Both the position numbers and the translations under genes were made by a program. The notes beneath the pieces were generated by a model that saw only the letters and a list, made by a program, of their open reading frames with translations, was not told the origin of the DNA and made no database searches. Below, piece after piece: positions 1-64,000 of a stretch of DNA of 64,000 nucleotides. This DNA comes from Synechococcus sp. CCY 9618. GTDB taxonomy: Bacteria > Cyanobacteriota > Cyanobacteriia > PCC-6307 > Cyanobiaceae. The DNA is taken from assembly GCF_019038415.1 (NCBI RefSeq), contig NZ_JAFKRG010000047.1, forward strand, positions 1-64,000. Direction: 5' to 3'. Every line of letters starts with the position of its first letter. Position 1 is the first letter of the stretch.

Positions 1-178
1 CCGGCGGGATCGAGGGACGGCCAGCCTCGGGGTAGAGCTTGCAGAAGGATGGATTCAGCCGATCCAGCGCTTGGTCGGCCAGCCGCCTTACGTGACGCAG
101 CGGATGGGCCTTGGGAATCCGCTCCTCCGTGGAGATGTAGGAGAACAGGGGACCGGTCCGCTCCTGCCGGCCGCGCAT
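1..178 (-). CDS. IS5-type transposase, N-terminal part (continues past window start)
   Basis: Reverse-strand reading from an ATG at 178 gives 59 residues beginning MRGRQERTGPLFSY, then ending in GRPSIPP at the window edge. This is the typical start of an IS5-superfamily (DDE) transposase with a DUF772-type N-terminal domain, which would cut and rejoin DNA at the element ends. Only the N-terminus is inside the window, so I cannot tell whether the gene is intact. It lies next to a truncated transposase of a different type at 224-454. The layout suggests this element inserted into that one. Confidence 0.75.
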   Translation of the reverse strand, partial: MRGRQERTGPLFSYISTEERIPKAHPLRHVRRLADQALDRLNPSFCKLYPEAGRPSIPP

Positions 179-217
179 GCACTCAGTGCCGTTGCGCCAT
201 TCTCCCGTAGCTGGATG

Positions 218-235
218 GGTTTTTCAGCGGCCTCC
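218..235. repeat. Probable terminal inverted repeat of the left-hand IS element
   Basis: The bases ggtttttcagcggcctcc lie between the start of the left transposase (178) and the exact point where the neighbouring transposase stops matching its family (about 235). Read on the minus strand, GGAGGCCGCTGAAAAACC has the look of an IS5-type end. The partner repeat would lie outside the window, so this is an inference from position and appearance. Confidence 0.45.
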
Positions 236-454
236 TAAACGCTGCTTGATGTAGAGCGACCCGAACGCTAGTCGCACGGGCTTGGCAGGAGCACCTACAT
301 TTGCACTGAACTGAGGGGCATAAGCCTTCTCAAGCTCTTGCCAGGGGATAAGATCAGCGAGCAGCACCCAGCGGTTGTCAGGGTCAAGTGTGCCGCAAAA
401 CGGCACGTGGAAGTCATTGATTGAAAGCTGACCGTTATGCTGCTGTCGGTACAT
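224..454 (-). pseudogene. Truncated transposase (N-terminal 73 or so residues only)
   Basis: The reading starts MYRQQHNGQLSINDFHVPF and runs through RLAFGSLYIKQRLG, which is the N-terminal DUF772-like part of an IS5/IS1182-type transposase. The family normally continues for several hundred residues with the DDE catalytic domain. Here it ends in GGR-stop where the neighbouring IS end begins. No catalytic residues remain, so it cannot be active. I read it as an older insertion broken by a newer one. Confidence 0.75.
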
Positions 455-625
455 GTGCGGCCATCGTCAGTGGCGACAATCCGCGATTGCCGCGTTCCCT
501 GCCAGTTTATCGGCTTCCAAGCGCTGAGACCAGCTGCGGCGCAGTTGATTTGCCTTTTTCATGAGTCCCCATGTAGAGATCTGCAATGAATAAAGGCACC
601 AATAAAAACAACGCAGGCGATAATC

Positions 626-2317
626 CTACAAAAAGGATGTAGCTAGATTATTGTAAAGCTGCAGGAAATATGAATCGATCATCTGATCTGCCGATCTGAT
701 GATTGGCGCACTTGAGGAGAGTGGTCCGTTATGTTTGCTGGGAATTGAGCTGCCAACCTCCAGAGCTAGAGACAGAGACTTTGCAGAGATTGAATCACTA
801 TGGAGCTCAACGGTTCCATACTGATTTAACAAATAGAACTGGATAAGGTAGCTACATAATTCATGCAGTGCATACACTGAGGCAGCATCATTCGTAAGCA
901 GTTGCTCAAGATCTGCGATCGTCTTTGGGGCCGCCTCAGCATGATCCTTGATCCAATAGTTCATTATGCCCTTATCCCGTGCCAGCACGATCGGCTTTAT
1001 TCCCAGCAGAGAGACTTCAAGGGCCATCGTACCTCGGAATGAAATGACCTTATCTCCGATAATTGCAAGCTCATAGGAATTGACGCGTTCCCAAGGCTCG
1101 ACAATCGTAATAACCCCAGGATACTTAAGTTGCTGTTCTTGAAGCACTCGAGACAAGAACGCATAAGTAGATGAGACAAATTGAGAACGCTGCTCACACC
1201 AAAGACGGGGATGCTGTCTCACAACAAGACATGCATTCAATTTATGGGCCAACTGGGTGATAATCGTTAATGCCTCGACTTCGTCTCGCAAGAAGCCTGA
1301 ATCATACCAAGGAATTAAGCCTGACATCCCAGAAGAGCGGTAGGCGTGGGCGATGCTAACCAGTTCATCAGGCGAATTCGTATAATATATCCAGAGGGGC
1401 CTTCCAGAAGCAATCTGAGATCCCGCAAAAAGTGCCGCTAAATCCCCAGCCTCTGTCTTAAGCGGCGAATAAGTATGATTAGAAGAGAGAGAAAGCCGCG
1501 CATGAATGTACTTTTCAGCGTATTGGATTGAGGCCGGCAGTAGCGCATAGTCGCTAGCACAACATGCTTGGACTTGTCTTCTCAAAAACAAGTCTTCGGG
1601 CACTGATCTATAGATCTTACAGGAGGGTTGAGCTCCATTACTTAGCATCTGAACAAACACATGGCGGCAGCCGTGATCAAGGATAAATTGCCTGCTAAGC
1701 CAATCCAATGAATAGACACTTGTACTGATGAATTGGATGGGTGTATTCTTATGTCTCTGAAAAAAGCATCGCAGGGCCTCCAAAACGAGCAAGGAATGAA
1801 ATGCAAGACTTCTGAGAATGGCATCTTGCGGTGTATTAGCACAGATATCATCCAGTAGAGTCTTGCAATCTAGTGAGAGATCAACCGACCAATGGGACGC
1901 AAGCTTGGTTCCATATAGCTCTTTCTCTAGGATTTCAGTCAGGTCAGCTAATTCGACCTGCTCTCTGATAGTGGACAAAAACCCCTTTGCAACCAATGCA
2001 TACGCAGAGATAAACTGAATCTGGGGATAGTGCTTAAGCAGGCTAGGAAGAGTAGCGCGTGAAGGCGCAGTTATCTGATTAACAACATGCCGAAACGAGT
2101 AATAGATCCGCTTGCGGCGGGAAAGGCGAGGTTCACCTTTCATTTGATCAAAAGTGACCTGAGACAAGATATGATGCTTCTCTTGATAGTAAGTTGGACA
2201 AGTCAGCACTATAATCTGCTCATTTTCTACTGCAAGGGTTTTGAGAAATGCAAGATTGGCTGCAAGGTGGGGCCTGTAGTATGCGTCCCAGAGTAATACG
2301 ATTATAAGTTTGTTCAT
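626..2317 (-). CDS. Capsule/LPS biosynthesis-like protein, GT-B-type, candidate nonulosonate transferase
   Basis: This 563-residue protein has no motif that lets me name its reaction. The N-terminus (MNKLIIVLLWDAYYRPHL) resembles the first strand of a glycosyltransferase-B fold. The C-terminal half carries VVRQHP near residue 365 and FRGTMALEVSLLGIKPIVL near residue 430. These resemble the nucleotide-sugar-binding halves of KpsC/KpsS and related capsule proteins. It is the last gene of the legionaminate island, 42 bases downstream of an acetyltransferase-like gene. Base composition is clearly AT-richer than the backbone (26 G/C in 1801-1860). A role in moving or transferring the acidic sugar to a surface polymer is an inference from context. 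Confidence 0.55.
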   Translation of the reverse strand: MNKLIIVLLWDAYYRPHLAANLAFLKTLAVENEQIIVLTCPTYYQEKHHILSQVTFDQMKGEPRLSRRKRIYYSFRHVVNQITAPSRATLPSLLKHYPQIQFISAYALVAKGFLSTIREQVELADLTEILEKELYGTKLASHWSVDLSLDCKTLLDDICANTPQDAILRSLAFHSLLVLEALRCFFQRHKNTPIQFISTSVYSLDWLSRQFILDHGCRHVFVQMLSNGAQPSCKIYRSVPEDLFLRRQVQACCASDYALLPASIQYAEKYIHARLSLSSNHTYSPLKTEAGDLAALFAGSQIASGRPLWIYYTNSPDELVSIAHAYRSSGMSGLIPWYDSGFLRDEVEALTIITQLAHKLNACLVVRQHPRLWCEQRSQFVSSTYAFLSRVLQEQQLKYPGVITIVEPWERVNSYELAIIGDKVISFRGTMALEVSLLGIKPIVLARDKGIMNYWIKDHAEAAPKTIADLEQLLTNDAASVYALHELCSYLIQFYLLNQYGTVELHSDSISAKSLSLALEVGSSIPSKHNGPLSSSAPIIRSADQMIDSYFLQLYNNLATSFL

Positions 2318-2359
2318 CTGGCAGTTCTCGTGATTACAAAAGCAAAATGTGCAGGAGAT

Positions 2360-3043
2360 CTAATGGCCGCAGAAGAAAAGTCCAATATTGTTGAATTTGT
2401 TAGGTACCTTTTCAAAGACCCCCGATTGACATCTTAAGATCATGTTATCTTCCAGAGTTTGATTGAAGATCATAGCATTGGCTCCTACGCAGGAGTTTGT
2501 ACCCAACTCACACGAGCCTATAGCCAAGGAGTGGGCATACATAACCACGCCTTCATGTAAGGTGGGATAGCGATATTGGCGATCGCCACCAATAGTTACC
2601 GCTTGGTAGCAGACAAAATAGTTTCCATAAACAGCGTTGCCCAACACAGCCCCAAGCGGGTGCTCAAGGTGAAATATGTCAGGCATACTTCTTGTGTAAA
2701 AACAATCAAATCCGTTCATGCGGCGATTGATCAAGTAGGCGCTCTCCGCCAGATCAAGCTGATTCTCTGAGTATGCCGCAGCGGCCAGAAATACCAAAAA
2801 ACTCGTATACTCATCTGCAGACGCGATAAGATCAGAAGGATGATGCTTGAGCTTTTTATGGCGCAGGCAATTCATGTATCGATCTGTAGCCATGCCATAA
2901 ATTGGCGCAAAGTCTTGTAGCTCAATCTCCAAACTTCCAAACAGTGATGAGTGTCGCCTAAAAGCTGGAATAACATTGTCAAACAGACTGGAGGACAACA
3001 TCTGCTGAGGGGTGGGAGTTGTTAACCTTTGTAGTTCCATCAA
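2360..3043 (-). CDS. Serine-acetyltransferase-like hexapeptide O-acetyltransferase
   Basis: This 227-residue protein has a CysE-like layout. Its N-terminal half is helical. From about residue 130 it carries IFHLEHPLGAVLGNAVYGN and then irregular hexapeptide-repeat turns (VGANAMI), which form a left-handed beta-helix that binds acetyl-CoA. The usual catalytic His position is seen in FHLEHP. True cysteine-pathway CysE proteins are better conserved, and this gene sits inside a sugar island between the 2-epimerase and a capsule-like gene. O-acetylation of the sugar product is therefore more likely than serine acetylation. The gene is AT-rich like its neighbours and contains one HIP1 octamer near 2578. 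The first or second Met may be the start. Confidence 0.7.
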   Translation of the reverse strand: MMELQRLTTPTPQQMLSSSLFDNVIPAFRRHSSLFGSLEIELQDFAPIYGMATDRYMNCLRHKKLKHHPSDLIASADEYTSFLVFLAAAAYSENQLDLAESAYLINRRMNGFDCFYTRSMPDIFHLEHPLGAVLGNAVYGNYFVCYQAVTIGGDRQYRYPTLHEGVVMYAHSLAIGSCELGTNSCVGANAMIFNQTLEDNMILRCQSGVFEKVPNKFNNIGLFFCGH

Positions 3044-3143
3044 CAGTCCACAAAAGCGAGTGTTGAATGTTCAATGCATGAATGTGGAAAGATTAAGCCT
3101 GCGAAAGTGAGGATCTCAACAGACTCGAACGCCTCTGACAAGA

Positions 3144-4277
3144 TTACGTCTCCAACAAAAGAATACGAAAGATTTGCTTTGATGGACTGGGATAGTCCCA
3201 TTTACTGAGAGTCGGCTCATTAGAGGACTTTTCCGCAAGAAAGTCATTAAGCACGCGACCTATATCCGTCTCTACTGGTGCAACATCATAGACTTGTCCG
3301 AAGCGCATACGCCCCCTCTGGCGATCACCAATATTCAAGACTTTAGTGCCAATCAAAGGCGCTTCAATAACTCCACTAGAAGAATTACCAACCAAAGCAT
3401 CAAACCAATGCAAGGCCGCAATGTATCGCTGTTGACCTAATGAAGGAACAAACCAACATTGAGATGAATATTTCTCACAAAAAGACTGAATTAAGGACGC
3501 GATTTCGTTTCCACCCTCGTCGGCATTGGGATGGGTGAACAACAGATGAGGTGGACTGGGATGTTGTTGAAAGATTGTTTCCAAAGCCTCAAGCAAGGCC
3601 ACAAGACCAAGTTTACCAAGATCGGCAGCCAATGTCTCTGGGTGATAAGTCAAAAGGATATTGAACGAACCAAACTCAAAACCTGTAGACGCCTCAAACT
3701 CTTCACGAGTAAGAGTCAGTGGCTCCTGAAGTGCGTCAAGAATCAGAGGCCCAACACAATGGCACAGCATAGGATTGGCACCCATTGCCAATATCCGCTG
3801 AAGATAAGGCTCAGCTGCAGTGAAATGCCACGACGCCATCTGTGTAATGGAATGGCGCAAAGCATCATCAATTGCACCTTCGGTAGTTTCGCCCCCATGA
3901 AGGTGAGCTATGGGAATCCGGGCGAAATGAGCCGCAACTGCAGCCGCAAATACTTCATAGCGATCACCGAGGAGAATGACAGCATCTGGATGCAGCTTCT
4001 CAAAAGACTTGGCAAATCCGATCAAGGCTTGAGCAGTAAGTTCAGCGATGCCAAGATTTTGCTCAAAATCCAAGGATACATAGTCAGCAATCTGAAATCC
4101 ATCGGATTCAATTTCTTCGATTGTATAGCCATGCCTTGGGCTCAAATGAGTTCCAGTAACCAGAATGAGAAGCTCATGCTGAGAAGATTCAAGGATTAAT
4201 CTCAGCAGATTACGAAGCAACCCATACTCTGCTCGGCTTCCTGTTACAACAAGAATGCGGCGAAGACGAGGATTCAT
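3144..4277 (-). CDS. legG: Hydrolysing UDP/GDP-sugar 2-epimerase, legionaminate type
   Basis: The 377-residue product opens with RILVVTGSRAEYGLL, the signature of NeuC/LegG hydrolysing 2-epimerases. These release the nucleotide and invert C2 of the N-acetylated sugar. HLHGGETTEGAIDD near residue 125 and GNSSSGVIEAP near residue 300 match the nucleotide-binding site of the family. In the Campylobacter pathway LegG acts on GDP-2,4-diacetamido-2,4,6-trideoxyglucose and gives 2,4-diacetamido-2,4,6-trideoxymannose. It overlaps the synthase gene upstream by 4 bases (ATGA at 4274-4277), so translation is probably coupled. Family members that make sialic acid look alike, so substrate assignment rests on the neighbours. 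Confidence 0.88.
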   Translation of the reverse strand: MNPRLRRILVVTGSRAEYGLLRNLLRLILESSQHELLILVTGTHLSPRHGYTIEEIESDGFQIADYVSLDFEQNLGIAELTAQALIGFAKSFEKLHPDAVILLGDRYEVFAAAVAAHFARIPIAHLHGGETTEGAIDDALRHSITQMASWHFTAAEPYLQRILAMGANPMLCHCVGPLILDALQEPLTLTREEFEASTGFEFGSFNILLTYHPETLAADLGKLGLVALLEALETIFQQHPSPPHLLFTHPNADEGGNEIASLIQSFCEKYSSQCWFVPSLGQQRYIAALHWFDALVGNSSSGVIEAPLIGTKVLNIGDRQRGRMRFGQVYDVAPVETDIGRVLNDFLAEKSSNEPTLSKWDYPSPSKQIFRILLLET

Positions 4278-5284
4278 TGCAGAGACTCCTCAATCATGTC
4301 ATCAGCGCGATAGGAGTAGCTTGCCCTACGGCCAAGAAGCTGATCCCAATGCATCGGAGAAATGCCATGGCCTGGCCGCTTACAAGCCAAGTTTATAGGC
4401 GTTAAGAGTTCTCCAGGTTTAATGCATTGTGCCGCCACTATTGAACGGCGAGCAGCAACTCTCGTTTCAAGTTCCTCCTTGGAGGGTTTCTTGATGCCAT
4501 CACCCATGGCGAGTTCAACGGCCCGGATTGATCGAACCATGGCTTTTAGTTGATCTGGTTCAAGACTGGCCCGATGATCAGGGCCTGGAAGATCTCTGCT
4601 GATGGTGATATGCTTCTCAATCACCGTTGCGCCAAGAGCAACGGCTGCAATCGTGATTTCGTCTCCGAGGGTATGGTCTGAATAGCCAATGGCCACCCGG
4701 CATGCTTCCTGGATGGACAGCATGGCTCTGAGGTTGACAGTCATCGCAGGAGCTGGATAGAGGCTGGTGCAATGAAGCGCTGTGATTCGATCCGGGGGGC
4801 ATCCAGCTTCCTCAAGAGCGTTCAGGCTGGCCTTCACTTCATCGAGATCGGCCATTCCTGTTGACAGCAAAATCGGCAGACCAGAACGGGCAGCAACCTT
4901 CAATAGTGGCAGATTCGTGAGATCTCCCGATGGTATCTTAATTCGCTGCACTCCGATACTGATTAAAAACTCCATATCCTCGATGCTAAAACCAGTGGAC
5001 AAGAATTCAATTCCGTGATTCGCACAATCGCCCTTTAGGATTTTATGCTGCTCCCAGTTTAGCTCCAAACGTTTGAGCATCTCAAACTGGCTACCAGCCC
5101 CATCATTGATTTCCTGATAAGCTGCTTTAGCCGCATCTTTGGTAACCAATGCCTCTGCAGAAAACGTCTGGAACTTAACGGCATCACAACCTGCCTCAGC
5201 AGCGGAAACGATCAGCTGCTTTGCCAACTCCATATCTCCGTTATGGTTGACACCAGCTTCGGCAATGATAAAAACGGGCATCAT
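4274..5284 (-). CDS. legI: Legionaminate/sialate synthase (NeuB family)
   Basis: The product (336 residues) condenses the released mannose-type sugar with phosphoenolpyruvate to form the nine-carbon nonulosonic acid. AEAGVNHNGD near the start and VKFQTF are NeuB TIM-barrel motifs. IGYSDHTLG and EKHIT sit in the middle of the barrel. The C-terminal part (KRPGHGISP) is the antifreeze-like SAF domain. I chose the ATG at 5284 because it forms an ATGA overlap with the stop of the acetyltransferase upstream and because the family starts right at PVFIIAEAG. An upstream in-frame Met would add eight residues without family support. Confidence 0.9.
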   Translation of the reverse strand: MMPVFIIAEAGVNHNGDMELAKQLIVSAAEAGCDAVKFQTFSAEALVTKDAAKAAYQEINDGAGSQFEMLKRLELNWEQHKILKGDCANHGIEFLSTGFSIEDMEFLISIGVQRIKIPSGDLTNLPLLKVAARSGLPILLSTGMADLDEVKASLNALEEAGCPPDRITALHCTSLYPAPAMTVNLRAMLSIQEACRVAIGYSDHTLGDEITIAAVALGATVIEKHITISRDLPGPDHRASLEPDQLKAMVRSIRAVELAMGDGIKKPSKEELETRVAARRSIVAAQCIKPGELLTPINLACKRPGHGISPMHWDQLLGRRASYSYRADDMIEESLQ

Positions 5285-5928
5285 TTTGATTCTTTGGATA
5301 AAGGCCATCCCATCACCCGCTTGCCAGCGCCAACTATTGTTTCAGATGGCAACACAAGACCCTCCCGAACGATAGAACCGCTACCAATAAAGCTAGCAGC
5401 ACCGATGCTAACTCCTCCATTGATAAGTACGCCAGTGCTGATGTGACAATGATCACCAATAATCGCATCATGCTCAATCAATGCCTTGCTATTGATGATG
5501 CAATGACTTCCCACGCTTGCACCGGCATTGACAATCGCTCCATGCCCAACCGTCGTGCCGGGTCCCAGCGATGCATGACGACTGACAAAGCCATGCGCTG
5601 ATACGATTACTGGCGTGATGAAGTCAAGCGCTTGAAGACGTAACGCCAGATCTTGTCTCTTCGTTGCTGACCCTAGATGCCCCATTGCAAGGATTGCCCC
5701 ATCCGCAAAGCCGCGAAGATGGTCCAGATTTTCGTCGGATCCAAGGACCGGATATCCGAAAATTTTGGCTCCAATCTCAGTTGACTGACCCACAAGACCG
5801 ACAATCCGCCAATCAGAAGCAGACTCAATGATGTCAATCAAAGCGCGAGCATGACCGCCGGAACCGATCAGCAAAAGCCGATTTGAGTTTCTCTCTTTCA
5901 AGCTTAAAGTGGCCAACTTGGCAATCAT
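5281..5928 (-). CDS. legH: NeuD/PglD-type sugar N-acetyltransferase (LegH role)
   Basis: The 215-residue protein has an N-terminal Rossmann-like part (LLLIGSGGHARALIDII) and a C-terminal hexapeptide left-handed helix (repeats such as VGHGAIVNAG and IGDHCHIS, roughly residues 110-190). This is the layout of PglD, NeuD and LegH, which acetylate the 4-amino group made by the preceding aminotransferase step. The likely catalytic His is in IEHDAIIGDHC near residue 145. It is the first gene of the AT-richer half of the island and overlaps legI by 4 bases. About 240 bases of scar-like sequence separate it from legC. In sialic acid clusters the same family O-acetylates, so the N-acetyl role is inferred from the legB-legC context. 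Confidence 0.82.
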   Translation of the reverse strand: MIAKLATLSLKERNSNRLLLIGSGGHARALIDIIESASDWRIVGLVGQSTEIGAKIFGYPVLGSDENLDHLRGFADGAILAMGHLGSATKRQDLALRLQALDFITPVIVSAHGFVSRHASLGPGTTVGHGAIVNAGASVGSHCIINSKALIEHDAIIGDHCHISTGVLINGGVSIGAASFIGSGSIVREGLVLPSETIVGAGKRVMGWPLSKESK

Positions 5929-6172
5929 CCGACTCTAGCTTCGCTGGGGGCATTGAGAATGGGTGAACAAAATTAACTTCATTACTTTGCCTGGGATCCA
6001 ATCGCTTCCGCTGTATTCCAGCTCTTGCAATCGACAAGAATAAGATCTGCCTGGACTGAGCAGGCGTGCGGTCCAAGCGCGAATCACAGATCGATTACAA
6101 GCACATTGACCTGCACCCCGAACACCACCCAGGGCATCGAAACGGATCTTGCCGCCCGTCGCAAAGCCTGCC
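5929..6172. other. Junction between GC-rich and AT-richer halves of the island, no intact gene
   Basis: No complete gene is visible here. Just left of the legC stop, the reverse strand in another frame reads QPWLRQALRRAARS, which would suit the lost C-terminal helix of LegC. Further left are short reading frames with no family resemblance. Composition drifts from GC-rich to AT-rich across the stretch. I read it as a recombination junction that joins two halves of the pathway from different sources. Confidence 0.5.
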
Positions 6173-7381
6173 TCAGCCATGGCTGATCAGCAGCTGCGGA
6201 CTGCTGGGCAGATTGATCAGGCGCTCCGCTGCCTCGAGGGCCCGATCCAGGGGGCCAGCCGGGGCTTCGCGATACATCGGCAGCGTGGAGAGCGGCTGCC
6301 ATACCGGCCGTAGCAGCAAACCCTCGGCATGGGCACGTTCGAGCAGAGCCAGACGCTGGCGGGAGGCCAGCGCAACATCCTCGGCGGTGAAGCGAAGCGT
6401 GGCCAGCCAGTGATTGACCCTGCAACCGGCGGGGGCCTCCAGCAGCTCCACGCCCTCCAGGCCCCTGAAGGCCTCCCGATAGCGCTCCTGGAGCAGCCGT
6501 TTGCGCTCCAGGCGACTGGCCAGCACCTCGAGCTGGGCAACGCCGAGGGCCGCATTGAGGTTGGGCAGGCGATCGTTCCAGCCGACCGCATCGTGCTGAA
6601 ACTCCCAAGGATGGGGCAGCTTGGCTGTGGTGGAGAGGTGGCGGGCCCGCTGGGCCAGGGCTTCGTCGTGGGTGAGCAGGGCGCCGCCGCCCCCTGTGGT
6701 GATCAGCTTGTTGCCGTTGAAGCTCAGAGTTCCCACGCTGCCGAAGAGCCCGCAGTGGGTGCCGCCCCGCCAGCTTCCCAAGGCCTCGGCCGCGTCCTCG
6801 ATCACCGGCAGCTCCCAGGCCCTGGCGATGGCCAGGATCGGCTCGATCTCGGCCGGCATTCCGAACACATGCACCGGCAGGATCGCGGCGATGCGGCGGC
6901 CGCTCTGGCAGTTGATGACCGTGGAGCCCCGGCGTTCCGCCAGCTCCTCCAGGCGGATCCGGAGGGCCTGGGGCGAGAGGCCCAGGCTTTCGGGCTCAAT
7001 GTCCACGAAGTGGGGAATGGCCCCCAAGTGCGCTGCGGCGTTGGCGGTGGCCACGAAGCTGATCGGTGGCATCAGCACCTCATCGCCCGGACCCACCCCC
7101 ACCAGATTGAGCGCGAGCCGCAGGGCCACGGTGCCGTTGGCAACGGCCACCACATGGGACGCGCCGGTGGCGGCAGAAAGCTCCCGCTCGAACACCTCCA
7201 CCCAGCGGCCGGCCGTGCTCACCCAGCCCGTGTTGATGCAGTCCTGCACGAGCTCCGCAGCGCGCGTATCGCTGAAGTCCGGTTCATGGAGGGCAACCAC
7301 CGCTTTCCTGCTGAAGGGTCCGATCACCGTGCGGATGCGCTCCAGCACCATCACGGCAATGGTCTGGGGATCGCTGGTCAT
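6173..7381 (-). CDS. legC: PLP-dependent sugar aminotransferase (LegC, DegT/DnrJ/EryC1 family), 3' end altered
   Basis: LegC transfers an amino group from glutamate to the 4-keto sugar made by LegB. The 402-residue protein shows GDEVLMPPISFVATANA (about 99-115), the cofactor-contacting VIEDAAEALGS (Asp196) and the Schiff-base lysine in SFNGNKLITTGGGG (Lys225). All are standard for the DegT/AHBA-synthase fold. The C-terminus ends LPSSPQLLISHG, about 15 residues short of relatives. A shift of frame at the repeated ctgctg around 6188-6193 would restore DQPWLRQALRRAA. This may be a real frameshift or a sequencing error. The core fold and active site are complete. It lies 24 bases downstream of legB. 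Confidence 0.88.
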   Translation of the reverse strand: MTSDPQTIAVMVLERIRTVIGPFSRKAVVALHEPDFSDTRAAELVQDCINTGWVSTAGRWVEVFERELSAATGASHVVAVANGTVALRLALNLVGVGPGDEVLMPPISFVATANAAAHLGAIPHFVDIEPESLGLSPQALRIRLEELAERRGSTVINCQSGRRIAAILPVHVFGMPAEIEPILAIARAWELPVIEDAAEALGSWRGGTHCGLFGSVGTLSFNGNKLITTGGGGALLTHDEALAQRARHLSTTAKLPHPWEFQHDAVGWNDRLPNLNAALGVAQLEVLASRLERKRLLQERYREAFRGLEGVELLEAPAGCRVNHWLATLRFTAEDVALASRQRLALLERAHAEGLLLRPVWQPLSTLPMYREAPAGPLDRALEAAERLINLPSSPQLLISHG

Positions 7382-7405
7382 GGTCTTGCTCCCATTGCCG
7401 CGGCC

Positions 7406-8407
7406 TCAAATGGCATAACGACCCGGCCGATAGCGGCCCAAATGGCCAGGATCGGCAAACCAGGCCGCGGTGGCCGCCAGGCCCCGACGGAAACCCTCGG
7501 GCCCGCCATAGGCCGGCTCCCAACCGGTGAGCTGGCGCAGCCGGGTGCTGTCGCCGAAGAGGCGATTCACCTCGGATCCCTCCGGCCGGAGCCGCTCCCC
7601 TTCGGTGGCGATGGTGATCTCCACCCCCATCACCTCGGCGATCAGGGCGGCGGTGTCGCCGATCGAGATCTCGAAGCTGCTGGCCGCATTGAGCACCTGA
7701 CCCACCACACCGCCCGAGCGCTCAACCGCCAGAAAGGCGGCGCAGGTGTCGCTCACGAAGTTGAAATCCCTGGTGGGGGTGAGGGCCCCCAAGCGGATGC
7801 TGCGCTGACCGGCGACAATCTGGGTGATGATCGTGGGGATCACGGCCCGGGCGCTCTGGCGTGGTCCGTAGGTGTTGAAGGGACGCAGCACCACCACGGG
7901 GGTTTCAAAACTTCGCCAGTAGCTGAGGGCCAGCTGGTCGGCCCCGATCTTGCTGGCGGCGTAGGGCGACTGGCCCACCATGGGATGGTCTTCCGTGATC
8001 GGAACGAACTGGGCGGTGCCGTAGGTCTCGCTGGTGGAGGTGTGGATCACCCTTTCCAGGCCAAGATCCCGGGCGGCCTGCACCACGTTCAGGGTGCCAT
8101 GGATGTTGGTGTCGACATAGCTGGAGGGCGCCACATAGCTGTAGGGAATCGCGATCAGGGCCGCCAGGTGGAACACCGTGCCGCAGCCCCGCATCGCCTC
8201 CCGCACGCAGAGCGGGTCCCGGATGTCACCCAGCACCAGCTCCAGGTCTGCCCCGGGATCGGCCGGAAGCGTGTCGAGCCAGCCGTGGCTCCCGATCGAG
8301 TTGTACTGGCAGAACGCCCTCACGGGTCTCCCCTCGGCCAGCAGGGCTTCCACCAGATGGGAACCGATGAACCCATCGGCTCCGGTGACCAGGGCCCGTG
8401 GGGTCAT
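7406..8407 (-). CDS. legB: NAD-dependent nucleotide-sugar 4,6-dehydratase (LegB)
   Basis: LegB removes water from GDP-GlcNAc (Campylobacter route) to give the 4-keto-6-deoxy sugar, the first committed step. The 333-residue extended SDR protein has the NAD-binding GADGFIGSH at the N-terminus, TSTSETYGTA for the catalytic Ser/Thr and SPYAASKIGAD with the YxxxK pair near residues 152-156. The segment YNSIGSHGWLD near residue 38 is characteristic of the LegB/PglF-short group. It starts six bases downstream of ptmA and is followed closely by legC. UDP rather than GDP specificity cannot be excluded from sequence. The presence of ptmE points to GDP. Confidence 0.88.
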   Translation of the reverse strand: MTPRALVTGADGFIGSHLVEALLAEGRPVRAFCQYNSIGSHGWLDTLPADPGADLELVLGDIRDPLCVREAMRGCGTVFHLAALIAIPYSYVAPSSYVDTNIHGTLNVVQAARDLGLERVIHTSTSETYGTAQFVPITEDHPMVGQSPYAASKIGADQLALSYWRSFETPVVVLRPFNTYGPRQSARAVIPTIITQIVAGQRSIRLGALTPTRDFNFVSDTCAAFLAVERSGGVVGQVLNAASSFEISIGDTAALIAEVMGVEITIATEGERLRPEGSEVNRLFGDSTRLRQLTGWEPAYGGPEGFRRGLAATAAWFADPGHLGRYRPGRYAI

Positions 8408-8412
8408 GGTGA

Positions 8413-9213
8413 TCAGAGGGTCCAGCCATCATCCACGATCAGGTTCTGCCCGTTGATGGCCCTGGCCCCCTCCGAGAGCAGGAACACGATGGTGGCAGCG
8501 ACATCAGCCCCCTCGAGCATGCCGATGTTGGTGCAGTCGGCCCGGTAGCGCTCCAGAAAACCAGCCGGCTGCTGGTCGAGGATGCCGCCGGGGCTCACGC
8601 AATTGACCCGGATCCCCTGGTCGCGGTGGTACTTCGCCAGCCAACGGCTGATCGCGATCACTCCGGCCTTGATGGCGGCGTATTCCACCGGGGAGCCCAT
8701 GGCGGTACCGGCGTAGTGATGAAACTTCGGGGCCGCAACCCCCTGGATCGAGGCCACGTGGATGAGGTCGCCGCCGCCGCAGGCGGCGAAATGGCGCAAC
8801 AGACATTGGGAGAAAAGGATGGCCCCCCCCAGCTGGGCCTGCAGATCCTCGGCCAGATGCACCTCAGAAAGCTGCTCGAAGCAGGCCCCCCACCCCGCGG
8901 AGCGTGGATAGGCCGCATGGACGGCCGCCTCGACCCCGCCAGCGGCCGCAAGGGCCGCATCCAGACACGCCTGGATGCCGGCAGCCCCCCGCAGATCCGC
9001 CACGATCCGGTGGTGCGGCCAGCCCGCCAGGCATTCGCCCACCCGTTCCAGGGCGGCCGGATCCAAATCGGCCACCAGGGGGATGCCGCCGGCCCGGGCC
9101 ACCGCCAGCGCCGTTGCGGCGCCGATCCGACCGGCGCCGCCGCTGATCAGCACCCTTCGGCCGGCCAGCAGGGATCCGTCGGAAGCGCCAAGGGGCGGTT
9201 CGGGCATGGTCAT
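8413..9213 (-). CDS. ptmA: Short-chain dehydrogenase, PtmA-like
   Basis: This is a 266-residue classical SDR. The cofactor loop is VLISGGAGRIGAATA, the VHAAYPRS segment follows, and the catalytic YxxxK is EYAAIK near residues 170-175. HAAYPRS followed by GACFEQL is typical of the oxidoreductases found in ptm/legionaminate clusters. In C. jejuni PtmA works with PtmF at the beginning of the reconstituted CMP-legionaminate route. The exact chemistry of the pair is not visible in the sequence. The gene overlaps ptmB by 4 bases (ATGA, 9210-9213) and is followed six bases later by legB. Confidence 0.82.
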   Translation of the reverse strand: MTMPEPPLGASDGSLLAGRRVLISGGAGRIGAATALAVARAGGIPLVADLDPAALERVGECLAGWPHHRIVADLRGAAGIQACLDAALAAAGGVEAAVHAAYPRSAGWGACFEQLSEVHLAEDLQAQLGGAILFSQCLLRHFAACGGGDLIHVASIQGVAAPKFHHYAGTAMGSPVEYAAIKAGVIAISRWLAKYHRDQGIRVNCVSPGGILDQQPAGFLERYRADCTNIGMLEGADVAATIVFLLSEGARAINGQNLIVDDGWTL

Positions 9214-9926
9214 GGCCGTGGCCGCTGTGGTGAGGCGAGGAGGTGTGGCGCCTGCTCCATAAGGAAGGTGGCAATGCTGAAATCCAGGGCATCATCGATG
9301 TCGATGGCCCGGGCCACCGGCACCTCCACCCCCCGCACCACCCCAGCCCAGAGTCCGGTGGCCTCGCGGATGTAGGTCGGTCTGGTCGCGTAGGCCACCG
9401 TGGCCAGATCGAACACCGCCGAGGCATCCTGACGGCGGCTGACCCCATCGCCGGCATTCACGGGCCTCACACACCCCTCAGGATCGGCAACAACCATGTT
9501 GAACCAGGGGTTGCGGCGGGCTGCCGACATCGTGAGCACCAGATCCGTGGAAGCCGTGAGGGCCGCCAGGCAGCGCTGCGCATCGACCGCCGAGCGGAGC
9601 GGAGCCGTGGCCGGCAGGCTCAGGAAGCGCTCAAAGGGCCCCACCTCCGCCTCCACCCAGGCCACGGCATGGCGCCAGGCCAGCCACTCCGGCGCGGTAT
9701 CGGTGGCCAGCTCCGCGGGGCGCTCGATCACCCGGGCCCCATACTCTCTGGCCACGGCAGCGATCTCACCATCCTCGGTGGACACGAAGATGCGATCGAT
9801 CTCCTCGAGGGCTGCCGCCACCCGGATGCTGTGGGCCACCAGGGGCAGCCCGGCCATCGGCAGCAGGTTCTTGCGCGGCAGGCCCTTGGAGCCACCCCGG
9901 GCGAAGACAAACGCATGGGTGGTCAT
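9210..9926 (-). CDS. ptmB: CMP-legionaminic acid synthetase (LegF/PtmB type)
   Basis: The 238-residue enzyme belongs to the CMP-sugar cytidylyltransferase family, which uses CTP to activate nonulosonic acids for transfer. FARGGSKGLPRKN at the N-terminus is the CTP-binding signature. IFVSTEDGEIAAVA and LPATAPLRS follow in the usual places, and DIDDALDF near the C-terminus carries the metal-binding acids. Its closest analogues in cluster context are Campylobacter PtmB/LegF. It overlaps both neighbours by 4 bases, so ptmF-ptmB-ptmA are probably translated as a coupled unit. Sialate-specific NeuA proteins share the same motifs. Confidence 0.88.
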   Translation of the reverse strand: MTTHAFVFARGGSKGLPRKNLLPMAGLPLVAHSIRVAAALEEIDRIFVSTEDGEIAAVAREYGARVIERPAELATDTAPEWLAWRHAVAWVEAEVGPFERFLSLPATAPLRSAVDAQRCLAALTASTDLVLTMSAARRNPWFNMVVADPEGCVRPVNAGDGVSRRQDASAVFDLATVAYATRPTYIREATGLWAGVVRGVEVPVARAIDIDDALDFSIATFLMEQAPHLLASPQRPRP

Positions 9927-10900
9927 CGGCGGGAAGCCCGGGCCTGACGCACGAGCTCCAGAACGGCCAGCCCATCCTCCACGCTGACCAGCGGCTCGGC
10001 TTCTCCCCGGCAGCAGGCCAGAAAATGCTGGAGCTGCCGCCGGTAGCGGTCCTCACCCCCATGGGGGAAAGACTCCTCGTGCACCACACCGTGCCGATCC
10101 ACCCAGCTCAGGCAGCCCCTGATCAGATCCCAGTGGATCTCCCCCTCACTGCCCCGCAACACCAGCGACCGCGCTGAAGGGCGCGTGCAGAAATCCAGAT
10201 GAAGACTCGCCGGTTCCCCGGCGCCCGTACGGAGCAGCAGAAGCGCCCGATCTTCCACATCGATCTCCAGCAGGCCCGAGCAGGACAGATCAGCCGCCGT
10301 GACGGTGAGCGGGCCCAGCAAGGACCGCAGCAGGTCGAGGTCATGGCTGAGTTCGAGCAGCACCCCTCCGCCCAGCTCGCGCCGGGCCGACACGCCCCTG
10401 CAGTAGTCAGTCCCAGGGCGCCAGTCGGGCAGCCAGGTGCCGCAGCGACCATGGGCACTCACCCAGGTGCCGATCCTTCCGGAAGCCAACCAGGCCTGGA
10501 GCACCGCCAAGGCCGGATCGTGGCGCAGCACGTAGCCCACCAGGATGGGGAGGCCGTTCTCCGCAGCGGACTGCAGTGGCAACCAGGCCGCCAGGGGTTC
10601 CTCCCCCGTGCCCAGCGGCTTCTCGATCAGGAGCGCCACTCCGGCGGCGGCCAGCTGCACGGCCTGGGCGCAGTGAAGCGGAGCCGGGCTGGCCACGATG
10701 GCCGCCTCCGGCTGCCAGGCCAGAGCCTCCGCCAGGCTGCTGAACTGGGCAACGAGAAGGTCCTCCTCGGGGCAGCCAGGTCCATGGCCGGAACGCCACG
10801 CGGCCAGCTCAGGCGATGGATCCAGCTCGTGCAGGAGCCGCAGGTGCCGCCGTCCGATGCTGCCGAGGCCGCAGACGAGGATGCGCCTCGGCGGGGCCAT
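9923..10900 (-). CDS. ptmF: Gfo/Idh/MocA-type oxidoreductase, PtmF-like
   Basis: The 325-residue product begins RRILVCGLGSIGRRHLRLL, the NAD(P)-binding fingerprint of the Gfo/Idh/MocA family. It has LIEKPLGTGEE near residues 90-100, the conserved EKP motif with the catalytic lysine. The second half is the alpha/beta substrate domain (GVLLELSHDLDLLRSLLG around residues 180-195). Order and spacing (ptmE, then ptmF, ptmB, ptmA) match my recollection of the C. jejuni Cj1329-Cj1332 genes. There PtmF acts with PtmA in the early amino-sugar part of the pathway. The oxidised substrate here is not shown by sequence. The gap to ptmE is two bases. Confidence 0.82.
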   Translation of the reverse strand: MAPPRRILVCGLGSIGRRHLRLLHELDPSPELAAWRSGHGPGCPEEDLLVAQFSSLAEALAWQPEAAIVASPAPLHCAQAVQLAAAGVALLIEKPLGTGEEPLAAWLPLQSAAENGLPILVGYVLRHDPALAVLQAWLASGRIGTWVSAHGRCGTWLPDWRPGTDYCRGVSARRELGGGVLLELSHDLDLLRSLLGPLTVTAADLSCSGLLEIDVEDRALLLLRTGAGEPASLHLDFCTRPSARSLVLRGSEGEIHWDLIRGCLSWVDRHGVVHEESFPHGGEDRYRRQLQHFLACCRGEAEPLVSVEDGLAVLELVRQARASRR

Positions 10901-10902
10901 GG

Positions 10903-11973
10903 TCAGGACAGCTCCTCGATGCGGGCCCAGTCCTCATGGGCCTGCTGCAGGGTTTCGGGCCGGCCGATGTCGCACCAGTACTCATGGATCGGGCAGACCG
11001 CCACGCGTTGGTGGGCGGCGCGGGCTGCCAGCAATAGGGAGGGCATGTCCATCGCTTCCCCGGGGGGAATGAGATCCAGGAGTGAGGGCTCCAGCACATA
11101 GATGCCGGCGTTCACCTGATGGCGCAGCACGGGCTTCTCTCGGATCCCCACCAGATCCACCCCTTCGGCCTCCACCACCCCGAAGGGAATCACCACGTCA
11201 TGGCTGCGGACGCACATGGTGGCCGCAGCGCCATGGCTGGCGTGAAACTCCAGAAGTTGGGCCAGGTTCAGGCGGGTGAGCACATCACCGTTCATCACCA
11301 GCAGAGGACTCCCCCGGCGGGCTTCCTCGGGCAGCAGTTGGAGGGCACCGGCCGTGCCGAGGGGCGTGGTCTCCTCAATGTACTGAATTCGGACCCCCCA
11401 CCCGGATCCGTCCCCGAAATGGTCGCGGATCTGTTCCTTGAGGTGGTTCACGGCGAGATGGAAATCCTGCAGGCCCGAGGCGATGCACTGCTCCAGAATC
11501 GACTCGAGAATCGGCTTGCCCGCCACCCTCAGCATCGGCTTGGGACAGTGATCCGTGAGTGGGCGCAACCTGGTGCCCCGCCCCCCCGCCATCAGCACCA
11601 CGGGATTGGGCAGCCCTGCGGCCTGCTGGTCCAAAAAGTCGTCGAGCAGATAGAGGCCGACGAGGTGGCCGCCCCCATCGATGACCGGGAGCTGATCGAT
11701 CGAATGGCGCCGCAGCAGGGCCATCGCCTCTGTGTGAAGCATCGATCCCCTGGCCGCCTGAAACTGGCGCTGCACGGCTCCGCTGGCGGGGCTGGCGAGA
11801 TCCATACCCCGCAGCAGGCAACGGCGGATGTCGCCATCGGTGAGGGTGCCGACCAGGCGCCCCTTGCCATCCACCATCAGGGCGATCCGCACCCCACCCC
11901 TGTCGATGGCCTTGATGGCTTCGCGCAGACTGGCCCCGGTGGCAATGCGGCAGGCGTCGAGCTGGGTTCTCAT
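10903..11973 (-). CDS. ptmE: CBS-domain nucleotidyltransferase, glucosamine-1-phosphate guanylyltransferase type (PtmE)
   Basis: The 356-residue protein has two N-terminal CBS repeats (about residues 1-120, with LVGTLTDGDIRRCLL and LPVIDGGGHLVGL). They are followed by a sugar-phosphate nucleotidyltransferase domain with VVLMAGGRGTRLRPLTDHCP at about 125 and the later acidic pair in MNGDVLT. This CBS-plus-nucleotidyltransferase arrangement is that of C. jejuni PtmE, which makes GDP-glucosamine and so commits the sugar to the GDP-linked legionaminate route. The CBS pair may sense nucleotides. It is the second gene of the tight operon, six bases after the transporter. Mannose-1-phosphate guanylyltransferases with CBS domains are the main alternative. 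Confidence 0.86.
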   Translation of the reverse strand: MRTQLDACRIATGASLREAIKAIDRGGVRIALMVDGKGRLVGTLTDGDIRRCLLRGMDLASPASGAVQRQFQAARGSMLHTEAMALLRRHSIDQLPVIDGGGHLVGLYLLDDFLDQQAAGLPNPVVLMAGGRGTRLRPLTDHCPKPMLRVAGKPILESILEQCIASGLQDFHLAVNHLKEQIRDHFGDGSGWGVRIQYIEETTPLGTAGALQLLPEEARRGSPLLVMNGDVLTRLNLAQLLEFHASHGAAATMCVRSHDVVIPFGVVEAEGVDLVGIREKPVLRHQVNAGIYVLEPSLLDLIPPGEAMDMPSLLLAARAAHQRVAVCPIHEYWCDIGRPETLQQAHEDWARIEELS

Positions 11974-11979
11974 CGCCGA

Positions 11980-13851
11980 TCAGCCCTCCACAGGGTTCGA
12001 TTCTCCAGCCTGGGAGGCCCCTGCCATTCGTCGGAATCCGGGGCTTGTGACCTGCAGTTCGGCATAGGTGCCGATGCCATGGATCTGGCCTCCCTGAAGC
12101 TCGATGATCCTGTGGCAACGCTCCAGCGTGCTCAGGCGATGGGCCACCATCACCAAGGTATGGTCCTGGCCGAGCTGCCAGAGCGAATCGATCACCGCCT
12201 GCTCCGTAAGGGTGTCGAGGGCACTGGTGGCCTCATCGAGGATCAGCACATCCGCCTGCTTGTAAAGAGCCCTGGCGATGCCCAGGCGCTGGCGCTGGCC
12301 GCCGCTGAGGCGCACGCCCCGCTCTCCTATCGGAGTGTCGAATCCCTGGGGCAGGGCGGTGATGAAGTCTTCTGTCTGGGCCGAGGCCGCCGCCCAGGCC
12401 AGGCGGTCGCGGTTGATCGTCTCCGGGGCGACACCAAAAGCGATGTTTGCGGCGATCGAGGCATCGGCCAGAAAGATGGTCTGGGGCACGTGGGCCAGGT
12501 GACGCTGCCAGGCAGGTCGCCGATCGATCGAACCAACCCGTTCCTCCAGGGGCAGCCCATCCACCAGAATCTCACCCCGGCTGGGAGACAGCAGCCCCAT
12601 CAGCAGATCCAGCAGGGTGCTCTTGCCACTGCCCGTGGCCCCCACCAGGCCGATCCACTCCCCGGGACGGATGGTGAGATCGATCCCTTGGAGCACGGCA
12701 ACGCCGCCCTGGTGGCAGAAATCCACCTGGCTGAACTCCAGACTCTGCTCAAACGGCAGGGCTTCGGGCAGGACAAGGGGGCAGGCTGGTCTCGAAAACT
12801 CCTGGGGGAGTCGAGTCTGCTCCAGCAGCTCAAGCCCGCCGGCCAGCGCATCTCGGTAGGCCCCCAGATAGGTGGAGGCCCCATACATCTGCTGCACTGC
12901 CGGCAGCAGCCGCTGGAAGCCCAGGGCGATGACCCCCACCGCCGGCAGGGCCGCCACCAACCCGCCGCGGGGCAGGAGCCAAAGCACCGATCCGGCGATC
13001 GCCACCACACCTAACGCTTCAAGCGCAAACCGGGGCAGGCCGGCAACGGTGTCGGCTTCGGCCTGCAGCAGCATCATGGGGCGCTGGACCCGGCGGTAGG
13101 TGTCCACAAACAGCGGCTGGCTGCGATCCAGGAGCACATCGCGGATGGCGCCGAGGCCCTCCTGCTGGGTCTTGAGCGAGCGCTGGCTGTAGTGGTCCGA
13201 AAGTACGCTGATGCGATGCAGACGGCGGCGATTCAGCCCGGCTATGGCCCCATAGGTGGCCAGGAACACGGCCGCCAGTCCCAGGGCCAGGGTTGGCTGG
13301 AACGCCAGCAGTCCCGCCACCAGCACCACCGCCACGATCAGGCCCGAGAGGCCCTGCATCAGAGGAGCCAGCACACCCCGGCTGATCGCCCCCAGATACC
13401 CGAGACGCGTGATCACCTCGCTGCTGTTGCGCGCCAGATGCACGGCATAGGGCTGCTCCAGGGTGCGGCGATAGCCCTCCACCCCTAGGTCGCTTCCGAT
13501 CAGTGCGGAAAGGCGGGCATTCACGTAAAGGTTGGCGGCACGGATCGCTGCGCTGCTCACGCCCGCCGCCATCAGCAGCAGGGTGATGGGCAGGATCAGC
13601 TGCTGAGGGCCACTGAAGCCCAGGGCCTCGGCCACGCTGCGCACCCAGGGCTGGCGCCAGAGCCCGGACGGATCGGAGAGCACCACCAGGAAGGGCACCA
13701 GGCTGGCCACGGTGAGCAACTCGGCGAAGCTGCTCAGCAGCATCAGCGCCACCAGCAGGGCCAGCTGGACCCTGCGCCGGGGCTGCACATGGCCCCAGAG
13801 CAGGCGCAGCAGAGTGGGGTAGCGCGTCTGGCTGAGGTCGGGGGGGCTCAC
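11980..13851 (-). CDS. ABC transporter, fused permease and ATPase (PglK/MsbA-like flippase)
   Basis: The 623-residue half-transporter has about six membrane segments in residues 25-340 and an ATPase domain after about 370. The Walker A is GATGSGKST, the signature is LSGGQRQRLGIARALY, and the Walker B is VLILDEATSALD. PglK and MsbA have this layout and move lipid-linked sugars or lipid A across the inner membrane. As first gene of the legionaminate operon it probably flips a lipid-linked glycan carrying the sugar. The start is a GTG at 13851 that overlaps the stop of the ribH pseudogene by 4 bases (GTGA). Specificity is inferred from context. Confidence 0.85.
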   Translation of the reverse strand: MSPPDLSQTRYPTLLRLLWGHVQPRRRVQLALLVALMLLSSFAELLTVASLVPFLVVLSDPSGLWRQPWVRSVAEALGFSGPQQLILPITLLLMAAGVSSAAIRAANLYVNARLSALIGSDLGVEGYRRTLEQPYAVHLARNSSEVITRLGYLGAISRGVLAPLMQGLSGLIVAVVLVAGLLAFQPTLALGLAAVFLATYGAIAGLNRRRLHRISVLSDHYSQRSLKTQQEGLGAIRDVLLDRSQPLFVDTYRRVQRPMMLLQAEADTVAGLPRFALEALGVVAIAGSVLWLLPRGGLVAALPAVGVIALGFQRLLPAVQQMYGASTYLGAYRDALAGGLELLEQTRLPQEFSRPACPLVLPEALPFEQSLEFSQVDFCHQGGVAVLQGIDLTIRPGEWIGLVGATGSGKSTLLDLLMGLLSPSRGEILVDGLPLEERVGSIDRRPAWQRHLAHVPQTIFLADASIAANIAFGVAPETINRDRLAWAAASAQTEDFITALPQGFDTPIGERGVRLSGGQRQRLGIARALYKQADVLILDEATSALDTLTEQAVIDSLWQLGQDHTLVMVAHRLSTLERCHRIIELQGGQIHGIGTYAELQVTSPGFRRMAGASQAGESNPVEG

Positions 13852-14141
13852 AGGGCCAGGGCCTTCATCAGGCTGCCCACTTGAAGGGCCTGCCAGTGAT
13901 CACTCCAGCCAGGATTGGTGCTGATCCCGACCACCAAGGCTTGGATCACCTGCGTTCTATCGATGCTGCAAGAGACGAAAGGACTGTTCATCCCGCTGCA
14001 CTTGCCTACTAAGTCGAGATTTTGCTGGCACCGAGAAAGCACCCAACAGCGGTGCCCTTGACCAGATCGTTGTACGAGATGCCTGGCGTGGCCATAGGTA
14101 TTCCAGCAAGGGTCGGCGGTGCTCCGTTCAAAAACCGCCAA
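13848..14141 (-). pseudogene. ribH: Degraded second copy of ribH (lumazine synthase)
   Basis: Three pieces of lumazine synthase survive, in order. The first is a TTG start followed by AVFE, matching TVFE of the intact copy at 16421. Next, in another frame, LAGIPMATPGISYNDLVKG aligns with [19 protein letters not shown]. Last, back in frame, GISTNPGWSDHWQALQVGSLM aligns with [21 protein letters not shown]. The gene is therefore frameshifted and missing its middle third, including the catalytic region. It follows the second psbZ copy at the same 4-base distance as in the intact block. It can have no enzyme activity. Its 3' end still provides the overlap on which the transporter starts. Confidence 0.88.
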
Positions 14142-14145
14142 GACC

Positions 14146-14334
14146 TCACACCACCAGCAGGCTCATCCCCCAGTTGACCAGCACCAGAGCCACCCAGGCG
14201 GCGCCGCCGAGCAGGATCAGCCGGTTGGAGCGGCCGCTGTCCTCGCTGCTGGCGTAGAGCACCGGCACCGCCACGATCAGGGCGAAGGAGAGCACCACCA
14301 GGGCCAGAACGGTGAGGGTGTTGAGGATCTGCAT
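14146..14334 (-). CDS. psbZ: Photosystem II protein PsbZ, second copy
   Basis: This is a complete 62-residue PsbZ, a two-helix membrane protein at the edge of photosystem II next to CP43. The two hydrophobic helices are residues 3-25 and 39-61, joined by the conserved [12 protein letters not shown] loop. It differs from the copy at 16426-16614 at five positions only (15, 45, 46, 53 and 60). All five are conservative changes in the membrane helices. The start is the ATG at 14334, where family similarity begins. It lies 85 bases beyond the rmlC stop and just before the ribH pseudogene. Nothing shows whether it is expressed. Confidence 0.92.
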
Positions 14335-14419
14335 GGGCGGGGAGGCTCGAGGCCGGATCAGGCAGCGTGGGGGATCCTGCCACGCGGGGCGGGGACTGAC
14401 CCGGTGCCGCTGGCATCCT

Positions 14420-15034
14420 TCACACGTTGTGGGGTGACGGATCGTGGGCACTGAACAGATCCCCGGCCGCCTCCAGGGCCTCCAGGCCTAGGGCCCCGGC
14501 GTCCTTGGGGGCCAGCAGGGGTTCGTAGGGAGCCGGAAGCTCCTGGAGGGGCCAGTCGATGCCGAGGGCCGGATCATTCCAGGCCAGAGTGCGTTCGCAC
14601 TCCCGGCTCCAGTACCCGGCGGTCTTGTACTGCACCTCCGCCACCGCGCTGAGGGTCAGAAATCCATGGGCGAAGCCCACCGGAACCCAGAGCTGGCGGC
14701 TGTTCTCGGCGCTGAGCCGCTCCCCGACCCACTGGCCCAGGGTGGGGGAGCTCTGGCGCAGGTCCACCACCACGTCGAAGACCTCCCCCAGGGTGCAGCG
14801 CACGAGCTTCCCCTGGGGATGGGGCTGCCGCTGGAAATGGAGACCCCGCAGCACCCCCTGAATCGAACGGGAGTGGTTGTCCTGGACGAAGTCGGGGGCG
14901 TGGGCCTCCTCACACCCAAGCACCTCGGCGAAACGGCGCCGGTTCCAGCTCTCGCTGAACCAGCCCCGGTCGTCGGCATACACCGCCGGCGTGAGCAGCA
15001 GGGGACCCTCGATGGCCAGGAACTGCACGTTCAT
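14420..15034 (-). CDS. rmlC: dTDP-4-dehydrorhamnose 3,5-epimerase
   Basis: RmlC epimerises dTDP-4-keto-6-deoxyglucose at C3 and C5, the third step to dTDP-rhamnose for surface polysaccharides. The 204-residue cupin shows [15 protein letters not shown] near residue 22, FVQDNHSRS near 49 and GVLRGLHFQ near 60. The catalytic His is in GLHF, and the [12 protein letters not shown] strand follows later. The C-terminus runs 10-15 residues past the usual end. It overlaps rmlA by 4 bases (ATGA, 15031-15034). rmlB and rmlD are not in this window and would have to be elsewhere. Confidence 0.93.
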
Positions 15035-15939
15035 CGTTGGGGCTCCAGGGCCAGGTGGTCGCTGGCGGCTTCCTGCAGCAGCCGCAGCAGGTAGTCGCCG
15101 TACCCGGACTTCTTCAGGGGCAGGGCCAGCCGCTCCAGCTGGTCGTCCTCGATCCAGCCCAGCCGCCAGGCCACCTCCTCCGGGCAGCCCACCTTCAGGC
15201 CCTGGCGCTTCTCCAGGGTGAGGATGTAGCTGGCGGCCTCGTGCAGGGAATCGGGGGTGCCGGTGTCCAGCCAGGCCATGCCGCGGCCCATCAGTTCCAC
15301 CCGCAGCAGGCCGTCATCGAGATAGAGCTGGTTGAGATCGGTGATCTCGAGTTCCCCCCGGGGGGAGGGCCGCACCTGGCGGGCCCGCTCCACCACGGTG
15401 TGGTCGTAGAAGTACAGCCCCGTGACGGCATAGCGGCTGCGTGGCGCCGCCGGCTTCTCCTCGATGCTCAGCACCCGGCCGTCCTCGCTGAACTCCACGA
15501 CCCCGTAACGCTCGGGATCGCGCACCGGGTAGGCGAACACCGTGGCACCGGGCCGTTCGCCGTTGGCCCCCTGCAGCTGGGGGATCAGGTCGTGGCCATG
15601 GAACAGGTTGTCGCCCAGCACCAGGGCCGCCGGGGCCCCATCGAGGAAATCGGCCCCGATCAGGAACGCCTGGGCCAGCCCGTCGGGGCTGGGCTGCACC
15701 GCGTAGCGGATCGTCATGCCCCAGCCGGAACCGTCGCCCAGCAGCCGCTCGAAGCAGGGCCGGTCGGTGGGGGTGGTGATGATCAGCACCTCGCGGATCC
15801 CCGCCAGCATCAGGGTGCTGAGCGGGTAGTAGATCATCGGCTTGTCGTACACCGGCACCAGCTGCTTGCTGACAGCGGTGGTGAGGGGCGCCAGCCGGGT
15901 GCCGCTGCCACCCGCGAGGATGATGCCGCGTCGGTTCAT
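15031..15939 (-). CDS. rmlA: Glucose-1-phosphate thymidylyltransferase
   Basis: RmlA makes dTDP-glucose from glucose-1-phosphate and dTTP. The 302-residue protein starts [18 protein letters not shown], the nucleotide-binding loop. It also has [27 protein letters not shown] with the metal-binding Asp near 110, and [15 protein letters not shown] near 220. Length is normal for the short RmlA group. The ATG overlaps the stop of ribH (ATGA at 15936-15939), so a sugar gene is translationally coupled to a riboflavin gene. That is odd and fits a recombination event at the ribH 3' end. Confidence 0.95.
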
Positions 15940-16421
15940 GACTGCGGCGGCAACGAGCCCATCAGGCTGCCCATCTCCAGGGCCTGTAGGCCGTAGCTCC
16001 AGCCCAGGTTGCTCTTGATGCCGGCCCGCTCCAGAGCCTGCTGCAGGGTGTCAGTGGTGAGCACCCCGAAGATCACCGGAACGCCCGTCTCGCGAGCGAC
16101 GGCGGCCACCCCCTTGCTCACCTCGGCGACCACCACGTCGAAGTGGGGTGTGTCGCCGCGGATCACCGCCCCCAGGGTGATCACCACCTGGTAGCGGCCG
16201 CTGGCCGCCAGCCGCTGGGCCACCAGGGGGATCTCGAAGCTGCCCGGCACCCAGGCCACGTCGAGCTGGGCGCTCTCAGGGGTGACGTCAATGCCGTGGC
16301 GGGAGAGGGAATCCAGGCAGCCGCTGAGCAGCTTGCCGGTCACCAGATCGTTGAACCGGGCCACCACCAACGCGATGCGCAGACCCGCGACATCGGTGAA
16401 GCGACCTTCGAAAACCGTCAA
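15936..16421 (-). CDS. ribH: 6,7-dimethyl-8-ribityllumazine synthase (intact copy)
   Basis: RibH joins the ribitylaminouracil and the four-carbon phosphate to give the riboflavin precursor. The 161-residue protein shows [32 protein letters not shown] around residues 58-72, [15 protein letters not shown] with the catalytic His near 90, and the C-terminal [16 protein letters not shown]. It appears to start at TTG (16421), 4 bases after the psbZ stop. Family similarity begins exactly there and the degraded copy uses the same TTG. It is complete, so it is presumably the working copy. Confidence 0.93.
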
Positions 16422-16425
16422 GGGG

Positions 16426-16614
16426 TCAGACCACGAACAAGCTCATACCCCAGTTGAGCAGCACCAGGGCCACCCAGACCAGCCCCCCGAGCAGGATCAG
16501 TCGGTTGGAGCGGCCGCTGTCCTCGCTGCTGGCGTACAGCACAGGCACCGCCACGATCAGCGCGAAGGACATCACCACCAGGGCCAGCACCGTCAGGGTG
16601 TTGAGGATCTGCAT
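16426..16614 (-). CDS. psbZ: Photosystem II protein PsbZ (copy next to intact ribH)
   Basis: This 62-residue, two-helix subunit helps stabilise photosystem II supercomplexes and the contact with light-harvesting proteins. Helices are at residues 3-25 and 39-61 around [12 protein letters not shown]. The start is the ATG at 16614. It is divergent from mutS (start 16705), with 90 bases between them that must hold both promoters. Because the adjoining ribH and mutS are intact and in the order I know from other picocyanobacteria, I take this as the native copy. The duplicate is at 14146-14334. Confidence 0.94.
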
Positions 16615-16704
16615 GGGAGGAAGTGCAGGCTCAGACTGGGCTGGACCCATCTTCCCATGGGGGATTGAGGCCAAGGCGAGGCCCCTTACGATCAGCAGGC
16701 CCCG

Positions 16705-19515
16705 GTGGACGGTCCGATGGCCAGGGAAGTCCAGCAGCAGCTGACGCTCGCGGACGACCCGGGCCTGCAGGGGGACCTGTTCGGGGACGAGGTCTCCGGG
16801 GTCGCCGTCGAACCGGCGGCGCCGGAAGGCCCTGAAGGCAGCGCCCTGGACGAGCAGGCGCTGCTGGCCGACGCCAGCGCCCGGCCCCGGCGGCGCCGGC
16901 CCAGTGGCAAGAACGGGCTGGAGGGCGACCCGGCCTCCAGGCCGCCGGCCGAATCGGTGGCGGAGGCGCCCATTGGTCCCGGGGAGAGCAGCGAGGACGA
17001 CCTGCCCCGCTGGCACCACCATTCCCTGGTGGATCCGGCTGCCCTCACCCCGGTGCTGCGCCACTACGTGGAGCTCAAGGCGGCCCATCCCGACCGGGTG
17101 CTGCTGTATCGCCTGGGCGACTTCTTCGAGTTCTTCTTTGAGGACGCGATCCTGCTCTCGCGCCTGCTGGAGCTCACCCTCACCGGCAAGGACGCCGGCA
17201 AGGCCCTGGGACGGGTGCCGATGGCCGGCATCCCCCACCACGCCGCCGAGCGCTACTGCGCCGACCTGGTGCGCCGCGGCCTGAGCGTGGCCCTCTGCGA
17301 CCAGCTGGAGGCCACCCCCGCCAAGGGGGCCCTGCTGCGCCGGGGCATCACCCGGGTGCTGACGCCCGGCACCGTGCTGGAGGAGGGCATGCTGGCCGCC
17401 CGCCGCAACAACTGGCTCTGCGCCGTGGTGCTCGAAGGGGACGGCAGCCACGCGGGCCGCTGGGGGCTGGCCGTCGCCGATGTGAGCACCGGCGAGTTCC
17501 GGCTGACCGAACGCGGCGGCAGCGGCGCCCTGCACCAGGAGCTGCTGCAGCTGGAGCCCGCCGAGGTGGTGTGGCCGGGCCACGCGGAGCCGCCCCCCTG
17601 GTGCCCCGAGGGCCTGCGGCTCACCCCCCTGGCCCGCACCCCCTTCGAGGCACCGGAGGCAGGCGCCCTGCTGCGCCGCCGCTTCCGCCTGGCCAGCCTC
17701 GACGGCCTGGGGCTGGGGGAGGCCCCTCTGGCGCTGCGGGCCGCCGGGGGCCTGCTGGCCTACCTGGACACCACCCAGGCCGAACCTGCGGCGATCCCGC
17801 TGGAGATGCCGAAGCTCTGGCACGCGGGCGACCAGCTGGTGCTCGACGCCCAGACCCGCCGCAACCTGGAACTCACCCGCACCCAGCTGGGCGGCTCCCT
17901 GCAGGGCTCCCTGCTGTGGGCCCTCGACCGCACCGCCACCGCCATGGGCGGCCGCTGCCTGCGGCGCTGGATCGAGGCGCCCCTGGTGGAGCGCGCGGCG
18001 ATCCTGGAGCGGCAGGAGGCCGTGAGCGAGCTGGTGGCCCGGCGGCCCCTGCGGCTGGGCCTGCGCCGGCTGCTGCGACCCATGGGCGACCTGGAGCGGC
18101 TGGCGGGCCGGGCCGGCGCCGGCAGCGCCTCGGCCCGCGACCTGGTGGCCCTGGCCGACGGCCTTGAGCGGCTGCCCCGGCTGGCGGCTCTGGTGGCCCC
18201 CTGCCACAGCGCTCCACTGGTGGCCCTCAAGGGTCCCTGGCCCGAGCTGGCCGCCCTGGCGGAAACGGTGCGCCACCAGCTGGTGGAGACGCCGCCCCTG
18301 TCCCTGAGCGAGGGGGGGCTGCTGCACGACGGGGTCGACCCGGTGCTGGACGGGCTGCGCAACCAGCTCGACGACCAGGAGCAGTGGCTGGCCCGCCAGG
18401 AGGCGATCGAGCGGCGGGCCAGCGGCAACCCCAACCTGCGCCTGCAGTACCACCGCACCTTCGGCTATTTCCTGGCCGTGAGCCGGGCCCGGGCCGCCGC
18501 CGTGCCGGACCACTGGATCCGGCGCCAGACCCTGGCCAACGAGGAACGCTTCGTCACCCCCGAACTCAAGGGCCGCGAAGGGCGCATCCTGCAGCTGCGG
18601 GCCCGGGCCTGCCAGCGGGAATACGACCTGTTCTGCAGCCTGCGACACACGGTGGGGGAAGCGGCCGGGGCGATCCGGGCCGCCGCCCGACGGGTGGCGG
18701 AACTGGATGCCCTGGCCTCCCTGGCGGAGGTGGCGGCCACCGGCGGCTACTGCCGGCCCGAGCTGGGCGAAGGGCGGGAGCTGGTGATCGAGGCCGGGCG
18801 CCATCCGGTGGTGGAGCAACTGCTGGTGGAGGCGAGCTTCACCGCCAACGATCTGCACCTGGCGGCTCCCGGCCCGGACGGGGAACCGGCACCGGACCTG
18901 CTCGTGCTCACCGGGCCCAATGCCAGCGGCAAGAGCTGCTATCTGCGCCAGAGCGGCCTGCTGCAGCTGATGGCCCAGATCGGCAGCTGGATTCCGGCCC
19001 GTTCGGCCCGCCTGGGCATCGCCGACCGCATCTTCACGCGGGTGGGGGCAGTGGACGACCTGGCCAGCGGCCAGTCCACCTTCATGGTGGAGATGGCCGA
19101 AACCGCGAACATCCTCCACCACGCAACCCCCCGCTCCCTGGTGCTGCTCGACGAGATCGGCCGCGGCACGGCCACCTTCGACGGCCTCTCAATCGCCTGG
19201 GCCGTGGCGGAGCACCTGGCCGACGGCATCGGCGCCCGCACCATCTTCGCCACCCATTACCACGAGCTCAACGAACTGGCCGAGCTGCTGCCCAACGTGG
19301 GCAACGCCCAGGTGCTGGTGGAGGAGACCGGCGACGACCTGGTGTTCCTGCACCGGGTCTGCCGGGGCGGCGCCAGCCGCAGCTATGGCATCGAGGCGGC
19401 CCGGCTGGCGGGGGTGCCGGCCTCGGTGGTGCTGCGGGCCCGCCAGGTGCTGGGCCGCATCGAGGCCAACAGCCATGTGGCGGTGGGCCTTCAGGGAGGG
19501 GCGAGGGCGGCCTGA
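16705..19515 (+). CDS. mutS: DNA mismatch repair ATPase MutS
   Basis: The 936-residue protein recognises mispairs and recruits the repair machinery. A poorly conserved, Pro/Arg-rich stretch of about 100 residues comes first. The mismatch-reading F-x-E motif is Phe140-Phe141-Glu142 in [11 protein letters not shown]. The connector, lever and clamp regions follow. The ATPase has GPNASGKS near 737-744, LVLLDEIG near 811 and [11 protein letters not shown] second in-frame ATG at 16717 is an equally good start. Its last 25 bases overlap the end of the convergent cbiC gene. It is divergent from psbZ. Confidence 0.96.
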
Positions 19516-20138
19516 TCCAGCCAGGCCCGGCGCAGCAGGGCGTTGGCCGCCGCAGCCACCAGGCCGGCGCCCCCCTTGCTCCCCTCCAGCCGGATCTGCA
19601 TCAGGGGGCTGGCAGCCAGATGGCGCTTGCTCTCGGCCACCCCCACAAAGCCCACGGGCATGCCGATCACCAGCGCCGGTGGGGTGATGGCTCCGGCCGC
19701 GCTCAGCTGCAGCAGCCGCTCCAGGGCGGTGGGGGCGCTGCCCACCAGCACCACCGCCCCCGGGTGTTCCGCCAGGGCCCGGGCCATGCCCGCCGCCGCC
19801 CGGGTGCCGCCGGGGGGGGCGACGGACGGGGCCAGGCTGAGCACCGAATGGACCGGATTGGCGAAGGTGCGCCCGGCCATCGGGGCCACGGCGGCCGCCG
19901 CCATGGCCGTGTCGGTGAGGATCGGCGCCCCGGCCGCCAGGGCCGCCATACCCGCGGCGCAGGCGCCGGGGCCCAGGCGCAGATCGGCGGCGATGGCCAG
20001 GTCGCCGCTGCTGTGCACCAGCCGCTCCAGCAGCTCCTGCTCCACCCCCACCAGACCTGTGGGCCCCAGCCAGCCGCGGATGCGCCCCACGCTTTCGCGG
20101 AAAATCGGGTGGTCAAGGGAGGAATCGAAGCCGTCCAT
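19491..20138 (-). CDS. cbiC: Precorrin-8X / cobalt-precorrin-8 methylmutase
   Basis: The enzyme moves a methyl group from C11 to C12 to give hydrogenobyrinate or cobyrinate in cobalamin synthesis. The 215-residue sequence carries [12 protein letters not shown], with the catalytic His in the position of the family's H-A-T-G-D motif, plus [11 protein letters not shown] and [13 protein letters not shown]. These are standard CobH/CbiC motifs. cbiD at 60-61 kb points to the cobalt-early (anaerobic-type) pathway, hence the symbol cbiC. It overlaps the 3' end of mutS tail to tail. The exact substrate form is inferred. Confidence 0.92.
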
Positions 20139-20243
20139 CGCCCGCGGCGCGTCCAGAGCTGGCCCTTCCCCGGCCCGGCCTGCGGGCCCGCCGAGGAGCG
20201 CGTGGAGGCTAGACGATGGTCCGACGGCCCCTGCTGGGCTGGA

Positions 20244-20269
20244 CGGATGGACTGGTCGGATGGACTGGA
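20244..20269. repeat. Two-copy 13-base tandem repeat
   Basis: The unit cggatggactggt at 20244-20256 is repeated at 20257-20269 with one change in the last base. Partial matches flank it on both sides. Confidence 0.8.
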
Positions 20270-20361
20270 CTGAGTGGGCAAGGGGCGGTGGTCAAGGGGG
20301 CGGTGGGCGCAGGCGGGTGGCGTAAGGGTGGCTGGCGGCAGATAACTGGTGGCCGGTGGCT

Positions 20362-20396
20362 GGTGGCAGGCGGCAGGTGGCAGGTGGCAGGTGGCA
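20362..20396. repeat. Five-copy heptamer array (GGTGGCA)
   Basis: Four perfect GGTGGCA units and one GGCGGCA unit (second position) stand head to tail. Degenerate GGTGGC units lie just upstream. Heptamer short tandem repeats (STRR) are known in cyanobacterial spacers, and this array is of that kind. Confidence 0.85.
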
Positions 20397-20439
20397 GGAC
20401 GATCGCCGGCGGCAGCCCTCTGGCAGCCAGAAACCGGAT

Positions 20440-20456
20440 CTGTACATTGTGTACAG
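20440..20456. promoter_or_regulatory. Palindrome with two TGTACA cores, probable antitoxin operator
   Basis: CTGTACA, a ttg spacer and TGTACAG form a perfect inverted repeat, 23 bases before the ATG at 20480. TGTACA is the core recognised by the YefM antitoxin in the yefM-yoeB operator of E. coli, and the gene that follows begins with a Phd/YefM-type domain. Binding by that domain would give autoregulation. The site is visible; its use is inferred. Confidence 0.65.
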
Positions 20457-20479
20457 ACTCCTGTTCAGCGCCGCTAGCC

Positions 20480-21169
20480 ATGGAAACCCTCGGCGTCCTC
20501 GAAGCGCGGCGGCGCTTCCCCGAACTGCTCGACCGGGCCCGCGGGGGCGAGGAGACCCTGATCTCCCGCCACGGCCACCCGGTGGCCGCCCTGGTTCCCC
20601 TCTCCCGGCGCCACCGCCCCCAGCGGCAGGCCCTGCTCTCCCTCAAGGGCTCAGGGCGGGCCTGCTGGCCAGAGGTGCCCGTGCAGCGGGCCGGCAGGGC
20701 CGGGCTGGTGCAGTCCCTCGGGAGCGGCGCCACCCTGACCCTCGGTGCAGCCGTGGCGATCGACGCCACGGTGCTGATCGCTTACTTGCGCGGCGAAGCC
20801 TCCCGCCGCCACGAGGAACCCCTGATTGAGGCGATTGCAGCCGGCCAGTGGCGGGGTGTGCTGAGCATGCACACCCTGATGACGCTCGTTCAGGGGCCGC
20901 TCCGGCAGGGGGACGGGGCCCTGGCGGCCCGCTATGAGGCCGTGTTCAGCGATCCGGCGGCCTGGACCCTGGTGAGCCTCACTCCCCAGGTGGCCCTGGC
21001 GGCGGCCCGGCTGCACGGACCTGACCCGGCGTCGGCCCTGGAGTCCGCTACGGCCCTGGAGCTGGCCGCAGCCCTGCAGGGGGGCGCCACGGCGATGATC
21101 AGCCGGGACCCGCGCCTGCTGGCCGCCCTGCCCCTGCCGGCGCACCCGCTGCACCCACCCCTGTCCTGA
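20480..21169 (+). CDS. Phd/YefM-type antitoxin fused to a PIN-domain (VapC-like) toxin
   Basis: One 229-residue frame contains both halves of a type II toxin-antitoxin pair. Residues 1-45 (METLGVLEARRRFPELLDRA to PVAALVPLS) are a clear Phd/YefM DNA-binding and dimerisation domain. A linker with KGSGRACW, like the toxin-neutralising tail of such antitoxins, follows. From about 91 a PIN domain begins (VAIDATVLIAYL). By eye, two of the four metal-binding acids are changed. The Glu of the TLAEVLVGP-like helix is Thr135, and the Asp before the LATAL-like helix is Thr191. Asp95 and Asp210 remain. RNase activity is therefore doubtful. No stop or frame change separates the halves. The TGA overlaps the holA ATG. 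Confidence 0.8.
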   Translation: METLGVLEARRRFPELLDRARGGEETLISRHGHPVAALVPLSRRHRPQRQALLSLKGSGRACWPEVPVQRAGRAGLVQSLGSGATLTLGAAVAIDATVLIAYLRGEASRRHEEPLIEAIAAGQWRGVLSMHTLMTLVQGPLRQGDGALAARYEAVFSDPAAWTLVSLTPQVALAAARLHGPDPASALESATALELAAALQGGATAMISRDPRLLAALPLPAHPLHPPLS

Positions 21170-22167
21170 TGCCCATCCACCTCTACTGGGGCGACGACGA
21201 AGCGGCCCGCAACCGGGCCCTGGCCACCCGGATCGAGGCCCTGGTGGATCCGGCCTGGGCCTCGATCAACCTCAGCCGCCTGGATGGCAGCGACCCGGCC
21301 CAGGCGGTCCGGGCCCTGGAGGAGGCCCGCACGGCTCCCTTCGGCGCCGGCGCCCGCGTGGTGGTGCTGCAGCGCAGCCCCTTCTGCCAGGCCTGCCCCG
21401 CCGAGCTGGCCGCCCAGCTGGAGGCCTCCCTCGAGCTGATCCCCGCCGACGGCCACCTGTTCCTGATCAGCGACGGCAAACCCGATGCCCGCCTGCGCAG
21501 CACCAAGCGGCTGCGGGCCATTGCGGAGGAACACAGCTTTCCCCTGCCCGCCATCTGGGACGGGGCGGGCCAGATCGAGCGCGTGGAGGCCGCCGCCCGG
21601 GAGCGGGGGCTGACCCTGGCGCCGGCGGCGGCCGAGGCCCTGGCGGAAGCGATCGGCAGCGACGGGATGCGGCTGGCCAGCGAGCTGGAGAAGCTGGCCC
21701 TCCATGCCGGCCCCGGCGGCGGAGCGATCACCGCCGAGGCGGTGGCCGCCCTGATCGGCGGCCAGGTCACCAGCAGCCTGGCGGTGGGCGAGGCCCTGCT
21801 GGCCCAGCGTCCGGCCGAGGCCATCGCCCTGGTGGACGCCCTGCTGGCCGCCAACGAGCCGGCCCTGCGGATCGTGGCGGCCCTGGCCAGCCAGATCCGG
21901 GGCTGGCTGTGGGTGAGCCTGCTGGAGCGCAGCGGCGAACAGGACGTGGCCGTGATCGCCAAGGCGGCGGGGATCGGCAATCCCAAGCGGATCTATGTGA
22001 TGCGCAAGCAGATCCGCGGCCGCTCCCCGGACCAGCTCCTGGCCCTGCTGCGGCGCCTGCTGGACGTGGAGGCCGCCCTCAAGCGCGGGGCAGCGCCCGG
22101 CGAGGCCTTCCGGGACGGCTTCCTGCTGGCCGCCCTGGCCCGGGGCGGCACCGCCACCCGTCGATAA
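21169..22167 (+). CDS. holA: DNA polymerase III delta subunit
   Basis: The delta subunit opens the beta sliding clamp as part of the clamp loader. The 332-residue protein begins PIHLYWGDDEAARNRAL. The middle has the LASELEKLALHAG helix typical of HolA domain II. The C-terminal collar region carries LRIVAALASQIRGWLWVSLL and the GNPKRIYVMRKQIRG-type segment near 270. Delta is an inactive AAA+ protein, and no Walker A is seen, as expected. Its ATG shares bases with the stop of the toxin-antitoxin fusion gene. dnaX, another clamp-loader subunit, is at 45.1 kb. Confidence 0.9.
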   Translation: MPIHLYWGDDEAARNRALATRIEALVDPAWASINLSRLDGSDPAQAVRALEEARTAPFGAGARVVVLQRSPFCQACPAELAAQLEASLELIPADGHLFLISDGKPDARLRSTKRLRAIAEEHSFPLPAIWDGAGQIERVEAAARERGLTLAPAAAEALAEAIGSDGMRLASELEKLALHAGPGGGAITAEAVAALIGGQVTSSLAVGEALLAQRPAEAIALVDALLAANEPALRIVAALASQIRGWLWVSLLERSGEQDVAVIAKAAGIGNPKRIYVMRKQIRGRSPDQLLALLRRLLDVEAALKRGAAPGEAFRDGFLLAALARGGTATRR

Positions 22168-22195
22168 TCGGGCCCGACGCGCCGGCGACGAGGGA

Positions 22196-24010
22196 ATGGC
22201 CCTGCTGATTCAGAAGTTCGGGGGAACCTCGGTGGCCGACACCGAGAGGATCCGGGCGGTGGCCCGCCGCATCGCCGCCAGTCGGGAGGAGGGCCACGAA
22301 CTGGTGGTGGTGGTGTCGGCCATGGGGCACACCACCGACCAGCTCACGGCCATGGCCGCCAGCCTCTGCAGCGATCCCCCCCGCCGGGAGATGGACATGC
22401 TGCTGGCCACCGGCGAGCAGGTGTCGATCGCCCTGCTGTCGATGGCCCTCCATACCGAAGGGGTTCCCGCCGTGTCGATGACCGGCACCCAGGCGGGCAT
22501 CATCACCGAATCGGCCTACGGCCGGGCCCGGATCCTGGAGGTGCGGACCGAGCGGTTGCGCCGTCTTCTCGAGGACGGCTACGTCGTCGTCGTCGCCGGT
22601 TTCCAGGGCACCAGCAGTGGCCAGGCCGGCACCCCGGAGATCACCACCCTGGGGCGGGGCGGCTCCGACACCTCCGCCGTGGCCCTGGCGGCCGCCCTCG
22701 GCGCCGACGGCTGCGAGATCTACACCGACGTGCCCGGGGTCCTGACCACCGATCCCCGCAAGGTGAGCGACGCCCAGCTGATGGCGAGCGTCAGCTGCGA
22801 CGAGATGCTGGAACTGGCCAGCCTCGGCGCCGCGGTGCTCCACCCCCGGGCCGTGGAGATCGCCCGCAACTACGGCGTGCCGCTCACGGTGCGCTCCAGC
22901 TGGAGCCAGGCCCCCGGCACCCTGCTCACCAGTGGTCCGGCCCGCCCGATCGGCAACGAAGGTCTGGAACTGGGCCGACCCGTGGATGGGGCGGAACTGG
23001 AGCAGGACCAGGCGGTCCTGGCCCTCTCCCACGTGCCCGACCGGCCGGGGGTGGCCGCCATCCTGTTCGAGGCCCTCGGCGCCGCCGGACTGAACGTGGA
23101 TCTGATCGTGCAGGCCATCCACGAGGGAGCCAGCAACGACATCGCCTTCACCCTGGCGGCCACGGAGATGGACATCGCTCGGCGGGTGTGCCGCGAGGTG
23201 CTCGCCGCCATGGGGGCGGAGGCGGCCCAGCTCACTGCGGAGGCGGGCATGGCCAAGCTGAGCATCGCCGGGGCCGGCATCCTGGGCCGCCCCGGCGTGG
23301 CCGCCCGCCTGTTTGACACCATGGCGCGCCTGGGCATCAACCTGCGCCTGATCGCCACCAGCGAGGTGAAGGTGAGCTGCGTGGTGGACGGCTCCCAGGG
23401 AGCCAAGGCCCTGCGGGCCGCCGGGGAGGCCTTCGAGCTCTCCGATGAGCAGCTGCGCCACGATCCACAGCCCTGCCACGCGGGCGATCCAGCGGTGCGG
23501 GGCGTCGCCCTCGACCTGGACCAGGTGCAGGTGTCGGTGCGGCGGGTGCCTGACCGGCCCGGCGCCGCCGCGGCCATCTGCCGGGCCCTGGCGGACGCCG
23601 GCATCAGCCTCGACGCCATCGTCCAGTCGGAGCGCACCCACGGCGGTCCCGACGACCGCCGCCGTGACATGAGCTTCACCCTGCGGCGCGACGACCGTCC
23701 GGGGGCGGAGCGGGCCCTGGCGCCCGTGCTGCGGCACTGGGAGGGCGCCTGTTTCGAGGAGGGCGCGGCCATCGCCAGGGTGAGCGCCGTGGGCGCCGGC
23801 ATGGCCTGCACCGCCGGCACGGCAGCCCGCATGTTCCGCTCCCTGGCCGATGCGGGCATCAACATCGCCCTGATCGCCACCAGCGAGATCCGCACCAGCT
23901 GTGTGGTGGCTGAGGCTGACGGGATTCCCGCCCTGCAGGCGGTGCACCGGGCCTTCGGCCTGGGTGGCACGGCGCGCCACGCGGCCCAGGGCACGGAAGC
24001 CCCGGTCTGA
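22196..24010 (+). CDS. lysC: Aspartate kinase with four ACT domains
   Basis: LysC phosphorylates aspartate, the first step toward lysine, threonine and methionine. The 604-residue protein has the kinase domain first (KFGGTSVADTERI at the start, GRGGSDTSAVALAAALGAD near 160). Two similar blocks of paired ACT domains follow, each with a VPDRPGVAA/VPDRPGAAA segment and an LRLIATSEVKVSCVV/IALIATSEIRTSCVV segment. The doubled ACT block is the usual cyanobacterial form. It suggests control by lysine and/or threonine. dapA and asd of the same pathway are at 35.9-37.9 kb. Confidence 0.96.
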   Translation: MALLIQKFGGTSVADTERIRAVARRIAASREEGHELVVVVSAMGHTTDQLTAMAASLCSDPPRREMDMLLATGEQVSIALLSMALHTEGVPAVSMTGTQAGIITESAYGRARILEVRTERLRRLLEDGYVVVVAGFQGTSSGQAGTPEITTLGRGGSDTSAVALAAALGADGCEIYTDVPGVLTTDPRKVSDAQLMASVSCDEMLELASLGAAVLHPRAVEIARNYGVPLTVRSSWSQAPGTLLTSGPARPIGNEGLELGRPVDGAELEQDQAVLALSHVPDRPGVAAILFEALGAAGLNVDLIVQAIHEGASNDIAFTLAATEMDIARRVCREVLAAMGAEAAQLTAEAGMAKLSIAGAGILGRPGVAARLFDTMARLGINLRLIATSEVKVSCVVDGSQGAKALRAAGEAFELSDEQLRHDPQPCHAGDPAVRGVALDLDQVQVSVRRVPDRPGAAAAICRALADAGISLDAIVQSERTHGGPDDRRRDMSFTLRRDDRPGAERALAPVLRHWEGACFEEGAAIARVSAVGAGMACTAGTAARMFRSLADAGINIALIATSEIRTSCVVAEADGIPALQAVHRAFGLGGTARHAAQGTEAPV

Positions 24011-24082
24011 GCGGCCCCTCTCGCCAGGGCAGGACGGGAGCGATCCCGCTCCCTAGGCTGGGCTGAGCGCCGGGGTCGCGGC

Positions 24083-25921
24083 ATGTTGGTTCGGTTCTGG
24101 GGCACCCGGGGGTCGATCGCCAAACCCGGCCGGGACACCTTCCGCTTCGGCGGCAACACCTCCTGTGTGGAGGTCCGCTCCGACGGCGGCACCCTGCTGG
24201 TCATCGACTGCGGCACCGGAGCCCATGGTCTGGGCCAGGCCCTGATGCGGGAGCGCCCTGAGGGCATGGAAGGGTCCCTGCTGATCAGCCACACCCACTG
24301 GGACCACATCCAGGGCTTTCCCTTCTTCGCCCCCTTCTTCGCCCCCGGCCACTCCTGGGACGTCTTCGGACCCAGCGGCCTCTCGGGGAGCATCCGCGGC
24401 GTGCTCTCCGGCCAGATGCAGCACACCTACTTCCCGGTCACCCTCGACCAGTTTGCGGCCACAGTCCAATACCACGACCTGCTCGAAGGCACCTTCCGCA
24501 TCAGGGAGGTGACGATCACGACCCACTACCTCAACCATCCCGCCCTGACCCTGGCCTACCGGCTCCAGGCCGACGGAGCCACGGTCGTCTACTGCTGCGA
24601 CCACGAACCCCATGCAGCCGAGCTGGCCAGCGGCATCGGGCCCGTGGCCGGCCAGGACCGGCGCTATGCGGAGTTCATCGAAGGCGCCGATCTGGTCATC
24701 CACGACGCCCAGTACACCGCCACAGACTTTCCGGCCAAGCTCGGCTGGGGCCACAGTTCGGTCGAATACGCCGTGCGCATCTGCGAGGAAGCGGGGGTGG
24801 CCCGGCTGGTGCTCACCCACCATGACCCGCTGCGCAACGACGCGGCCATCGACCTCATCCTGGCGGGCGTGCGCGCCGACCTGCGGGACCGGGGCTCCCC
24901 CCTCGAGGTGATGGCCGCCTCGGAGGGGCTGACCGTGAGGGTCTGCGGTGCACAGGCCGCCGAAGGCCGCAGCACCGACACGGAGGCCGGCTCCGCCCGT
25001 GCGGCCCTCACGAACGATCACGCCGCCCTTCCGGTGCTGGTGCGGGTGGCGGATCATGATCTGGAGGCCGCTCTCACCACGGCTCTGCGCCTGGAGGGCC
25101 TGCCCTGCGCGGTGGCCGACAGCGAAGCCGCGCTCACGGACCTGCTCGCGCGCGGGGGCGCCTCCCTGCTGCTGCTGGAGCAGGCTCCCCCCGGGTGCGA
25201 CGGGACCCAGCTCGCCCGTCGCCTGCGGGAGGGCGCCGGTGCGGCCGCGGCCGGCATTCCCATCCTGATGCTGGCGCGGCAGGAGAGGCTGGCCCGGAGA
25301 GAGGATCCCCTGGTGGGGGAGTGGCTGGTGCTGCCCGCCTCGGAGAGCTACCTGCGCGCCAGGATCCGGGCCTGGGCCCTGCGCAGCGCCTGCCGCTGGG
25401 AGCGGGCCCGGCCGCCGGAGGATGAGGAACGACGGTTGCAGCGGCTGCGGCGACTGGGCCTGCTGGATACGGAACGGGAGGAACGCTTCGACCGTCTGAC
25501 CCGCATCGCCGCTGCCGCCTTCGACGTGCCGATCGTGCTGATCAGCCTGATCGACGCGGAACGGCAGTGGTTCAAATCGTGTCAGGGCCTGGCCCGCCGC
25601 GAGACCTCCCGTGATCTGGCCTTCTGCTCCCATGCCGTGCGCCGCAAGGCCGACCTGGTGGTGGCGGACACCTGGCTCGACGACCGCTTCGCCGACAACC
25701 CCCTGGTGCTCGGCGAACCCCGGATCCGGTTCTACGCCGGCGCACCGCTGATCCTCGACGACGGCACCTGCCTGGGCACCCTCTGCCTGATCGACACCCG
25801 TCCGCGCCAGCTCAGTGCCGAAGAGCTCACCCTGCTGCACGATCTGCGCGATCTGGTGCTGCTGGAGATCAGCCGCCGGCCCGCTGAGCCGGAGCGGCAG
25901 GCCCTGGCCATAAAGGGCTGA
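24083..25921 (+). CDS. Metallo-beta-lactamase, pseudo-receiver and GAF domain fusion
   Basis: This 612-residue protein has three parts. Residues 1-285 are an MBL-fold hydrolase with the metal motif HTHWDH at 70-75 and later ligands in CCDHE, DAQYT and LTHHD. It resembles the RNase Z/phosphodiesterase-like group (GTRGSIAKPG at the start). Residues 315-425 resemble a response-regulator receiver, but the phosphoacceptor Asp is Glu366 in LLLLEQAPPGCDG and the late Lys is replaced by Leu. Residues 430-595 form a GAF domain (LGLLDTEREERFDRLTRIA to FCSHAV). It could couple hydrolysis of a small nucleotide or ester to a sensed ligand. The substrate is unknown. It is the first gene of an accessory block between lysC and uvrB. 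Confidence 0.82.
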   Translation: MLVRFWGTRGSIAKPGRDTFRFGGNTSCVEVRSDGGTLLVIDCGTGAHGLGQALMRERPEGMEGSLLISHTHWDHIQGFPFFAPFFAPGHSWDVFGPSGLSGSIRGVLSGQMQHTYFPVTLDQFAATVQYHDLLEGTFRIREVTITTHYLNHPALTLAYRLQADGATVVYCCDHEPHAAELASGIGPVAGQDRRYAEFIEGADLVIHDAQYTATDFPAKLGWGHSSVEYAVRICEEAGVARLVLTHHDPLRNDAAIDLILAGVRADLRDRGSPLEVMAASEGLTVRVCGAQAAEGRSTDTEAGSARAALTNDHAALPVLVRVADHDLEAALTTALRLEGLPCAVADSEAALTDLLARGGASLLLLEQAPPGCDGTQLARRLREGAGAAAAGIPILMLARQERLARREDPLVGEWLVLPASESYLRARIRAWALRSACRWERARPPEDEERRLQRLRRLGLLDTEREERFDRLTRIAAAAFDVPIVLISLIDAERQWFKSCQGLARRETSRDLAFCSHAVRRKADLVVADTWLDDRFADNPLVLGEPRIRFYAGAPLILDDGTCLGTLCLIDTRPRQLSAEELTLLHDLRDLVLLEISRRPAEPERQALAIKG

Positions 25922-25930
25922 AACCGGAGT

Positions 25931-27169
25931 GTGTCGTCCATGCCCCTGTACCTACGCACGATCCTGAGCTGCCTGGCCCTGACCGCCCTGGTCCCTCTCC
26001 TTGGCGGCTGCCGGGACGCCGCAGGGCCCTCCCCGGGCAGCACGCTGCCGGTCCAGGTGGCCCCTTCCACCCCGGCGGTGAGGGTGCGTGCCGTGCCGGT
26101 GGTGCAGGGGCTGGAGCACCCCTGGTCAGTGGCCTGGTTGCCGGGGGGCGACCTGCTGATCACGGAACGGCCGGGAAGGCTTCGCCTGGTGCGCAGCGGT
26201 GTGCTGGAGGCGCAGCCGATCCCGGGGGTGCCGGAGGTGTTCGCCGTGGGCCAGGGAGGGCTGCTGGATGTGGCTCCCCATCCCGATTTCGCCAGCAACA
26301 GGCTCCTCTACCTCACCTACTCCGCCGGCAGCGGTACCGCCAATCACACACGGCTGGCCCGGGCCCGCTTCGAGGGACGGACCCTGTCGGACCTGAAGGT
26401 GCTCTACGCGGTTCCCCAGCTGAAGGGGGGCGCCCAGCACTTCGGCTCCCGGCTGCTGTGGCTGCCTGACACCACCCTGCTGATGGCCATCGGCGATGGC
26501 GGCAACCCCCCGATCCGGCTGGGGGGCGAACTGATCCGCAACCAGGCCCAGAATCCGGCCAGCGCCTTCGGCAAGATCCTGCGCTTCAACGCCGACGGCA
26601 CCCCCGCCGCGGACGGCCCCTTCGCCGCCACCCCCGGTGCCCTGCCCGGACTGTGGAGCCTCGGCCACCGCAACATCCAGGGCCTGGCGCTGGACCCGCT
26701 CCATCTCCGGGTGTGGGCAAGCGAACACGGCGCCCGGGGCGGCGACGAGCTCAACCGCATCGAAGAGGGGGAGAACTACGGCTGGCCGAAGGTGACCCAC
26801 AGCCGCGAATACTTCGGTCCCGCCATTGCCGAAGCCACCAGCGCGCCGGGTCTGCGGGATCCGGAGGTGGTCTGGACCCCAGCCATCGCTCCCTCCGGAC
26901 TGACGCTGTACACCGGCGATCGCTACCCCGGCTGGCGGGGCGACCTCTTCGCCGGAGGGCTGGTGTCGCGGCAGGTGCACCGCCTCGTGCTGGATCAGCA
27001 GGGAGCCGTGCGGGACCAGCAGACGATCCCCATCGGTGCCCGGGTGCGGGACGTGCGCCAGGGTCCGGATGGTTTTCTCTATGTGCTCACCGATGGGGCT
27101 GGCGATGGTGCACTCCTGCGCCTTGAGCCCCTGCCGGAGGGAACCGCCCCCTCTAACGCCTCCCCGTGA
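25931..27169 (+). CDS. PQQ-type soluble aldose sugar dehydrogenase, lipoprotein
   Basis: The 412-residue product belongs to the six-bladed propeller family of soluble glucose or aldose sugar dehydrogenases (YliI/GDH-B type), which oxidise sugars in the periplasm with PQQ. Family strands visible include LEHPWSVAWLPGGDLLITERPGRLRLV, GGLLDVAPHPDF, GHRNIQGLALDP, EHGARGGDELNRIEEGENYGWP and PSGLTLYTGD. The Arg, His and Asn/Asp contacts in these strands are those that hold PQQ and calcium. A signal peptide ends in LLGGC, a lipobox, so it should be lipid-anchored. The start is GTG 25931 or ATG 25940. Whether the host makes PQQ cannot be seen here. Confidence 0.86.
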   Translation: MSSMPLYLRTILSCLALTALVPLLGGCRDAAGPSPGSTLPVQVAPSTPAVRVRAVPVVQGLEHPWSVAWLPGGDLLITERPGRLRLVRSGVLEAQPIPGVPEVFAVGQGGLLDVAPHPDFASNRLLYLTYSAGSGTANHTRLARARFEGRTLSDLKVLYAVPQLKGGAQHFGSRLLWLPDTTLLMAIGDGGNPPIRLGGELIRNQAQNPASAFGKILRFNADGTPAADGPFAATPGALPGLWSLGHRNIQGLALDPLHLRVWASEHGARGGDELNRIEEGENYGWPKVTHSREYFGPAIAEATSAPGLRDPEVVWTPAIAPSGLTLYTGDRYPGWRGDLFAGGLVSRQVHRLVLDQQGAVRDQQTIPIGARVRDVRQGPDGFLYVLTDGAGDGALLRLEPLPEGTAPSNASP

Positions 27170-27298
27170 GGAGGATCTGCTGCAGTGAGGCCCTGGCTGG
27201 GGTGGCACCTGATGGCTATTCGCTATCGGCGTGACAGCGCTCATTAACCTGACCCAGCGACGTCAGCCCGTGATCCTGATCGTGCAGCGGCGGTTTCG

Positions 27299-28084
27299 AT
27301 GATCCAACCCGAGGAGATCGCGGAGGGCCTGGCTCGAGGGGAGTTCTTTCTGGAATACCTGCCGATCCTTTCCCTCGATGACCTGCGCTGCATCGGTGCG
27401 GAGGCGCTGATTCGCTGGCGGCGACCGTCCGGCCTGGTCAACCCCGCCGATTTCATTCCGTTGATCGAGAACACGCCCGCCTCCGGGGTGCTCACCTACT
27501 GGGTGATCGAGACAGCGGCAGAGGAACTGAGGGCCTGGCTGCTGGCTCACCGTGAGTGTCATCTCGCCATCAATGTGCCTCCGGAGATCCCCGGGCGGGG
27601 CGGGCTCTACTACGCGGCGGTGAAGGCCGGGCTCCTGGACCTGGCGAGCCAGATCATCCTGGAGCTCACCGAGCGGGGGCTGCCGGATGGCCTGGCTCTG
27701 CAGGGACTCGCCGGAGCCATGCAGCTGGGCACCAGGGTCGCCCTCGACGACGTGACCCTCAGGGGGGGCGCCAATCTGGCCGTGCTCAGCCGCTGCCCGT
27801 TCGACACCATCAAGCTGGACCGGAGCCTGATCGCCCAGATCACACCGGATGAGCCGCGGCCGGAGTGGCTCGAAGGGATTGCCGCTCTGATCTGGTCGTC
27901 CCAGCTCACGGTGATCGCCGAAGGTGTCGAGACGGCGCACCAGCTGCAGGTTCTGTTCGATGCCGGCGTCCAGGCGGGCCAGGGGTTCCATTTCTCCCGC
28001 CCCGTGGCCGCCGCCGGACTGATCGCCTTTCACCGCCAGGCCAACGGGCTGAACAACGCCGAAGAGCCCCTGGCCAGCGGCTGA
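27299..28084 (+). CDS. Stand-alone EAL-domain c-di-GMP phosphodiesterase
   Basis: The 261 residues are almost entirely one EAL domain, which would hydrolyse c-di-GMP to pGpG. EALIRW (Glu35) is the signature. The other metal and catalytic residues are present: Asn in AINVPPE, Glu in LELTERG, the Asp pair in ALDDVTL, Lys in IKLDRSL, Glu in AEGVET and Gln in QGFHFSRP. The usual DDFGTG loop 6 is DDVTLRGG, which may reduce activity or dimerisation. No sensor or GGDEF domain is attached. It is the third gene of the accessory block, 129 bases after the sugar dehydrogenase. Confidence 0.88.
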   Translation: MIQPEEIAEGLARGEFFLEYLPILSLDDLRCIGAEALIRWRRPSGLVNPADFIPLIENTPASGVLTYWVIETAAEELRAWLLAHRECHLAINVPPEIPGRGGLYYAAVKAGLLDLASQIILELTERGLPDGLALQGLAGAMQLGTRVALDDVTLRGGANLAVLSRCPFDTIKLDRSLIAQITPDEPRPEWLEGIAALIWSSQLTVIAEGVETAHQLQVLFDAGVQAGQGFHFSRPVAAAGLIAFHRQANGLNNAEEPLASG

Positions 28085-28188
28085 GCGGCTGGCCGGAGAA
28101 ACGGTCGGCTTCGATCAAGAACGGCCATCCGGGGCTGCCATGGCCCGCGGGCATTATTAGCAATGGAATCCTTTCCCCAACGAAACCG

Positions 28189-28581
28189 ATGGCCCGAAGC
28201 GGTAAAGCGTCCTTTCTGAGCGACTTCAAGGCGTTCATCAACAAGGGCAACGTGGTCGATCTGGCGGTGGCCGTGATCATCGGCGGCGCCTTCGGGAAAG
28301 TGGTTGATGCGGTCGTCAGCCTGGTGATGACGACGGCGCTGGAGCCGGCCCTGAAGGCGGCGAACGTGGATTCGATCAACGCCTGGCCCGCCGGTGCCGT
28401 GATCGTGGCCCTGATCAACTTCCTGGTGATCGCCTTCGTGGTGTTCCTGATCGTGCGGGCGATCGAATCGATGAAGCGCCAGGAGGAAGCCAAGGCCGCC
28501 GATGCGGGCCCCGATCCCCAGGCCGAACTGGCGGCCGCGGCCAACCGGCTGGCCGAGGCCCTCGACAAGCGCGGGCTGTAG
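28189..28581 (+). CDS. mscL: Large-conductance mechanosensitive channel
   Basis: MscL opens under membrane tension to release solutes during osmotic downshock. The 130-residue sequence has the N-terminal amphipathic helix (FLSDFKAFINKGNVVDLAVAV) running into the first membrane helix with GAFGKVVDAVVSLV, the gate-lining segment. A periplasmic loop, a second helix (VIVALINFLVIAFVVFLIVRAI) and a charged C-terminal helix follow. Length is typical. The ATG at 28189 is the start supported by similarity. The gene ends three bases before the convergent uvrB stop, leaving no room for separate terminators. Confidence 0.95.
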   Translation: MARSGKASFLSDFKAFINKGNVVDLAVAVIIGGAFGKVVDAVVSLVMTTALEPALKAANVDSINAWPAGAVIVALINFLVIAFVVFLIVRAIESMKRQEEAKAADAGPDPQAELAAAANRLAEALDKRGL

Positions 28582-28584
28582 AAC

Positions 28585-30588
28585 TCAGGGCCTGCCCACC
28601 AGCTTCTGGCGCAGGGTCTTGATGCGATCGCGCAGGTTGGCGGCCTCCTCGAACTCCAGGCTCTTCGCCGCCGCCTTCATCTTCTCCTCCAGCTGGGTGA
28701 TCAGCTCGGGCAGGGCATCGAGGGACACCTCGTTGTGCTCGGCCTGGTCGACCGCCACCTCCAGCTGGTCGTCAGTGAGCCGGCGCGAGAGCTCGAGGAA
28801 GGTGAGGATCGAGTTGCCCGCCCGCTTGCCGGCTGGGGTGGGGGTGATGCCGTGGCGTTCGTTGTAGGCATGCTGGATCACCCGACGACGTTCGGTCTCG
28901 GAGATCGCCCTGGCCATGGAGTCGGTGAGGTTGTCGGCATAGAGGAGCGCCACCCCGTCGATGTGGCGTGCCGCCCGGCCGATGGTCTGGATGAGGGAGC
29001 GTTCCGCCCGCAGGAAGCCCTCCTTATCGGCATCGAGAATCGCCACAAGCGACACCTCGGGCAGGTCGAGGCCCTCCCGCAGCAGGTTGACCCCAACAAG
29101 CACGTCGTAGACGCCGTTGCGCAGATCCTGGAGAATCTCGATCCGTTCGATCGAATGGATCTCTGAGTGCAGGTAGCGCACCCGCACCCCGTTCTCGGCC
29201 AGATAGTCACTGAGGTCCTCCGCCATGCGCTTGGTGAGGGTGGTGACCAGCACCCGCTCCTGGCGATCGGCCCGCACACGGATTTCGCCGAGCAGATCGT
29301 CGACCTGACCCTCGGAGGGGCGCACCTCCACGATCGGATCGAGCACGCCGGTGGGGCGGATCACCTGCTCCACCACCTGGCCCTGGCTCTGGGCCAGCTC
29401 CCAGGCGCCCGGGGTCGCCGAGACGAAGATGGTCTGACGCGCCTTGGTCCAGAACTCGTCTCCCTTGAGAGGCCGGTTATCGGCGGCGCTGGGCAGACGG
29501 AAGCCGTGCTCGATCAGCACCTGCTTGCGGCTCTGATCGCCGTTGTACATGGCCTGCAGCTGGGAGCAGGTGACGTGGCTCTCATCCACCACCAGCAGCC
29601 AGTCGTCAGGGAAGTAGTCAATCAGGCATTCAGGCGGGGTGCCGGCCTCCCGGCCCGCCAGGTGGCGGGCGTAGTTCTCGACCCCGTTGCAGTAGCCCAC
29701 CTGCTCCAGCATCTCCAGGTCGTAGGTGGTGCGCTGCTCCAGGCGCTGGGCCTCCAGCAGGCGACCCTGGCCGTTGAGCACGTCGAGCCGTTCCCGCATT
29801 TCGGCCCGGATCGCCTGAATCGCCCCCTGCAGCCGCTCCTTGGGGGTCACGAAGTGCTTGGCCGGGTAGATGTTGATGGTCTCCATGCTCTGGAGAATCT
29901 CACCGGTGGTGGGGTCGACATAGCGGATCGCCTCCACCTCGTCGCCGAACAGCTCGATCCGCACCAGCCGGTCCTCATAGGCCGGACCGATCTCCAGGAC
30001 ATCGCCCCGCACCCGGAACCGGCCCCGGCTGATCTCGATGTCGTTGCGGGAGTACTGGTTGTTGACCAGGTCCCGCAGGGAGCCGCGCAGGTCGAGCTTC
30101 TCTCCCACCTCGAACTTGACGGCGGCCTTGAGGTATTCCGAAGGGATGCCCAGGCCGTAGATGCAGCTGATCGAGGCCACCACGATCACGTCCCGGCGCT
30201 CGAACAGCGAACGGGTGGCCGAGTGCCGCAGCATGTCGATCTCCTCGTTGATCGAGGCGGTCTTGGCGATGTAGGTGTCCGAGACCGGCACATAGGCCTC
30301 GGGCTGGTAGTAGTCGTAATAAGAGATGAAATATTCGACGGCGTTGTGGGGAAAGAACTCCCGCAGCTCGTTGCAGAGCTGGGCCGCCAGGGTCTTGTTG
30401 TGGGCCAGCACCAGGGTGGGGCGGCCCGTCTGGGCGATGACGTTGGCGATCGAGAAGGTCTTGCCCGTGCCGGTGGCGCCAAGGAGGGTCTGGAAGCGCT
30501 CCCCGCCCTTGACGCCTTTCACCATCGCTTCGATGGCGGTGGGCTGGTCACCCTTGGGTTCGTAGGGGGCGTGAAGCTGGAAAGGCAT
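28585..30588 (-). CDS. uvrB: UvrABC system protein B
   Basis: UvrB is the damage-verifying helicase of nucleotide excision repair and loads UvrC. The 667-residue protein has Walker A GATGTGKT at residues 37-44. The beta-hairpin segment [12 protein letters not shown] near 93-104 is inserted behind damaged bases. Helicase motifs include [20 protein letters not shown] and QTIGRAARH. The C-terminal UVR motif (about 622-657, [21 protein letters not shown]) binds UvrC. The length is normal. It is convergent with mscL. Confidence 0.97.
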
Positions 30589-30639
30589 CCGACCATTCTG
30601 GCGCCGAAGCCGGGGCAGCGTCCTGGCGGAGCGAGCCGC

Positions 30640-31062
30640 TCAGCCCAGGCCTGCCGCCGCCCCCATGGCGCGGGTGAGCGGGATTTCAAGGCCGATGAAG
30701 CGCAGCACGACACTGCTCAAGATGCTGTAGGCGAGACCCCCGAGGATGGCGCTGACCAGCCCGTTCTGCAGGCGGAAGCCATCAATGAGCCAGGCGGCAA
30801 GGCCGAACAGGACGATGGTGATCAGCCAGTTGAACAGGAACGACACCGGGCTGATCAGCCCGCCCAGGGAGCTCACGAACCAGACGGGGCCGAGCAGGAG
30901 CTTGAGTGGAACGATCAGCAGGGTGCCCAGCAGACCGATGACGATGGCCGACAGCAGGGCGACGGGGAAACTCGCCATCTGCATCCCCACGGGCAGCTTG
31001 GCCACCAGCAGCAGGATCAGGGCCCGGACGGGCCATTGCAACAGCCAGGCGAACGAGCCCAT
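30640..31062 (-). CDS. Small membrane protein, YvlD/phage holin family 4 type
   Basis: The 140-residue protein has four hydrophobic segments (about 6-25, 32-55, 72-95 and 102-122). Motifs such as GLISPVSFLFNWLITIVLFGLAAWLIDGF look like the YvlD or holin-4 superfamily. Function is unknown in most bacteria. Despite the name there are no phage genes nearby. It lies 27 bases downstream of the Ycf23-type gene and is probably co-transcribed with it, ahead of uvrB. Confidence 0.75.
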   Translation of the reverse strand: MGSFAWLLQWPVRALILLLVAKLPVGMQMASFPVALLSAIVIGLLGTLLIVPLKLLLGPVWFVSSLGGLISPVSFLFNWLITIVLFGLAAWLIDGFRLQNGLVSAILGGLAYSILSSVVLRFIGLEIPLTRAMGAAAGLG

Positions 31063-31089
31063 GGGGAAGGATGCGGCAGCAGCACCACC

Positions 31090-31860
31090 CTACTGAGGTC
31101 GATCGCCATGAACCATCGCAATCCGCGGCATCGCTTCCCGCAGGGCACGGACCACCGCCACCATGGCGAGCTCGTCATCGAGCCGATTGACCGCGGAGCC
31201 GACGCCCACCCCGGCGGCACCGGCGGCGAGGGCCATGGGCAGCGTGACGGCCGACAGGCCAGAAGCACAGAGCACGGGCACCGCCACCGCCCGGCTGATG
31301 GCATGGGCAGCCGCAAGGGTGGGCGCTGCCTTCTCGATCAGGCCCAGGGCACCGGCACTGAAGGGCCGGGCGCTGGTGCCGCCTTCGGTCTGGATCAGGT
31401 CGGCGCCGTCGGCCACCAGATCCACGGCCAGCCGCTCCTGGCCATCGAGGGGAAGGGTATAGGGCACGGTGACCGACAGCACCGTTTCCGGCAGCAGCTC
31501 CCGGGTGCGGCGGGTGAGCTCCCTCACCTCGGCGGCCCCGAAGACCCGGCCCCGGGGGTAGAAGCTGTCGTAATTGCCGATCTCCACCATGGCCGCGCCG
31601 GCGGCCACCGCCGCCGGGAACAGGGCGGGATCCACCGCCGAAACGCAGATGGCCAGGCCCGGCGCCGTCGCCGCCACCAGGCGCACCAGGGACGGATCAC
31701 AGGCGATGTCGACCAGATCGGCGGCGCCGGCGGCCGCGGCCTTTGCCACCCGCGCCACGCAGGCCGGATCGAAAGTGTCGAGGCCTGCGATGACCTTCAG
31801 CAGCCGCCGCTGGCCGATGGCCTGCTGCAGGGCGGTGGGCAGGCTGGAGAGGCGGGTCAT
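31090..31860 (-). CDS. Ycf23-type (DUF561) TIM-barrel protein
   Basis: This 256-residue protein is conserved in cyanobacteria and some algal plastids. KVIAGLDTFDPACVARVAKAA, ADLVDIACDP and GASGLSAVTLPMALAAGA-like segments suggest a TIM barrel with a phosphate-binding turn near the C-terminus. Its reaction is unknown. I start it at the ATG at 31860, where similarity begins. An upstream in-frame Met at 31896 would run into the divergent tilS gene. Divergent spacing from tilS is only about 23 bases. Confidence 0.82.
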   Translation of the reverse strand: MTRLSSLPTALQQAIGQRRLLKVIAGLDTFDPACVARVAKAAAAGAADLVDIACDPSLVRLVAATAPGLAICVSAVDPALFPAAVAAGAAMVEIGNYDSFYPRGRVFGAAEVRELTRRTRELLPETVLSVTVPYTLPLDGQERLAVDLVADGADLIQTEGGTSARPFSAGALGLIEKAAPTLAAAHAISRAVAVPVLCASGLSAVTLPMALAAGAAGVGVGSAVNRLDDELAMVAVVRALREAMPRIAMVHGDRPQ

Positions 31861-31883
31861 CGGCGGGCGCAGGCAATCGTGAC

Positions 31884-32945
31884 GTGATTCTCCCATCCGG
31901 CCACGGACACCAGCGGCGTCCCTGGGGCGCCGACCAGGACCGGCTGCACCGGCACCTGCTGCGGCGGCCCTGCCTGCTGCCTGCGGGGGGCTCCCTGCTG
32001 CTGGCGGTGTCCGGGGGGCAGGATTCGATGGTCCTGACCACCCTGCTGCAGGATCTGCAGCCCCTGCATGGCTGGCGCCTGCAGCTCTGGCACGGGGATC
32101 ACGGCTGGCGAGAGGAGTCGGCGCACCAGGCCGCGACGCTGGCCCTCTGGGCCCGAAGCCAGGGGCTGCCTCTGGGGCTCGATCGGGCCGAGCCGATCCC
32201 CGCCAGCGAAGCCGCTGCCCGCCGCTGGCGCTACGACCGGCTGGCCGAGGCGGCGCTCCGGCTGCGGTGCAGCCGGGTGATCACCGGTCACACGGCCAGC
32301 GACCGGGCCGAGACCGTGCTGCTCAACCTGGCCCGCGGCAGTCACCTGCGCGGCCTGGCCAGCCTCGGGGCCAGCCGGCCCCTGTCCAGGGGGGAAGGCT
32401 GCGGCCAGGGCCCCGGGGGAGGAGCCCCCCACCTGTTGCTGGTGCGGCCCCTGCTGGTCTTCGACCGGGAGGACACCGGCCGCATCTGCCGGGAACGGGA
32501 CCTGCCCGTCTGGCACGACAGCAGCAACGAGGATCCCCGCTTTGCCCGCAACCGCCTGCGGGCCGAGGTGATCCCGGTGCTGGAGGCCCTGCATCCGGGC
32601 GCCAGCCGAAGGATCAGTGCCCAGGCCGAACGGCTGGAACGGCAGTCAGAAGCGGAAGCGGAGGTGCTGGAACTGGCCCTGGAGGGACTGCTGCTGGAGG
32701 GGGCCCGGGATCGGCTGCAACGGGGGCGCCTGGTCAGGCTCGCCGCGGCCAGCCAGCGCCGGCTGCTGCAGCACTGGCTGCGCGGATGGCTGGGCAGGGA
32801 TCCGGGATCACGCACGCTGGAGACGCTGGTGGGCCGGCTGGCGGGCAGCGCGGATCCCGGACGTCTGGATCTGGCCGGAGGATGGCAACTGCACTGGGAT
32901 CGCCGCACACTGTGGGTCCGATCCCCCGACGTGCTTCATGGCTGA
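31884..32945 (+). CDS. tilS: tRNA(Ile)-lysidine synthase
   Basis: TilS attaches lysine to cytidine-34 of the CAU-anticodon tRNA(Ile), so that it reads AUA. The ATP-pyrophosphatase loop SGGQDS is at about residues 43-48. HGDHGWREES, GHTASDRAETVLLNLARGS, RPLLVF and HDSSNEDPRFARNRLR are the other family motifs. The protein has 353 residues and lacks the long C-terminal domains of the E. coli enzyme, as is usual in cyanobacteria. The start is a GTG and is uncertain by a few codons. It overlaps the next gene by 8 bases. Confidence 0.92.
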   Translation: MILPSGHGHQRRPWGADQDRLHRHLLRRPCLLPAGGSLLLAVSGGQDSMVLTTLLQDLQPLHGWRLQLWHGDHGWREESAHQAATLALWARSQGLPLGLDRAEPIPASEAAARRWRYDRLAEAALRLRCSRVITGHTASDRAETVLLNLARGSHLRGLASLGASRPLSRGEGCGQGPGGGAPHLLLVRPLLVFDREDTGRICRERDLPVWHDSSNEDPRFARNRLRAEVIPVLEALHPGASRRISAQAERLERQSEAEAEVLELALEGLLLEGARDRLQRGRLVRLAAASQRRLLQHWLRGWLGRDPGSRTLETLVGRLAGSADPGRLDLAGGWQLHWDRRTLWVRSPDVLHG

Positions 32946-33717
32946 GCCCGCCGCCTCCGATACCGCCCAGCGCTACGCGGTCATCGAACAGGCCTACTCC
33001 CGGGAGGACTGGGCCACGGTCCGCCGCGACGGCGAAGGGTTGCTGCGGCAACTGCGCCAGGCGGGCAACCCCCAGTTTCTGGGACTGCGGATGCGGTTGC
33101 AGCTGCTGCTGGGCCACACCCAGCTCTACGGCTTCGCCGACAAGGCCGAGGCGGCCCGGTATTACGAAGCCGTGGCCAGAGACAGCGGTGAAGCCGCCCT
33201 GGCCAAGATCGCGGAGCAGGGTCTCAAGCAGTGCGTCGAGAACGAGCCTGCCGCCCCTGTGCCCGCCCCCGAACCGCAGGTGAGCCCCCCGGAGGCCGTC
33301 GGTCAGGTGGTAGCCCCGACGAGCGCGCCGCCGTTCAGCGGTGCCGCCGGCGGATCACCGTTCGCCGCACCGGCTCCGGCTGCGGCAGCCGCTGCGCCCC
33401 CTCCGACTGCGGTCAACCAGGCAGCCCCCTGGCTGAGCGCAGCCGCAGCAGCATCCCCACAGACTCCGGCTCCGGCTGTGACACCGGTGGCCCCGACGGG
33501 GGAGGAACCTGCCGCCCCCTGGAGCCAGGAATCCCTGATCCCGGAAGTGGTCGAGGAGCCCGAACTGATCGAACTGCACCAGGCCGACCCTGCCCTGGCC
33601 GAGGAGCTGGAGCTCACCTGGAAGGAGCCGGCCCCGGGCCCCACCGTGGCCAAGGAACCACTCAAAGCGGACGACGAGGAACTGCTCAGCGGCCTGATGC
33701 TGGTGCGGATCGGCTGA
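32938..33717 (+). CDS. TPR-like protein with long Ala/Pro-rich tail, function unknown
   Basis: I do not recognise a named family. The first 90 residues (AVIEQAYSREDWATVRRDGEGLLRQLR to YYEAVARDSGEAALAKIAEQGL) look like helical repeats that could bind another protein. Residues 100-200 are mostly Ala and Pro and probably disordered. The last 50 residues are acidic. It starts inside the end of tilS (8-base overlap) and so is probably translated with it. Its stop codon is part of a long hairpin shared with the convergent rnj gene. Confidence 0.7.
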   Translation: MAEPAASDTAQRYAVIEQAYSREDWATVRRDGEGLLRQLRQAGNPQFLGLRMRLQLLLGHTQLYGFADKAEAARYYEAVARDSGEAALAKIAEQGLKQCVENEPAAPVPAPEPQVSPPEAVGQVVAPTSAPPFSGAAGGSPFAAPAPAAAAAAPPPTAVNQAAPWLSAAAAASPQTPAPAVTPVAPTGEEPAAPWSQESLIPEVVEEPELIELHQADPALAEELELTWKEPAPGPTVAKEPLKADDEELLSGLMLVRIG

Positions 33718-33739
33718 GGCCCTCCGGGGGCCTCAGCCG
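33711..33739. terminator. 12-bp perfect hairpin spanning both stop codons of convergent genes
   Basis: The arms CGGCTGAGGCCC (33711-33722) and GGGCCTCAGCCG (33728-33739) pair perfectly around a five-base TCCGG loop. The TGA of the plus-strand gene (33715-33717) and the stop of rnj on the minus strand (33733-33735) lie at matching positions in the two arms. There is no T-run, so Rho-independent release would be weak. It may instead shield both mRNA 3' ends. Confidence 0.7.
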
Positions 33740-35751
33740 GCGGAGGCGGCGGAGCGCCGGCGACGGGTGCGACCGGTCGGTTCCTGCTCCTCGGGGGCGG
33801 TACTGACCGGGGCAGTCACAGGAGCTGGGGCCGGCGCGGCGGAGGCGGCCGGCGCCTGGGAGGCCACCGTCACCAGCTGGCGCTGGGGCACGACGGCGGC
33901 AGCCTGACGGCCACCACCGTCCCGACCGCCATCGCGACGGCCACCGCGGGGAGCCGGACGGGTGTCGGGTTCGGCATCGGCCCGGCCCTTGTAGGCCGGC
34001 GTGCCGGCGGGGGCGGGCTGCACCAGACAGATGATCAGCGGATCCACCTGCAGTTCCCGGCGCAGGCGGCGCTGCAGGCCCAGCTCCACCTCCCGCTGCA
34101 CACCCACCCAGTCGACGTCGGGGGCCTTGCCGCCCGTGTTGCGGGCCAGCTGGTTCCAGCGGTTCTCCAGCACCCAGCCGATCTCCCGTTCCGCCCAGAC
34201 CGAGAGCTTGCGGGCATCGGCGGCGGTGACCACTCCACGCAGGTTCACCCGCGGCGGCGCCGCCATCACGCCGTCGGTGGTGATCACCGCCAGCAGGGTG
34301 ATGACACCGTCCTCGGCCAGCTGCTGGCGCTCCTTGAGCACCCGGGCGTCGACGATGCCGTTGCGGGAGGCATCGAGCAGTTCGATGCCGGCCTTCACAG
34401 GCTCACCTTTGTTGATGGTGTCCGGGGTGAGTTCCACCACGTCGCCGTTGTCGATGATCAGAATGTGATCGGCCGGCACACCCATCGACTGGGCCGTCTT
34501 GGAATGGCAAACCAGCATGCGGTGCTCGCCGTGCACGGGCACGAAGAATTTCGGCTTGGCCAGCGCCAGCATCAGCTTGTGGTCCTCCTGGCAACCGTGG
34601 CCGGAGACGTGGATGCCCTCGCCCTTGCCGTAGACAACCTTGGCGCCCATCATCATCAGCCGGTCGATGGTGTTCACCACCGAGATGGTGTTGCCAGGGA
34701 TCGGGCTGGCGGAAAAAATGATCGTGTCTGAGGACTTCACCTGAACCTGAGGGTGCTCGCCGCGGGAGATGCGACTGAGAGCAGCCAGGGGCTCGCCCTG
34801 GCTTCCGGTCATCAGCAGGAGAGTTTCACGATCGGGAAGATCACGGATCTGCTTGATGGGAACGAACAGATCATCGGGGGCACGCATGTAGCCGAGCTCC
34901 CGGGCCTTGGCGATCACGTTGAGCATGGAACGGCCCAGCAGCCCAACCTTGCGACCGTTCTTCATCGCCAGTTCGAGAATCATCGAGACACGATGAATCG
35001 AGCTGGCGAAAGTGGTGATGATCACCCGGCCTTCCGCCTGGCTGATGTGGCGATCCAGGTTTGGGAACACGGACCGTTCCGGAGGGGTGAAACCGGGGAT
35101 CTCGGCGTTGGTGGAATCGCTGAACAGGCACAGGACGCCCTGCTCGCCGTAGTGAGCCAGACGCTGGATGTCGAAGGTTTCACCATCCACCGGGGTGTGG
35201 TCGAACTTGAAGTCACCGGTGAAGATGATCACGCCGACCGGCGTGGTGATGGCCAGCGTGAAGCTGTCGGCCATCGAGTGGGTGTTGCGGATGAACTCCA
35301 CCTTGAAGTGCTGGCCGACGTGGACCACATCGCGGGGGCCGACCGTCTGGATGGTGGTGCGGTCGGTGACACCGGCCTCCTCCATCTTGCCCTGCAGCAT
35401 CGACATGGCCAGCCTGGGGCCGTAGATGATCGGGATGTTGAAGTTCTTGAGGTGGTGGGGGATACCACCGATGTGATCCTCGTGGCCGTGGGTGACGACC
35501 ATGCCGCGGATGCGCTTCTGATTCTCGCGCAGGTAGCTGGTGTCGGGCATCACCACATTGACGCCGTGCATGCCGTCGCTGGGGAAGGCCAGGCCCGCAT
35601 CCACCAGCATCAGCTCATCGCCGTACTCGAAGACGCAGGTGTTCTTGCCGATCTCGTGGAGGCCGCCGAGGGGAATGACTTTCAGGCCCTGGTGGCTGGT
35701 TTTGGCACCCTGGCCGTTGCGGACGATGGGATTGGCGTTCTGACTTGTCAT
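33733..35751 (-). CDS. rnj: Ribonuclease J
   Basis: RNase J is a 5'-to-3' exonuclease and endonuclease, central to mRNA turnover and rRNA processing in cyanobacteria. The 672-residue protein has the beta-lactamase metal motif HGHEDH at residues 88-93, FTGDFKFDH and SDSTNAEIPG. The beta-CASP region and the HVSGHGCQEDHKLML segment near 385 follow. After about residue 570 comes an Arg/Gly then Ala/Pro-rich tail (PRGGRRDGGRDGGG), typical of cyanobacterial forms and probably RNA- or protein-binding. It is 121 bases downstream of dapA and convergent with the TPR-like gene. Confidence 0.96.
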   Translation of the reverse strand: MTSQNANPIVRNGQGAKTSHQGLKVIPLGGLHEIGKNTCVFEYGDELMLVDAGLAFPSDGMHGVNVVMPDTSYLRENQKRIRGMVVTHGHEDHIGGIPHHLKNFNIPIIYGPRLAMSMLQGKMEEAGVTDRTTIQTVGPRDVVHVGQHFKVEFIRNTHSMADSFTLAITTPVGVIIFTGDFKFDHTPVDGETFDIQRLAHYGEQGVLCLFSDSTNAEIPGFTPPERSVFPNLDRHISQAEGRVIITTFASSIHRVSMILELAMKNGRKVGLLGRSMLNVIAKARELGYMRAPDDLFVPIKQIRDLPDRETLLLMTGSQGEPLAALSRISRGEHPQVQVKSSDTIIFSASPIPGNTISVVNTIDRLMMMGAKVVYGKGEGIHVSGHGCQEDHKLMLALAKPKFFVPVHGEHRMLVCHSKTAQSMGVPADHILIIDNGDVVELTPDTINKGEPVKAGIELLDASRNGIVDARVLKERQQLAEDGVITLLAVITTDGVMAAPPRVNLRGVVTAADARKLSVWAEREIGWVLENRWNQLARNTGGKAPDVDWVGVQREVELGLQRRLRRELQVDPLIICLVQPAPAGTPAYKGRADAEPDTRPAPRGGRRDGGRDGGGRQAAAVVPQRQLVTVASQAPAASAAPAPAPVTAPVSTAPEEQEPTGRTRRRRSAASAG

Positions 35752-35872
35752 GAAGGGGGAAAGATGGGTGGGAAAAGGACGGTTGAAAGGGTCCGGTGGA
35801 GCTGGTCGCGGTGAAACGGAGTCGTGAAGCGGAGTCGTGAGGCGGAGGTGACTCTGGACATCAGCCTTGGCG

Positions 35873-36802
35873 TCAGGTGGGACGCAGGGCGGCCAGGATC
35901 GAGGAGAGGCGTTGTCGCACGGATGTGTCGGCGGAAAGCAGGGGAAGACGGGGGGCGCCCACGGGCCAGCCGCTGATCTCCAGGGCGGCTTTGACGGGGA
36001 TGGGGTTGGTGGTGCAGAACAGGGCCTTGCACAGGGGCAGCAGCTGCTGGTGCTCGTCCAGAGCGGCGGCGACGTCGCCGATCAGGAAGGACTGGAGCAT
36101 GGTCCGGATCCTGGGACCCACCAGGTGGCTGGCCACGCTCACCACACCCACGGCACCCACGGCCAGCATCGGCAGGGTGAGGGCGTCGTCGCCGCTGTAG
36201 ATGGCCAGACGGTCGCCGCAGAGGGCCCGCAGCTGGCTGACCTCGTCGGTGCTGCCGCTGGCGGCCTTGAAGCCCACCACGTTGGGCACGTCGAGCAGCC
36301 GGGCTGTGGTGTCCGGCGCCAGGCTGCAGCCGGTACGACCAGGAATGTTGTAGAGCATCAGAGGCAGCTCCGGCGCGGCCTTGGCCACCGCCCGGAAATG
36401 GGCCTCCAGCCCGTCCTGGGGCGGCTTGTTGTAGTACGGCACCACCACCAGGGCGCCATTGGCGCCGAGGGCCGCCGCCTCATGGGTGGCCTCCACCGCT
36501 TCAGCGGTGCAGTTGCTGCCGCTGCCGGCCACCAGGCTGGCCCGGTTTCCCACCGCTCCCTTGACAGCGGCGAACAGCTCGTGCTGCTCCTGCCAGGTGA
36601 GGGTGGGGGATTCGCCGGTGGTGCCGCACAGCACCAGCCCATCGGACCCATTGGCCACCAGGTGGTCGGCCAGGCGGGCGGCCAGGTCCAGATCGATGGC
36701 CCCGTCCTGGCGGAAGGGGGTGACCATCGCGGTGAGCAGCCGTCCGAACGGGGCCTCCGGAGAGGGAGCGGTGCTCGGTGCCGGCAGAGTGGCTGTGCTC
36801 AA
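35873..36802 (-). CDS. dapA: 4-hydroxy-tetrahydrodipicolinate synthase
   Basis: DapA condenses pyruvate with aspartate semialdehyde in the lysine and diaminopimelate pathway. The 309-residue TIM barrel shows [32 protein letters not shown] near 60 and the catalytic Tyr in [10 protein letters not shown] near 140. The Schiff-base Lys is in VVGFKAASG near 170. Its ATG overlaps the asd stop by 4 bases (36799-36802), which couples the two successive enzymes. The short Pro/Ala-rich start is variable. Confidence 0.96.
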
Positions 36803-37875
36803 GCGGCACCTCCAGGAGCGGGGGCCGACGGCTCCTGAAGCAGTTCGGCGATCTGGATGGCGTTGAGGGCGGCTCCCTTGCGGATCTGATCGCCGCAGAG
36901 CCAGAGCTCAAGGGCGTTGGGGTCGCTGAGATCCTGGCGGATGCGGCCCACGGCCACCGCATCGCGGCCTGTGACGTCGGTGGGCATGGGAAACCGGTTG
37001 GCCCGGAAGTCCTCGATCAGCTCGACCCCGGGCGCCGACGCCAGCAGGGTGCGGGCCTCCTCCACGGGGAAGGGTGCTTCGAATTCGATGTTGACGGCTT
37101 CGGAATGGGCCCGCAGGACCGGTACCCGCACACAGGTGGCCGAGAGGCGCAGCTCCGGCAGACCCATGATCTTGCGGGTTTCATGAAGCATCTTCAGCTC
37201 CTCCTCGCAGTAGCCGTTGGGCTGCAGCGGCGAGTTGTGCAGGAAGAGGTTGAAGGCCAGGGAGTGGGGCAGCACCTCACTCACCGGCTCGCCCCCCTCG
37301 AGCACGGTGCGGCTGAGGCTGCGCAGTTCCTCCATGGCCCGGGCGCCAGCACCGCTGGCCGACTGGTAGGTGCTGAGCACCACGCGGCGGATCGGCCGAC
37401 GGGCGGCCAGGGGTGCCAGGACCACCGTCAGCAGGATGGTGGTGCAGTTGGGATTGGCGATGATCCCGCCGTGGTCGAAGGCGGCCTCGGGGTTGACCTC
37501 GGGCACCACCAGGGGCACGGCGGGATCCATCCGGAAGGCGCTGGAGTTGTCGATCACCACCGCTCCGGCGGCGACGGCCACCGGGGCCCACTGTTTCGAG
37601 ACGGAGCCCCCGGCGGAGGCCAGGACAAGATCGACGCCTTCGAAGGACTCGGGCCCGACAGGCAGCACCTCAAGCGGTTCTCCCTGCCAGGCCAGCTCCT
37701 GGCCGGCCGAGCGGGGCGACGCCATCGGCAGCAGCTCGGCGACGGGAAACGCCCGCTCCTGGAGCAGGGCGATGAGCTCCTGGCCCACGGCACCGGTGGC
37801 GCCGAGGATGGCGATGCGCAGGGGCCGCCGCGGCAGATGGCGCGGAGGGGAGGAGAGGGTCGCTGAGACGGTCAA
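36799..37875 (-). CDS. asd: Aspartate-semialdehyde dehydrogenase
   Basis: Asd reduces aspartyl phosphate to aspartate semialdehyde, the branch point for lysine and threonine. [19 protein letters not shown] binds NADP. The catalytic Cys is in NPNCTTI near residue 145. The His region lies in [16 protein letters not shown]. The exact start is unsure. The nearest allowed codon that fits family length is TTG at 37875 (358 residues). An ATG at 38106 would extend the gene across the divergent tig promoter region and is unlikely. It forms an overlapping pair with dapA and completes the lysine route begun by lysC at 22.2 kb. Confidence 0.93.
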
Positions 37876-38172
37876 CGGGGGGAGAAGGGACAGGTGGCGG
37901 GTCGGGAGAGGGGCGGCGATCTGGAGACTGGGCCCGGAACGAAGCCTTGCGCAGGGATCCGGAGAAGGAGCGGGAAGCTGAGAGGTGGGTGGAGCTCGGG
38001 AGAAACGCTGAATCAGAAAGGATGGCTGACCCGAACCTCCGGCTCGCTGGCCGGAAAGGACGGATCTGATTGGGAATATGGGCGCGCCGGTGCGTCGATC
38101 GCACAATACGTGGTGGAAGCCCGGAACGGCCAGTTTCTAGGATGGGGGACTGTCCCGCGCGAGCCCTGTTTC
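37876..38172. other. Divergent promoter region between asd and tig
   Basis: This 297-base spacer must carry promoters for both directions. A TAGGAT box at 38138-38143 stands about 30 bases before the tig ATG. Such -10-like boxes are common in cyanobacteria, though I see no good -35 partner. I find no RNA gene in it. Confidence 0.4.
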
Positions 38173-39654
38173 ATGAGTCCTGCCGCCAGCACCGCCAGCG
38201 CCGATGCCAACCTCCGGGTGACCACCTCCCCGCGGCCAGGAAGTCGTGTGGCGGTGGAGGTCGCCGTGCCGGCTGGACGCAGCCAGAAGAGCTACGACAC
38301 CGCCCTGGAGAAGCTCAGCCGCAGCGTCAAGCTGCCCGGCTTCCGCAAGGGCCGGGTGCCCCGCCCGGTGCTGCTCCAGCAGATCGGAACGCTGCGGATC
38401 CGTGCCACAGCGCTTGAGGACCTGGTCGACGCGGTGGTGCGGGAGGCGATGCAGCAGGAGGCCATCGAAGCCATCGGCCGCCCCGTGCTGAGCGAGGCCT
38501 TCGAGCTGGTTCTCGAGCGCTACACCCCGGGGGAGGAACTCACCATCACCCTGGAGATGGACGTGGAGCCGTGCCCCAGCCTGCGCAGCACCAGGGGGCT
38601 CACGGCGGAGGCCGAACCCGTGCCCTTCGACCCCGCCCGGGTGGATGAGCTGATCGAGCAGTCCCGCCGTCAGCTGGCCACCCTGGTGCCGGTGGAGGAC
38701 CGGACCGCAGCCGAGGGCGACGTGGCCCAGATCGCCTTCAGCGGCACCTTCGTGGACAGCGGCGAAGCCATCGAGGGCGGCAGCAGCGAGGGGATGGAAG
38801 TGGAACTGGAGGAGGGCCGCATGATCCCCGGCTTCGTCGCCGGCATCCTCGGCATGGCCGTCGGCGAGACCCGCGAGGTGTCCTGCCGTTTCCCGGACTC
38901 CTACCCCCAGGAGACGGCAGCGGGGCGGGAGGCCCGCTTCTCCATCACCCTGCTCGAACTCAAGACCCGGGAACTGCCCGCCCTGGACGATGGCTTCGCC
39001 CAGCAGGCCAGCGACAAGTCGACCCTGGCCGAGCTTCGCGCCGACCTGGAGGAGCGCCTGCGGGAGGAGGCCGAGCGTCGCCATCGCTCCAACCGCCACG
39101 AAGCCCTGCTGACGGTCCTGGTGGAGCAACTGGAGGTGGAACTGCCCGAAACCCTGATCCAGCAGGAGGTGCGCAACCTGATCGAGCAGACCGCCGGCCA
39201 GATCTCCCAGCAGGGCATGGATGTCAAGAAACTGTTCACCCCCGATCTGGTGCGCAGCCTGATGGACACCTCCCGGCCCGAAGCCGAACAGCGGCTGCGG
39301 CGCACCCTGGCCCTCAAGGCCCTGGCTGCGGCCGAGAACATCGAGGTGGCCGCAGCCGATCTGGAGGCCAGGCTGAGCGAGATCCGCCAGGGCCTGAGCG
39401 ACAGCGCCGCCATCGACCCTGAGCGCCTGCGGCTGGCCGTGGCCGAGGATCTGCTCAAGGAGACGCTGCTGGAGTGGCTGGAGGCCAACAGCACGATCAC
39501 CGAGAAGGCACCGGACGACAGCGAAGCGGAGGCGGCCGGCGCCGGGGAGCAGTCGGAGGCGACCCAGCCGGCGGCGAAGACCAAGGCGAAGACGAAGAAG
39601 GCGGCCGCGGAGGAGGGAGACGCCGGCGCTCAGGAGGAAGCCGCCCAGCCATAG
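38173..39654 (+). CDS. tig: Trigger factor
   Basis: Trigger factor is the ribosome-bound chaperone that meets nascent chains. The 493-residue protein has the ribosome-binding signature [12 protein letters not shown] near residues 57-68. A PPIase (FKBP-like) domain follows around 165-245 ([32 protein letters not shown]), then the helical arm domain. The tail after about 445 is a charged Ala/Glu/Lys-rich extension. The ATG at 38173 fits the family start. clpP and clpX follow on the same strand, as in other picocyanobacteria. Confidence 0.96.
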
Positions 39655-39688
39655 ATTGAGGCCACTCCCTGTCCGCCTGCGAGACCGC

Positions 39689-40435
39689 GTGATCGATGCC
39701 CGACCGCCCCTGACCCCCCCCGGGGTGCCCCCAGCCGTGGCGGGCCCCGGAGGATCCCGGCGCCACCCCGTCAGCAACCTCTGGCAGGGACCTCGCCCCT
39801 GGAACGCCATGGAGGGCCACGGTCCGTCGGCCGCTCCGGGGGTGCTTCCCACGGTGGTGGAGCAGTCCGGCCGCGGCGACCGCGCCTTCGACATCTACTC
39901 CCGCCTGCTGCGGGAGCGGATCATCTTCCTGGGCACCGGCATCGACGATCAGGTGGCCGATTCCCTGGTGGCCCAGCTGCTCTTCCTGGAGGCCGAGGAT
40001 CCCGAGAAGGACATCCAGATCTACATCAACTCCCCTGGGGGGTCGGTGACCAGCGGCCTGGCCATCTACGACACCATGCAGCAGGTGTCTCCGGACGTGG
40101 TCACCATCTGCTATGGCCTGGCCGCCAGCATGGGAGCGTTCCTGCTCACCGGCGGGGCCCACGGCAAGCGCCTGGCCCTGCCCAACGCCCGGATCATGAT
40201 CCACCAACCCCTGGGGGGTGCCCAGGGGCAGGCGGTGGACATCGAGATCCAGGCCCGGGAAATCCTTTTCCTCAAGGACACGCTCAACGGTCTGATGGCC
40301 GAGCACACCGGCCAGCCCCTCGACAAGATCGCTGAAGATACCGACCGCGACTACTTCCTTTCGCCGGCAGAGGCGGTTGAATACGGACTGATCGACCGGG
40401 TGGTCGATGACGCTCCCGACCCCGCCGTCACCTAG
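39689..40435 (+). CDS. clpP: ATP-dependent Clp protease proteolytic subunit
   Basis: ClpP forms the barrel-shaped serine protease that degrades proteins delivered by Clp[19 protein letters not shown] forms the oxyanion and strand region, the catalytic Ser lies in [11 protein letters not shown] and the catalytic His in [12 protein letters not shown]. The Asp follows in the family position. I use the GTG at 39689 because similarity to other picocyanobacterial ClpP seems to include [11 protein letters not shown]. That gives 248 residues with a longer N-terminal segment than normal. The ATG at 39809 would give 208. It is 34 bases after tig. Confidence 0.92.
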
Positions 40436-40569
40436 ACGCCGTCCTTCCGCCACCGGTCCGATCCTCCGAGACGACTGACAAAACGGCGGTTGGGGTCGAT
40501 CCTGGGGGACGGACTCCCGTCCCGATCACGTCCAGGACGCCCAACGCCGCTCCCGCCGCCTCCTCGCCG

Positions 40570-41943
40570 ATGGCCAAGTTCGACGCCCATCTGAAGTGTT
40601 CCTTCTGCGGCAAGTCCCAGGAACAGGTGCGGAAGCTGATCGCCGGACCGGGCGTCTACATCTGCGACGAGTGCATCGATCTCTGCAACGAGATCCTCGA
40701 CGAGGAGCTGGTCGAGCACCACGGCCATGGTCCCCAGAGCCGTCCCACGGCGGATGGAGGTCGCAAGGCGCCGCCGAAGAAATCCCCCAGACCGGCCCCC
40801 ACCCTGGCCACCATCCCCAGGCCCCAGGAGATCAAGTCCTTCCTCGACCAGCAGGTGGTGGGCCAGGAGGAGGCCAAGAAGGTACTGGCGGTTGCGGTCT
40901 ACAACCACTACAAGCGGCTGGCCTGGCAGGGGGATGGCAAGGGCGAGACGGACCAGACAGCCACCCGACTGCACAAATCGAACATCCTGCTGATCGGTCC
41001 CACCGGCTGCGGCAAGACCCTGCTGGCCCAGTCCCTGGCGGAGATGCTCGATGTGCCCTTCGCCGTGGCCGATGCCACCACCCTGACCGAAGCCGGCTAC
41101 GTGGGCGAGGACGTGGAGAACATCCTGCTGCGTCTGCTCCAGAAGGCTGACCTCGACGTGGATCAGGCCCAGCGGGGGATCATCTACATCGATGAGATCG
41201 ACAAGATCGCCCGCAAGAGCGAAAACCCTTCCATCACCCGCGACGTCTCCGGTGAGGGAGTGCAGCAGGCCCTGCTCAAGATGCTCGAGGGCACGGTGGC
41301 CAACGTGCCCCCCCAGGGGGGCCGCAAGCACCCCTACCAGGACTGCATCCAGATCGACACCAGCCAGGTGCTGTTCATCTGCGGTGGAGCCTTCGTCGGA
41401 CTGGAGGACCTGGTGCAGAAACGGATGGGTCGCAACGCGATCGGCTTCCTGCCCACCGATGGCCGGGCCAGGGTGCGGCCCGGCAAGGACCGCCACTCCA
41501 GCGAGGTGATGCGCCATCTCGAACCGGAGGACCTGGTGCGCTACGGGCTCATCCCCGAATTCATCGGTCGGCTGCCGGTGAGCGCCGTGCTCGAACCCCT
41601 TGACACCTCCGCCCTCGAGGCGATCCTCACCGAACCCAGGGACGCCCTGGTGAAGCAGTTCCAGACCCTCCTGAGCATGGACAACGTGCGGCTCGACTTC
41701 GAGCCGGGCGCGGTCGAGGCCATCGCCGCCGAAGCCCATCGCCGCAAGACCGGCGCCCGGGCCCTGCGGGGCATCGTCGAGGAACTGATGCTCGACGTCA
41801 TGTACGACCTGCCCTCCCGCCGGGACGTGCAGAGCTTCACCATCACCCGGGAACTGGTGGAACAGCGCAGCAAGGCCAAGGTGCTGCCGATCAACGCCGC
41901 AGCCGAACTGGACGGCCACCGGGGCGAACAGGCCACGGCCTGA
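40570..41943 (+). CDS. clpX: ATP-dependent Clp protease ATPase subunit ClpX
   Basis: ClpX unfolds tagged proteins and feeds them to ClpP. The N-terminal zinc-binding domain has CSFCGKSQ and CDECIDLC (residues about 10-40). The AAA+ module has Walker A GPTGCGKT near 143-150, Walker [14 protein letters not shown], the RKHPYQD pore-region segment and sensor 2 in the C-terminal [15 protein letters not shown]. It has 457 residues, a normal length. The gene follows clpP after 134 bases of spacer with no other feature that I can see. Confidence 0.97.
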
Positions 41944-41987
41944 ATCCAGCGCCGGGCAGCCCGGCGGGAGCGGCCATCCGTACCGGC

Positions 41988-42761
41988 ATGGGGCTGAAGA
42001 GACCGCCCCGGTGGCGCGAGGCTGGAACCCTTGCCTTCTCCCCCGCCTTGTCCGCCGCCGACCACCTGCAGGCGTCCCGCCAGCACGGCCTGTTCCTCCA
42101 CCACGGCATCGACCTGGGAGACGGGACCGTGGCCCATTACCTGGAGGGCCGGGAGATTCTTCGCAGCAGCCGCGATGACTTCAGCCGGGGGGAGACGATC
42201 AGCACCGTGAGCTATCCGGAGGGGAGCTGCTCCCCGGTGGGCGTCACCCTGCGCCGGGCCATGGGACGCATCGGCGAGCAGCGGTACAACCTGCTGTTCA
42301 ACAACTGCGAGCACTTCGCCCACTGGTGCAAGACCGGGCGCCATCGCAGCGCCCAGGTGGAGGGCTGGCTGCACACCGGCAGCCTCGGCGCCCTGGCCCT
42401 CGGCCAGTTCGTACCGGCGGCCCTGCTGAGCGGGGCAAAGGTGCTGCTGCGCCAGGGCCAGGGTCTGGCCGAGACCCTGGCGACGGGCCTCGACCCGGAG
42501 CAGATTGCCCGGGGCCGGGCGCTCGCCCTGCAGACCCTGGAGCAGCTTGATGGCCTCCGGCAGCGACTGATGGAGCGGCTGGAGGAGGAACTGGCCAGGG
42601 CAGAACGGCGCTGGGGGGACGGAACCGGAGTGATCACAGTGGCCAGCGATCCGCTCACAAAGGCGCGGCTGGCGGCCCAGAACCTGGCTGACCAGCTGAC
42701 GGCGGTGGAGGAGATGGAAGAGCGGCTGCAGCGGCTGCTGGAGCCGGGGGATGATCCCTAA
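41988..42761 (+). CDS. LRAT/NC-domain (NlpC/P60 superfamily) protein
   Basis: The 257-residue protein shows the lecithin-retinol-acyltransferase-like pair HHGIDLGDGTVAHYLEG (His near residue 38) and NNCEHFAHWC (catalytic Cys near 105). This is a circularly permuted papain-like fold that can transfer or hydrolyse acyl groups. The C-terminal half is a long, charged helix region of unknown function. The bacterial substrate is not known. It lies 44 bases after clpX and ends in a 4-base overlap with a convergent glycosyltransferase gene. Confidence 0.8.
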   Translation: MGLKRPPRWREAGTLAFSPALSAADHLQASRQHGLFLHHGIDLGDGTVAHYLEGREILRSSRDDFSRGETISTVSYPEGSCSPVGVTLRRAMGRIGEQRYNLLFNNCEHFAHWCKTGRHRSAQVEGWLHTGSLGALALGQFVPAALLSGAKVLLRQGQGLAETLATGLDPEQIARGRALALQTLEQLDGLRQRLMERLEEELARAERRWGDGTGVITVASDPLTKARLAAQNLADQLTAVEEMEERLQRLLEPGDDP

Positions 42762-43684
42762 CCAGCTGATCTGCCTTGCCCGCCAGCCATGGTTCTGCGG
42801 AGGCGATGCAGCGGCGAGCGCACGATCCGGCTGATCAGAAACAGCGAGGACTTCAGCGGATGCGGACGACAGCGGCATCCCAGGGCCAGACGATCGAGGG
42901 ACAGAAGCAAGAACGCTCGCCAGCCGTAGTAGTCGATGACATTGGCCTCCTTGTCGGCCATGAAGAGGGCATCGCTATGGTTCGCCGAGAGACCATCACA
43001 GCCGAAGCTGGCGATCACCTGTGGAACATACAGAAACGGACCAAGGGCAGACAATCTGAGATTCATGTCCCAGTCGGCGTAGATTCGATACTTCTCATTC
43101 AGGCGCAAGCCATGGCGACGAAACGTCTGCAGTCGGTAAAACGCGGCCTGATGACTGAAGTTTTTCAGCATCAGTCTTGACAAGGGAAACGCTCCGCCGA
43201 AGACATAGCCAGGCCTTTCGACCCAGATGTCACCATGCACAACATGCTGAGAGGCCTTGATCAGGTGGCCTGAAATCTGCTCCAGCGTGTCGTCCGCCAT
43301 CAGGCGGTCATCGGAACCGATGAAGTAGACCCAATCACCCCGGGCGAGCTGCAACGCCTCGTTCATGGATGCATAAATGCCGGCTCCTGCTGAAATGATT
43401 GCCCGCACCGTCACACCGGCAGAGGCGAGATGCTGGATGGCATGATTCAGCGTTCCATCGGCAGAGCCCCCATCGGCCAGGATCACCTCGAAGTCTCGAA
43501 AGGTCTGGGTCAGGATTGACGTCAGAGCCTTATCGATGATGTGGGCACAGTTGAGCGTTGGAAGAATGATGGAAATCAGAGGCTGTCGGCTGATCCCGGA
43601 AGTCATGACCATCCTGGCCCAGTTGCGAGAGGAAGAAGGCGATCGACGCTGGAGTCCGCTGGTGGGTGCATCAAAGGTCGCCAT
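42758..43684 (-). CDS. Family 2 glycosyltransferase
   Basis: This GT-A enzyme would add a sugar to a surface glycan. PLISIILPTLNCAHIIDKALTS and FEVILADGGSADGT carry the nucleotide-sugar site, and FIGSDDRL supplies the DxD-like acids near residue 125. IYADWDMNLRLS follows in the acceptor part. The first 25 residues do not fit the family, so the ATG at 43612 or 43606 may be the true start. Composition is lower in GC than the flanking clpX and dnaX genes. It is separated by 40 bases from a DUF5672-type gene upstream on the same strand. Confidence 0.85.
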   Translation of the reverse strand: MATFDAPTSGLQRRSPSSSRNWARMVMTSGISRQPLISIILPTLNCAHIIDKALTSILTQTFRDFEVILADGGSADGTLNHAIQHLASAGVTVRAIISAGAGIYASMNEALQLARGDWVYFIGSDDRLMADDTLEQISGHLIKASQHVVHGDIWVERPGYVFGGAFPLSRLMLKNFSHQAAFYRLQTFRRHGLRLNEKYRIYADWDMNLRLSALGPFLYVPQVIASFGCDGLSANHSDALFMADKEANVIDYYGWRAFLLLSLDRLALGCRCRPHPLKSSLFLISRIVRSPLHRLRRTMAGGQGRSAG

Positions 43685-43724
43685 CGCAGGTTAGGCGCTT
43701 GAGCATCGAAACGAGCTTCGCCCA

Positions 43725-44615
43725 TCATTCGATGTCGGAGAATTCATGGGGATAGGTGTTCAGCCAGAACGCTTTGTCATGCTTTTCCCAGGCATGGCAT
43801 CCCAATGGTGTGGAGGGACTGATTCGGGCATGGGTAGCACGAGGATTCGTTTCAATCGAGAAGCAGGCTGCCTCCCAAAGCCCTGGAATCAGCATCCATG
43901 GATAAACATGAGGTGCATAAATCCCAAAGAAATGATCCTCCTGAACCTGGCAGTTCACGTAATGGCGCAACGTGTTCCTCCAGCCGCAGGACATGGCAAA
44001 GAAAGCGCCCAGACGCTTCAGGAACAGAAGCGGTCTACGGCGGACAGGGAAATCCCCATAACGCGTGAAAAGCTTCAGGCGAAAGGCCAGGTCCGACGAC
44101 CGAAAAACGGGGCTGGAGTGAAAGGCCCGGGAACGGAGGATCCTGATCATTCCATCGACAGCTCGCAGGGAAAGACCTCCATTTCCCACACCCGTATCCG
44201 GCGTATCTTCTCCCAATTCACCAGTCCAGGGAGCCCCAACATAAGTGTAACCTTTTACAAGCCAGTCGCAGAGGCTGTCATTGAATATCCAGGCATCCAG
44301 CTGGAACACAAGAATATAATCCCAGGCGGCGAACATCTCATAGAAGTCCGCTCGCATCAGCAGCTGATTGTAAGCAGCAACGGAAGCCAGATCCCCATCG
44401 GGAACCGAACGCGTGCTGACGCGCAACTGGGCGGAGGCTGCGATGGAGAGGTCCTTCAGAAAGCCTGCAGGAGATTGACTGGCTTTGTGTAACAGAATGA
44501 ACTCAAAGTTCTTCAGCTTCGAAAAGGCATTCAACAGCGCGCGTGTTTCATTGCGCGGAAGCTGGAACGTATGGAGCGGGACGACGACGACACAGGAGGG
44601 AATCGGCGTCGACAT
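43725..44615 (-). CDS. DUF5672-type putative glycosyltransferase
   Basis: The 296-residue protein has AAWDYILVFQLDAWIFND near 105, YVGAPW near 130 and VGNGGLSLRAVDGM near 150. These are the hallmarks of the DUF5672 family found beside glycosyltransferases. The QLDAWIF and GNGGLSLR segments look like the donor and metal-binding site of a GT-A fold. Acceptor and donor are unknown. About half of its bases are G/C (30 of 60 at 43921-43980), which is low for this chromosome and suggests transfer. It is paired with the family 2 gene at 42758. Confidence 0.75.
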   Translation of the reverse strand: MSTPIPSCVVVVPLHTFQLPRNETRALLNAFSKLKNFEFILLHKASQSPAGFLKDLSIAASAQLRVSTRSVPDGDLASVAAYNQLLMRADFYEMFAAWDYILVFQLDAWIFNDSLCDWLVKGYTYVGAPWTGELGEDTPDTGVGNGGLSLRAVDGMIRILRSRAFHSSPVFRSSDLAFRLKLFTRYGDFPVRRRPLLFLKRLGAFFAMSCGWRNTLRHYVNCQVQEDHFFGIYAPHVYPWMLIPGLWEAACFSIETNPRATHARISPSTPLGCHAWEKHDKAFWLNTYPHEFSDIE

Positions 44616-45060
44616 GGAAGCTGGCCTGGAAGATGCGAATCTGCCCGAGGTGAAGCGAGAAGTTGCCAGGGAATGACTCGTCGGTGATGGCTACCGGCGA
44701 GAGCGCAGCTCTGGCCATCACCGTCGGTTACAAGATAGCATTGTTCGGCCACAGACACTGCGGTGGCCCCATGAGCCTGAGCTGGGAAAGCCCGTGGGCC
44801 TCGGGTGGTGACCTACCAGTCATTGAACCTCAGAGAGGTGCATTCCCGCCGCATTCTTCTCATTCAACCTCCTCATCATCGCACTCCCTTCATTCATCCA
44901 GTCCCCATCTTCCCCTGGCCAGCCCCAGCCCGATTCAGCGGCTGATGCACCGGCCTCCCCTTGTCACAGCGCCTGCTGGCCGATCATGAAAAGCCTGGCG
45001 AAAGGATCTCACCCTGCTTCCCGACCAACCGTTTGACCCGGGACCCGAAATCCGAAGACC
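44616..45060. other. Long divergent spacer before dnaX, with one imperfect hairpin
   Basis: I see no gene in these 445 bases. A plus-strand frame at 44663-44989 is open but low in complexity (Ser/His/Pro runs) and unlike any family. The only structured element is the hairpin at 44683-44722. The stretch 44860-44930 is a run of tcatc/ctcatt-like low-complexity sequence. Confidence 0.6.
44683..44722. other. Two-part imperfect hairpin
   Basis: GGTGATGGC (44683-44691) pairs with GCCATCACC (44714-44722). Inside it AGAGC (44700-44704) pairs with GCTCT (44708-44712) around a gca loop. It lies 68 bases upstream of the DUF5672 start and 338 bases before dnaX. It could be a terminator remnant, a transcript leader or a small RNA element. 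Confidence 0.5.
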
Positions 45061-46899
45061 ATGGCACAGCCCTACCAGCCCCTGCATCACAAGTACCGGC
45101 CTCAGCGCTTCGACCAGCTGGTGGGGCAGCAGGCCGTCACGGCCACCCTCATCCAGGCCCTGCGTCAGAACCGCATCGCCCCGGCCTACCTGTTCAGCGG
45201 CCCAAGGGGCACGGGCAAGACCTCCAGCGCCAGGATCCTGGCCCGCTCGCTGAACTGCCTGGCCAGCACCGGCCCCACCCCCGAACCCTGCGGAATCTGC
45301 GAGCTGTGCACGGCCATCGCCGCGGGTAACGCCCTCGACGTGATCGAGATCGACGCCGCCTCCAACACCGGTGTGGACAACATCCGCGAGCTGATCGAGC
45401 GCTCCCGCTTCGCCCCGGTCCAGGCCCGTTGGAAGGTGTATGTGGTGGACGAGTGCCACATGCTCTCCACCGCCGCCTTCAACGCCCTGCTCAAGACCCT
45501 GGAGGAGCCGCCGCCGCGGGTGGTGTTCGTGCTGGCCACCACCGATCCCCAGCGGGTGCTGCCCACGATCCTGAGCCGCTGCCAGCGCTTCGATTTCCGG
45601 CGCATCCCTCTGGAGCCCCTGGAGGGGCACCTGCGCTGGATCGCCACCGAAGAGGGCATCGGCATCACCCCGGAGGCCCTGCAGCTGGTGGCGCAGCGGG
45701 CCCAGGGGGGTCTGCGGGACGCCGAAAGCCTGCTCGACCAGCTGAGCCTGCTGCCGGCGCCGATCGGCGCCGGCGCGGTGTGGGACCTGCTGGGGGTGGT
45801 GCCGGAGCTGGAGCTGCTGCAGCTGGCCGAGGCCATGGCCGCCGCCGATCCCCTTCAGGTGGTGGAGGGCTGCCGCGAACTGCTGGATCGGGGCCGGGAA
45901 CCCTCCGCCGTGCTCCAGGGACTGGCGGGCCTGCTGCGGGATCTGCTGCTGGCCGGGGTGGCGCCGGACCGGCTGGAACTCACCGGGGTGTCGCCGGAAC
46001 TGCGGCCCAGGCTGCCGGAGGTGGCTCGCCGCATCGGCAAGGAACGCCTGCTCCGCTGGCAGGCCCAGCTCAAGGGCAGCGAGCAGCAGCTGCGTCTCAG
46101 CGTGCAGCCGCGGCTGTGGCTTGAGGTGCTGGTGCTGGGACTCCTGGCCGAGCCCGCCGCCACCGCTCCGGCAGCGGTGGCCCAGCCCCAGGCCAGGGGG
46201 GAGGCCCAGGCTCCCGTTCGCAGATCCGAGCCCGTGGCGGTCGCGGCGGCAGCCCCGGCTCCCTCCGCCGCCTCCGATGCGACCGCTCCTGCGGTGCACG
46301 CGGTGCCTTCGCCAGCACCTGCACCAGAGGCCGCCCCGCCCACCGCGATGCCCGCGGCAGAGAATCTGGCGGAGCTGTGGCAACAGATCCTGGCCGGGCT
46401 TGAGCTGCCCTCCACCCGGATGCTCCTCTCCCAGCAGGCCCAGCTGATCCGCCTCGACGAACGGCGGGCGGTGGTACGGGTGGCCGGCACCTGGATGGCC
46501 ATGGTGCAGAGCCGACTGCCCCTGCTGGAGAAGGCGGTGGCGGGCGCCCTCGGCAGCCCCCGCCAGGTGACGCTGGAAGCGGGGGGCGAAGCCCAGCCGG
46601 CGCCGATGCCCGCGCCGCCGCCCCCTTCCGTTGAATCCAGGGGGGCCGGGCCGCCGGCCCATGGGTCGGCGGCGCCCAGCGCCGGCCAGCCCCCTGACCC
46701 GGTTCAGGCCACTCCGCCCGCGGCACCGCAGCCGCCCGCCGCAGCTCAGCCGGCGGCCCCTGGCCCAGCCGGGCCGGCACGGCCCACCCCCCTTGATGAG
46801 CAGGCCCGCCGGCTCGCCGATTTCTTCAATGGCGAGGTAGTCAGTGGCGAGGTGGTCAGTGGCGAGGTGGTCAGCAACGGGGCTCCGGATTCGGTCTGA
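45061..46899 (+). CDS. dnaX: DNA polymerase III gamma/tau subunit
   Basis: DnaX is the motor of the clamp loader and, as tau, links the polymerase cores. The 612-residue protein has Walker A GPRGTGKT at 47-54. The four-Cys zinc site lies in CGICELC and the preceding Cys residues. The DECHML Walker B and TILSRCQRFDF (SRC motif) follow. After about residue 370 comes an Ala/Pro-rich linker and a small folded region (LAELWQQILAGLELPSTRM). The tail ends in three EVVSG-type repeats. There is no intein and no obvious slippery A-run. holA is at 21.2 kb. Confidence 0.95.
   Translation: MAQPYQPLHHKYRPQRFDQLVGQQAVTATLIQALRQNRIAPAYLFSGPRGTGKTSSARILARSLNCLASTGPTPEPCGICELCTAIAAGNALDVIEIDAASNTGVDNIRELIERSRFAPVQARWKVYVVDECHMLSTAAFNALLKTLEEPPPRVVFVLATTDPQRVLPTILSRCQRFDFRRIPLEPLEGHLRWIATEEGIGITPEALQLVAQRAQGGLRDAESLLDQLSLLPAPIGAGAVWDLLGVVPELELLQLAEAMAAADPLQVVEGCRELLDRGREPSAVLQGLAGLLRDLLLAGVAPDRLELTGVSPELRPRLPEVARRIGKERLLRWQAQLKGSEQQLRLSVQPRLWLEVLVLGLLAEPAATAPAAVAQPQARGEAQAPVRRSEPVAVAAAAPAPSAASDATAPAVHAVPSPAPAPEAAPPTAMPAAENLAELWQQILAGLELPSTRMLLSQQAQLIRLDERRAVVRVAGTWMAMVQSRLPLLEKAVAGALGSPRQVTLEAGGEAQPAPMPAPPPPSVESRGAGPPAHGSAAPSAGQPPDPVQATPPAAPQPPAAAQPAAPGPAGPARPTPLDEQARRLADFFNGEVVSGEVVSGEVVSNGAPDSV
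46831..46875 (+). repeat. Three-copy 15-base in-frame repeat in dnaX tail
   Basis: Units of 15 bases (ggcgaggtggtcagt and close variants) occur at 46831, 46846 and 46861. They encode GEVVS three times just before the stop. Being a multiple of three, copy-number change would not break the frame. Confidence 0.9.
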
Positions 46900-46931
46900 G
46901 CGGATGGCCCTCGGCAGGTCTGGGCCGGGCC

Positions 46932-48341
46932 TCAGGCCTGGCTGCCCTCGGTGGCCAGATCTCCCGTCTCCGGGTCCGTGCCAAGGGACGCCACCCCCTC
47001 GACGACCGGGTCACCGTGATCGGCGCCGAGGTGGAGGGTCTTGACCCAGACGAGGCGCTTGGGCAGCACCGCCATCTTCAGGGTGACCCAGGGGATCACC
47101 AGGAACCAGTGCACCAGGTAGAGGATGCCCAGGGCGACGCTGAGCGGATGCATCGCCGGCAGGGCAGGACCTTCGGCGGGCCGGCGACAGCCGGTGACGA
47201 TGGCCACCCCCGAAAGGGCCAGGGCCACGATCGAGAACGGCCACATGGTGGGAGCCGTGCGGGTGAGCACACTGCCGATCAGATCGGCGCTCGCCACCAC
47301 CGGCAGCACGTACTGCAGCAGGAAGAAGGCCGCCAGATCCAGCTTCTGACTGAAGCGCAGCCGCCTGGAAAGAAGGCCGGGGGTGTAATCGAAGAAACGT
47401 TGCAGGCCTCCCTCGGCCCAGCGCTGGCGCTGGCGCCACAGGGCCCGCAGGGTCAGCACCGCCTCCTCCTGGACAGGGGGATCCCAGAGCACACCGATGG
47501 ACAGGCCCTCCAGCAGGAGGCGGAAGCTCAGATCGAGGTCGTCGGTGACGGTGTCTTCGTTGAAGCCGCCGGCGCTCAGCAGTGCCTCGCGCCGCAGCAA
47601 CTGGCCATTGCCCCTCAGCTCGGCCACCCCGCCGCTGGCCAGACGCCCCTCCTGCACCACCGCGTCGAAGGCCATCTCCATCGCCTGGGCGCTGGTGAGC
47701 AGGTTCGCCCTGGAATTGACCACGGCCTTGCGCAGCTGAACCGCAGCCCAGCCGCCGGTTTCGGCCAGCGGAACCACACGCTCGAGCACGTCGGGCTGGA
47801 GATCGGCATCGGCATCCAGCACCAGCATCCAGCGGCCGGTGAGCTGCTGCAGCACCAGGTTGAGCGCCCCCGACTTTCCCCCGCCCGCATCCCTGGGGCG
47901 GCGCAGCACCCGCAGGAAGGGATGGCGGCCCTGGAGTTCGGCCAGCAGCTCGGGGGTGCGGTCGTCGCTGCCGTCGTCGACCACCCAGAGGGTGAGCTGG
48001 CCCTCGGGCCAGCGCAGGCCGGCGATGCGGTCCACCAGACGGGCGATCACCGCCTGCTCGTCCCGGGCGGCGACCACCACGTCGACGGCCGGGGAGGGGC
48101 CGACCGGGGGGGGTGCCACGGGGGACAGCCCAGGGCGTCTGCGGCGGAAGGCCTGCAGCAGAACCGTCCTCAGGCTGTAGCCCCCGAGCAGGGTCGCCAG
48201 GGAAAGAGCGGGCACGAGACTGCGCCCGGGGGGCAGCCAGTGGGGAGCGATCCCGGCCAGGCCGCAGCAGGCAAGGAACAGGGCCGCCTTGGCACGGCGG
48301 CGATCGCTGTCACTGCCGCCGGCAGCCATGGAGGTCCTCAT
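46932..48341 (-). CDS. mgdA: Family 2 glycosyltransferase, monoglucosyldiacylglycerol synthase type
   Basis: The 469-residue membrane glycosyltransferase has [97 protein letters not shown] and a C-terminal [11 protein letters not shown]. From memory, these line up with Synechocystis Sll1377. That enzyme makes monoglucosyldiacylglycerol, the precursor of galactolipids of the thylakoid. Two membrane helices precede the catalytic domain and several follow it. It is convergent with dnaX and just downstream of the SpoIID-domain gene's side, in line with a core gene. Confidence 0.82.
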
Positions 48342-48354
48342 GCAGGTGCCGACT

Positions 48355-49956
48355 CTAAGGGGAATCCCCGGCCGTACCGAGGGGCTTCAGCTCGGTGCCG
48401 GGGTAGTAGTGCGAAAGGATCCGGGGACTGCTCCAGCCGCGGCGGGCCAGATCGATGGCCCCCGCCTGGGACAGGCCGGCTCCATGACCGAAGCCGCCGC
48501 CCTGCAGCTGCCAGACCCCCGGGCCCGCCGCCTGCACCACGAAGAGGGTGCTGGGCAGGCTGCGCAAGGTGCGGCGGATCCCATCCAGCCGCAGCACGGT
48601 GCGGCCCCCGCTTCCCTGCACCTCGAGCGCCAGCACCCGGCCGCTCGGGCCCCGGGAGAGCACCTTCAGGGCCGTGGGACGGCCCACATCCCGCTCTGCT
48701 CCAAGGGCGGTGGCGATCTGGGCGGCGGTCAGACGCCGCTGCCAGCGAAAGACAGGGTGGTCGGCCCCCCAGGCCGCCCGACCGTCCCGCAGCAGCTCCG
48801 GCAGGGCGGCCGGGGCCAGGGGCACCGGGTAGCGGACCTGGAACGGGGCGGGGCCGTCGCTGAAGGGGCGCAGATAGGGCACCGGCGCGCCGCTCCAGGC
48901 CTCCTCGTAGCCGGCGCTGATGCCGCCGTTGCTGGCGTGGTACACGGCGTGGATGGGCCCGCCGCCGGCCATCAGCACGCCGAGACGAGTGGCGACGATG
49001 GCCTGGCGCACGGCAGGCCCCGCCTGGCGGGGATCGCTGTACACCTGGCACTGGGTGTCGGCGCAGAGGTGGTAGCCGTCCACGACGAAGCGGTGCTGGT
49101 TGCGCACGGCCCAGGTGCGGGCGAGCACGGCCTGGGCCTCCAGCGCCGCCGCCGGGACCCCGGCGCCGATTTCGTGGGGCACCACCCCCTCCAGATAGCG
49201 CTCCAGGGGCACCTGCTCCACCAGGCTCCAGCCCCCGTGGGCATCGGCCAGCAGCTGGAAGGGCCCCGCATAGGCCCCCTGCTTCCAGAGCAGACCCCCC
49301 GGGGCCTCGATCCGCAGGGGCGAGGGCAGGGGCACCACTCCCTGGGCGCGGCGCAGTTCCAGACCGATGCGCTCGCTCACGGTCTGCTCGAAGCTGCTCA
49401 GCCGCACGGTTTCGGGGAGGGGCGAGGGATCGGGGGCATCGACCGGGGCCCAGACCTCCCAGTCCCGGGGCCTGGCGATCTCCGCCGCCACCCCCATGGA
49501 TCGCCAGAGGCCCGCCGCCTGTTCGGCGCTCTCGAAGCTGGCGAAGGGCCCCAGCACCCGGCGCCGCAACGTGACGGGCTGGGGCAGGGGGACGCGGCGC
49601 CAGTGCAGCACCAGTTCCGGAGCCTGAAAGCGCTGGCCGGCGGCGTCGACCAGGGTGAGCAGGCCGCTGCGGCTGCGCAGCCGCAGGGGGGCGGCGTCAG
49701 CGGCCTGGCCGGGCGCCGGACCCAGCCGGGCCGCCAGGGCCACCAGCAGCACCGGGTCGTCCGCCGTCAGGGGTGCCGGCCTGGCCACGGGCCAGTGCAG
49801 CAGGACCGGAGCGTCGGGGGCCGGCGGCGGGGTCAGGGAAGCCGGTGGAGGCGGTGCCGGCGGGGCAAGGGGCCCCTGATCAGCCCGGCAGCCCGCCGGG
49901 AACAGCAGCGCCGTCGCCAGCAGCAGCCGGGGCAGGACAGGGAGACGCAGCGGCAT
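48355..49956 (-). CDS. SpoIID/LytB-domain lipoprotein
   Basis: The 533-residue product starts with a signal peptide that ends in LLFPAGC, a lipobox. A Pro-rich linker and a SPOR-like segment ([22 protein letters not shown] near 160) follow. The SpoIID domain runs from about 245 on ([68 protein letters not shown]). In spore formers SpoIID cuts denuded glycan strands. Cyanobacterial members probably act on cell-wall peptidoglycan. The ATG at 49956 is chosen because the signal peptide starts there. It is divergent from rpmI. Confidence 0.88.
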
Positions 49957-50041
49957 TGCGGAGGAGGGGGTCGAGGGCAGGGGGGTTGGAGGAGGGTGCA
50001 CCCGCGTCGTAGTGTGCTTGTTTGTGCCTGCGCCTACCGAG

Positions 50042-50242
50042 ATGCCGAAGCTCAAGACCCGCAAAGCGGCCGCCAAGCGGTTCAAGGCCACCGGCACCGG
50101 CAAGTTCATGCGCCGCCGGGCCTTTCTCAACCACCTGCTGGATCACAAGAGCCCGAAGCGCAAGCGCTATCTGGGCACGATGGCGGTGGTCGACGAGCGC
50201 GACCACGACAACGTGGCCCACATGCTGCCCTACGCCGGCTGA
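50042..50242 (+). CDS. rpmI: 50S ribosomal protein L35
   Basis: This 66-residue basic protein begins [21 protein letters not shown] and contains [22 protein letters not shown], the L35 pattern. It is the first gene of the usual rpmI-rplT pair, 62 bases before rplT. No infC is upstream; the spacer back to the divergent SpoIID gene is 85 bases and must hold the promoter. Confidence 0.97.
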
Positions 50243-50304
50243 GGGCGGCCGAGCTCTCTCCGCAGTCTCCGCTTCCCTGTTTTCCCACCCCCAGATCACC
50301 TCCC

Positions 50305-50652
50305 ATGGCCCGCGTCAAGAGGGGCAACGTCGCCCGCAAACGCCGCAACAAGATCCTTCGCCTCGCCCGAGGCTTCCAGGGGAGCAACGGCAGCCTGTTC
50401 CGCACCGCCAACCAGCGGGTGATGAAGGCTCTCTGCAACGCCTACCGCGACCGTCGCCGCCGCAAGCGTGATTTCCGTCGCCTCTGGATCGCCCGCATCA
50501 ATGCGGCCGCCCGCCTCAACGGCCTCAGCTACAGCAAGCTGATCGGCGGGCTCAAGCAGGCCGACGTGCGCCTGAACCGCAAGATGCTCGCCCAGCTGGC
50601 CGTGGCGGATCCCGGCAGCTTCACGGCCGTGGTCACCGCGGCAAGCCGCTGA
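50305..50652 (+). CDS. rplT: 50S ribosomal protein L20
   Basis: The 115-residue protein has the classic basic N-terminus [17 protein letters not shown], then [20 protein letters not shown] and [11 protein letters not shown]. It binds 23S rRNA early in large-subunit assembly. Length and motifs are standard. It is co-directional with rpmI. Confidence 0.98.
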
Positions 50653-50689
50653 CGCCCCGGTTCCCGCTCCGACCGTACGGCCGGCCCCG

Positions 50690-51262
50690 ATGAACGATCT
50701 GCTGCCCCAGGCCTACCTGCTCGGCCTGATCGCGCTCCTGGGTGTGGCCGCCGTTGTGGTCGGCCGCCAGATTCTGCGGGTGCGGAGCGATGAGCTCGCC
50801 CTGGCCCGCCTGGGCGGAACCAACGCCGCGACCGCCGGCCCCAGGGACGCCTCCACCCTCTACGAGCTGGCTTCGGTGCAGCTGCGCAAGCGGCTCTACG
50901 GCGAGGCCCAGGGAAACCTCAAGCAGGCCCTGAAGCTGGCCGACAACGAGAACGTTCCGGCCGAGGCCCGGGCCCTGATGGAAAACGCCATGGGGTTCAC
51001 CCTGGCCGCTCAGAACAACTACACAGCGGCCGTGCGTCACTACCGCTCGGCCCTGCGCGCCAAGGCTGACTATCCGGTGGCCCTGAACAACCTGGCCTTC
51101 GCCCTGGAGAAGCAGTCCAAACCCGATGAGGCCCGGGCGCTCTACGAGCAGGTGTTGGGGCTGGAGGGCAGCAACAGAACCGCCCGCAAACGGCTCGCGA
51201 TCCTGCAGCGCCGCCGCGGTGGCGATGCCGATGCAGCCGGCGGCACCGGCAAGGGAATCTGA
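50690..51262 (+). CDS. ycf37: Ycf37-like TPR membrane protein (photosystem I assembly type)
   Basis: The 190-residue protein has one N-terminal membrane helix ([20 protein letters not shown]). Three tetratricopeptide repeats follow, about residues 55-170 ([42 protein letters not shown]-type). Ycf37 of Synechocystis has this design and supports photosystem I trimer assembly or stability. The assignment rests on layout and on its place after rplT. A generic TPR protein is the alternative. Confidence 0.75.
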
Positions 51263-51278
51263 AACCGGCCTGACGGTG

Positions 51279-51848
51279 TCACCAGAGACCGCGCACCGGC
51301 GTCGGTCCGCCGGTGGGAGCGGTCGTGACGGCCCTGTCAGGGACCAGCTGCAGCCGACCCCCGGGGGTGGTCAGCCGGGGGGCGCTCCAGCCGCTCAGGG
51401 ACAGGCCCTGCACGCTCTGAAACGCTCCCCCCGGCTCGAGGGCGCCGCCCAGGGGATCCCCCAGCAACAGCAGGTCGAGCTGGTCGGATTTGGCATTCAG
51501 GTTGCCCTGCACCGGCGTTTCGACGCCACCGATGGCCATCGAACCGCGCAGGTCCACCATCTGGCCGACCGGGGTGGCCCCGTCGATCCGCAGGGCGACG
51601 GGAACCTGGGGGCCGCCACTGAAGGACTGGTAGCGACCGCTCCAGCGCCGCGGCATCTGCTCGGCGATCAGCCGGGCCCGGGCGACCGGATCAAAGGTCT
51701 CGACCTCACCGTTGGCGCCCCCGTCCTGGACGATCGACTGCATCCCGGGAGGGGTGAAGGGCACGAACCCTTCGGCCGGCAGAGGACTGGCGGCCAGCAC
51801 CGGGCCGGCGGCGAGCAGCAGGGGCACGGCGGCCAGAGGCACCGGCAT
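51279..51848 (-). CDS. Secreted or periplasmic protein of unknown function
   Basis: The 189-residue product has a signal peptide ([18 protein letters not shown], cleavage probably after VLA-A). The mature part has beta-rich segments such as [22 protein letters not shown] and [20 protein letters not shown], which may form a small barrel. I do not recognise a family. It is convergent with the ycf37-like gene (16 bases apart) and divergent from thiG (66 bases apart). Confidence 0.75.
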
Positions 51849-51914
51849 GGCGTGGGTCTCGGAAGCAGAGGGCAGACTAATCGGGATGCGCTCGCCCGCA
51901 GCAGGCCCCTGCCC

Positions 51915-52736
51915 TTGACCACCATCGCCCCCTCCCTCTCCCACGACGATCTGGTGATCGGCGGTCGCCGCTTCCACAGCCGCCTGATGACCGGCACCGG
52001 CAAGTACCCCAGCCTGGAGGCCATGCAGGCCAGCCTGGAGGCCAGCGCCTGCGAGATCGTCACGGTGGCGGTGCGCCGGGTGCAGAGCGGCGCCCCCGGC
52101 CACGGAGGCCTGATGGAGGCCATCGACTGGGGTCGGATCTGGATGCTGCCCAACACGGCCGGCTGCACCACTGCCGAGGAGGCGGTGCGGGTGGCCCGGC
52201 TGGGCCGGGAGCTGGCCCGGCTGGCGGGCCAGGAAGACAACACGTTCGTGAAGCTGGAGGTGATCCCCGATTCCCGCCACCTGCTGCCCGATCCCTTCGG
52301 CACGCTCGAGGCGGCCGAAATCCTGGTCAAGGAGGGCTTCACGGTGCTCCCCTACATCAACGCCGATCCCCTGCTGGCCAAACGGCTGGAGGAGGCGGGC
52401 TGCGCCACGGTGATGCCGCTGGGATCGCCGATCGGATCGGGCCAGGGCATCCGCAACGCGGCCAACATCGCCCTGATCATCGAGAACGCCCGCATTCCGG
52501 TGGTGGTGGACGCGGGCATCGGCGTGCCGAGCGAGGCTGCCCAGGCGATGGAGATGGGGGCCGACGCCCTGCTGATCAACAGCGCCATCGCCCTGGCGGG
52601 GGATCCTCCGGCGATGGCGCGGGCCATGGCCCTGGCCACGGAGGCCGGCCGGGCCGCCCTGCTGGCGGGCCGGCTGCCGCAGCGGGCCGAGGCCTGCCCC
52701 AGTTCGCCCCTGGAGGGACGTGTGACGAACCGTTGA
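51915..52736 (+). CDS. thiG: Thiazole synthase
   Basis: ThiG builds the thiazole phosphate of thiamin from deoxyxylulose-5-phosphate, dehydroglycine and ThiS thiocarboxylate. The 273-residue protein has [41 protein letters not shown] and [35 protein letters not shown] and [20 protein letters not shown] follow. The Schiff-base Lys lies in FVKLEVI near residue 114. The start appears to be a TTG at 51915. No thi-box riboswitch is evident in the 66-base spacer upstream. Confidence 0.96.
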
Positions 52737-52795
52737 CGATCGGACCGATCCCGGCGCCGCTCCATAGGGTTTGCCGCAAACCGATCCCCCCAGTC

Positions 52796-52960
52796 ATGCA
52801 GGTCACCGAAGAAGACGGCGGCAAGCTCAACGCCTTCGCCAAGGAGCCCCGCATGGTGCTGCAGGAGGAGGGAGAAATCAGCGGCAGCAACCGGATGCTG
52901 CTGATCGGCGGCCTGGTGCTGGTGGCGGCCCTGGTGGCGGTGGCGGCCGTGATCAGCTGA
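52796..52960 (+). CDS. psb34: Psb34-like (Ssl1498 family) single-helix thylakoid protein
   Basis: The 54-residue protein has an N-terminal polar part (EEDGGKLNAFAKEPRMV) and one C-terminal membrane helix (MLLIGGLVLVAALVAVAAVI). This matches the Ssl1498/Psb34 family, which binds photosystem II assembly intermediates at the site used by high-light-inducible proteins. The ATG at 52796 fits the family start. It stands between thiG and sqdB, 59 bases after thiG. Confidence 0.82.
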   Translation: MQVTEEDGGKLNAFAKEPRMVLQEEGEISGSNRMLLIGGLVLVAALVAVAAVIS

Positions 52961-53027
52961 GCCGGTGGGGCTTATGAGGCCTGTAGTAGCTTGCCCCTCT
53001 GAGCAACTGCTCGTTCAGGAGTCTGGG

Positions 53028-54224
53028 GTGAAGGTTCTCGTTCTCGGCGGCGACGGCTTCTGTGGTTGGCCCTGTGCCGTGAACCTCGCGGAAGCCGGCC
53101 ACGACGTCGTCATCGTCGACAACCTGAGTCGTCGCAAGATCGACATCGACCTTGGCGTCGAGTCGCTCACGCCCATCGCCACCATCCAGGACCGCCTGCG
53201 GGCCTGGGATCAGGTGGGCGGCCGGACGATGCGCTTCGTCCATCTCGACATCGCCGGCGAGTACGACCGCCTGCTGGAGCTGCTGCGCAGCGAGCGTCCC
53301 GAGGCCGTCGTCCACTTCGCCGAGCAGCGCGCCGCCCCCTACTCGATGAAGAGCAGCGCCACCAAGCGCTACACCGTCGACAACAACGTCAACGGCACCC
53401 ACAACCTGCTGGCGGCCATCGTCGACAGCGGCCTGGATGTGCACATCGTGCACCTGGGAACCATGGGGGTGTACGGCTACGGCTCCCATCGGGGCGCCAC
53501 CATCCCGGAGGGCTACCTCACCGTGGAGGTGCCCCAGCCCGACGGCACCTGCTTCACCGAGAAGATCCTGCATCCCACCGATCCGGGCAGCGTCTACCAC
53601 ATGACGAAGACGCTGGATCAGCTGCTCTTCTTCTATTACAACAAGAACGACGCGATCCGGGTCACCGACCTGCACCAGGGCATCGTCTGGGGCACCAACA
53701 CCGACCTGACCCAGCGGGACCCCCGGCTCACCAACCGTTTCGACTACGACGGCGACTACGGCACGGTGCTGAACCGCTTCCTGATGCAGGCGGCCATCGG
53801 CTATCCCCTCACCGTCCACGGCACCGGCGGCCAGACGAGGGCCTTCATCCACATCCGCGATTCGGTGCGCTGCATCCAGCTGGCCCTGGAACATCCCCCC
53901 GAGCCCGGCGAGAAGGTCAAGATCTTCAACCAGATGACCGAGAGCCACCAGGTGGGGGAACTGGCCCGCAAGGTGGCCGTCCTCACCGGCGCCGAGATCA
54001 ACCACCTGCCCAACCCCCGCAAGGAGGCGATCGAGAACGATCTGATCGTCGACAACCGCTGCTTCATCGAACTGGGACTCAAGCCCACCACCCTCGATGA
54101 CGGTCTCCTGGCCGAGGTGGTGGATGTGGCCCGCCGCTGGGCCGACCGCTGCGACCGCTCCAAGATCCCCTGCCTCTCCGCCTGGACCCAGCGCCAGGCC
54201 GAGGCGATCAAGGCCCTCGCCTGA
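53028..54224 (+). CDS. sqdB: UDP-sulfoquinovose synthase
   Basis: SqdB adds sulfite to UDP-glucose to form UDP-sulfoquinovose, the head-group donor for sulfolipid of thylakoids. The 398-residue SDR starts at GTG 53028 with KVLVLGGDGFCGWPCAVNLA. It has FAEQRAAPYSM, THNLLAAIV, the GTMGVYGYG catalytic Thr region, VYHMTKTLDQ with the YxxxK pair and FIHIRDSVRCIQLAL. An upstream ATG at 52965 would add 21 residues without family support. It is followed ten bases later by sqdX. Confidence 0.96.
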   Translation: MKVLVLGGDGFCGWPCAVNLAEAGHDVVIVDNLSRRKIDIDLGVESLTPIATIQDRLRAWDQVGGRTMRFVHLDIAGEYDRLLELLRSERPEAVVHFAEQRAAPYSMKSSATKRYTVDNNVNGTHNLLAAIVDSGLDVHIVHLGTMGVYGYGSHRGATIPEGYLTVEVPQPDGTCFTEKILHPTDPGSVYHMTKTLDQLLFFYYNKNDAIRVTDLHQGIVWGTNTDLTQRDPRLTNRFDYDGDYGTVLNRFLMQAAIGYPLTVHGTGGQTRAFIHIRDSVRCIQLALEHPPEPGEKVKIFNQMTESHQVGELARKVAVLTGAEINHLPNPRKEAIENDLIVDNRCFIELGLKPTTLDDGLLAEVVDVARRWADRCDRSKIPCLSAWTQRQAEAIKALA

Positions 54225-54234
54225 TCTCCCCCCC

Positions 54235-55371
54235 GTGAAGATCGCCTTTTTCACCGAAACCTTCCTGCCGAAGGTCGACGGCATCGTCACGCGGCTCACC
54301 AAGACGGTGCAGCACCTGGTGGCGGCCGGAGATGAGGTGCTGATCTTCTGTCCCGAAGGCGCTCCGGACGCCTACATGGGGGCCCGGGTGGTGGGGGTGC
54401 CGGCGATGCCGCTGCCGCTCTATCCGGAACTGAAGCTGGCCCTGCCGCGGCCGGCGGTCTCGGAGGCCCTGGATCGCTTTGCTCCCGACCTGGTCCACGT
54501 GGTGAATCCCGCCGTGCTGGGCCTGGGGGGCATCTGGCTGGCCCGCAGCCGTGGCCTGCCCCTGGTGGCCAGCTATCACACCCACCTGCCCAAGTACCTG
54601 GAGCACTACGGCATGGGCATGCTGGAGCCGCTGCTGTGGGAACTGCTCAAGGCGGCCCACAACCAGGCCCAGCTCAATCTCTGCACCTCCACCGCCATGG
54701 TGGAGGAGCTGGCGGCCAAGGGGATTCAGCACACGGCCCTCTGGCAGCGGGGTGTCGACACCGACCTGTTCCGACCCCAGCTGGCGTCCGCCGCCATGCG
54801 TGAACGCCTGCACGGCGGCCACGACGACACGGGCCACCTGCTCCTCTACATCGGCCGGCTGTCGGCGGAGAAGCAGATCGACCGGATCCGGCCTGTGCTG
54901 GAGGCCATGCCCCAGACCCGCCTGGCCCTGGTGGGCGACGGCCCCCACCGCCAGCAGCTGGAGCGCCATTTCGAGGGCACCGCCACCACCTTCGTGGGCT
55001 ACCTGGCCGGCGAGGAGCTGGCCTCGGCCTATGCCAGCGGCGATGCCTTCCTGTTCCCCTCGAGCACCGAAACCCTCGGCCTGGTGCTGCTGGAGGCGAT
55101 GGCCGCCGGCTGTCCGGTGGTGGGGGCCAACCGGGGCGGCATCCCCGACATCGTCAGTGACGGCGTCAACGGCTGTCTCTACGACCCCGACCAGCCCGCC
55201 AGCCTGACCACCGCGGTGACCCGGCTGCTGGGGGATCCGGCGGCCCGGCTGCAGCTGCGCCTGGCCGCCCGCGAGGAGGCGGAACGCTGGGGCTGGCCCA
55301 GCGCCACCGCCCAGCTCCAGAGTTACTACCGCCAGGTTCTGGACCGGAACCGCCTGCCCCAGGTGGCCTGA
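54235..55371 (+). CDS. sqdX: Sulfoquinovosyltransferase (sulfolipid synthase)
   Basis: SqdX transfers sulfoquinovose from its UDP donor to diacylglycerol. The 378-residue GT4 enzyme starts at GTG 54235 with KIAFFTETFLPKVDGIVTRL. VASYHTHLPKYLEHYGMG and LLLYIGRLSAEKQIDRI come next. The donor-binding EX7E region is in SSTETLGLVLLEAMAAGCPVVG near residues 280-300. It follows sqdB with ten bases between, so the two steps of sulfolipid synthesis are in one operon. It converges on mrdA. Confidence 0.96.
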   Translation: MKIAFFTETFLPKVDGIVTRLTKTVQHLVAAGDEVLIFCPEGAPDAYMGARVVGVPAMPLPLYPELKLALPRPAVSEALDRFAPDLVHVVNPAVLGLGGIWLARSRGLPLVASYHTHLPKYLEHYGMGMLEPLLWELLKAAHNQAQLNLCTSTAMVEELAAKGIQHTALWQRGVDTDLFRPQLASAAMRERLHGGHDDTGHLLLYIGRLSAEKQIDRIRPVLEAMPQTRLALVGDGPHRQQLERHFEGTATTFVGYLAGEELASAYASGDAFLFPSSTETLGLVLLEAMAAGCPVVGANRGGIPDIVSDGVNGCLYDPDQPASLTTAVTRLLGDPAARLQLRLAAREEAERWGWPSATAQLQSYYRQVLDRNRLPQVA

Positions 55372-55399
55372 AGCGGCCCCTCAGCCCTGTTTTCTTGCT

Positions 55400-57184
55400 T
55401 CAGCCCTGCTTTGCGGACGCCGGTGCCGGCTTCACGCCCCGGAACCAGGTGGTCATCAGGGCCTTCACCATCGGAGCGGCCACGGTGCCGCCGTAGCCGC
55501 CGGTGTTCTCTCCGAAGGCCACGATCACCAGGGTGGGCTTGCCGTTGGCGGGGGCATAGCCCCCGAACCAGGCGTGGTCGGGACGGGGCGGATCCTCGCC
55601 GGTGCCCGTCTTTCCCGCCACGGGCGGCAGGCTGGGGTCGTTGAGGATGGTGGCCGTGCCGTTGGTGACCGCCTGGCGCAGGCCGAGATGGAGCACCTTC
55701 AGGGTGGCGGGCTTGAGACCCAGCCATTTGCGGGGATAGTCCCGCTCCACCAGGTGCGGCGTCACCAGCCAGCCGCCGTTGGCCACCGCCGCATAGAGCC
55801 GGGCCATCTGGATGGGGGTGACGGTGACCGCCCCCTGGCCGATGGAGGAGGTGATCGTATCGACCGGGGTCCAGGGTTCCCCTAGCACCTCCTTCTTCCA
55901 GGCAGGATCCCCCAGCAGCCCGGGGGATTCCTCGGCGGCCAGCTCACTGCCGGTGCGGCTGCCGTAGCCCAGACGGCGGGCGGCCTTGAAGAGTTCATCC
56001 GGACCCACCATCAGCCCCACCTTGTAGTAGAAGCTGTTGCTGCTCACCGCCAGGGCGAGGGGAAAACCGATGCGGCCGTAGGAGCCGTGGTCGGCGTAGC
56101 ACTGGCCGTAGTAGCAGAAGGAGCCGACCGTCGGCACGGTGGACGTTTCCCCGAGCTTGCCCGACTCGATGCCGGCAATGGTGGTGACGATCTTGAAGGT
56201 GCTGGCCGGCGGGAAGCCCTGGAAGGCCCGGTTCAGCAGCGGCGCCTCCGGGCGGTTGAGGCTGTTCCACTGGGCCGTTGTGGGCCCGTCGGAAAAGACG
56301 TTGGGATCGAAGTTGGGCCGACTGGCCATCGCCAGCACGGCGCCGGTCTGGGGGTCCATGGCCACGATCGCCCCCTTGCGAACCCCGTCGAGGGCTTTCT
56401 CCGCCGCCTGCTGCAGATCCAGATCCAACGTCAGGCGCAGATCCTTGCCCGCCTTGGCGGGCTTGTCCCCGAGAACACGCTGCACCTGGCCGGCGGCATT
56501 GACCTCGAGCTGCTGCCCCCCCCACTCGCCGCGCAGATGGGTTTCATACGCCTTCTCCAGCCCGAAGCGGCCGATGCGATCGCTGATCCGGTAGCCACGA
56601 TCCCTGAGGGCGTCGTATTCCTCCTCGGTGATGCTGCTGGTGTAACCCATCACATGGGAGGCCAGGCTGCCGTTGGGATAGGAGCGAAGCACGTCTTCGG
56701 ATACTTCCGCCCCCCGGAGGGATCCTGACTGCTCCCGGAAACGCAGCACCTGCACCGGGGTCAGGGCGGTGGCGAGGGGGATCCGGAAGCCCTGGCCATT
56801 GGCGCCCTGCCTGCGCTGGGTCTCAAGCTTGTTAGCCGGCAGGCCCAGCAGGGAAGCCAGCCGCTCCCGCAGTGCCGGCCAGCGCCGGTCATCGACCAGC
56901 AGCGGCTGGAGGTAGAGGTTGTAGGTGAGGCGGTTGGTGGCCAGCACCCGACCCTTGCGATCGAGCAGACGTCCCCGCACCGGATTGCGGGGCAGCAGGC
57001 GGATCCGGTTCTCGTCGGCCATGGCCTTGTTCTCGGCCCCGTGCAGCAGCTGCAGCCAGGCCAGGCGTCCGATGATGGCCGCCAGCAGCAGCAGCATGAA
57101 GGTGAGCAGCAGGGCGGCCTGGTGACCCACTCCGGTATGACGGGTGGAGGAGGGGCCGCTCCCGAGTCCGGAGGCGCGCACCAT
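55400..57184 (-). CDS. mrdA: Penicillin-binding protein 2 (peptidoglycan transpeptidase)
   Basis: PBP2 cross-links peptidoglycan during side-wall elongation. The 594-residue protein has a short cytoplasmic tail, one membrane helix (ALLLTFMLLLLAAIIGRLAWL, about 23-43) and a dimerisation domain (RNPVRGRLLDRKGRVLATN). The transpeptidase domain has the catalytic Ser in PPASTFKIV near 325, SSNSF and AGKTGTGE near 525. The ATG at 57184 shares bases with the stop of the gene before it. The order unknown gene, then mrdA suggests an operon of two or three genes. Confidence 0.95.
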   Translation of the reverse strand: MVRASGLGSGPSSTRHTGVGHQAALLLTFMLLLLAAIIGRLAWLQLLHGAENKAMADENRIRLLPRNPVRGRLLDRKGRVLATNRLTYNLYLQPLLVDDRRWPALRERLASLLGLPANKLETQRRQGANGQGFRIPLATALTPVQVLRFREQSGSLRGAEVSEDVLRSYPNGSLASHVMGYTSSITEEEYDALRDRGYRISDRIGRFGLEKAYETHLRGEWGGQQLEVNAAGQVQRVLGDKPAKAGKDLRLTLDLDLQQAAEKALDGVRKGAIVAMDPQTGAVLAMASRPNFDPNVFSDGPTTAQWNSLNRPEAPLLNRAFQGFPPASTFKIVTTIAGIESGKLGETSTVPTVGSFCYYGQCYADHGSYGRIGFPLALAVSSNSFYYKVGLMVGPDELFKAARRLGYGSRTGSELAAEESPGLLGDPAWKKEVLGEPWTPVDTITSSIGQGAVTVTPIQMARLYAAVANGGWLVTPHLVERDYPRKWLGLKPATLKVLHLGLRQAVTNGTATILNDPSLPPVAGKTGTGEDPPRPDHAWFGGYAPANGKPTLVIVAFGENTGGYGGTVAAPMVKALMTTWFRGVKPAPASAKQG

Positions 57185-57579
57185 CAGGAGAGCCGCGCCT
57201 CCAGAAGAGCCAGCCGGTCCTCGATGCGGGCCAGGGCGGCCAGCAGTTCGGAGGGATCGGCGGGATCGGCAGGGGGGGAGGCCGCTTCGGTGGGGGGGGC
57301 AGTCCAGGCCACCTCGTCGGCGGCCACATCCCGTACCTCCACCTTCATCACCGGGTTGCCGAGACCGGGCTGAAAGCGATCCAGGTTCTCCCGCACCTGG
57401 CTGGCTGCGGGCTCTCCCTCCTGGCGCAGCCGGCCGAGGGGATCGGCGCTGCTGCCGTCGAAGGCGGCCAGCACCTGGGCCGGCCCCCCCTTGCGGACCC
57501 GCTCCACCACCGCCAGTCCCACCGGCAGCACGTCCTGCATCAGAGCCAGGCGAAAGGCATCGAGAGGATCGGCAGCCAT
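57184..57579 (-). CDS. Conserved small protein of unknown function upstream of mrdA
   Basis: The 131-residue protein begins MAADPLDAFRLALMQDVLPVGLAVVERVRKGG. It has a helical C-terminal end (ELLAALARIEDRLALLEARLS) that could be a short coiled coil. A Pro/Ala linker joins the two. I do not recognise a family. Its stop overlaps the mrdA start (TGATG), so translation is likely coupled, which hints at a role near cell-wall elongation. Confidence 0.7.
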   Translation of the reverse strand: MAADPLDAFRLALMQDVLPVGLAVVERVRKGGPAQVLAAFDGSSADPLGRLRQEGEPAASQVRENLDRFQPGLGNPVMKVEVRDVAADEVAWTAPPTEAASPPADPADPSELLAALARIEDRLALLEARLS

Positions 57580-57656
57580 GGTGACGCAACCTGCGACCGG
57601 GTGCTCCAGTCTGACGCGCCCATGGGCCCGGCGGACAGCCGGTGCCGGCCAGACGC

Positions 57657-58298
57657 TCAGGGCGCCGGACGCTGCACCCCGGGAGCCACGATCACCTGTC
57701 CGCAGAAGCGGGTGCTGCCGAGCCACCAGCCGCCGGCGACGGCCAGCACCAGCAGGAACGTGGCGGGAAGCAGGGCCTGCCGGGTGCCATCCAGCGACAG
57801 CCATTCCAGCCAGCCGCGCAGCATGCGTTCCCGGTCGAAGCGGCGCCGCTCCCGCAGGCTCTCCTTCTCGCGCCGCTCCAGGGCGCGGGCCACCCAGCGC
57901 TCGAAGGCCTTCTTCTTGGTGACGGCCATCTTGCGCTCCACCTCCAGCAGATGGCCGGCGCTGAGGTCGGGATGGAAGGTGCTGATCAGCTCCAGGCTCT
58001 TGAGGAACATTTCCACCGCTCCCTCCTTGACCGACAGCTCGGCCGGGTCGAGGGAATCCCAGTCGAGTTCGGGGTAGAAACGCACGCGATTGGAGCGGAT
58101 CTGCTCCTCAGGCAGCTGGCCGGGCTCCCGCAGCCAGCGATCGGTGTTGGCATCGAAGCGACGCCAGTAGAGGAAGGGGTTGAGGAAAATGGTCTTGCCG
58201 GCCAGCAGGATGCTGTCCTGCTGCAGACGACGGTGCAGTTGGGGATCCTGCTCAGCCCCGGCAGGGCTGCCAGCAACGACGGGGGAGACGGGAGGCAC
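57657..58298 (-). CDS. Unknown protein with charged helical middle and C-terminal membrane helix
   Basis: The 213-residue protein contains TIFLNPFLYWRRFDANTDRWLREPGQLPEEQIR, a segment I do not know from a named family. A basic stretch (RREKESLRERRRFDRERML) follows, then one membrane helix near the end (LLPATFLLVLAVAGGWWLG). It may be a tail-anchored membrane protein facing the cytoplasm. It lies 77 bases upstream of the mrdA-linked small gene and 65 bases downstream of guaA on the same strand. Confidence 0.7.
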   Translation of the reverse strand: MPPVSPVVAGSPAGAEQDPQLHRRLQQDSILLAGKTIFLNPFLYWRRFDANTDRWLREPGQLPEEQIRSNRVRFYPELDWDSLDPAELSVKEGAVEMFLKSLELISTFHPDLSAGHLLEVERKMAVTKKKAFERWVARALERREKESLRERRRFDRERMLRGWLEWLSLDGTRQALLPATFLLVLAVAGGWWLGSTRFCGQVIVAPGVQRPAP

Positions 58299-58363
58299 GG
58301 GGCGAAAGGCCGGGTGCCGACCTTATCGAAGGCCGCCGGCAGGGGCCACCCCGAAGGGATCGC

Positions 58364-59983
58364 CTACTCCCACTCGATCGTGCCCGGGGGTTTGCTGGTG
58401 ATGTCGAGCACCACGCGGTTCACCCCCCGCACCTCGTTGACGATGCGGTTGGAGATCAGCTCCAGCAGGTCGTAGGGCAGCCGCGACCAGTCGGCGGTCA
58501 TGCCGTCCTCGGAGGACACGCAGCGCAGCACGATCGGATAGGCGTAGGTGCGCTTGTCGCCCATCACCCCCACACTGCGCACCGGCAGCAGCACGGCGAA
58601 GGCCTGCCAGATCTCGTCGTAGAGGCCGGCGTCGCGCACCTCCTCGCGCACGATCAGATCGGCGTCCCGCAGGATGTCGAGCTTGTCGTCGGTGACCTCG
58701 CCCAGGATGCGGATCGCCAGGCCGGGACCGGGGAACGGATGGCGCCCCACGATCTCCTGGGGCAGACCAAGGCTGCGGCCCACCTTGCGCACCTCGTCCT
58801 TGAACAGGCGCCGCAGGGGCTCCACCAGCTTGAACTGGAGGTCCTTGGGCAGGCCGCCCACGTTGTGGTGGCTCTTGATCTTCACCGCCACCCGCTCACC
58901 GGTCTTGGGGTCCACGTTGGTGCCGGCCGATTCGATCACATCCGGATAAAGGGTGCCCTGGGCCAGGTAGTCGAAGGGACCGAGGCGGCGGCTCTCCTCC
59001 TCGAACACGCGGATGAACTCAGTGCCGATGATCTTGCGTTTCTCCTCGGGGTCGGTGATGCCGGAGAGCTTGGAAATGAATCGCTCGCGGGCGTTGATGT
59101 ACTCCACGTTGATGTGGAACTGGCGATCGAAGAAATCCATCAGGAACTCGGGCTCGCCTTTGCGCATGAAGCCCTGGTCGATGAACATGCAGGTGAGCCG
59201 ATCACCGATGGCCTGATGCAGCAGGAAGGCCAGGGTGGAGGAATCAACGCCGCCCGAGAGGGCCAGCAGGACCCGCTTCTCGCCCACCTGGGCACGCACC
59301 TCATCCACGGCCTCGTCGATGAACGCCGCCGTGGTCCAGTCGGGAATGCAGCCGCAGATGTGATACACGAAATTGCGCAGCATCACCATGCCGCCCGCGG
59401 AGTGCACCACCTCCGGATGGAACTGCACTCCGTAGAGGCGGCGGGCGTGGTCGGCCACCGCCGCTTCGGGGGTGTTGTCGGTGTGGGCCAGCCGCACGAA
59501 GCCTGTGGGGAGCTCCTGCACCGAATCGCCGTGGCTCATCCACATCGTCGAGCCCTCCTCCACGTTGGTGAGCAGGTCGACCGGGTCGTCCACATGCAGT
59601 GGTGCCTTGCCGTATTCCGCCCGGCCCGCCGCCACCACCGAGCCGCCCAGGTGCTGCACCATCAGCTGCATGCCGTAACAGACCCCCAGCACCGGGATGC
59701 CCAGCTCCCAGAGGCCAGGGTCACAGGAGGGCGCCCCCTCCTCATAGACGGAATTCGGCCCGCCGCTGAGGATGATCCCCTTCGGCGCCAGGGCCCTGAG
59801 TTCGGCCGCGCTGGTGGTGTAGCCCATCACCAGGGAGAACACTTCGGTCTCCCGCACCCGCCGGGCGATCAGCTCGGAGTACTGGGAGCCGAAGTCGAGG
59901 ATGACGATCGCCGGATGGCGGCGGGAGCCGCTGGCATGGTCCCTTTCCGACCCCTGGGGTGCGGCTGACGGCGTTTGGGACAT
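58364..59983 (-). CDS. guaA: GMP synthase (glutamine-hydrolysing)
   Basis: GuaA converts XMP to GMP with glutamine and ATP. The 539-residue protein has a class I amidotransferase domain with the catalytic Cys102 in [10 protein letters not shown] and the His-Glu pair in FHPEV. The ATP-pyrophosphatase domain follows ([15 protein letters not shown]). The C-terminal dimerisation domain ends KPPGTIEWE, the usual end. The ATG at 59983 leaves a variable 20-residue lead. cbiD lies just upstream on the same strand. Confidence 0.97.
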
Positions 59984-60030
59984 CGGCTCGAAGGCGGCCA
60001 GGGCAGGGGACCGGAATCTGTCCCAGCACC

Positions 60031-61137
60031 CTAGGTCGCGCCCCCGAAGCGCTCCATCAGAGCCGCCCCCACCGGTCCGCACATCCGCAGCCGCCGCCGC
60101 CGGTCGAACAGAGCCGCCCCCACGACGATCGGCCCGGCAGCGTGGCTGGCCAGGTAAGCCTGGCAGCGGGTTTCGATGGTGGCCGCGATCCGCCCCCGCA
60201 GGCGCCCGGCCAGGGCGGGATCGGCCTGCTCCAGCTCGTTCAGCCCCGCCTCCACCGTGGCGGCCCCGAGCAGCGCCGTGAGCACCGCGCCGCCCGCCCC
60301 CTCCAGGGCCGCCAGGGCGGTGAGCACCTCGGCGCGGCCGTCGGCCAGGTGGTGGTGGGTGTGGAAGATGCCACCGGCCAGCTTGATCAGCTTGCCCTGG
60401 TAGCCGAACAGCAGCAGCCTCTCCACCCCTCTTTCGGCGGCCGCCACCAGCACCGGGCCGAGCCAGTTGCCCGCCTTGAGCAGCAGCGATGGCGGCAGCC
60501 CCAGCCGCGGGGCGAGATCGAGGCCGTTCTCGCCGATCACCAGCACCAGATCACCGCTGAAACCCGGCGCCGCCGCCCGCTCGGCCAGCGCGGCGAGGGT
60601 GCGGCCCAGCTGATCGGGATCGGCGCCGGCCTGCACCTCCGCCTGGGTGCCGATCAGGGCGAGGCCCTCCACCACGCCGAAGGCGGCGTTGCTGGTGCGC
60701 TCCGCCAGGCGACGGCCATCGGGCAGCACCAGGGTGAGGGCGAGCCGCCGGCCGGCCGGCACGAGGGGCCGCAGGTTCACCTCCAGCAGGCTGCGGGCAT
60801 AGGCGGACAGGCAGGCCTGGCCCGTGGCCTCGTGCACCCCCACCCCCTCGCCGGGCTCGAGCTGCAGCCAGTCGTCGGCGTCAGCGTCCTCGCCGGGCCC
60901 GGGAGGCGGCAGCCAGCGGGCGCTCACCCACACCACCAGGCCGCGGGTGAGGTCGAGCCCCTCGCCCGGATCACAGCAGCTCTCCCCCAGAGCCAGCCCT
61001 TCGCCCAGCCGGGCGGCGGCCCGCACCGGGATCGGCACCACCCCGGGAGGCTGCAGCAGCTCCAGGGCCACCGAGGCCGTGAAAGGATCCCCCCGCAGGG
61101 CGCCCAGGGCCGCACGGGCGGCGGCCGCCAGCCACAC
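60031..61137 (-). CDS. cbiD: Cobalt-precorrin-5B C1-methyltransferase
   Basis: CbiD methylates C1 and removes the C1 two-carbon fragment in the cobalt-early cobalamin pathway. The 368-residue reading has [12 protein letters not shown] at the start, then [68 protein letters not shown] near 245 is the family hallmark. The GTG at 61137 is the only standard start. Family-like residues (GFTLPVW) continue just upstream in an open frame that has no ATG, GTG or TTG back to a stop at about 61219-61221. The true start may therefore be unusual. It fits with cbiC at 19.5 kb. Confidence 0.92.
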
Positions 61138-61267
61138 CGGCAGGGTGAAGCCCCGCTGGGGCGCATCAGGGAAGGGCGGGGAGGTGATGGGCGTGGGGAA
61201 CGCTGTTTTTTATGGTGGTCGATCGCCTTGCCACCGCCGGGCCCGCGCTCCCTCTTCCCCACAGCTC

Positions 61268-62419
61268 ATGCAGGACAAGCTCACACTGATGATCCCCGGC
61301 CCCACCCCGGTGCCGGAGACCGTCCTGCAGGCCATGGCCCGCCACCCGATCGGCCACCGCAGCGGCGATTTCCAGAAGATCGTGCGCCGCACCACCGAGC
61401 AGCTGCAGTGGCTGCACCAGACGACGGCCCCCGTGCTGGTGCTCACCGGCAGCGGCACCGCGGCGATGGAGGCGGCGATCGTCAACACCCTCAGCCGCGG
61501 CGACCGGGTGCTCTGCGGCGACAACGGCAAGTTCGGCGAACGCTGGGTGAAGGTGGCGCAGGCCTACGGGCTGACCGTGGAGGTGATCAAGGCCGAGTGG
61601 GGCCAGCCCCTCGACCCGGAGGCCTTCCGCGCCGCCCTGGAGGCAGATACCGGCAAGGAGATCCGGGCCGTGATCCTCACCCACTCGGAAACCTCCACCG
61701 GGGTGATCAACGATCTGCAGGCCATCGCCGGCCACGTGCGGGCCCACGGCACGGCCCTCACCATCGCCGACTGCGTCACCAGCCTGGGCGCCTGCGACGT
61801 GCCCATGGACGCCTGGGGCGTGGACGTGATCGGCTCCGGGTCCCAGAAGGGCTACATGATGCCGCCGGGCCTCAGCTTCGTGGCCATGGGCGAGCGGGCC
61901 TGGGAGGCGTACAAACGCTCCGATCTGCCCAAGTTCTATCTGGACCTTGGCAAGTACCGCAAGGCGGCCGACGACGACAGCAACCCCTTCACCCCGGCCA
62001 TCAACCTCTACTTCGCCCTCGAGGCGGCCCTGACGATGATGCAGCAGGAGGGCCTGGAGGCGATCTTCGCCCGCCATGCCCGCCACCGCCGCGCCACCCA
62101 GGCGGCCATGAAGGCCATCGGCCTGCCCCTCTATGCGGCCGAGGGCCACGGCAGCCCGGCGATCACCGCCGTGGCCCCCGAGGGCATCGACGCCGAGAGC
62201 CTGCGCAAGCAGGTGAAGGAGCGCTTCGACATCCTGCTGGCCGGCGGCCAGGACCACCTCAAGGGCAAGGTGTTCCGCATCGGCCACCTGGGCTTCGTCT
62301 GCGACCGCGACGTGCTCACCGCCGTGGCGGCCATCGAGGCCACCCTGCAGGGCCTGGGCCTGGGCAAGGTGACCACCGGAGCGGGCGTGGCAGCGGCGGC
62401 GGCCGAACTGGCCCGCTGA
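61268..62419 (+). CDS. Alanine/serine-glyoxylate aminotransferase family protein
   Basis: The 383-residue PLP enzyme has PGPTPVPETVLQAMARHPIGHRS at the start. LTGSGTAAMEAA binds the cofactor phosphate. ADCVTSLGACDVPMDAWGVDVIGSGSQKGYMMPPG carries the PLP-contacting Asp and the Schiff-base Lys194. The family includes serine-glyoxylate and alanine-glyoxylate aminotransferases. In cyanobacteria it would fit the photorespiratory conversion of glyoxylate to glycine. It was long annotated as a soluble hydrogenase subunit, which is misleading. It is divergent from cbiD. Confidence 0.93.
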   Translation: MQDKLTLMIPGPTPVPETVLQAMARHPIGHRSGDFQKIVRRTTEQLQWLHQTTAPVLVLTGSGTAAMEAAIVNTLSRGDRVLCGDNGKFGERWVKVAQAYGLTVEVIKAEWGQPLDPEAFRAALEADTGKEIRAVILTHSETSTGVINDLQAIAGHVRAHGTALTIADCVTSLGACDVPMDAWGVDVIGSGSQKGYMMPPGLSFVAMGERAWEAYKRSDLPKFYLDLGKYRKAADDDSNPFTPAINLYFALEAALTMMQQEGLEAIFARHARHRRATQAAMKAIGLPLYAAEGHGSPAITAVAPEGIDAESLRKQVKERFDILLAGGQDHLKGKVFRIGHLGFVCDRDVLTAVAAIEATLQGLGLGKVTTGAGVAAAAAELAR

Positions 62420-62518
62420 GGGGCGGGGCGTTCGTCGCCCCCCTCTGTAAAGGAAGGGCCACCGCACCTGGACGCCGCAGAGGATCGACTTACGTTCTCA
62501 CTGGACGCTTCTGATGCC

Positions 62519-62959
62519 ATGCGGCTCCTTCCCCTCGCTGTCGCCCTCTGCCTGGGCCTGGCGGCCACAGGCTGCCAGCGGGATGACCTTTCCCAGCGGG
62601 AGGCAAAGACCGAAGCGAAGATCTGCACTGAGCTGGCCACGGTGGGCACGGCAATGGAGCAGGTGGCGGCCCTCAAGCCCAGCTCCACCGTGGGTGAGGC
62701 CCAGGCCGCCCAGGACAACCTGAGCCAGGCCGTGGCGGCCCTGGAGAACTCCGAGAACCAGCTGGAGCAGATCAGGGTGGAGGCCTTCCGCAAGCTGCTG
62801 CAGGGCTTCCAGGGAGAGGTCGCCAAAGCCGCCGCCAACAAGGGCCAGACCCTGGAGCAGGCCGCCACCGAACTGCAGGTCAAGGCCACGCCGGTGATCG
62901 CCGCCCGCCGGGCCCTGTCGGCGGCAGTGCAGTGCGAGGAGCCGGCCGCCAGACCCTGA
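62519..62959 (+). CDS. Small lipoprotein of unknown function
   Basis: The 146-residue protein has a lipoprotein signal (LPLAVALCLGLAATGC). A mature part that is almost all helix follows (NLSQAVAALENSENQLEQIRVEAFRKLL and onward), probably a coiled-coil bundle. One conserved-looking Cys near residue 42 and one near the C-terminus could pair. I do not recognise the family. It lies 99 bases after the aminotransferase and 41 bases before tRNA-Gly. Confidence 0.75.
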   Translation: MRLLPLAVALCLGLAATGCQRDDLSQREAKTEAKICTELATVGTAMEQVAALKPSSTVGEAQAAQDNLSQAVAALENSENQLEQIRVEAFRKLLQGFQGEVAKAAANKGQTLEQAATELQVKATPVIAARRALSAAVQCEEPAARP

Positions 62960-63000
62960 GCGGCCAGGGAGGGCCCAGGCCCTTGCTACAGTCAGCCTGT

Positions 63001-63072
63001 GCGGGTGTAATTCAGTGGTAGAATGTCAGCTTCCCAAGCTGAACGTCGCCGGTTCGAGTCCGGTCACCCGCT
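63001..63072 (+). tRNA. tRNA-Gly, anticodon CCC
   Basis: The acceptor stem GCGGGTG (63001-63007) pairs with CACCCGC (63065-63071), followed by the discriminator T. The D-arm contains AGTGGTA. The anticodon stem TCAGC/GCTGA closes the seven-base loop TTCCCAA, which gives anticodon CCC. The T-arm is GCCGG-TTCGAGT-CCGGT. CCA is not encoded. It decodes GGG, a useful codon in a GC-rich genome. Confidence 0.95.
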
Positions 63073-63253
63073 TGATGGAAAACGAAGCAAGAAATTGTCC
63101 ATTGATAGATTTTATATCATAGGAAGATAGAACCTTCGTGGCATCAGTGATGCGCGAAAGTCAGTTCTCGATGGTCTCGATAATCCGCCGGCGGTAGACC
63201 ATAACGGCGGGTGACACCCCTCTCTCCATCAGGCAGATCATCCATCCGCTGCC
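63073..63253. other. AT-rich patch and spacer downstream of tRNA-Gly
   Basis: The first 60 bases are strikingly AT-rich for this chromosome (for example gattttatatcatagg at 63106-63121). The rest includes the palindrome ccgccggcgg (63187-63196). There is no reading frame with family resemblance and no copy of the tRNA 3' end within the stretch. Confidence 0.5.
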
Positions 63254-64000
63254 TCACCAGGGATCAAGTTTCAGCTCGGGGCTTGATCCCCTTCCAGTGG
63301 TCATGCCACCACCTCCCGCTGCAGAGTGTTGGCGCCTGCACCGGCCCTGCGCCGTGGTGAGGAGCGATGCAGCCAGGCTCTGGCGCCAGGGGCTGGGCAG
63401 CTGCCAGTGATCGGCCCCCCGCAGGATGCGGCCTGCGTAGTCGGCGGTGGCCGCCAGCCCCTCGCTCCGGGCCTGGGGCACCGGCACGTAGGTCAGCACG
63501 TCAAAGCGCTCGCCGGCCTCGGTGGTGACCGCCACGGTCTGGCGTTCGTAATGGCGGCCTGTACCCGCCCCTTCGCAGCGATCGATCTCCGCCAGGTCGT
63601 CCGGGCCCAGGTGGTGCACCACCCCCCAGCAGTGGCTGCCCGCCTCGGCGATGATGCCGGCACAGCCGGCGCCGGTGATGGAGCGCTTGTTGATCCCCCA
63701 GCGCCAGCCCTCCAGCCGGGCCACCAGCCCGTGGCCGTCCCAGCCGGGGCAGCGCTGCCGCAGCCGCAGCGGATCCATGTTCGAGCCGTAGCTGAACACC
63801 GGCGCGGACCACCAGTCGCCGAGGAGTACCGGATCCTTCCCGGCCACCTGCTCAGGGGCTCCGTGATACACCCAAGCCTCACGGCCGTCGCTCAGCGGCA
63901 ACCGGCGGCGGTCGTGGACGTGCGGGTAGCCCTCGAGGGCATCAAGGGCGGCCAGGCCGGCATCGTCCACCCGGTACACCTCGCCGTGGATGCTGCCCCC
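63254..64000 (-). CDS. Two-domain gamma-glutamylcyclotransferase-like (AIG2) protein, 5' end outside window
   Basis: Reading on the minus strand from the window edge, GGSIHGEVYRVDDAGLAALDALEGYP is the back half of an AIG2/GGCT domain. A second, complete domain begins VFSYGSNMDPLRLRQRCPG and contains HCWGVVHHLGPDDLAEIDRCEG, with the likely catalytic Glu, and HYERQTVAV. So two cyclotransferase-like domains stand in tandem. The family cyclises gamma-glutamyl compounds such as those from glutathione turnover. Other members act on gamma-glutamylamines. The frame is open to position 64000, so the start lies beyond it. Confidence 0.82.
   Translation of the reverse strand, partial: GGSIHGEVYRVDDAGLAALDALEGYPHVHDRRRLPLSDGREAWVYHGAPEQVAGKDPVLLGDWWSAPVFSYGSNMDPLRLRQRCPGWDGHGLVARLEGWRWGINKRSITGAGCAGIIAEAGSHCWGVVHHLGPDDLAEIDRCEGAGTGRHYERQTVAVTTEAGERFDVLTYVPVPQARSEGLAATADYAGRILRGADHWQLPSPWRQSLAASLLTTAQGRCRRQHSAAGGGGMTTGRGSSPELKLDPW

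Follow-up and report, generated by a model that had tools for sequence, protein, structure and literature searches.

Tycheposons are tRNA-associated islands of Prochlorococcus, in which a tRNA gene borders a variable region, the cargo lies 3' of the tRNA, and a tyrosine recombinase is encoded. The legionaminic and nonulosonic acid gene clusters of the Campylobacter kind represent a known pathway, and surface glycans are likely phage receptors. Replacement flexible genomic islands are described as unrelated surface-glycan clusters that occupy one chromosomal place between conserved flanks, and a swap by homologous recombination has been proposed for them (Lopez-Perez et al. 2014, PMC4033161). 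The locus studied here resembles the islands of that description in having glycan genes of differing content between conserved borders, but it differs from them in two ways: it contains two copies of the anchor formed by leader, psbZ, and ribH, which have undergone reciprocal decay, and its edge has taken in two core rml genes. The locus is probably a variant of such a replacement island. The main text of a 2020 paper on marine picocyanobacteria (PMC7522525) contains neither ribH nor psbZ, and a search of the open-licence literature, with subscription journals outside its scope, found no paper linking psbZ/ycf9 with ribH, or a Synechococcus island with tRNA-Gly and a glycosyltransferase.

We consider it probable that a replacement glycan island lies here between psbZ-ribH on the left and the promoter, tRNA-Gly(GCC), and GNAT gene on the right, and that the left anchor was duplicated and then decayed reciprocally. 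The window, which is the whole stretch of 64,000 nucleotides that was analysed (contig C47 of genome G000), has on its minus strand the order psbZ1-ribH1-rmlA-rmlC-psbZ2-ribH remnant-ABC exporter, followed by a nonulosonate cassette (Table 1). The start codon of ribH1 is TTG, 4 nt after psbZ1. Gene calls of the codon model were unreliable in the lower-GC islands, and positions there were read by tblastn and a second caller.

Table 1 Features of the locus in the window (contig C47) and at the far end of the island (contig C18) of G000
Feature	Position	Strand	Remark
NeuC-family UDP-GlcNAc 2-epimerase	3144..4277	-	TIGR03568 above cut-off
NeuB-family nonulosonate synthase	4274..5308	-	TIGR03569 above cut-off
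NeuD-family acetyltransferase	5281..5928	-	TIGR03570 above cut-off
LegC-family aminotransferase	6173..7381	-	TIGR04181 above cut-off
LegB 4,6-dehydratase	7406..8407	-	TIGR04180 above cut-off
Short-chain dehydrogenase	8413..9213	-	NF006619 oxidoreductase above cut-off; PtmA model below cut-off
Cytidylyltransferase	9210..9926	-	nearest model PseF, below its cut-off
Gfo/Idh oxidoreductase	9923..10900	-	PtmF-like
CBS domains and nucleotidyltransferase	10903..11973	-	PtmE-like
ABC exporter	11980..13851	-	PF00005 above cut-off; nearest NCBIfam models HepA, MsbA, PglK, all below cut-offs
GTGA overlap, ribH2 remnant stop/ABC exporter start	13848..13851	-	plus strand reads TCAC; GTGA also in G002
ribH copy 2, decayed remnant	13848..14141	-	open frame, 97 codons
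psbZ copy 2, intact	14146..14334	-	in 16/16 clade genomes
psbZ2 leader	14335..14434	-	retains psbZ leader motif of other genomes (CACAA-N-TTGTG type)
rmlC	14420..15034	-	TIGR01221 above cut-off
rmlA	15031..15939	-	TIGR01207 above cut-off
ATGA overlap, ribH1 stop/rmlA start	15936..15939	-	plus strand reads TCAT; identical in 16/16 clade genomes
ribH copy 1, intact lumazine synthase	15936..16421	-	PF00885 and TIGR00114 above cut-off
psbZ copy 1, intact	16426..16614	-	PF01737 Ycf9
mutS	16705..19515	+	divergent; left neighbour of psbZ
tRNA-Gly(GCC)	C18 13684-13755		with same promoter motif
GNAT gene	C18 13765-14169		adjoins tRNA-Gly

The sequence-only reading had claimed that both sugar cassettes start on a ribH stop codon, and this was exact: read directly from the letters, the ABC exporter begins over the stop of the ribH remnant in GTGA, and rmlA begins over the stop of the intact ribH in ATGA. 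However, exact 4-base overlaps occurred in 9 of the 36 same-strand neighbour pairs in the window (based on 53 rough gene calls, with a start within 40 nt in 25 of the 36 pairs), including rmlA-rmlC and pairs inside the second cassette, so two such overlaps are not improbable and alone prove nothing. This frequency is what ordinary operon tightening would give, in which any gene after ribH drifts to a 4-base overlap and its sugar identity is meaningless, and the explanation is valid for the overlap itself. As an account of the locus it is very unlikely, because it leaves unexplained the glycan neighbours of ribH, the tRNA-bounded island, the duplicated anchor, and the split rml operon. The non-random part is the identity of the genes after ribH and not the overlap, and for this identity operon tightening was refuted by the ribH survey.

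The gene ribH was found in 39 of 42 genomes of the window's genus, and the next same-strand protein gene was a glycan gene in all 39. The neighbour was rmlA in 16 genomes; in 19 it was an initiating sugar transferase (PF02397), and the other four had a group-1 glycosyltransferase (G010), an rmlB-kind dehydratase (G024), a family-2 glycosyltransferase (G027), and a gene of G037 that was assigned by eye from its likeness to the Pfam-scanned G027 protein. The island genes code for exposed glycans by their Pfam and NCBIfam matches, as in a replacement island. The ribH end is probably the left border of a swappable surface-glycan block in these small freshwater cyanobacteria.

A recurrent docking point at the ribH 3' end had been proposed, and the survey upheld it as a recurrent left glycan border that is used by several gene types, but the codon itself did not hold up as a docking element, since 14 of the 16 blocks in the window's clade start after the psbZ2 stop without a recognisable ribH2. 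The stop codon of ribH could still be a preferred insertion point at which rmlA and the exporter arrived separately, and different glycan genes do overlap it elsewhere: in the wider family it is overlapped by rmlA in RCC307 (ATGA), by an ABC ATPase in BSA11S (ATGA) and CS-1329 (GTGA), and by a glycosyltransferase with a TTG start in 1G10, and sugar transferases have possible GTG starts over it in G001, G005, G036, and G039. But the distances from ribH to the next gene are otherwise highly variable, and no integrase match was found on C47 or C18, so we regard separate arrivals at this codon as unlikely. Site-specific docking at the codon was rejected as the main cause in view of the variable distances, the common 4-base overlaps, and the psbZ2-bounded blocks.

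At the right border, Rfam and ARAGORN identified a tRNA-Gly(GCC) gene that follows the ribH stop by 61-95 nt in the same orientation in 39 of 117 family stretches (this total excludes 17 records recognised as duplicates and 5 class-level outgroups, and unrecognised near-duplicates may remain). The tRNA was further off or reversed in 26 stretches; 5 loci have it reversed. In 52 it was not within the stretch, many of these stretches ending before the island does, and there the right anchor is a presumed one. In 35 of the 39 adjacency loci, a -35 box of the TTGAC type begins at a position between -3 and +33 nt relative to the ribH stop, and in four loci (L126, L127, L143, and L081) the ribH stop codon lies within this -35 box. 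Judged by its sequence, the element upstream of tRNA-Gly is a putative promoter of it. The conserved element after ribH in marine loci had been considered as a terminator or an unknown RNA, which Rfam and ARAGORN ruled out by assigning it to the tRNA gene. In G070, a class-level outgroup from another family, the tRNA is located at +71 after ribH with TTGACA before it, and because this outgroup shares the adjacency, the empty ribH-tRNA junction was taken as ancestral.

The GNAT gene was found in 72 of 139 stretches (3 duplicate records among them) and was convergent in all 72, and where ribH and GNAT were on one contig, in 21 genus genomes, they were 1.4-35 kb apart and convergent in all 21. 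Within the genus, the tRNA and the GNAT gene are found side by side where the island ends (G000, G008, G023, and G040). In G000 the island is split over C47 and C18, whose joining is an assumption, and the island-facing side of C18 has methyltransferase, epimerase, and aminotransferase genes. The conserved borders are mutS-psbZ-ribH on the left and, where reached, tRNA-Gly(GCC)-GNAT on the right, with some loci rearranged; GNAT is left of the island in L113, L123, L132, L134, L137, and G049. These two borders would give the surface-glycan exchange of freshwater picocyanobacteria a chromosomal address. In three genomes (L054, L055, and L041), a reversed tRNA-Gly(GCC) lies directly behind a sugar transferase, as a transferase-tRNA unit.

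In the window's genus, the island occupies the interval from the ribH stop to the promoter of tRNA-Gly. A border formed by tRNA-Gly(GCC) is also what a tycheposon-like element would have, and Prochlorococcus loci with a filled interval do carry extra DNA 3' of tRNA-Gly, that is, on the other side. But the cargo of the window's genus lies 5' of both the tRNA and its promoter, and integrase-family matches in G000 were on C9, C11, C14, and C48, with none on C47 or C18, the two contigs with the island ends (the gap between these contigs is uncovered). Integration of such a tRNA-directed element at tRNA-Gly is accordingly a very improbable source of the island. The replacement island offers a simple spatial reason for sugar genes abutting ribH. 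If ribH and the promoter of tRNA-Gly were nearly contiguous in the ancestral order, a cassette inserted harmlessly would have to begin at the ribH stop, and the codon-level precision would come from this lack of room.

The segment ribH1-rmlA-rmlC-psbZ2 is common to all 16 clade genomes (the window genome and 15 relatives), down to the overlap. The sequence-only reading held that two cassettes had been joined independently at the same codon; this was not supported, since the ribH-rmlA joint was inherited by the whole clade and the second ribH end is due to a second leader-psbZ-ribH anchor. The rmlA of the window was the only one found in G000 at E<=1e-60. In eight genus layouts outside the clade, a conserved gene, c0, is directly before rmlA, and rmlD is behind. 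In the clade, rmlA-rmlC is cleanly absent from this place, with a 55-nt gap from c0 to rmlD (G000, G014, G023, G008, and G038, the last from an assembly without ribH), and G002 has 2.1 kb of other DNA between c0 and rmlD. The clade's rmlD-rmlB is still beside c0, and the rmlD and rmlB of G000 are on C2. The tree analysis showed that clade rmlA groups with genus rmlA (100/97) rather than with the ribH-linked rmlA copies from most other genera. The old operon without rmlA-rmlC, together with the genus-type rmlA, indicates that rmlA-rmlC was moved to the ribH end or was replaced there by a genus-type copy. The stop codon of rmlC lies inside the psbZ2 leader motif CACAACGTGTGA, so it is supplied by the leader and marks the joint. 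If the move is true, core biosynthesis genes can leave their own operon for an island edge. In the rmlC tree, RCC307 rmlC was placed beside the clade (93/79), which counts against our preferred explanation. A derivation of clade rmlA from an ancient, unrelated linkage of ribH and rmlA was not favoured; ribH-linked rmlA does occur in other lineages, but clade rmlA falls within the genus group.

The psbZ-ribH duplication in the window is real. The two psbZ copies have 85% nucleotide identity over 228 nt and the ribH tails 70% over 67 nt; the ribH2 remnant gave no Pfam or NCBIfam match. Across the clade the losses of anchor genes are reciprocal: psbZ1 is intact only in G000, G002, and G014, with the other 13 genomes keeping a worn 3' end, and psbZ2 is intact in all 16, but ribH2 is recognisable only in G000 and G002, of which G002 retains more. 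In the other 14 genomes, homology to the second block of the window stops near the psbZ2 stop. What follows psbZ2 is an ABC-2 permease/Wzt in 10 genomes, a sugar transferase in 2, an ABC exporter in 2, no cargo in 1 (G040, with tRNA and GNAT after psbZ2), and an unassigned gene in 1 (G012), which means different genes in the same place, as in a replacement island. Since border genes duplicate and then sort reciprocally, readings of psbZ/ribH gene order and copy number can mislead.

The origin of the second anchor was approached with trees from which duplicates, L046, and L069 had been left out. In the psbZ and leader-psbZ trees, psbZ1 and psbZ2 stand apart; psbZ1 falls with G031/G033, the sister lineage of the clade (98/77), and psbZ2 forms its own group. 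This placement would suit a foreign second anchor, in which a donor psbZ-ribH-cassette allele was added beside the resident one by a single crossover to give stacked alleles. A parallel case that fits import is G007, where a second psbZ-ribH, in decayed form, lies about 10 kb downstream, beyond the GNAT gene. This second copy is nearest to G010 (85% nt) and G024 (84%), against 78% to the genome's own ribH (tree 99/95), which favours import there. But AU tests, with duplicates and 7 long-branch rows dropped, did not reject psbZ1 and psbZ2 as one clade (p-AU 0.32 and 0.35), and an own origin of the G007 copy was likewise not rejected (p 0.11). The closest sequences to the ribH2 remnant of G002 are ribH1 copies of the clade (8 of the best 8), which favours a local copy; the remnant of the window is too worn for placing its origin. 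So we consider a foreign source of the window's second anchor possible but doubtful. Local copying and import of anchors may both be routes.

For the replacement island with a duplicated anchor, the following course would fit the data. In the clade ancestor, rmlA-rmlC would have left the rmlACDB operon for the ribH end, and a duplicate of the leader-psbZ-ribH anchor would have formed on their far side, giving psbZ1-ribH1-rmlA-rmlC-psbZ2-ribH2-island. The redundant anchor genes would then have decayed, with psbZ1 gone in most genomes and ribH2 lost or reduced to a remnant. We infer that the anchor was copied in this lineage at the time of the rmlA-rmlC move, and that homologous recombination within the anchors exchanges the cassettes. 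A further reading is tentative and has the odds against it: a tRNA-bounded island might grow on the tRNA promoter side, where the stop of ribH and the -35 box of tRNA-Gly can have bases in common, by copying its own left anchor, so that stacked anchors would record successive cassette gains and rmlA-rmlC would have been pulled out of their operon into its edge.

The sugar genes are presumably expressed from psbZ promoters, and each leader is a possible promoter for what follows. Coupling of psbZ-ribH expression to the sugar genes is plausible, judging from the gene order, the overlaps, and a promoter/terminator consensus scan that gave nothing, with no terminator-like site between the genes. 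A palindrome-like CACAA-N-TTGTG is conserved in the leaders of many loci about 100 nt before psbZ (14420-14434 in the window), followed by a TGTGAGAAT-like element, and could be a regulator site and a promoter near the divergent mutS.

Behind the exporter, whose orthologue in G002 is broken, positions 3144-11973 hold a near-complete legionaminic/nonulosonic acid gene set. It resembles the Campylobacter-kind clusters in its LegB, LegC, NeuD, NeuB, and NeuC matches above cut-off and in its PtmA-like gene and the two genes next to the exporter, which we take to be PtmE-like (CBS domains and nucleotidyltransferase) and PtmF-like (Gfo/Idh oxidoreductase). It differs from them in that the ABC exporter at its head overlaps a ribH remnant, and its product is a predicted one. 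Below window position 6000 the GC content is about 0.47, down from about 0.67, so the nonulosonate cassette itself looks composite.

Several minor observations were made on other copies of the anchor genes. Another contig of G022 (contig C4; L046 11602-11688) carries an isolated piece of ribH, roughly its last 30 codons, with about 92% DNA identity to the window ribH over 72 nt. In Synechococcus sp. Tobar12-5m-g (L112), a second frame resembling psbZ (66% identical) lies on the opposite strand, 4.6-4.8 kb after ribH. Cyanobacterial psbZ-ribH loci also appeared in records titled Bifidobacterium breve and Crocinitomicaceae (L097 and L129), which are mislabelled or contaminated assemblies. In G002 (L032), about 1.8 kb of DNA is inserted between mutS and psbZ1.

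Follow-up and report, generated by a model that had tools for sequence, protein, structure and literature searches.

The fate of chromosomal toxin-antitoxin (TA) pairs is a long-standing question. In type II TA pairs of the Phd/PIN (VapBC-like) kind, antitoxin and toxin are encoded by two adjacent genes. The antitoxins YefM and Axe recognize palindromes that have TGTACA cores and lie in pairs, 12 bp apart (PMC7730913), and the toxin serves as a co-repressor in the autoregulation of YefM-type TA systems (PMC4803016). Single-chain forms are also on record, including EzeT, a zeta toxin with an N-terminal antitoxin domain (PMC4826407, PMC4803016), the Phd-RelE fusion of Ralstonia eutropha (PMC4826407), YefM-YoeB and other mono-gene TA fusions (PMC11980606), and the HicA-HicB fusion Slr1999 of Synechocystis, which, going by the accessible part of its description, is another close known case (PMC4963859). 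Here, we describe a locus of the freshwater cyanobacterium Synechococcus sp. CCY 9618 at which an antitoxin domain and a PIN toxin domain form a single protein, encoded at positions 20480 to 21169 (plus strand) of the window, the whole stretch of 64,000 nucleotides that was analyzed.

The Phd-PIN fusion gene and its neighbors

The fusion gene encodes 229 amino acids in one frame, which is uninterrupted from an ATG at 20480 to a TGA at 21169. Conservation supports this start codon, and the mechanical open reading frame reaches back to 20216. Pfam searches placed PhdYeFM_antitox (PF02604) at residues 1 to 42 (E value, 7.5e-9) and PIN (PF01850) at residues 93 to 213 (E value, 9.8e-7), both above the gathering scores, and NCBIfam classified the protein as phd_fam, with TIGR01552 above its cut-off. 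The proposal of the first-pass annotation that a Phd/YefM domain and a PIN domain are joined in one frame is therefore borne out. The protein thus carries the Phd/YefM-type antitoxin domain of a type II TA system; the two adjacent genes of such a system are absent from the window and were found only in the relatives L096, L230, L234, and L097 to L099.

The protein was divided into four parts, for which the ratio of nonsynonymous to synonymous substitutions (dN/dS) was taken as the median of pairwise values among 14 genus members. The Phd/YefM DNA-binding domain (residues 1 to 42; 20480 to 20605, plus strand) has a dN/dS of 0.13. It is followed by a kept antitoxin segment (residues 43 to 64, containing LLSLKGSGRACW; 20606 to 20671, plus strand), with a dN/dS of 0.40, in which L52, L55, G57, and S58 are invariant among 29 fused sequences; the same LLxL+GSGRxCW segment is conserved in unfused antitoxins. 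The variable linker (residues 65 to 88; 20672 to 20743, plus strand), with a dN/dS of 0.99, occupies the position of the C-terminal tail of the unfused antitoxin, and the degenerate PIN domain (residues 89 to 216; 20744 to 21127, plus strand) has a dN/dS of 0.27, compared with 0.20 for holA. The Phd and PIN parts are under purifying selection, and the value of the PIN part indicates that it is selected rather than drifting. The AlphaFold2 model, built from an input of only 29 sequences, has a mean pLDDT of 83, with 93 at residues 51 to 60 and 60 to 71 in the linker. Foldseek matched the PIN part to the folds of VapC20, VapC15, and VapC11 with a probability of 1.00 and a modest best E value of 4e-3, and the N-terminal domain to VapB46 and P1 Phd, also with modest E values.

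A search of 149 relatives recovered the full-length fusion in 19 genomes, and the single open frame is retained in 18 genomes besides that of the window, with identities of 39 to 79%. An assembly error or frameshift artifact is ruled out because the frame is open in these 18 other genomes. The same in-frame fusion lies immediately 5' of holA in more than 30 relatives, and the alignment of 29 fused sequences covers the window and named genomes of Cyanobium, Synechococcus, Vulcanococcus, Aphanothece, and others. A family-level sample comprised 201 genomes, 33 of which had a match, a few of these being broken or unfused. No relative of the fusion was matched in phage and plasmid collections, and none of the PIN proteins of the same class from other families adjoins holA.

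The neighbors were correctly named in the first-pass annotation. The divergent neighbor is cbiC, encoding precorrin-8X methylmutase (19491 to 20138, minus strand; PF02570; E value, 4e-52), and the downstream one is holA, encoding the DNA polymerase III delta subunit (21169 to 22167, plus strand; PF06144/PF21694). The start codon of holA overlaps the fusion stop codon (TGATG), as it does in nearly all genus-level relatives, an arrangement suggesting that the fusion heads a holA operon. cbiC is likewise located beside holA in genomes that lack the fusion. Low-complexity GGTGGCAGG-like repeats occupy window positions 20285 to 20400 in the intergenic region between cbiC and the fusion, 5' of the palindrome described below.

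Loss of metal-binding acids in the PIN domain

The domain has the PIN fold of VapC ribonucleases but lacks part of their conserved metal-binding acids. Acid positions were anchored on unfused relatives that carry all four acids, such as L096, whose motifs IAIDSAPL, TLAEVV, LPDAIQLATAL, and SHDNDF contain the four intact. Against these anchors, the assignment of acids 2 and 3 to Thr135 and Thr191 in the first-pass annotation proved exact. Acid 1, Asp95 (20762 to 20764, plus strand), is kept, with D or E in all fused sequences. The position of acid 2, now Thr135 (20882 to 20884, plus strand), is E in the unfused motif TLAEV and T, R, H, G, or A in fused forms, E being found among the latter only in L080, L081, and L094. 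The position of acid 3, now Thr191 (21050 to 21052, plus strand), is D in the unfused motif LPDAIQLATAL and never D in fused forms, in which T, V, S, G, A, C, Q, R, or I was found among those examined. Acid 4, Asp210 (21107 to 21109, plus strand), is kept in the window's clade, with N, H, or Q in many others. Three residues past the lost acid 3 lies a new conserved acid, Glu194 (21059 to 21061, plus strand). Every fused sequence that covers this position has E or D there (Asp in L077), and the unfused ones have Q.

Misalignment as the source of apparently displaced acids is ruled out by the unfused anchors, except for the reading of Glu194 considered below. The E value of the PIN profile match is 1.6e-14 for L096 versus 9.8e-7 for the window, and L084 has no match. 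Judging from the two lost acids, the nuclease of the window is very probably weak or dead, as had been suspected, though the acids at 95, 194, and 210 remain.

Unfused relatives and history of the locus

An unfused pair occupies the same slot upstream of holA in three genomes, L096 (equivalent to L238, genome G222), L230 (G282), and L234 (G272), all with four intact PIN acids and an intact antitoxin C-terminal tail. In L096, the cbiC start on the minus strand (identified by eye) is followed by the genes for the antitoxin and the toxin and then by holA, these three being linked through stop codons that overlap the next start. The tails of the unfused antitoxins, IDALRNAWG in L096 or LVDDLRQDWP (of the LRxxW kind), are missing from fused forms. 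Remoter unfused pairs were found in proteobacterial metagenome assemblies (L097 to L099). One of these, L098, is titled Bordetella parapertussis, a species label that looks doubtful for this metagenome-assembled genome. These comparisons indicate that the gene derives from an ordinary two-gene Phd antitoxin/PIN ribonuclease pair between cbiC and holA.

A 35-sequence tree groups all fused forms in a single clade (support, 100/100). A single fusion event is thus the simplest history, with acid 3 lost at or before the base of the fused clade; repeated independent fusions are unsupported by this topology. The states of the locus are scattered over the HolA tree, with 17 changes among fused, unfused, broken, and empty in all and 9 for fused versus none alone. 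The unfused G282 (L230) stands beside the fused G260 (L166), with closely similar HolA, and the TA genes of G282 lie outside the fused clade, which suggests allele exchange, that is, allelic replacement between cbiC and holA. Broken copies occur in G009, G248, and G237, and only C-terminal pieces remain in G202 and G279. Most genomes that lack the gene have an empty site, with cbiC close to holA; the arrangement is therefore dispensable.

The upstream palindrome and its dispersed copies

A predicted operator palindrome, CTGTACA-TTG-TGTACAG (20440 to 20456, unstranded), lies 24 to 40 bases 5' of the start codon and consists of two TGTACA hexamers spaced 9 bp center to center. It is present in fused and unfused relatives alike: when upstream regions were compared with the degenerate form CYGTACR-NNN-YGTACRG, 30 of 32 relatives, unfused proteobacterial ones among them, agreed with it at 13 or 14 of its 14 bases, while shuffled sequence averages about 9 of 14 and rarely reaches 13 to 14. 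The TGTACA-core palindromes that mark autoregulated Phd/YefM operons are thus found 5' of the gene in the window and in these 30 relatives. Extra hexamers in the same row occur in L084, L090, and L091. A scan revealed no sigma-70 consensus promoter near the palindrome.

The pattern CTGTACA-NNN-TGTACAG was also found at dispersed sites, almost solely in gene-bearing genomes, and a reversed control pattern had zero matches anywhere. At least one perfect palindrome occurs in 15 of 15 genus genomes with an intact fusion, including G014, where it is present only at the gene, and G002, where perfect copies lie only away from the gene and its own copy has one mismatch. Of the 27 other genus genomes, only G038, an assembly without the holA locus, has any. 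Of the 201 genomes of the family sample, 20 have both sites and a gene match, 3 have sites alone, 13 have a gene match alone, and 165 have neither. Orthologous sites recur, most clearly 5' of thiC, where the palindrome is present in 10 genomes including the window's own and near-perfect in two more; the no-fusion genomes examined have no palindrome there. The second perfect site of the window's own genome (C19:24688-24704; L033:1501-1517) is this one, located 5' of thiC in a long near-perfect hairpin (z score, -7.6).

Some dispersed sites are long hairpins and some lie in repeat-rich islands. Such islands recur in genus relatives, partly adjoining other PIN genes (L044, L049 to L051, L055 to L057, L060, L062, and L063). 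In L133 (1501-2313) and L134 (1501-2316), CTGTACAGGCTGTACAG occurs twice, about 800 bp apart, and in L133, an open frame that by eye is MazF/PemK-like lies between the two copies. In G251, three in-register TGTACA hexamers with 9-bp spacing are located away from the fusion gene (C16:169142-169167).

With gene names assigned by eye, the sites lie between the divergent ndk and speA, in tandem before thiC, and between convergent genes after chlM and lepA, and a simple promoter regulon is unsupported because of these mixed orientations. A test of sites against the gene on the HolA tree yielded six supported independent pairs, with 2 to 4 changes in the same direction and 0 in the opposite one (P = 0.125 to 0.5, not significant), so the link of dispersed sites with gene presence is suggestive only. 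It is rather unlikely that the dead fused TA became a chromosome-wide DNA-binding protein acting on dispersed palindromes, some of them long hairpins, that are gained and lost with the gene.

A proposed built-in co-repressor and alternative explanations

The reading that we favor, to which we assign a probability of about 0.58, is that a former TA pair has become an autorepressor of its predicted operator, with the dead toxin as a built-in co-repressor. Sequence comparison shows that a Phd antitoxin/PIN toxin pair between cbiC and holA fused once, that all fused descendants lack the antitoxin C-terminal tail and PIN acid 3, and most of them acid 2, that purifying selection continued to act on the Phd and PIN parts, and that the ancestral palindrome 5' of the start was kept. 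The Phd part may then bind the palindrome and repress the promoter of the fusion-holA operon, and the dead PIN domain would be retained because it is a permanently attached co-repressor. PIN-PIN contacts could bridge Phd dimers on the two hexamers, so that the PIN part would act as toxins do in normal TA autoregulation, though in a fixed 1:1 ratio. Several observations weigh against this reading: the scan for a sigma-70 consensus promoter near the palindrome was negative, the hexamers are spaced by 9 bp and not by the 12 bp of YefM operators, many relatives do without the gene, the fold matches are modest, and the gene is lost or broken in some lineages. The first-pass annotation had envisaged a self-neutralized or inactive pair that became a stand-alone regulator. 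The operator-like palindrome, the constrained Phd domain, and the purifying selection are consistent with a DNA-binding protein, and "stand-alone" is to be qualified by the overlap with holA. "Inactive" appears to fit better than "self-neutralized" because the antitoxin tail is gone in fused forms, though the LLxL+GSGRxCW segment is kept.

A toxin that is still live but restrained by the antitoxin part of the same chain, as in EzeT, would require a rebuilt metal site with Glu194 replacing Asp191. Glu194 is new, lies about one helical turn from the position of Asp191, and is present in all fused forms covered, while Asp191 is absent; Asp95 and Asp210 are kept in the window's clade, and the GSGRxCW segment is kept as well. 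However, most forms, that of the window among them, have lost acid 2, acid 4 is H, N, or Q across whole clades, the PIN profile match decays from L096 through the window to nothing in L084, and a live toxin would hardly be expected to lose the antitoxin tail, all of which makes this explanation improbable. About as improbable is a role in immunity or anti-addiction, in which a dead allele took the place of a live pair and now either neutralizes the toxin encoded by unfused alleles or joins it in dead mixed complexes. The fused forms have no antitoxin tail for such a role, and exposure would be rare, since just three unfused genomes were seen in the slot, although fused and unfused alleles share that slot and the position of G282 nearest to G260 indicates that they were apparently exchanged. 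Slightly less probable again is a remnant drifting to loss, to which the three broken copies and two C-terminal pieces might point; the palindrome is conserved, and selection on the Phd and PIN parts in the 14 genus members is near that on holA, with the linker at 0.99.

Across living relatives, this one locus displays the empty site, the intact pair, the single fusion with a broken active site and without the antitoxin tail, and copies that are broken or reduced to remnants. Because the toxin domain is selected without its active-site acids, it offers a direct test of whether a co-repressor role alone can preserve a TA locus, and the position of the fusion at the head of an apparent operon with holA, a replication gene, would make a regulatory effect easy to measure.

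Comparison with known systems

A literature search whose scope took in few subscription papers returned no previous account of a family of Phd-PIN fusions. The closest known cases, in the available text of the papers describing them, include no Phd-PIN fusion kept without its nuclease site and with an unfused ancestor at the same locus. Like the YefM-YoeB and Axe-Txe operators (PMC7730913), the locus has a TGTACA-core palindrome pair 5' of a gene for a Phd/YefM-type antitoxin, with the toxin as co-repressor there and as proposed co-repressor here; the spacing is 12 bp there and 9 bp here, the toxin there is YoeB whereas here it is a PIN domain, and the operator here is predicted. According to the accessible portions of PMC4826407 and PMC4803016, EzeT is likewise one chain with the antitoxin part N-terminal, but its toxin domain is active; the fusion of the window has a degenerate active site and an N-terminal domain from a DNA-binding family. 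The Phd-RelE fusion of R. eutropha, as far as the available part of PMC4826407 describes it, also joins Phd to a toxin thought to be inactive. Truncations are blamed there, while here the domains are full, the toxin is PIN, the family is selected, and the ancestor is found at the locus. Natural antitoxin-toxin fusions such as YefM-YoeB are recurrent, but the mono-gene TA survey, in the part accessible (PMC11980606), covers toxins of the RelE/ParE fold, and no PIN fusion with lost acids was found in it. Ordinary Phd/PIN (VapBC-like) pairs share the Phd N-terminal domain, the PIN fold, and the upstream palindrome with a TGTACA core, and the unfused relatives L096, L230, L234, and L097 to L099 are of this kind. 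In contrast to these pairs, the locus of the window encodes one protein, from a family in which acid 3 is always and acid 2 mostly lost and the antitoxin tail is gone. What is new here is that unfused pairs, intact by sequence (L096, L230, and L234), occupy the same slot before holA.
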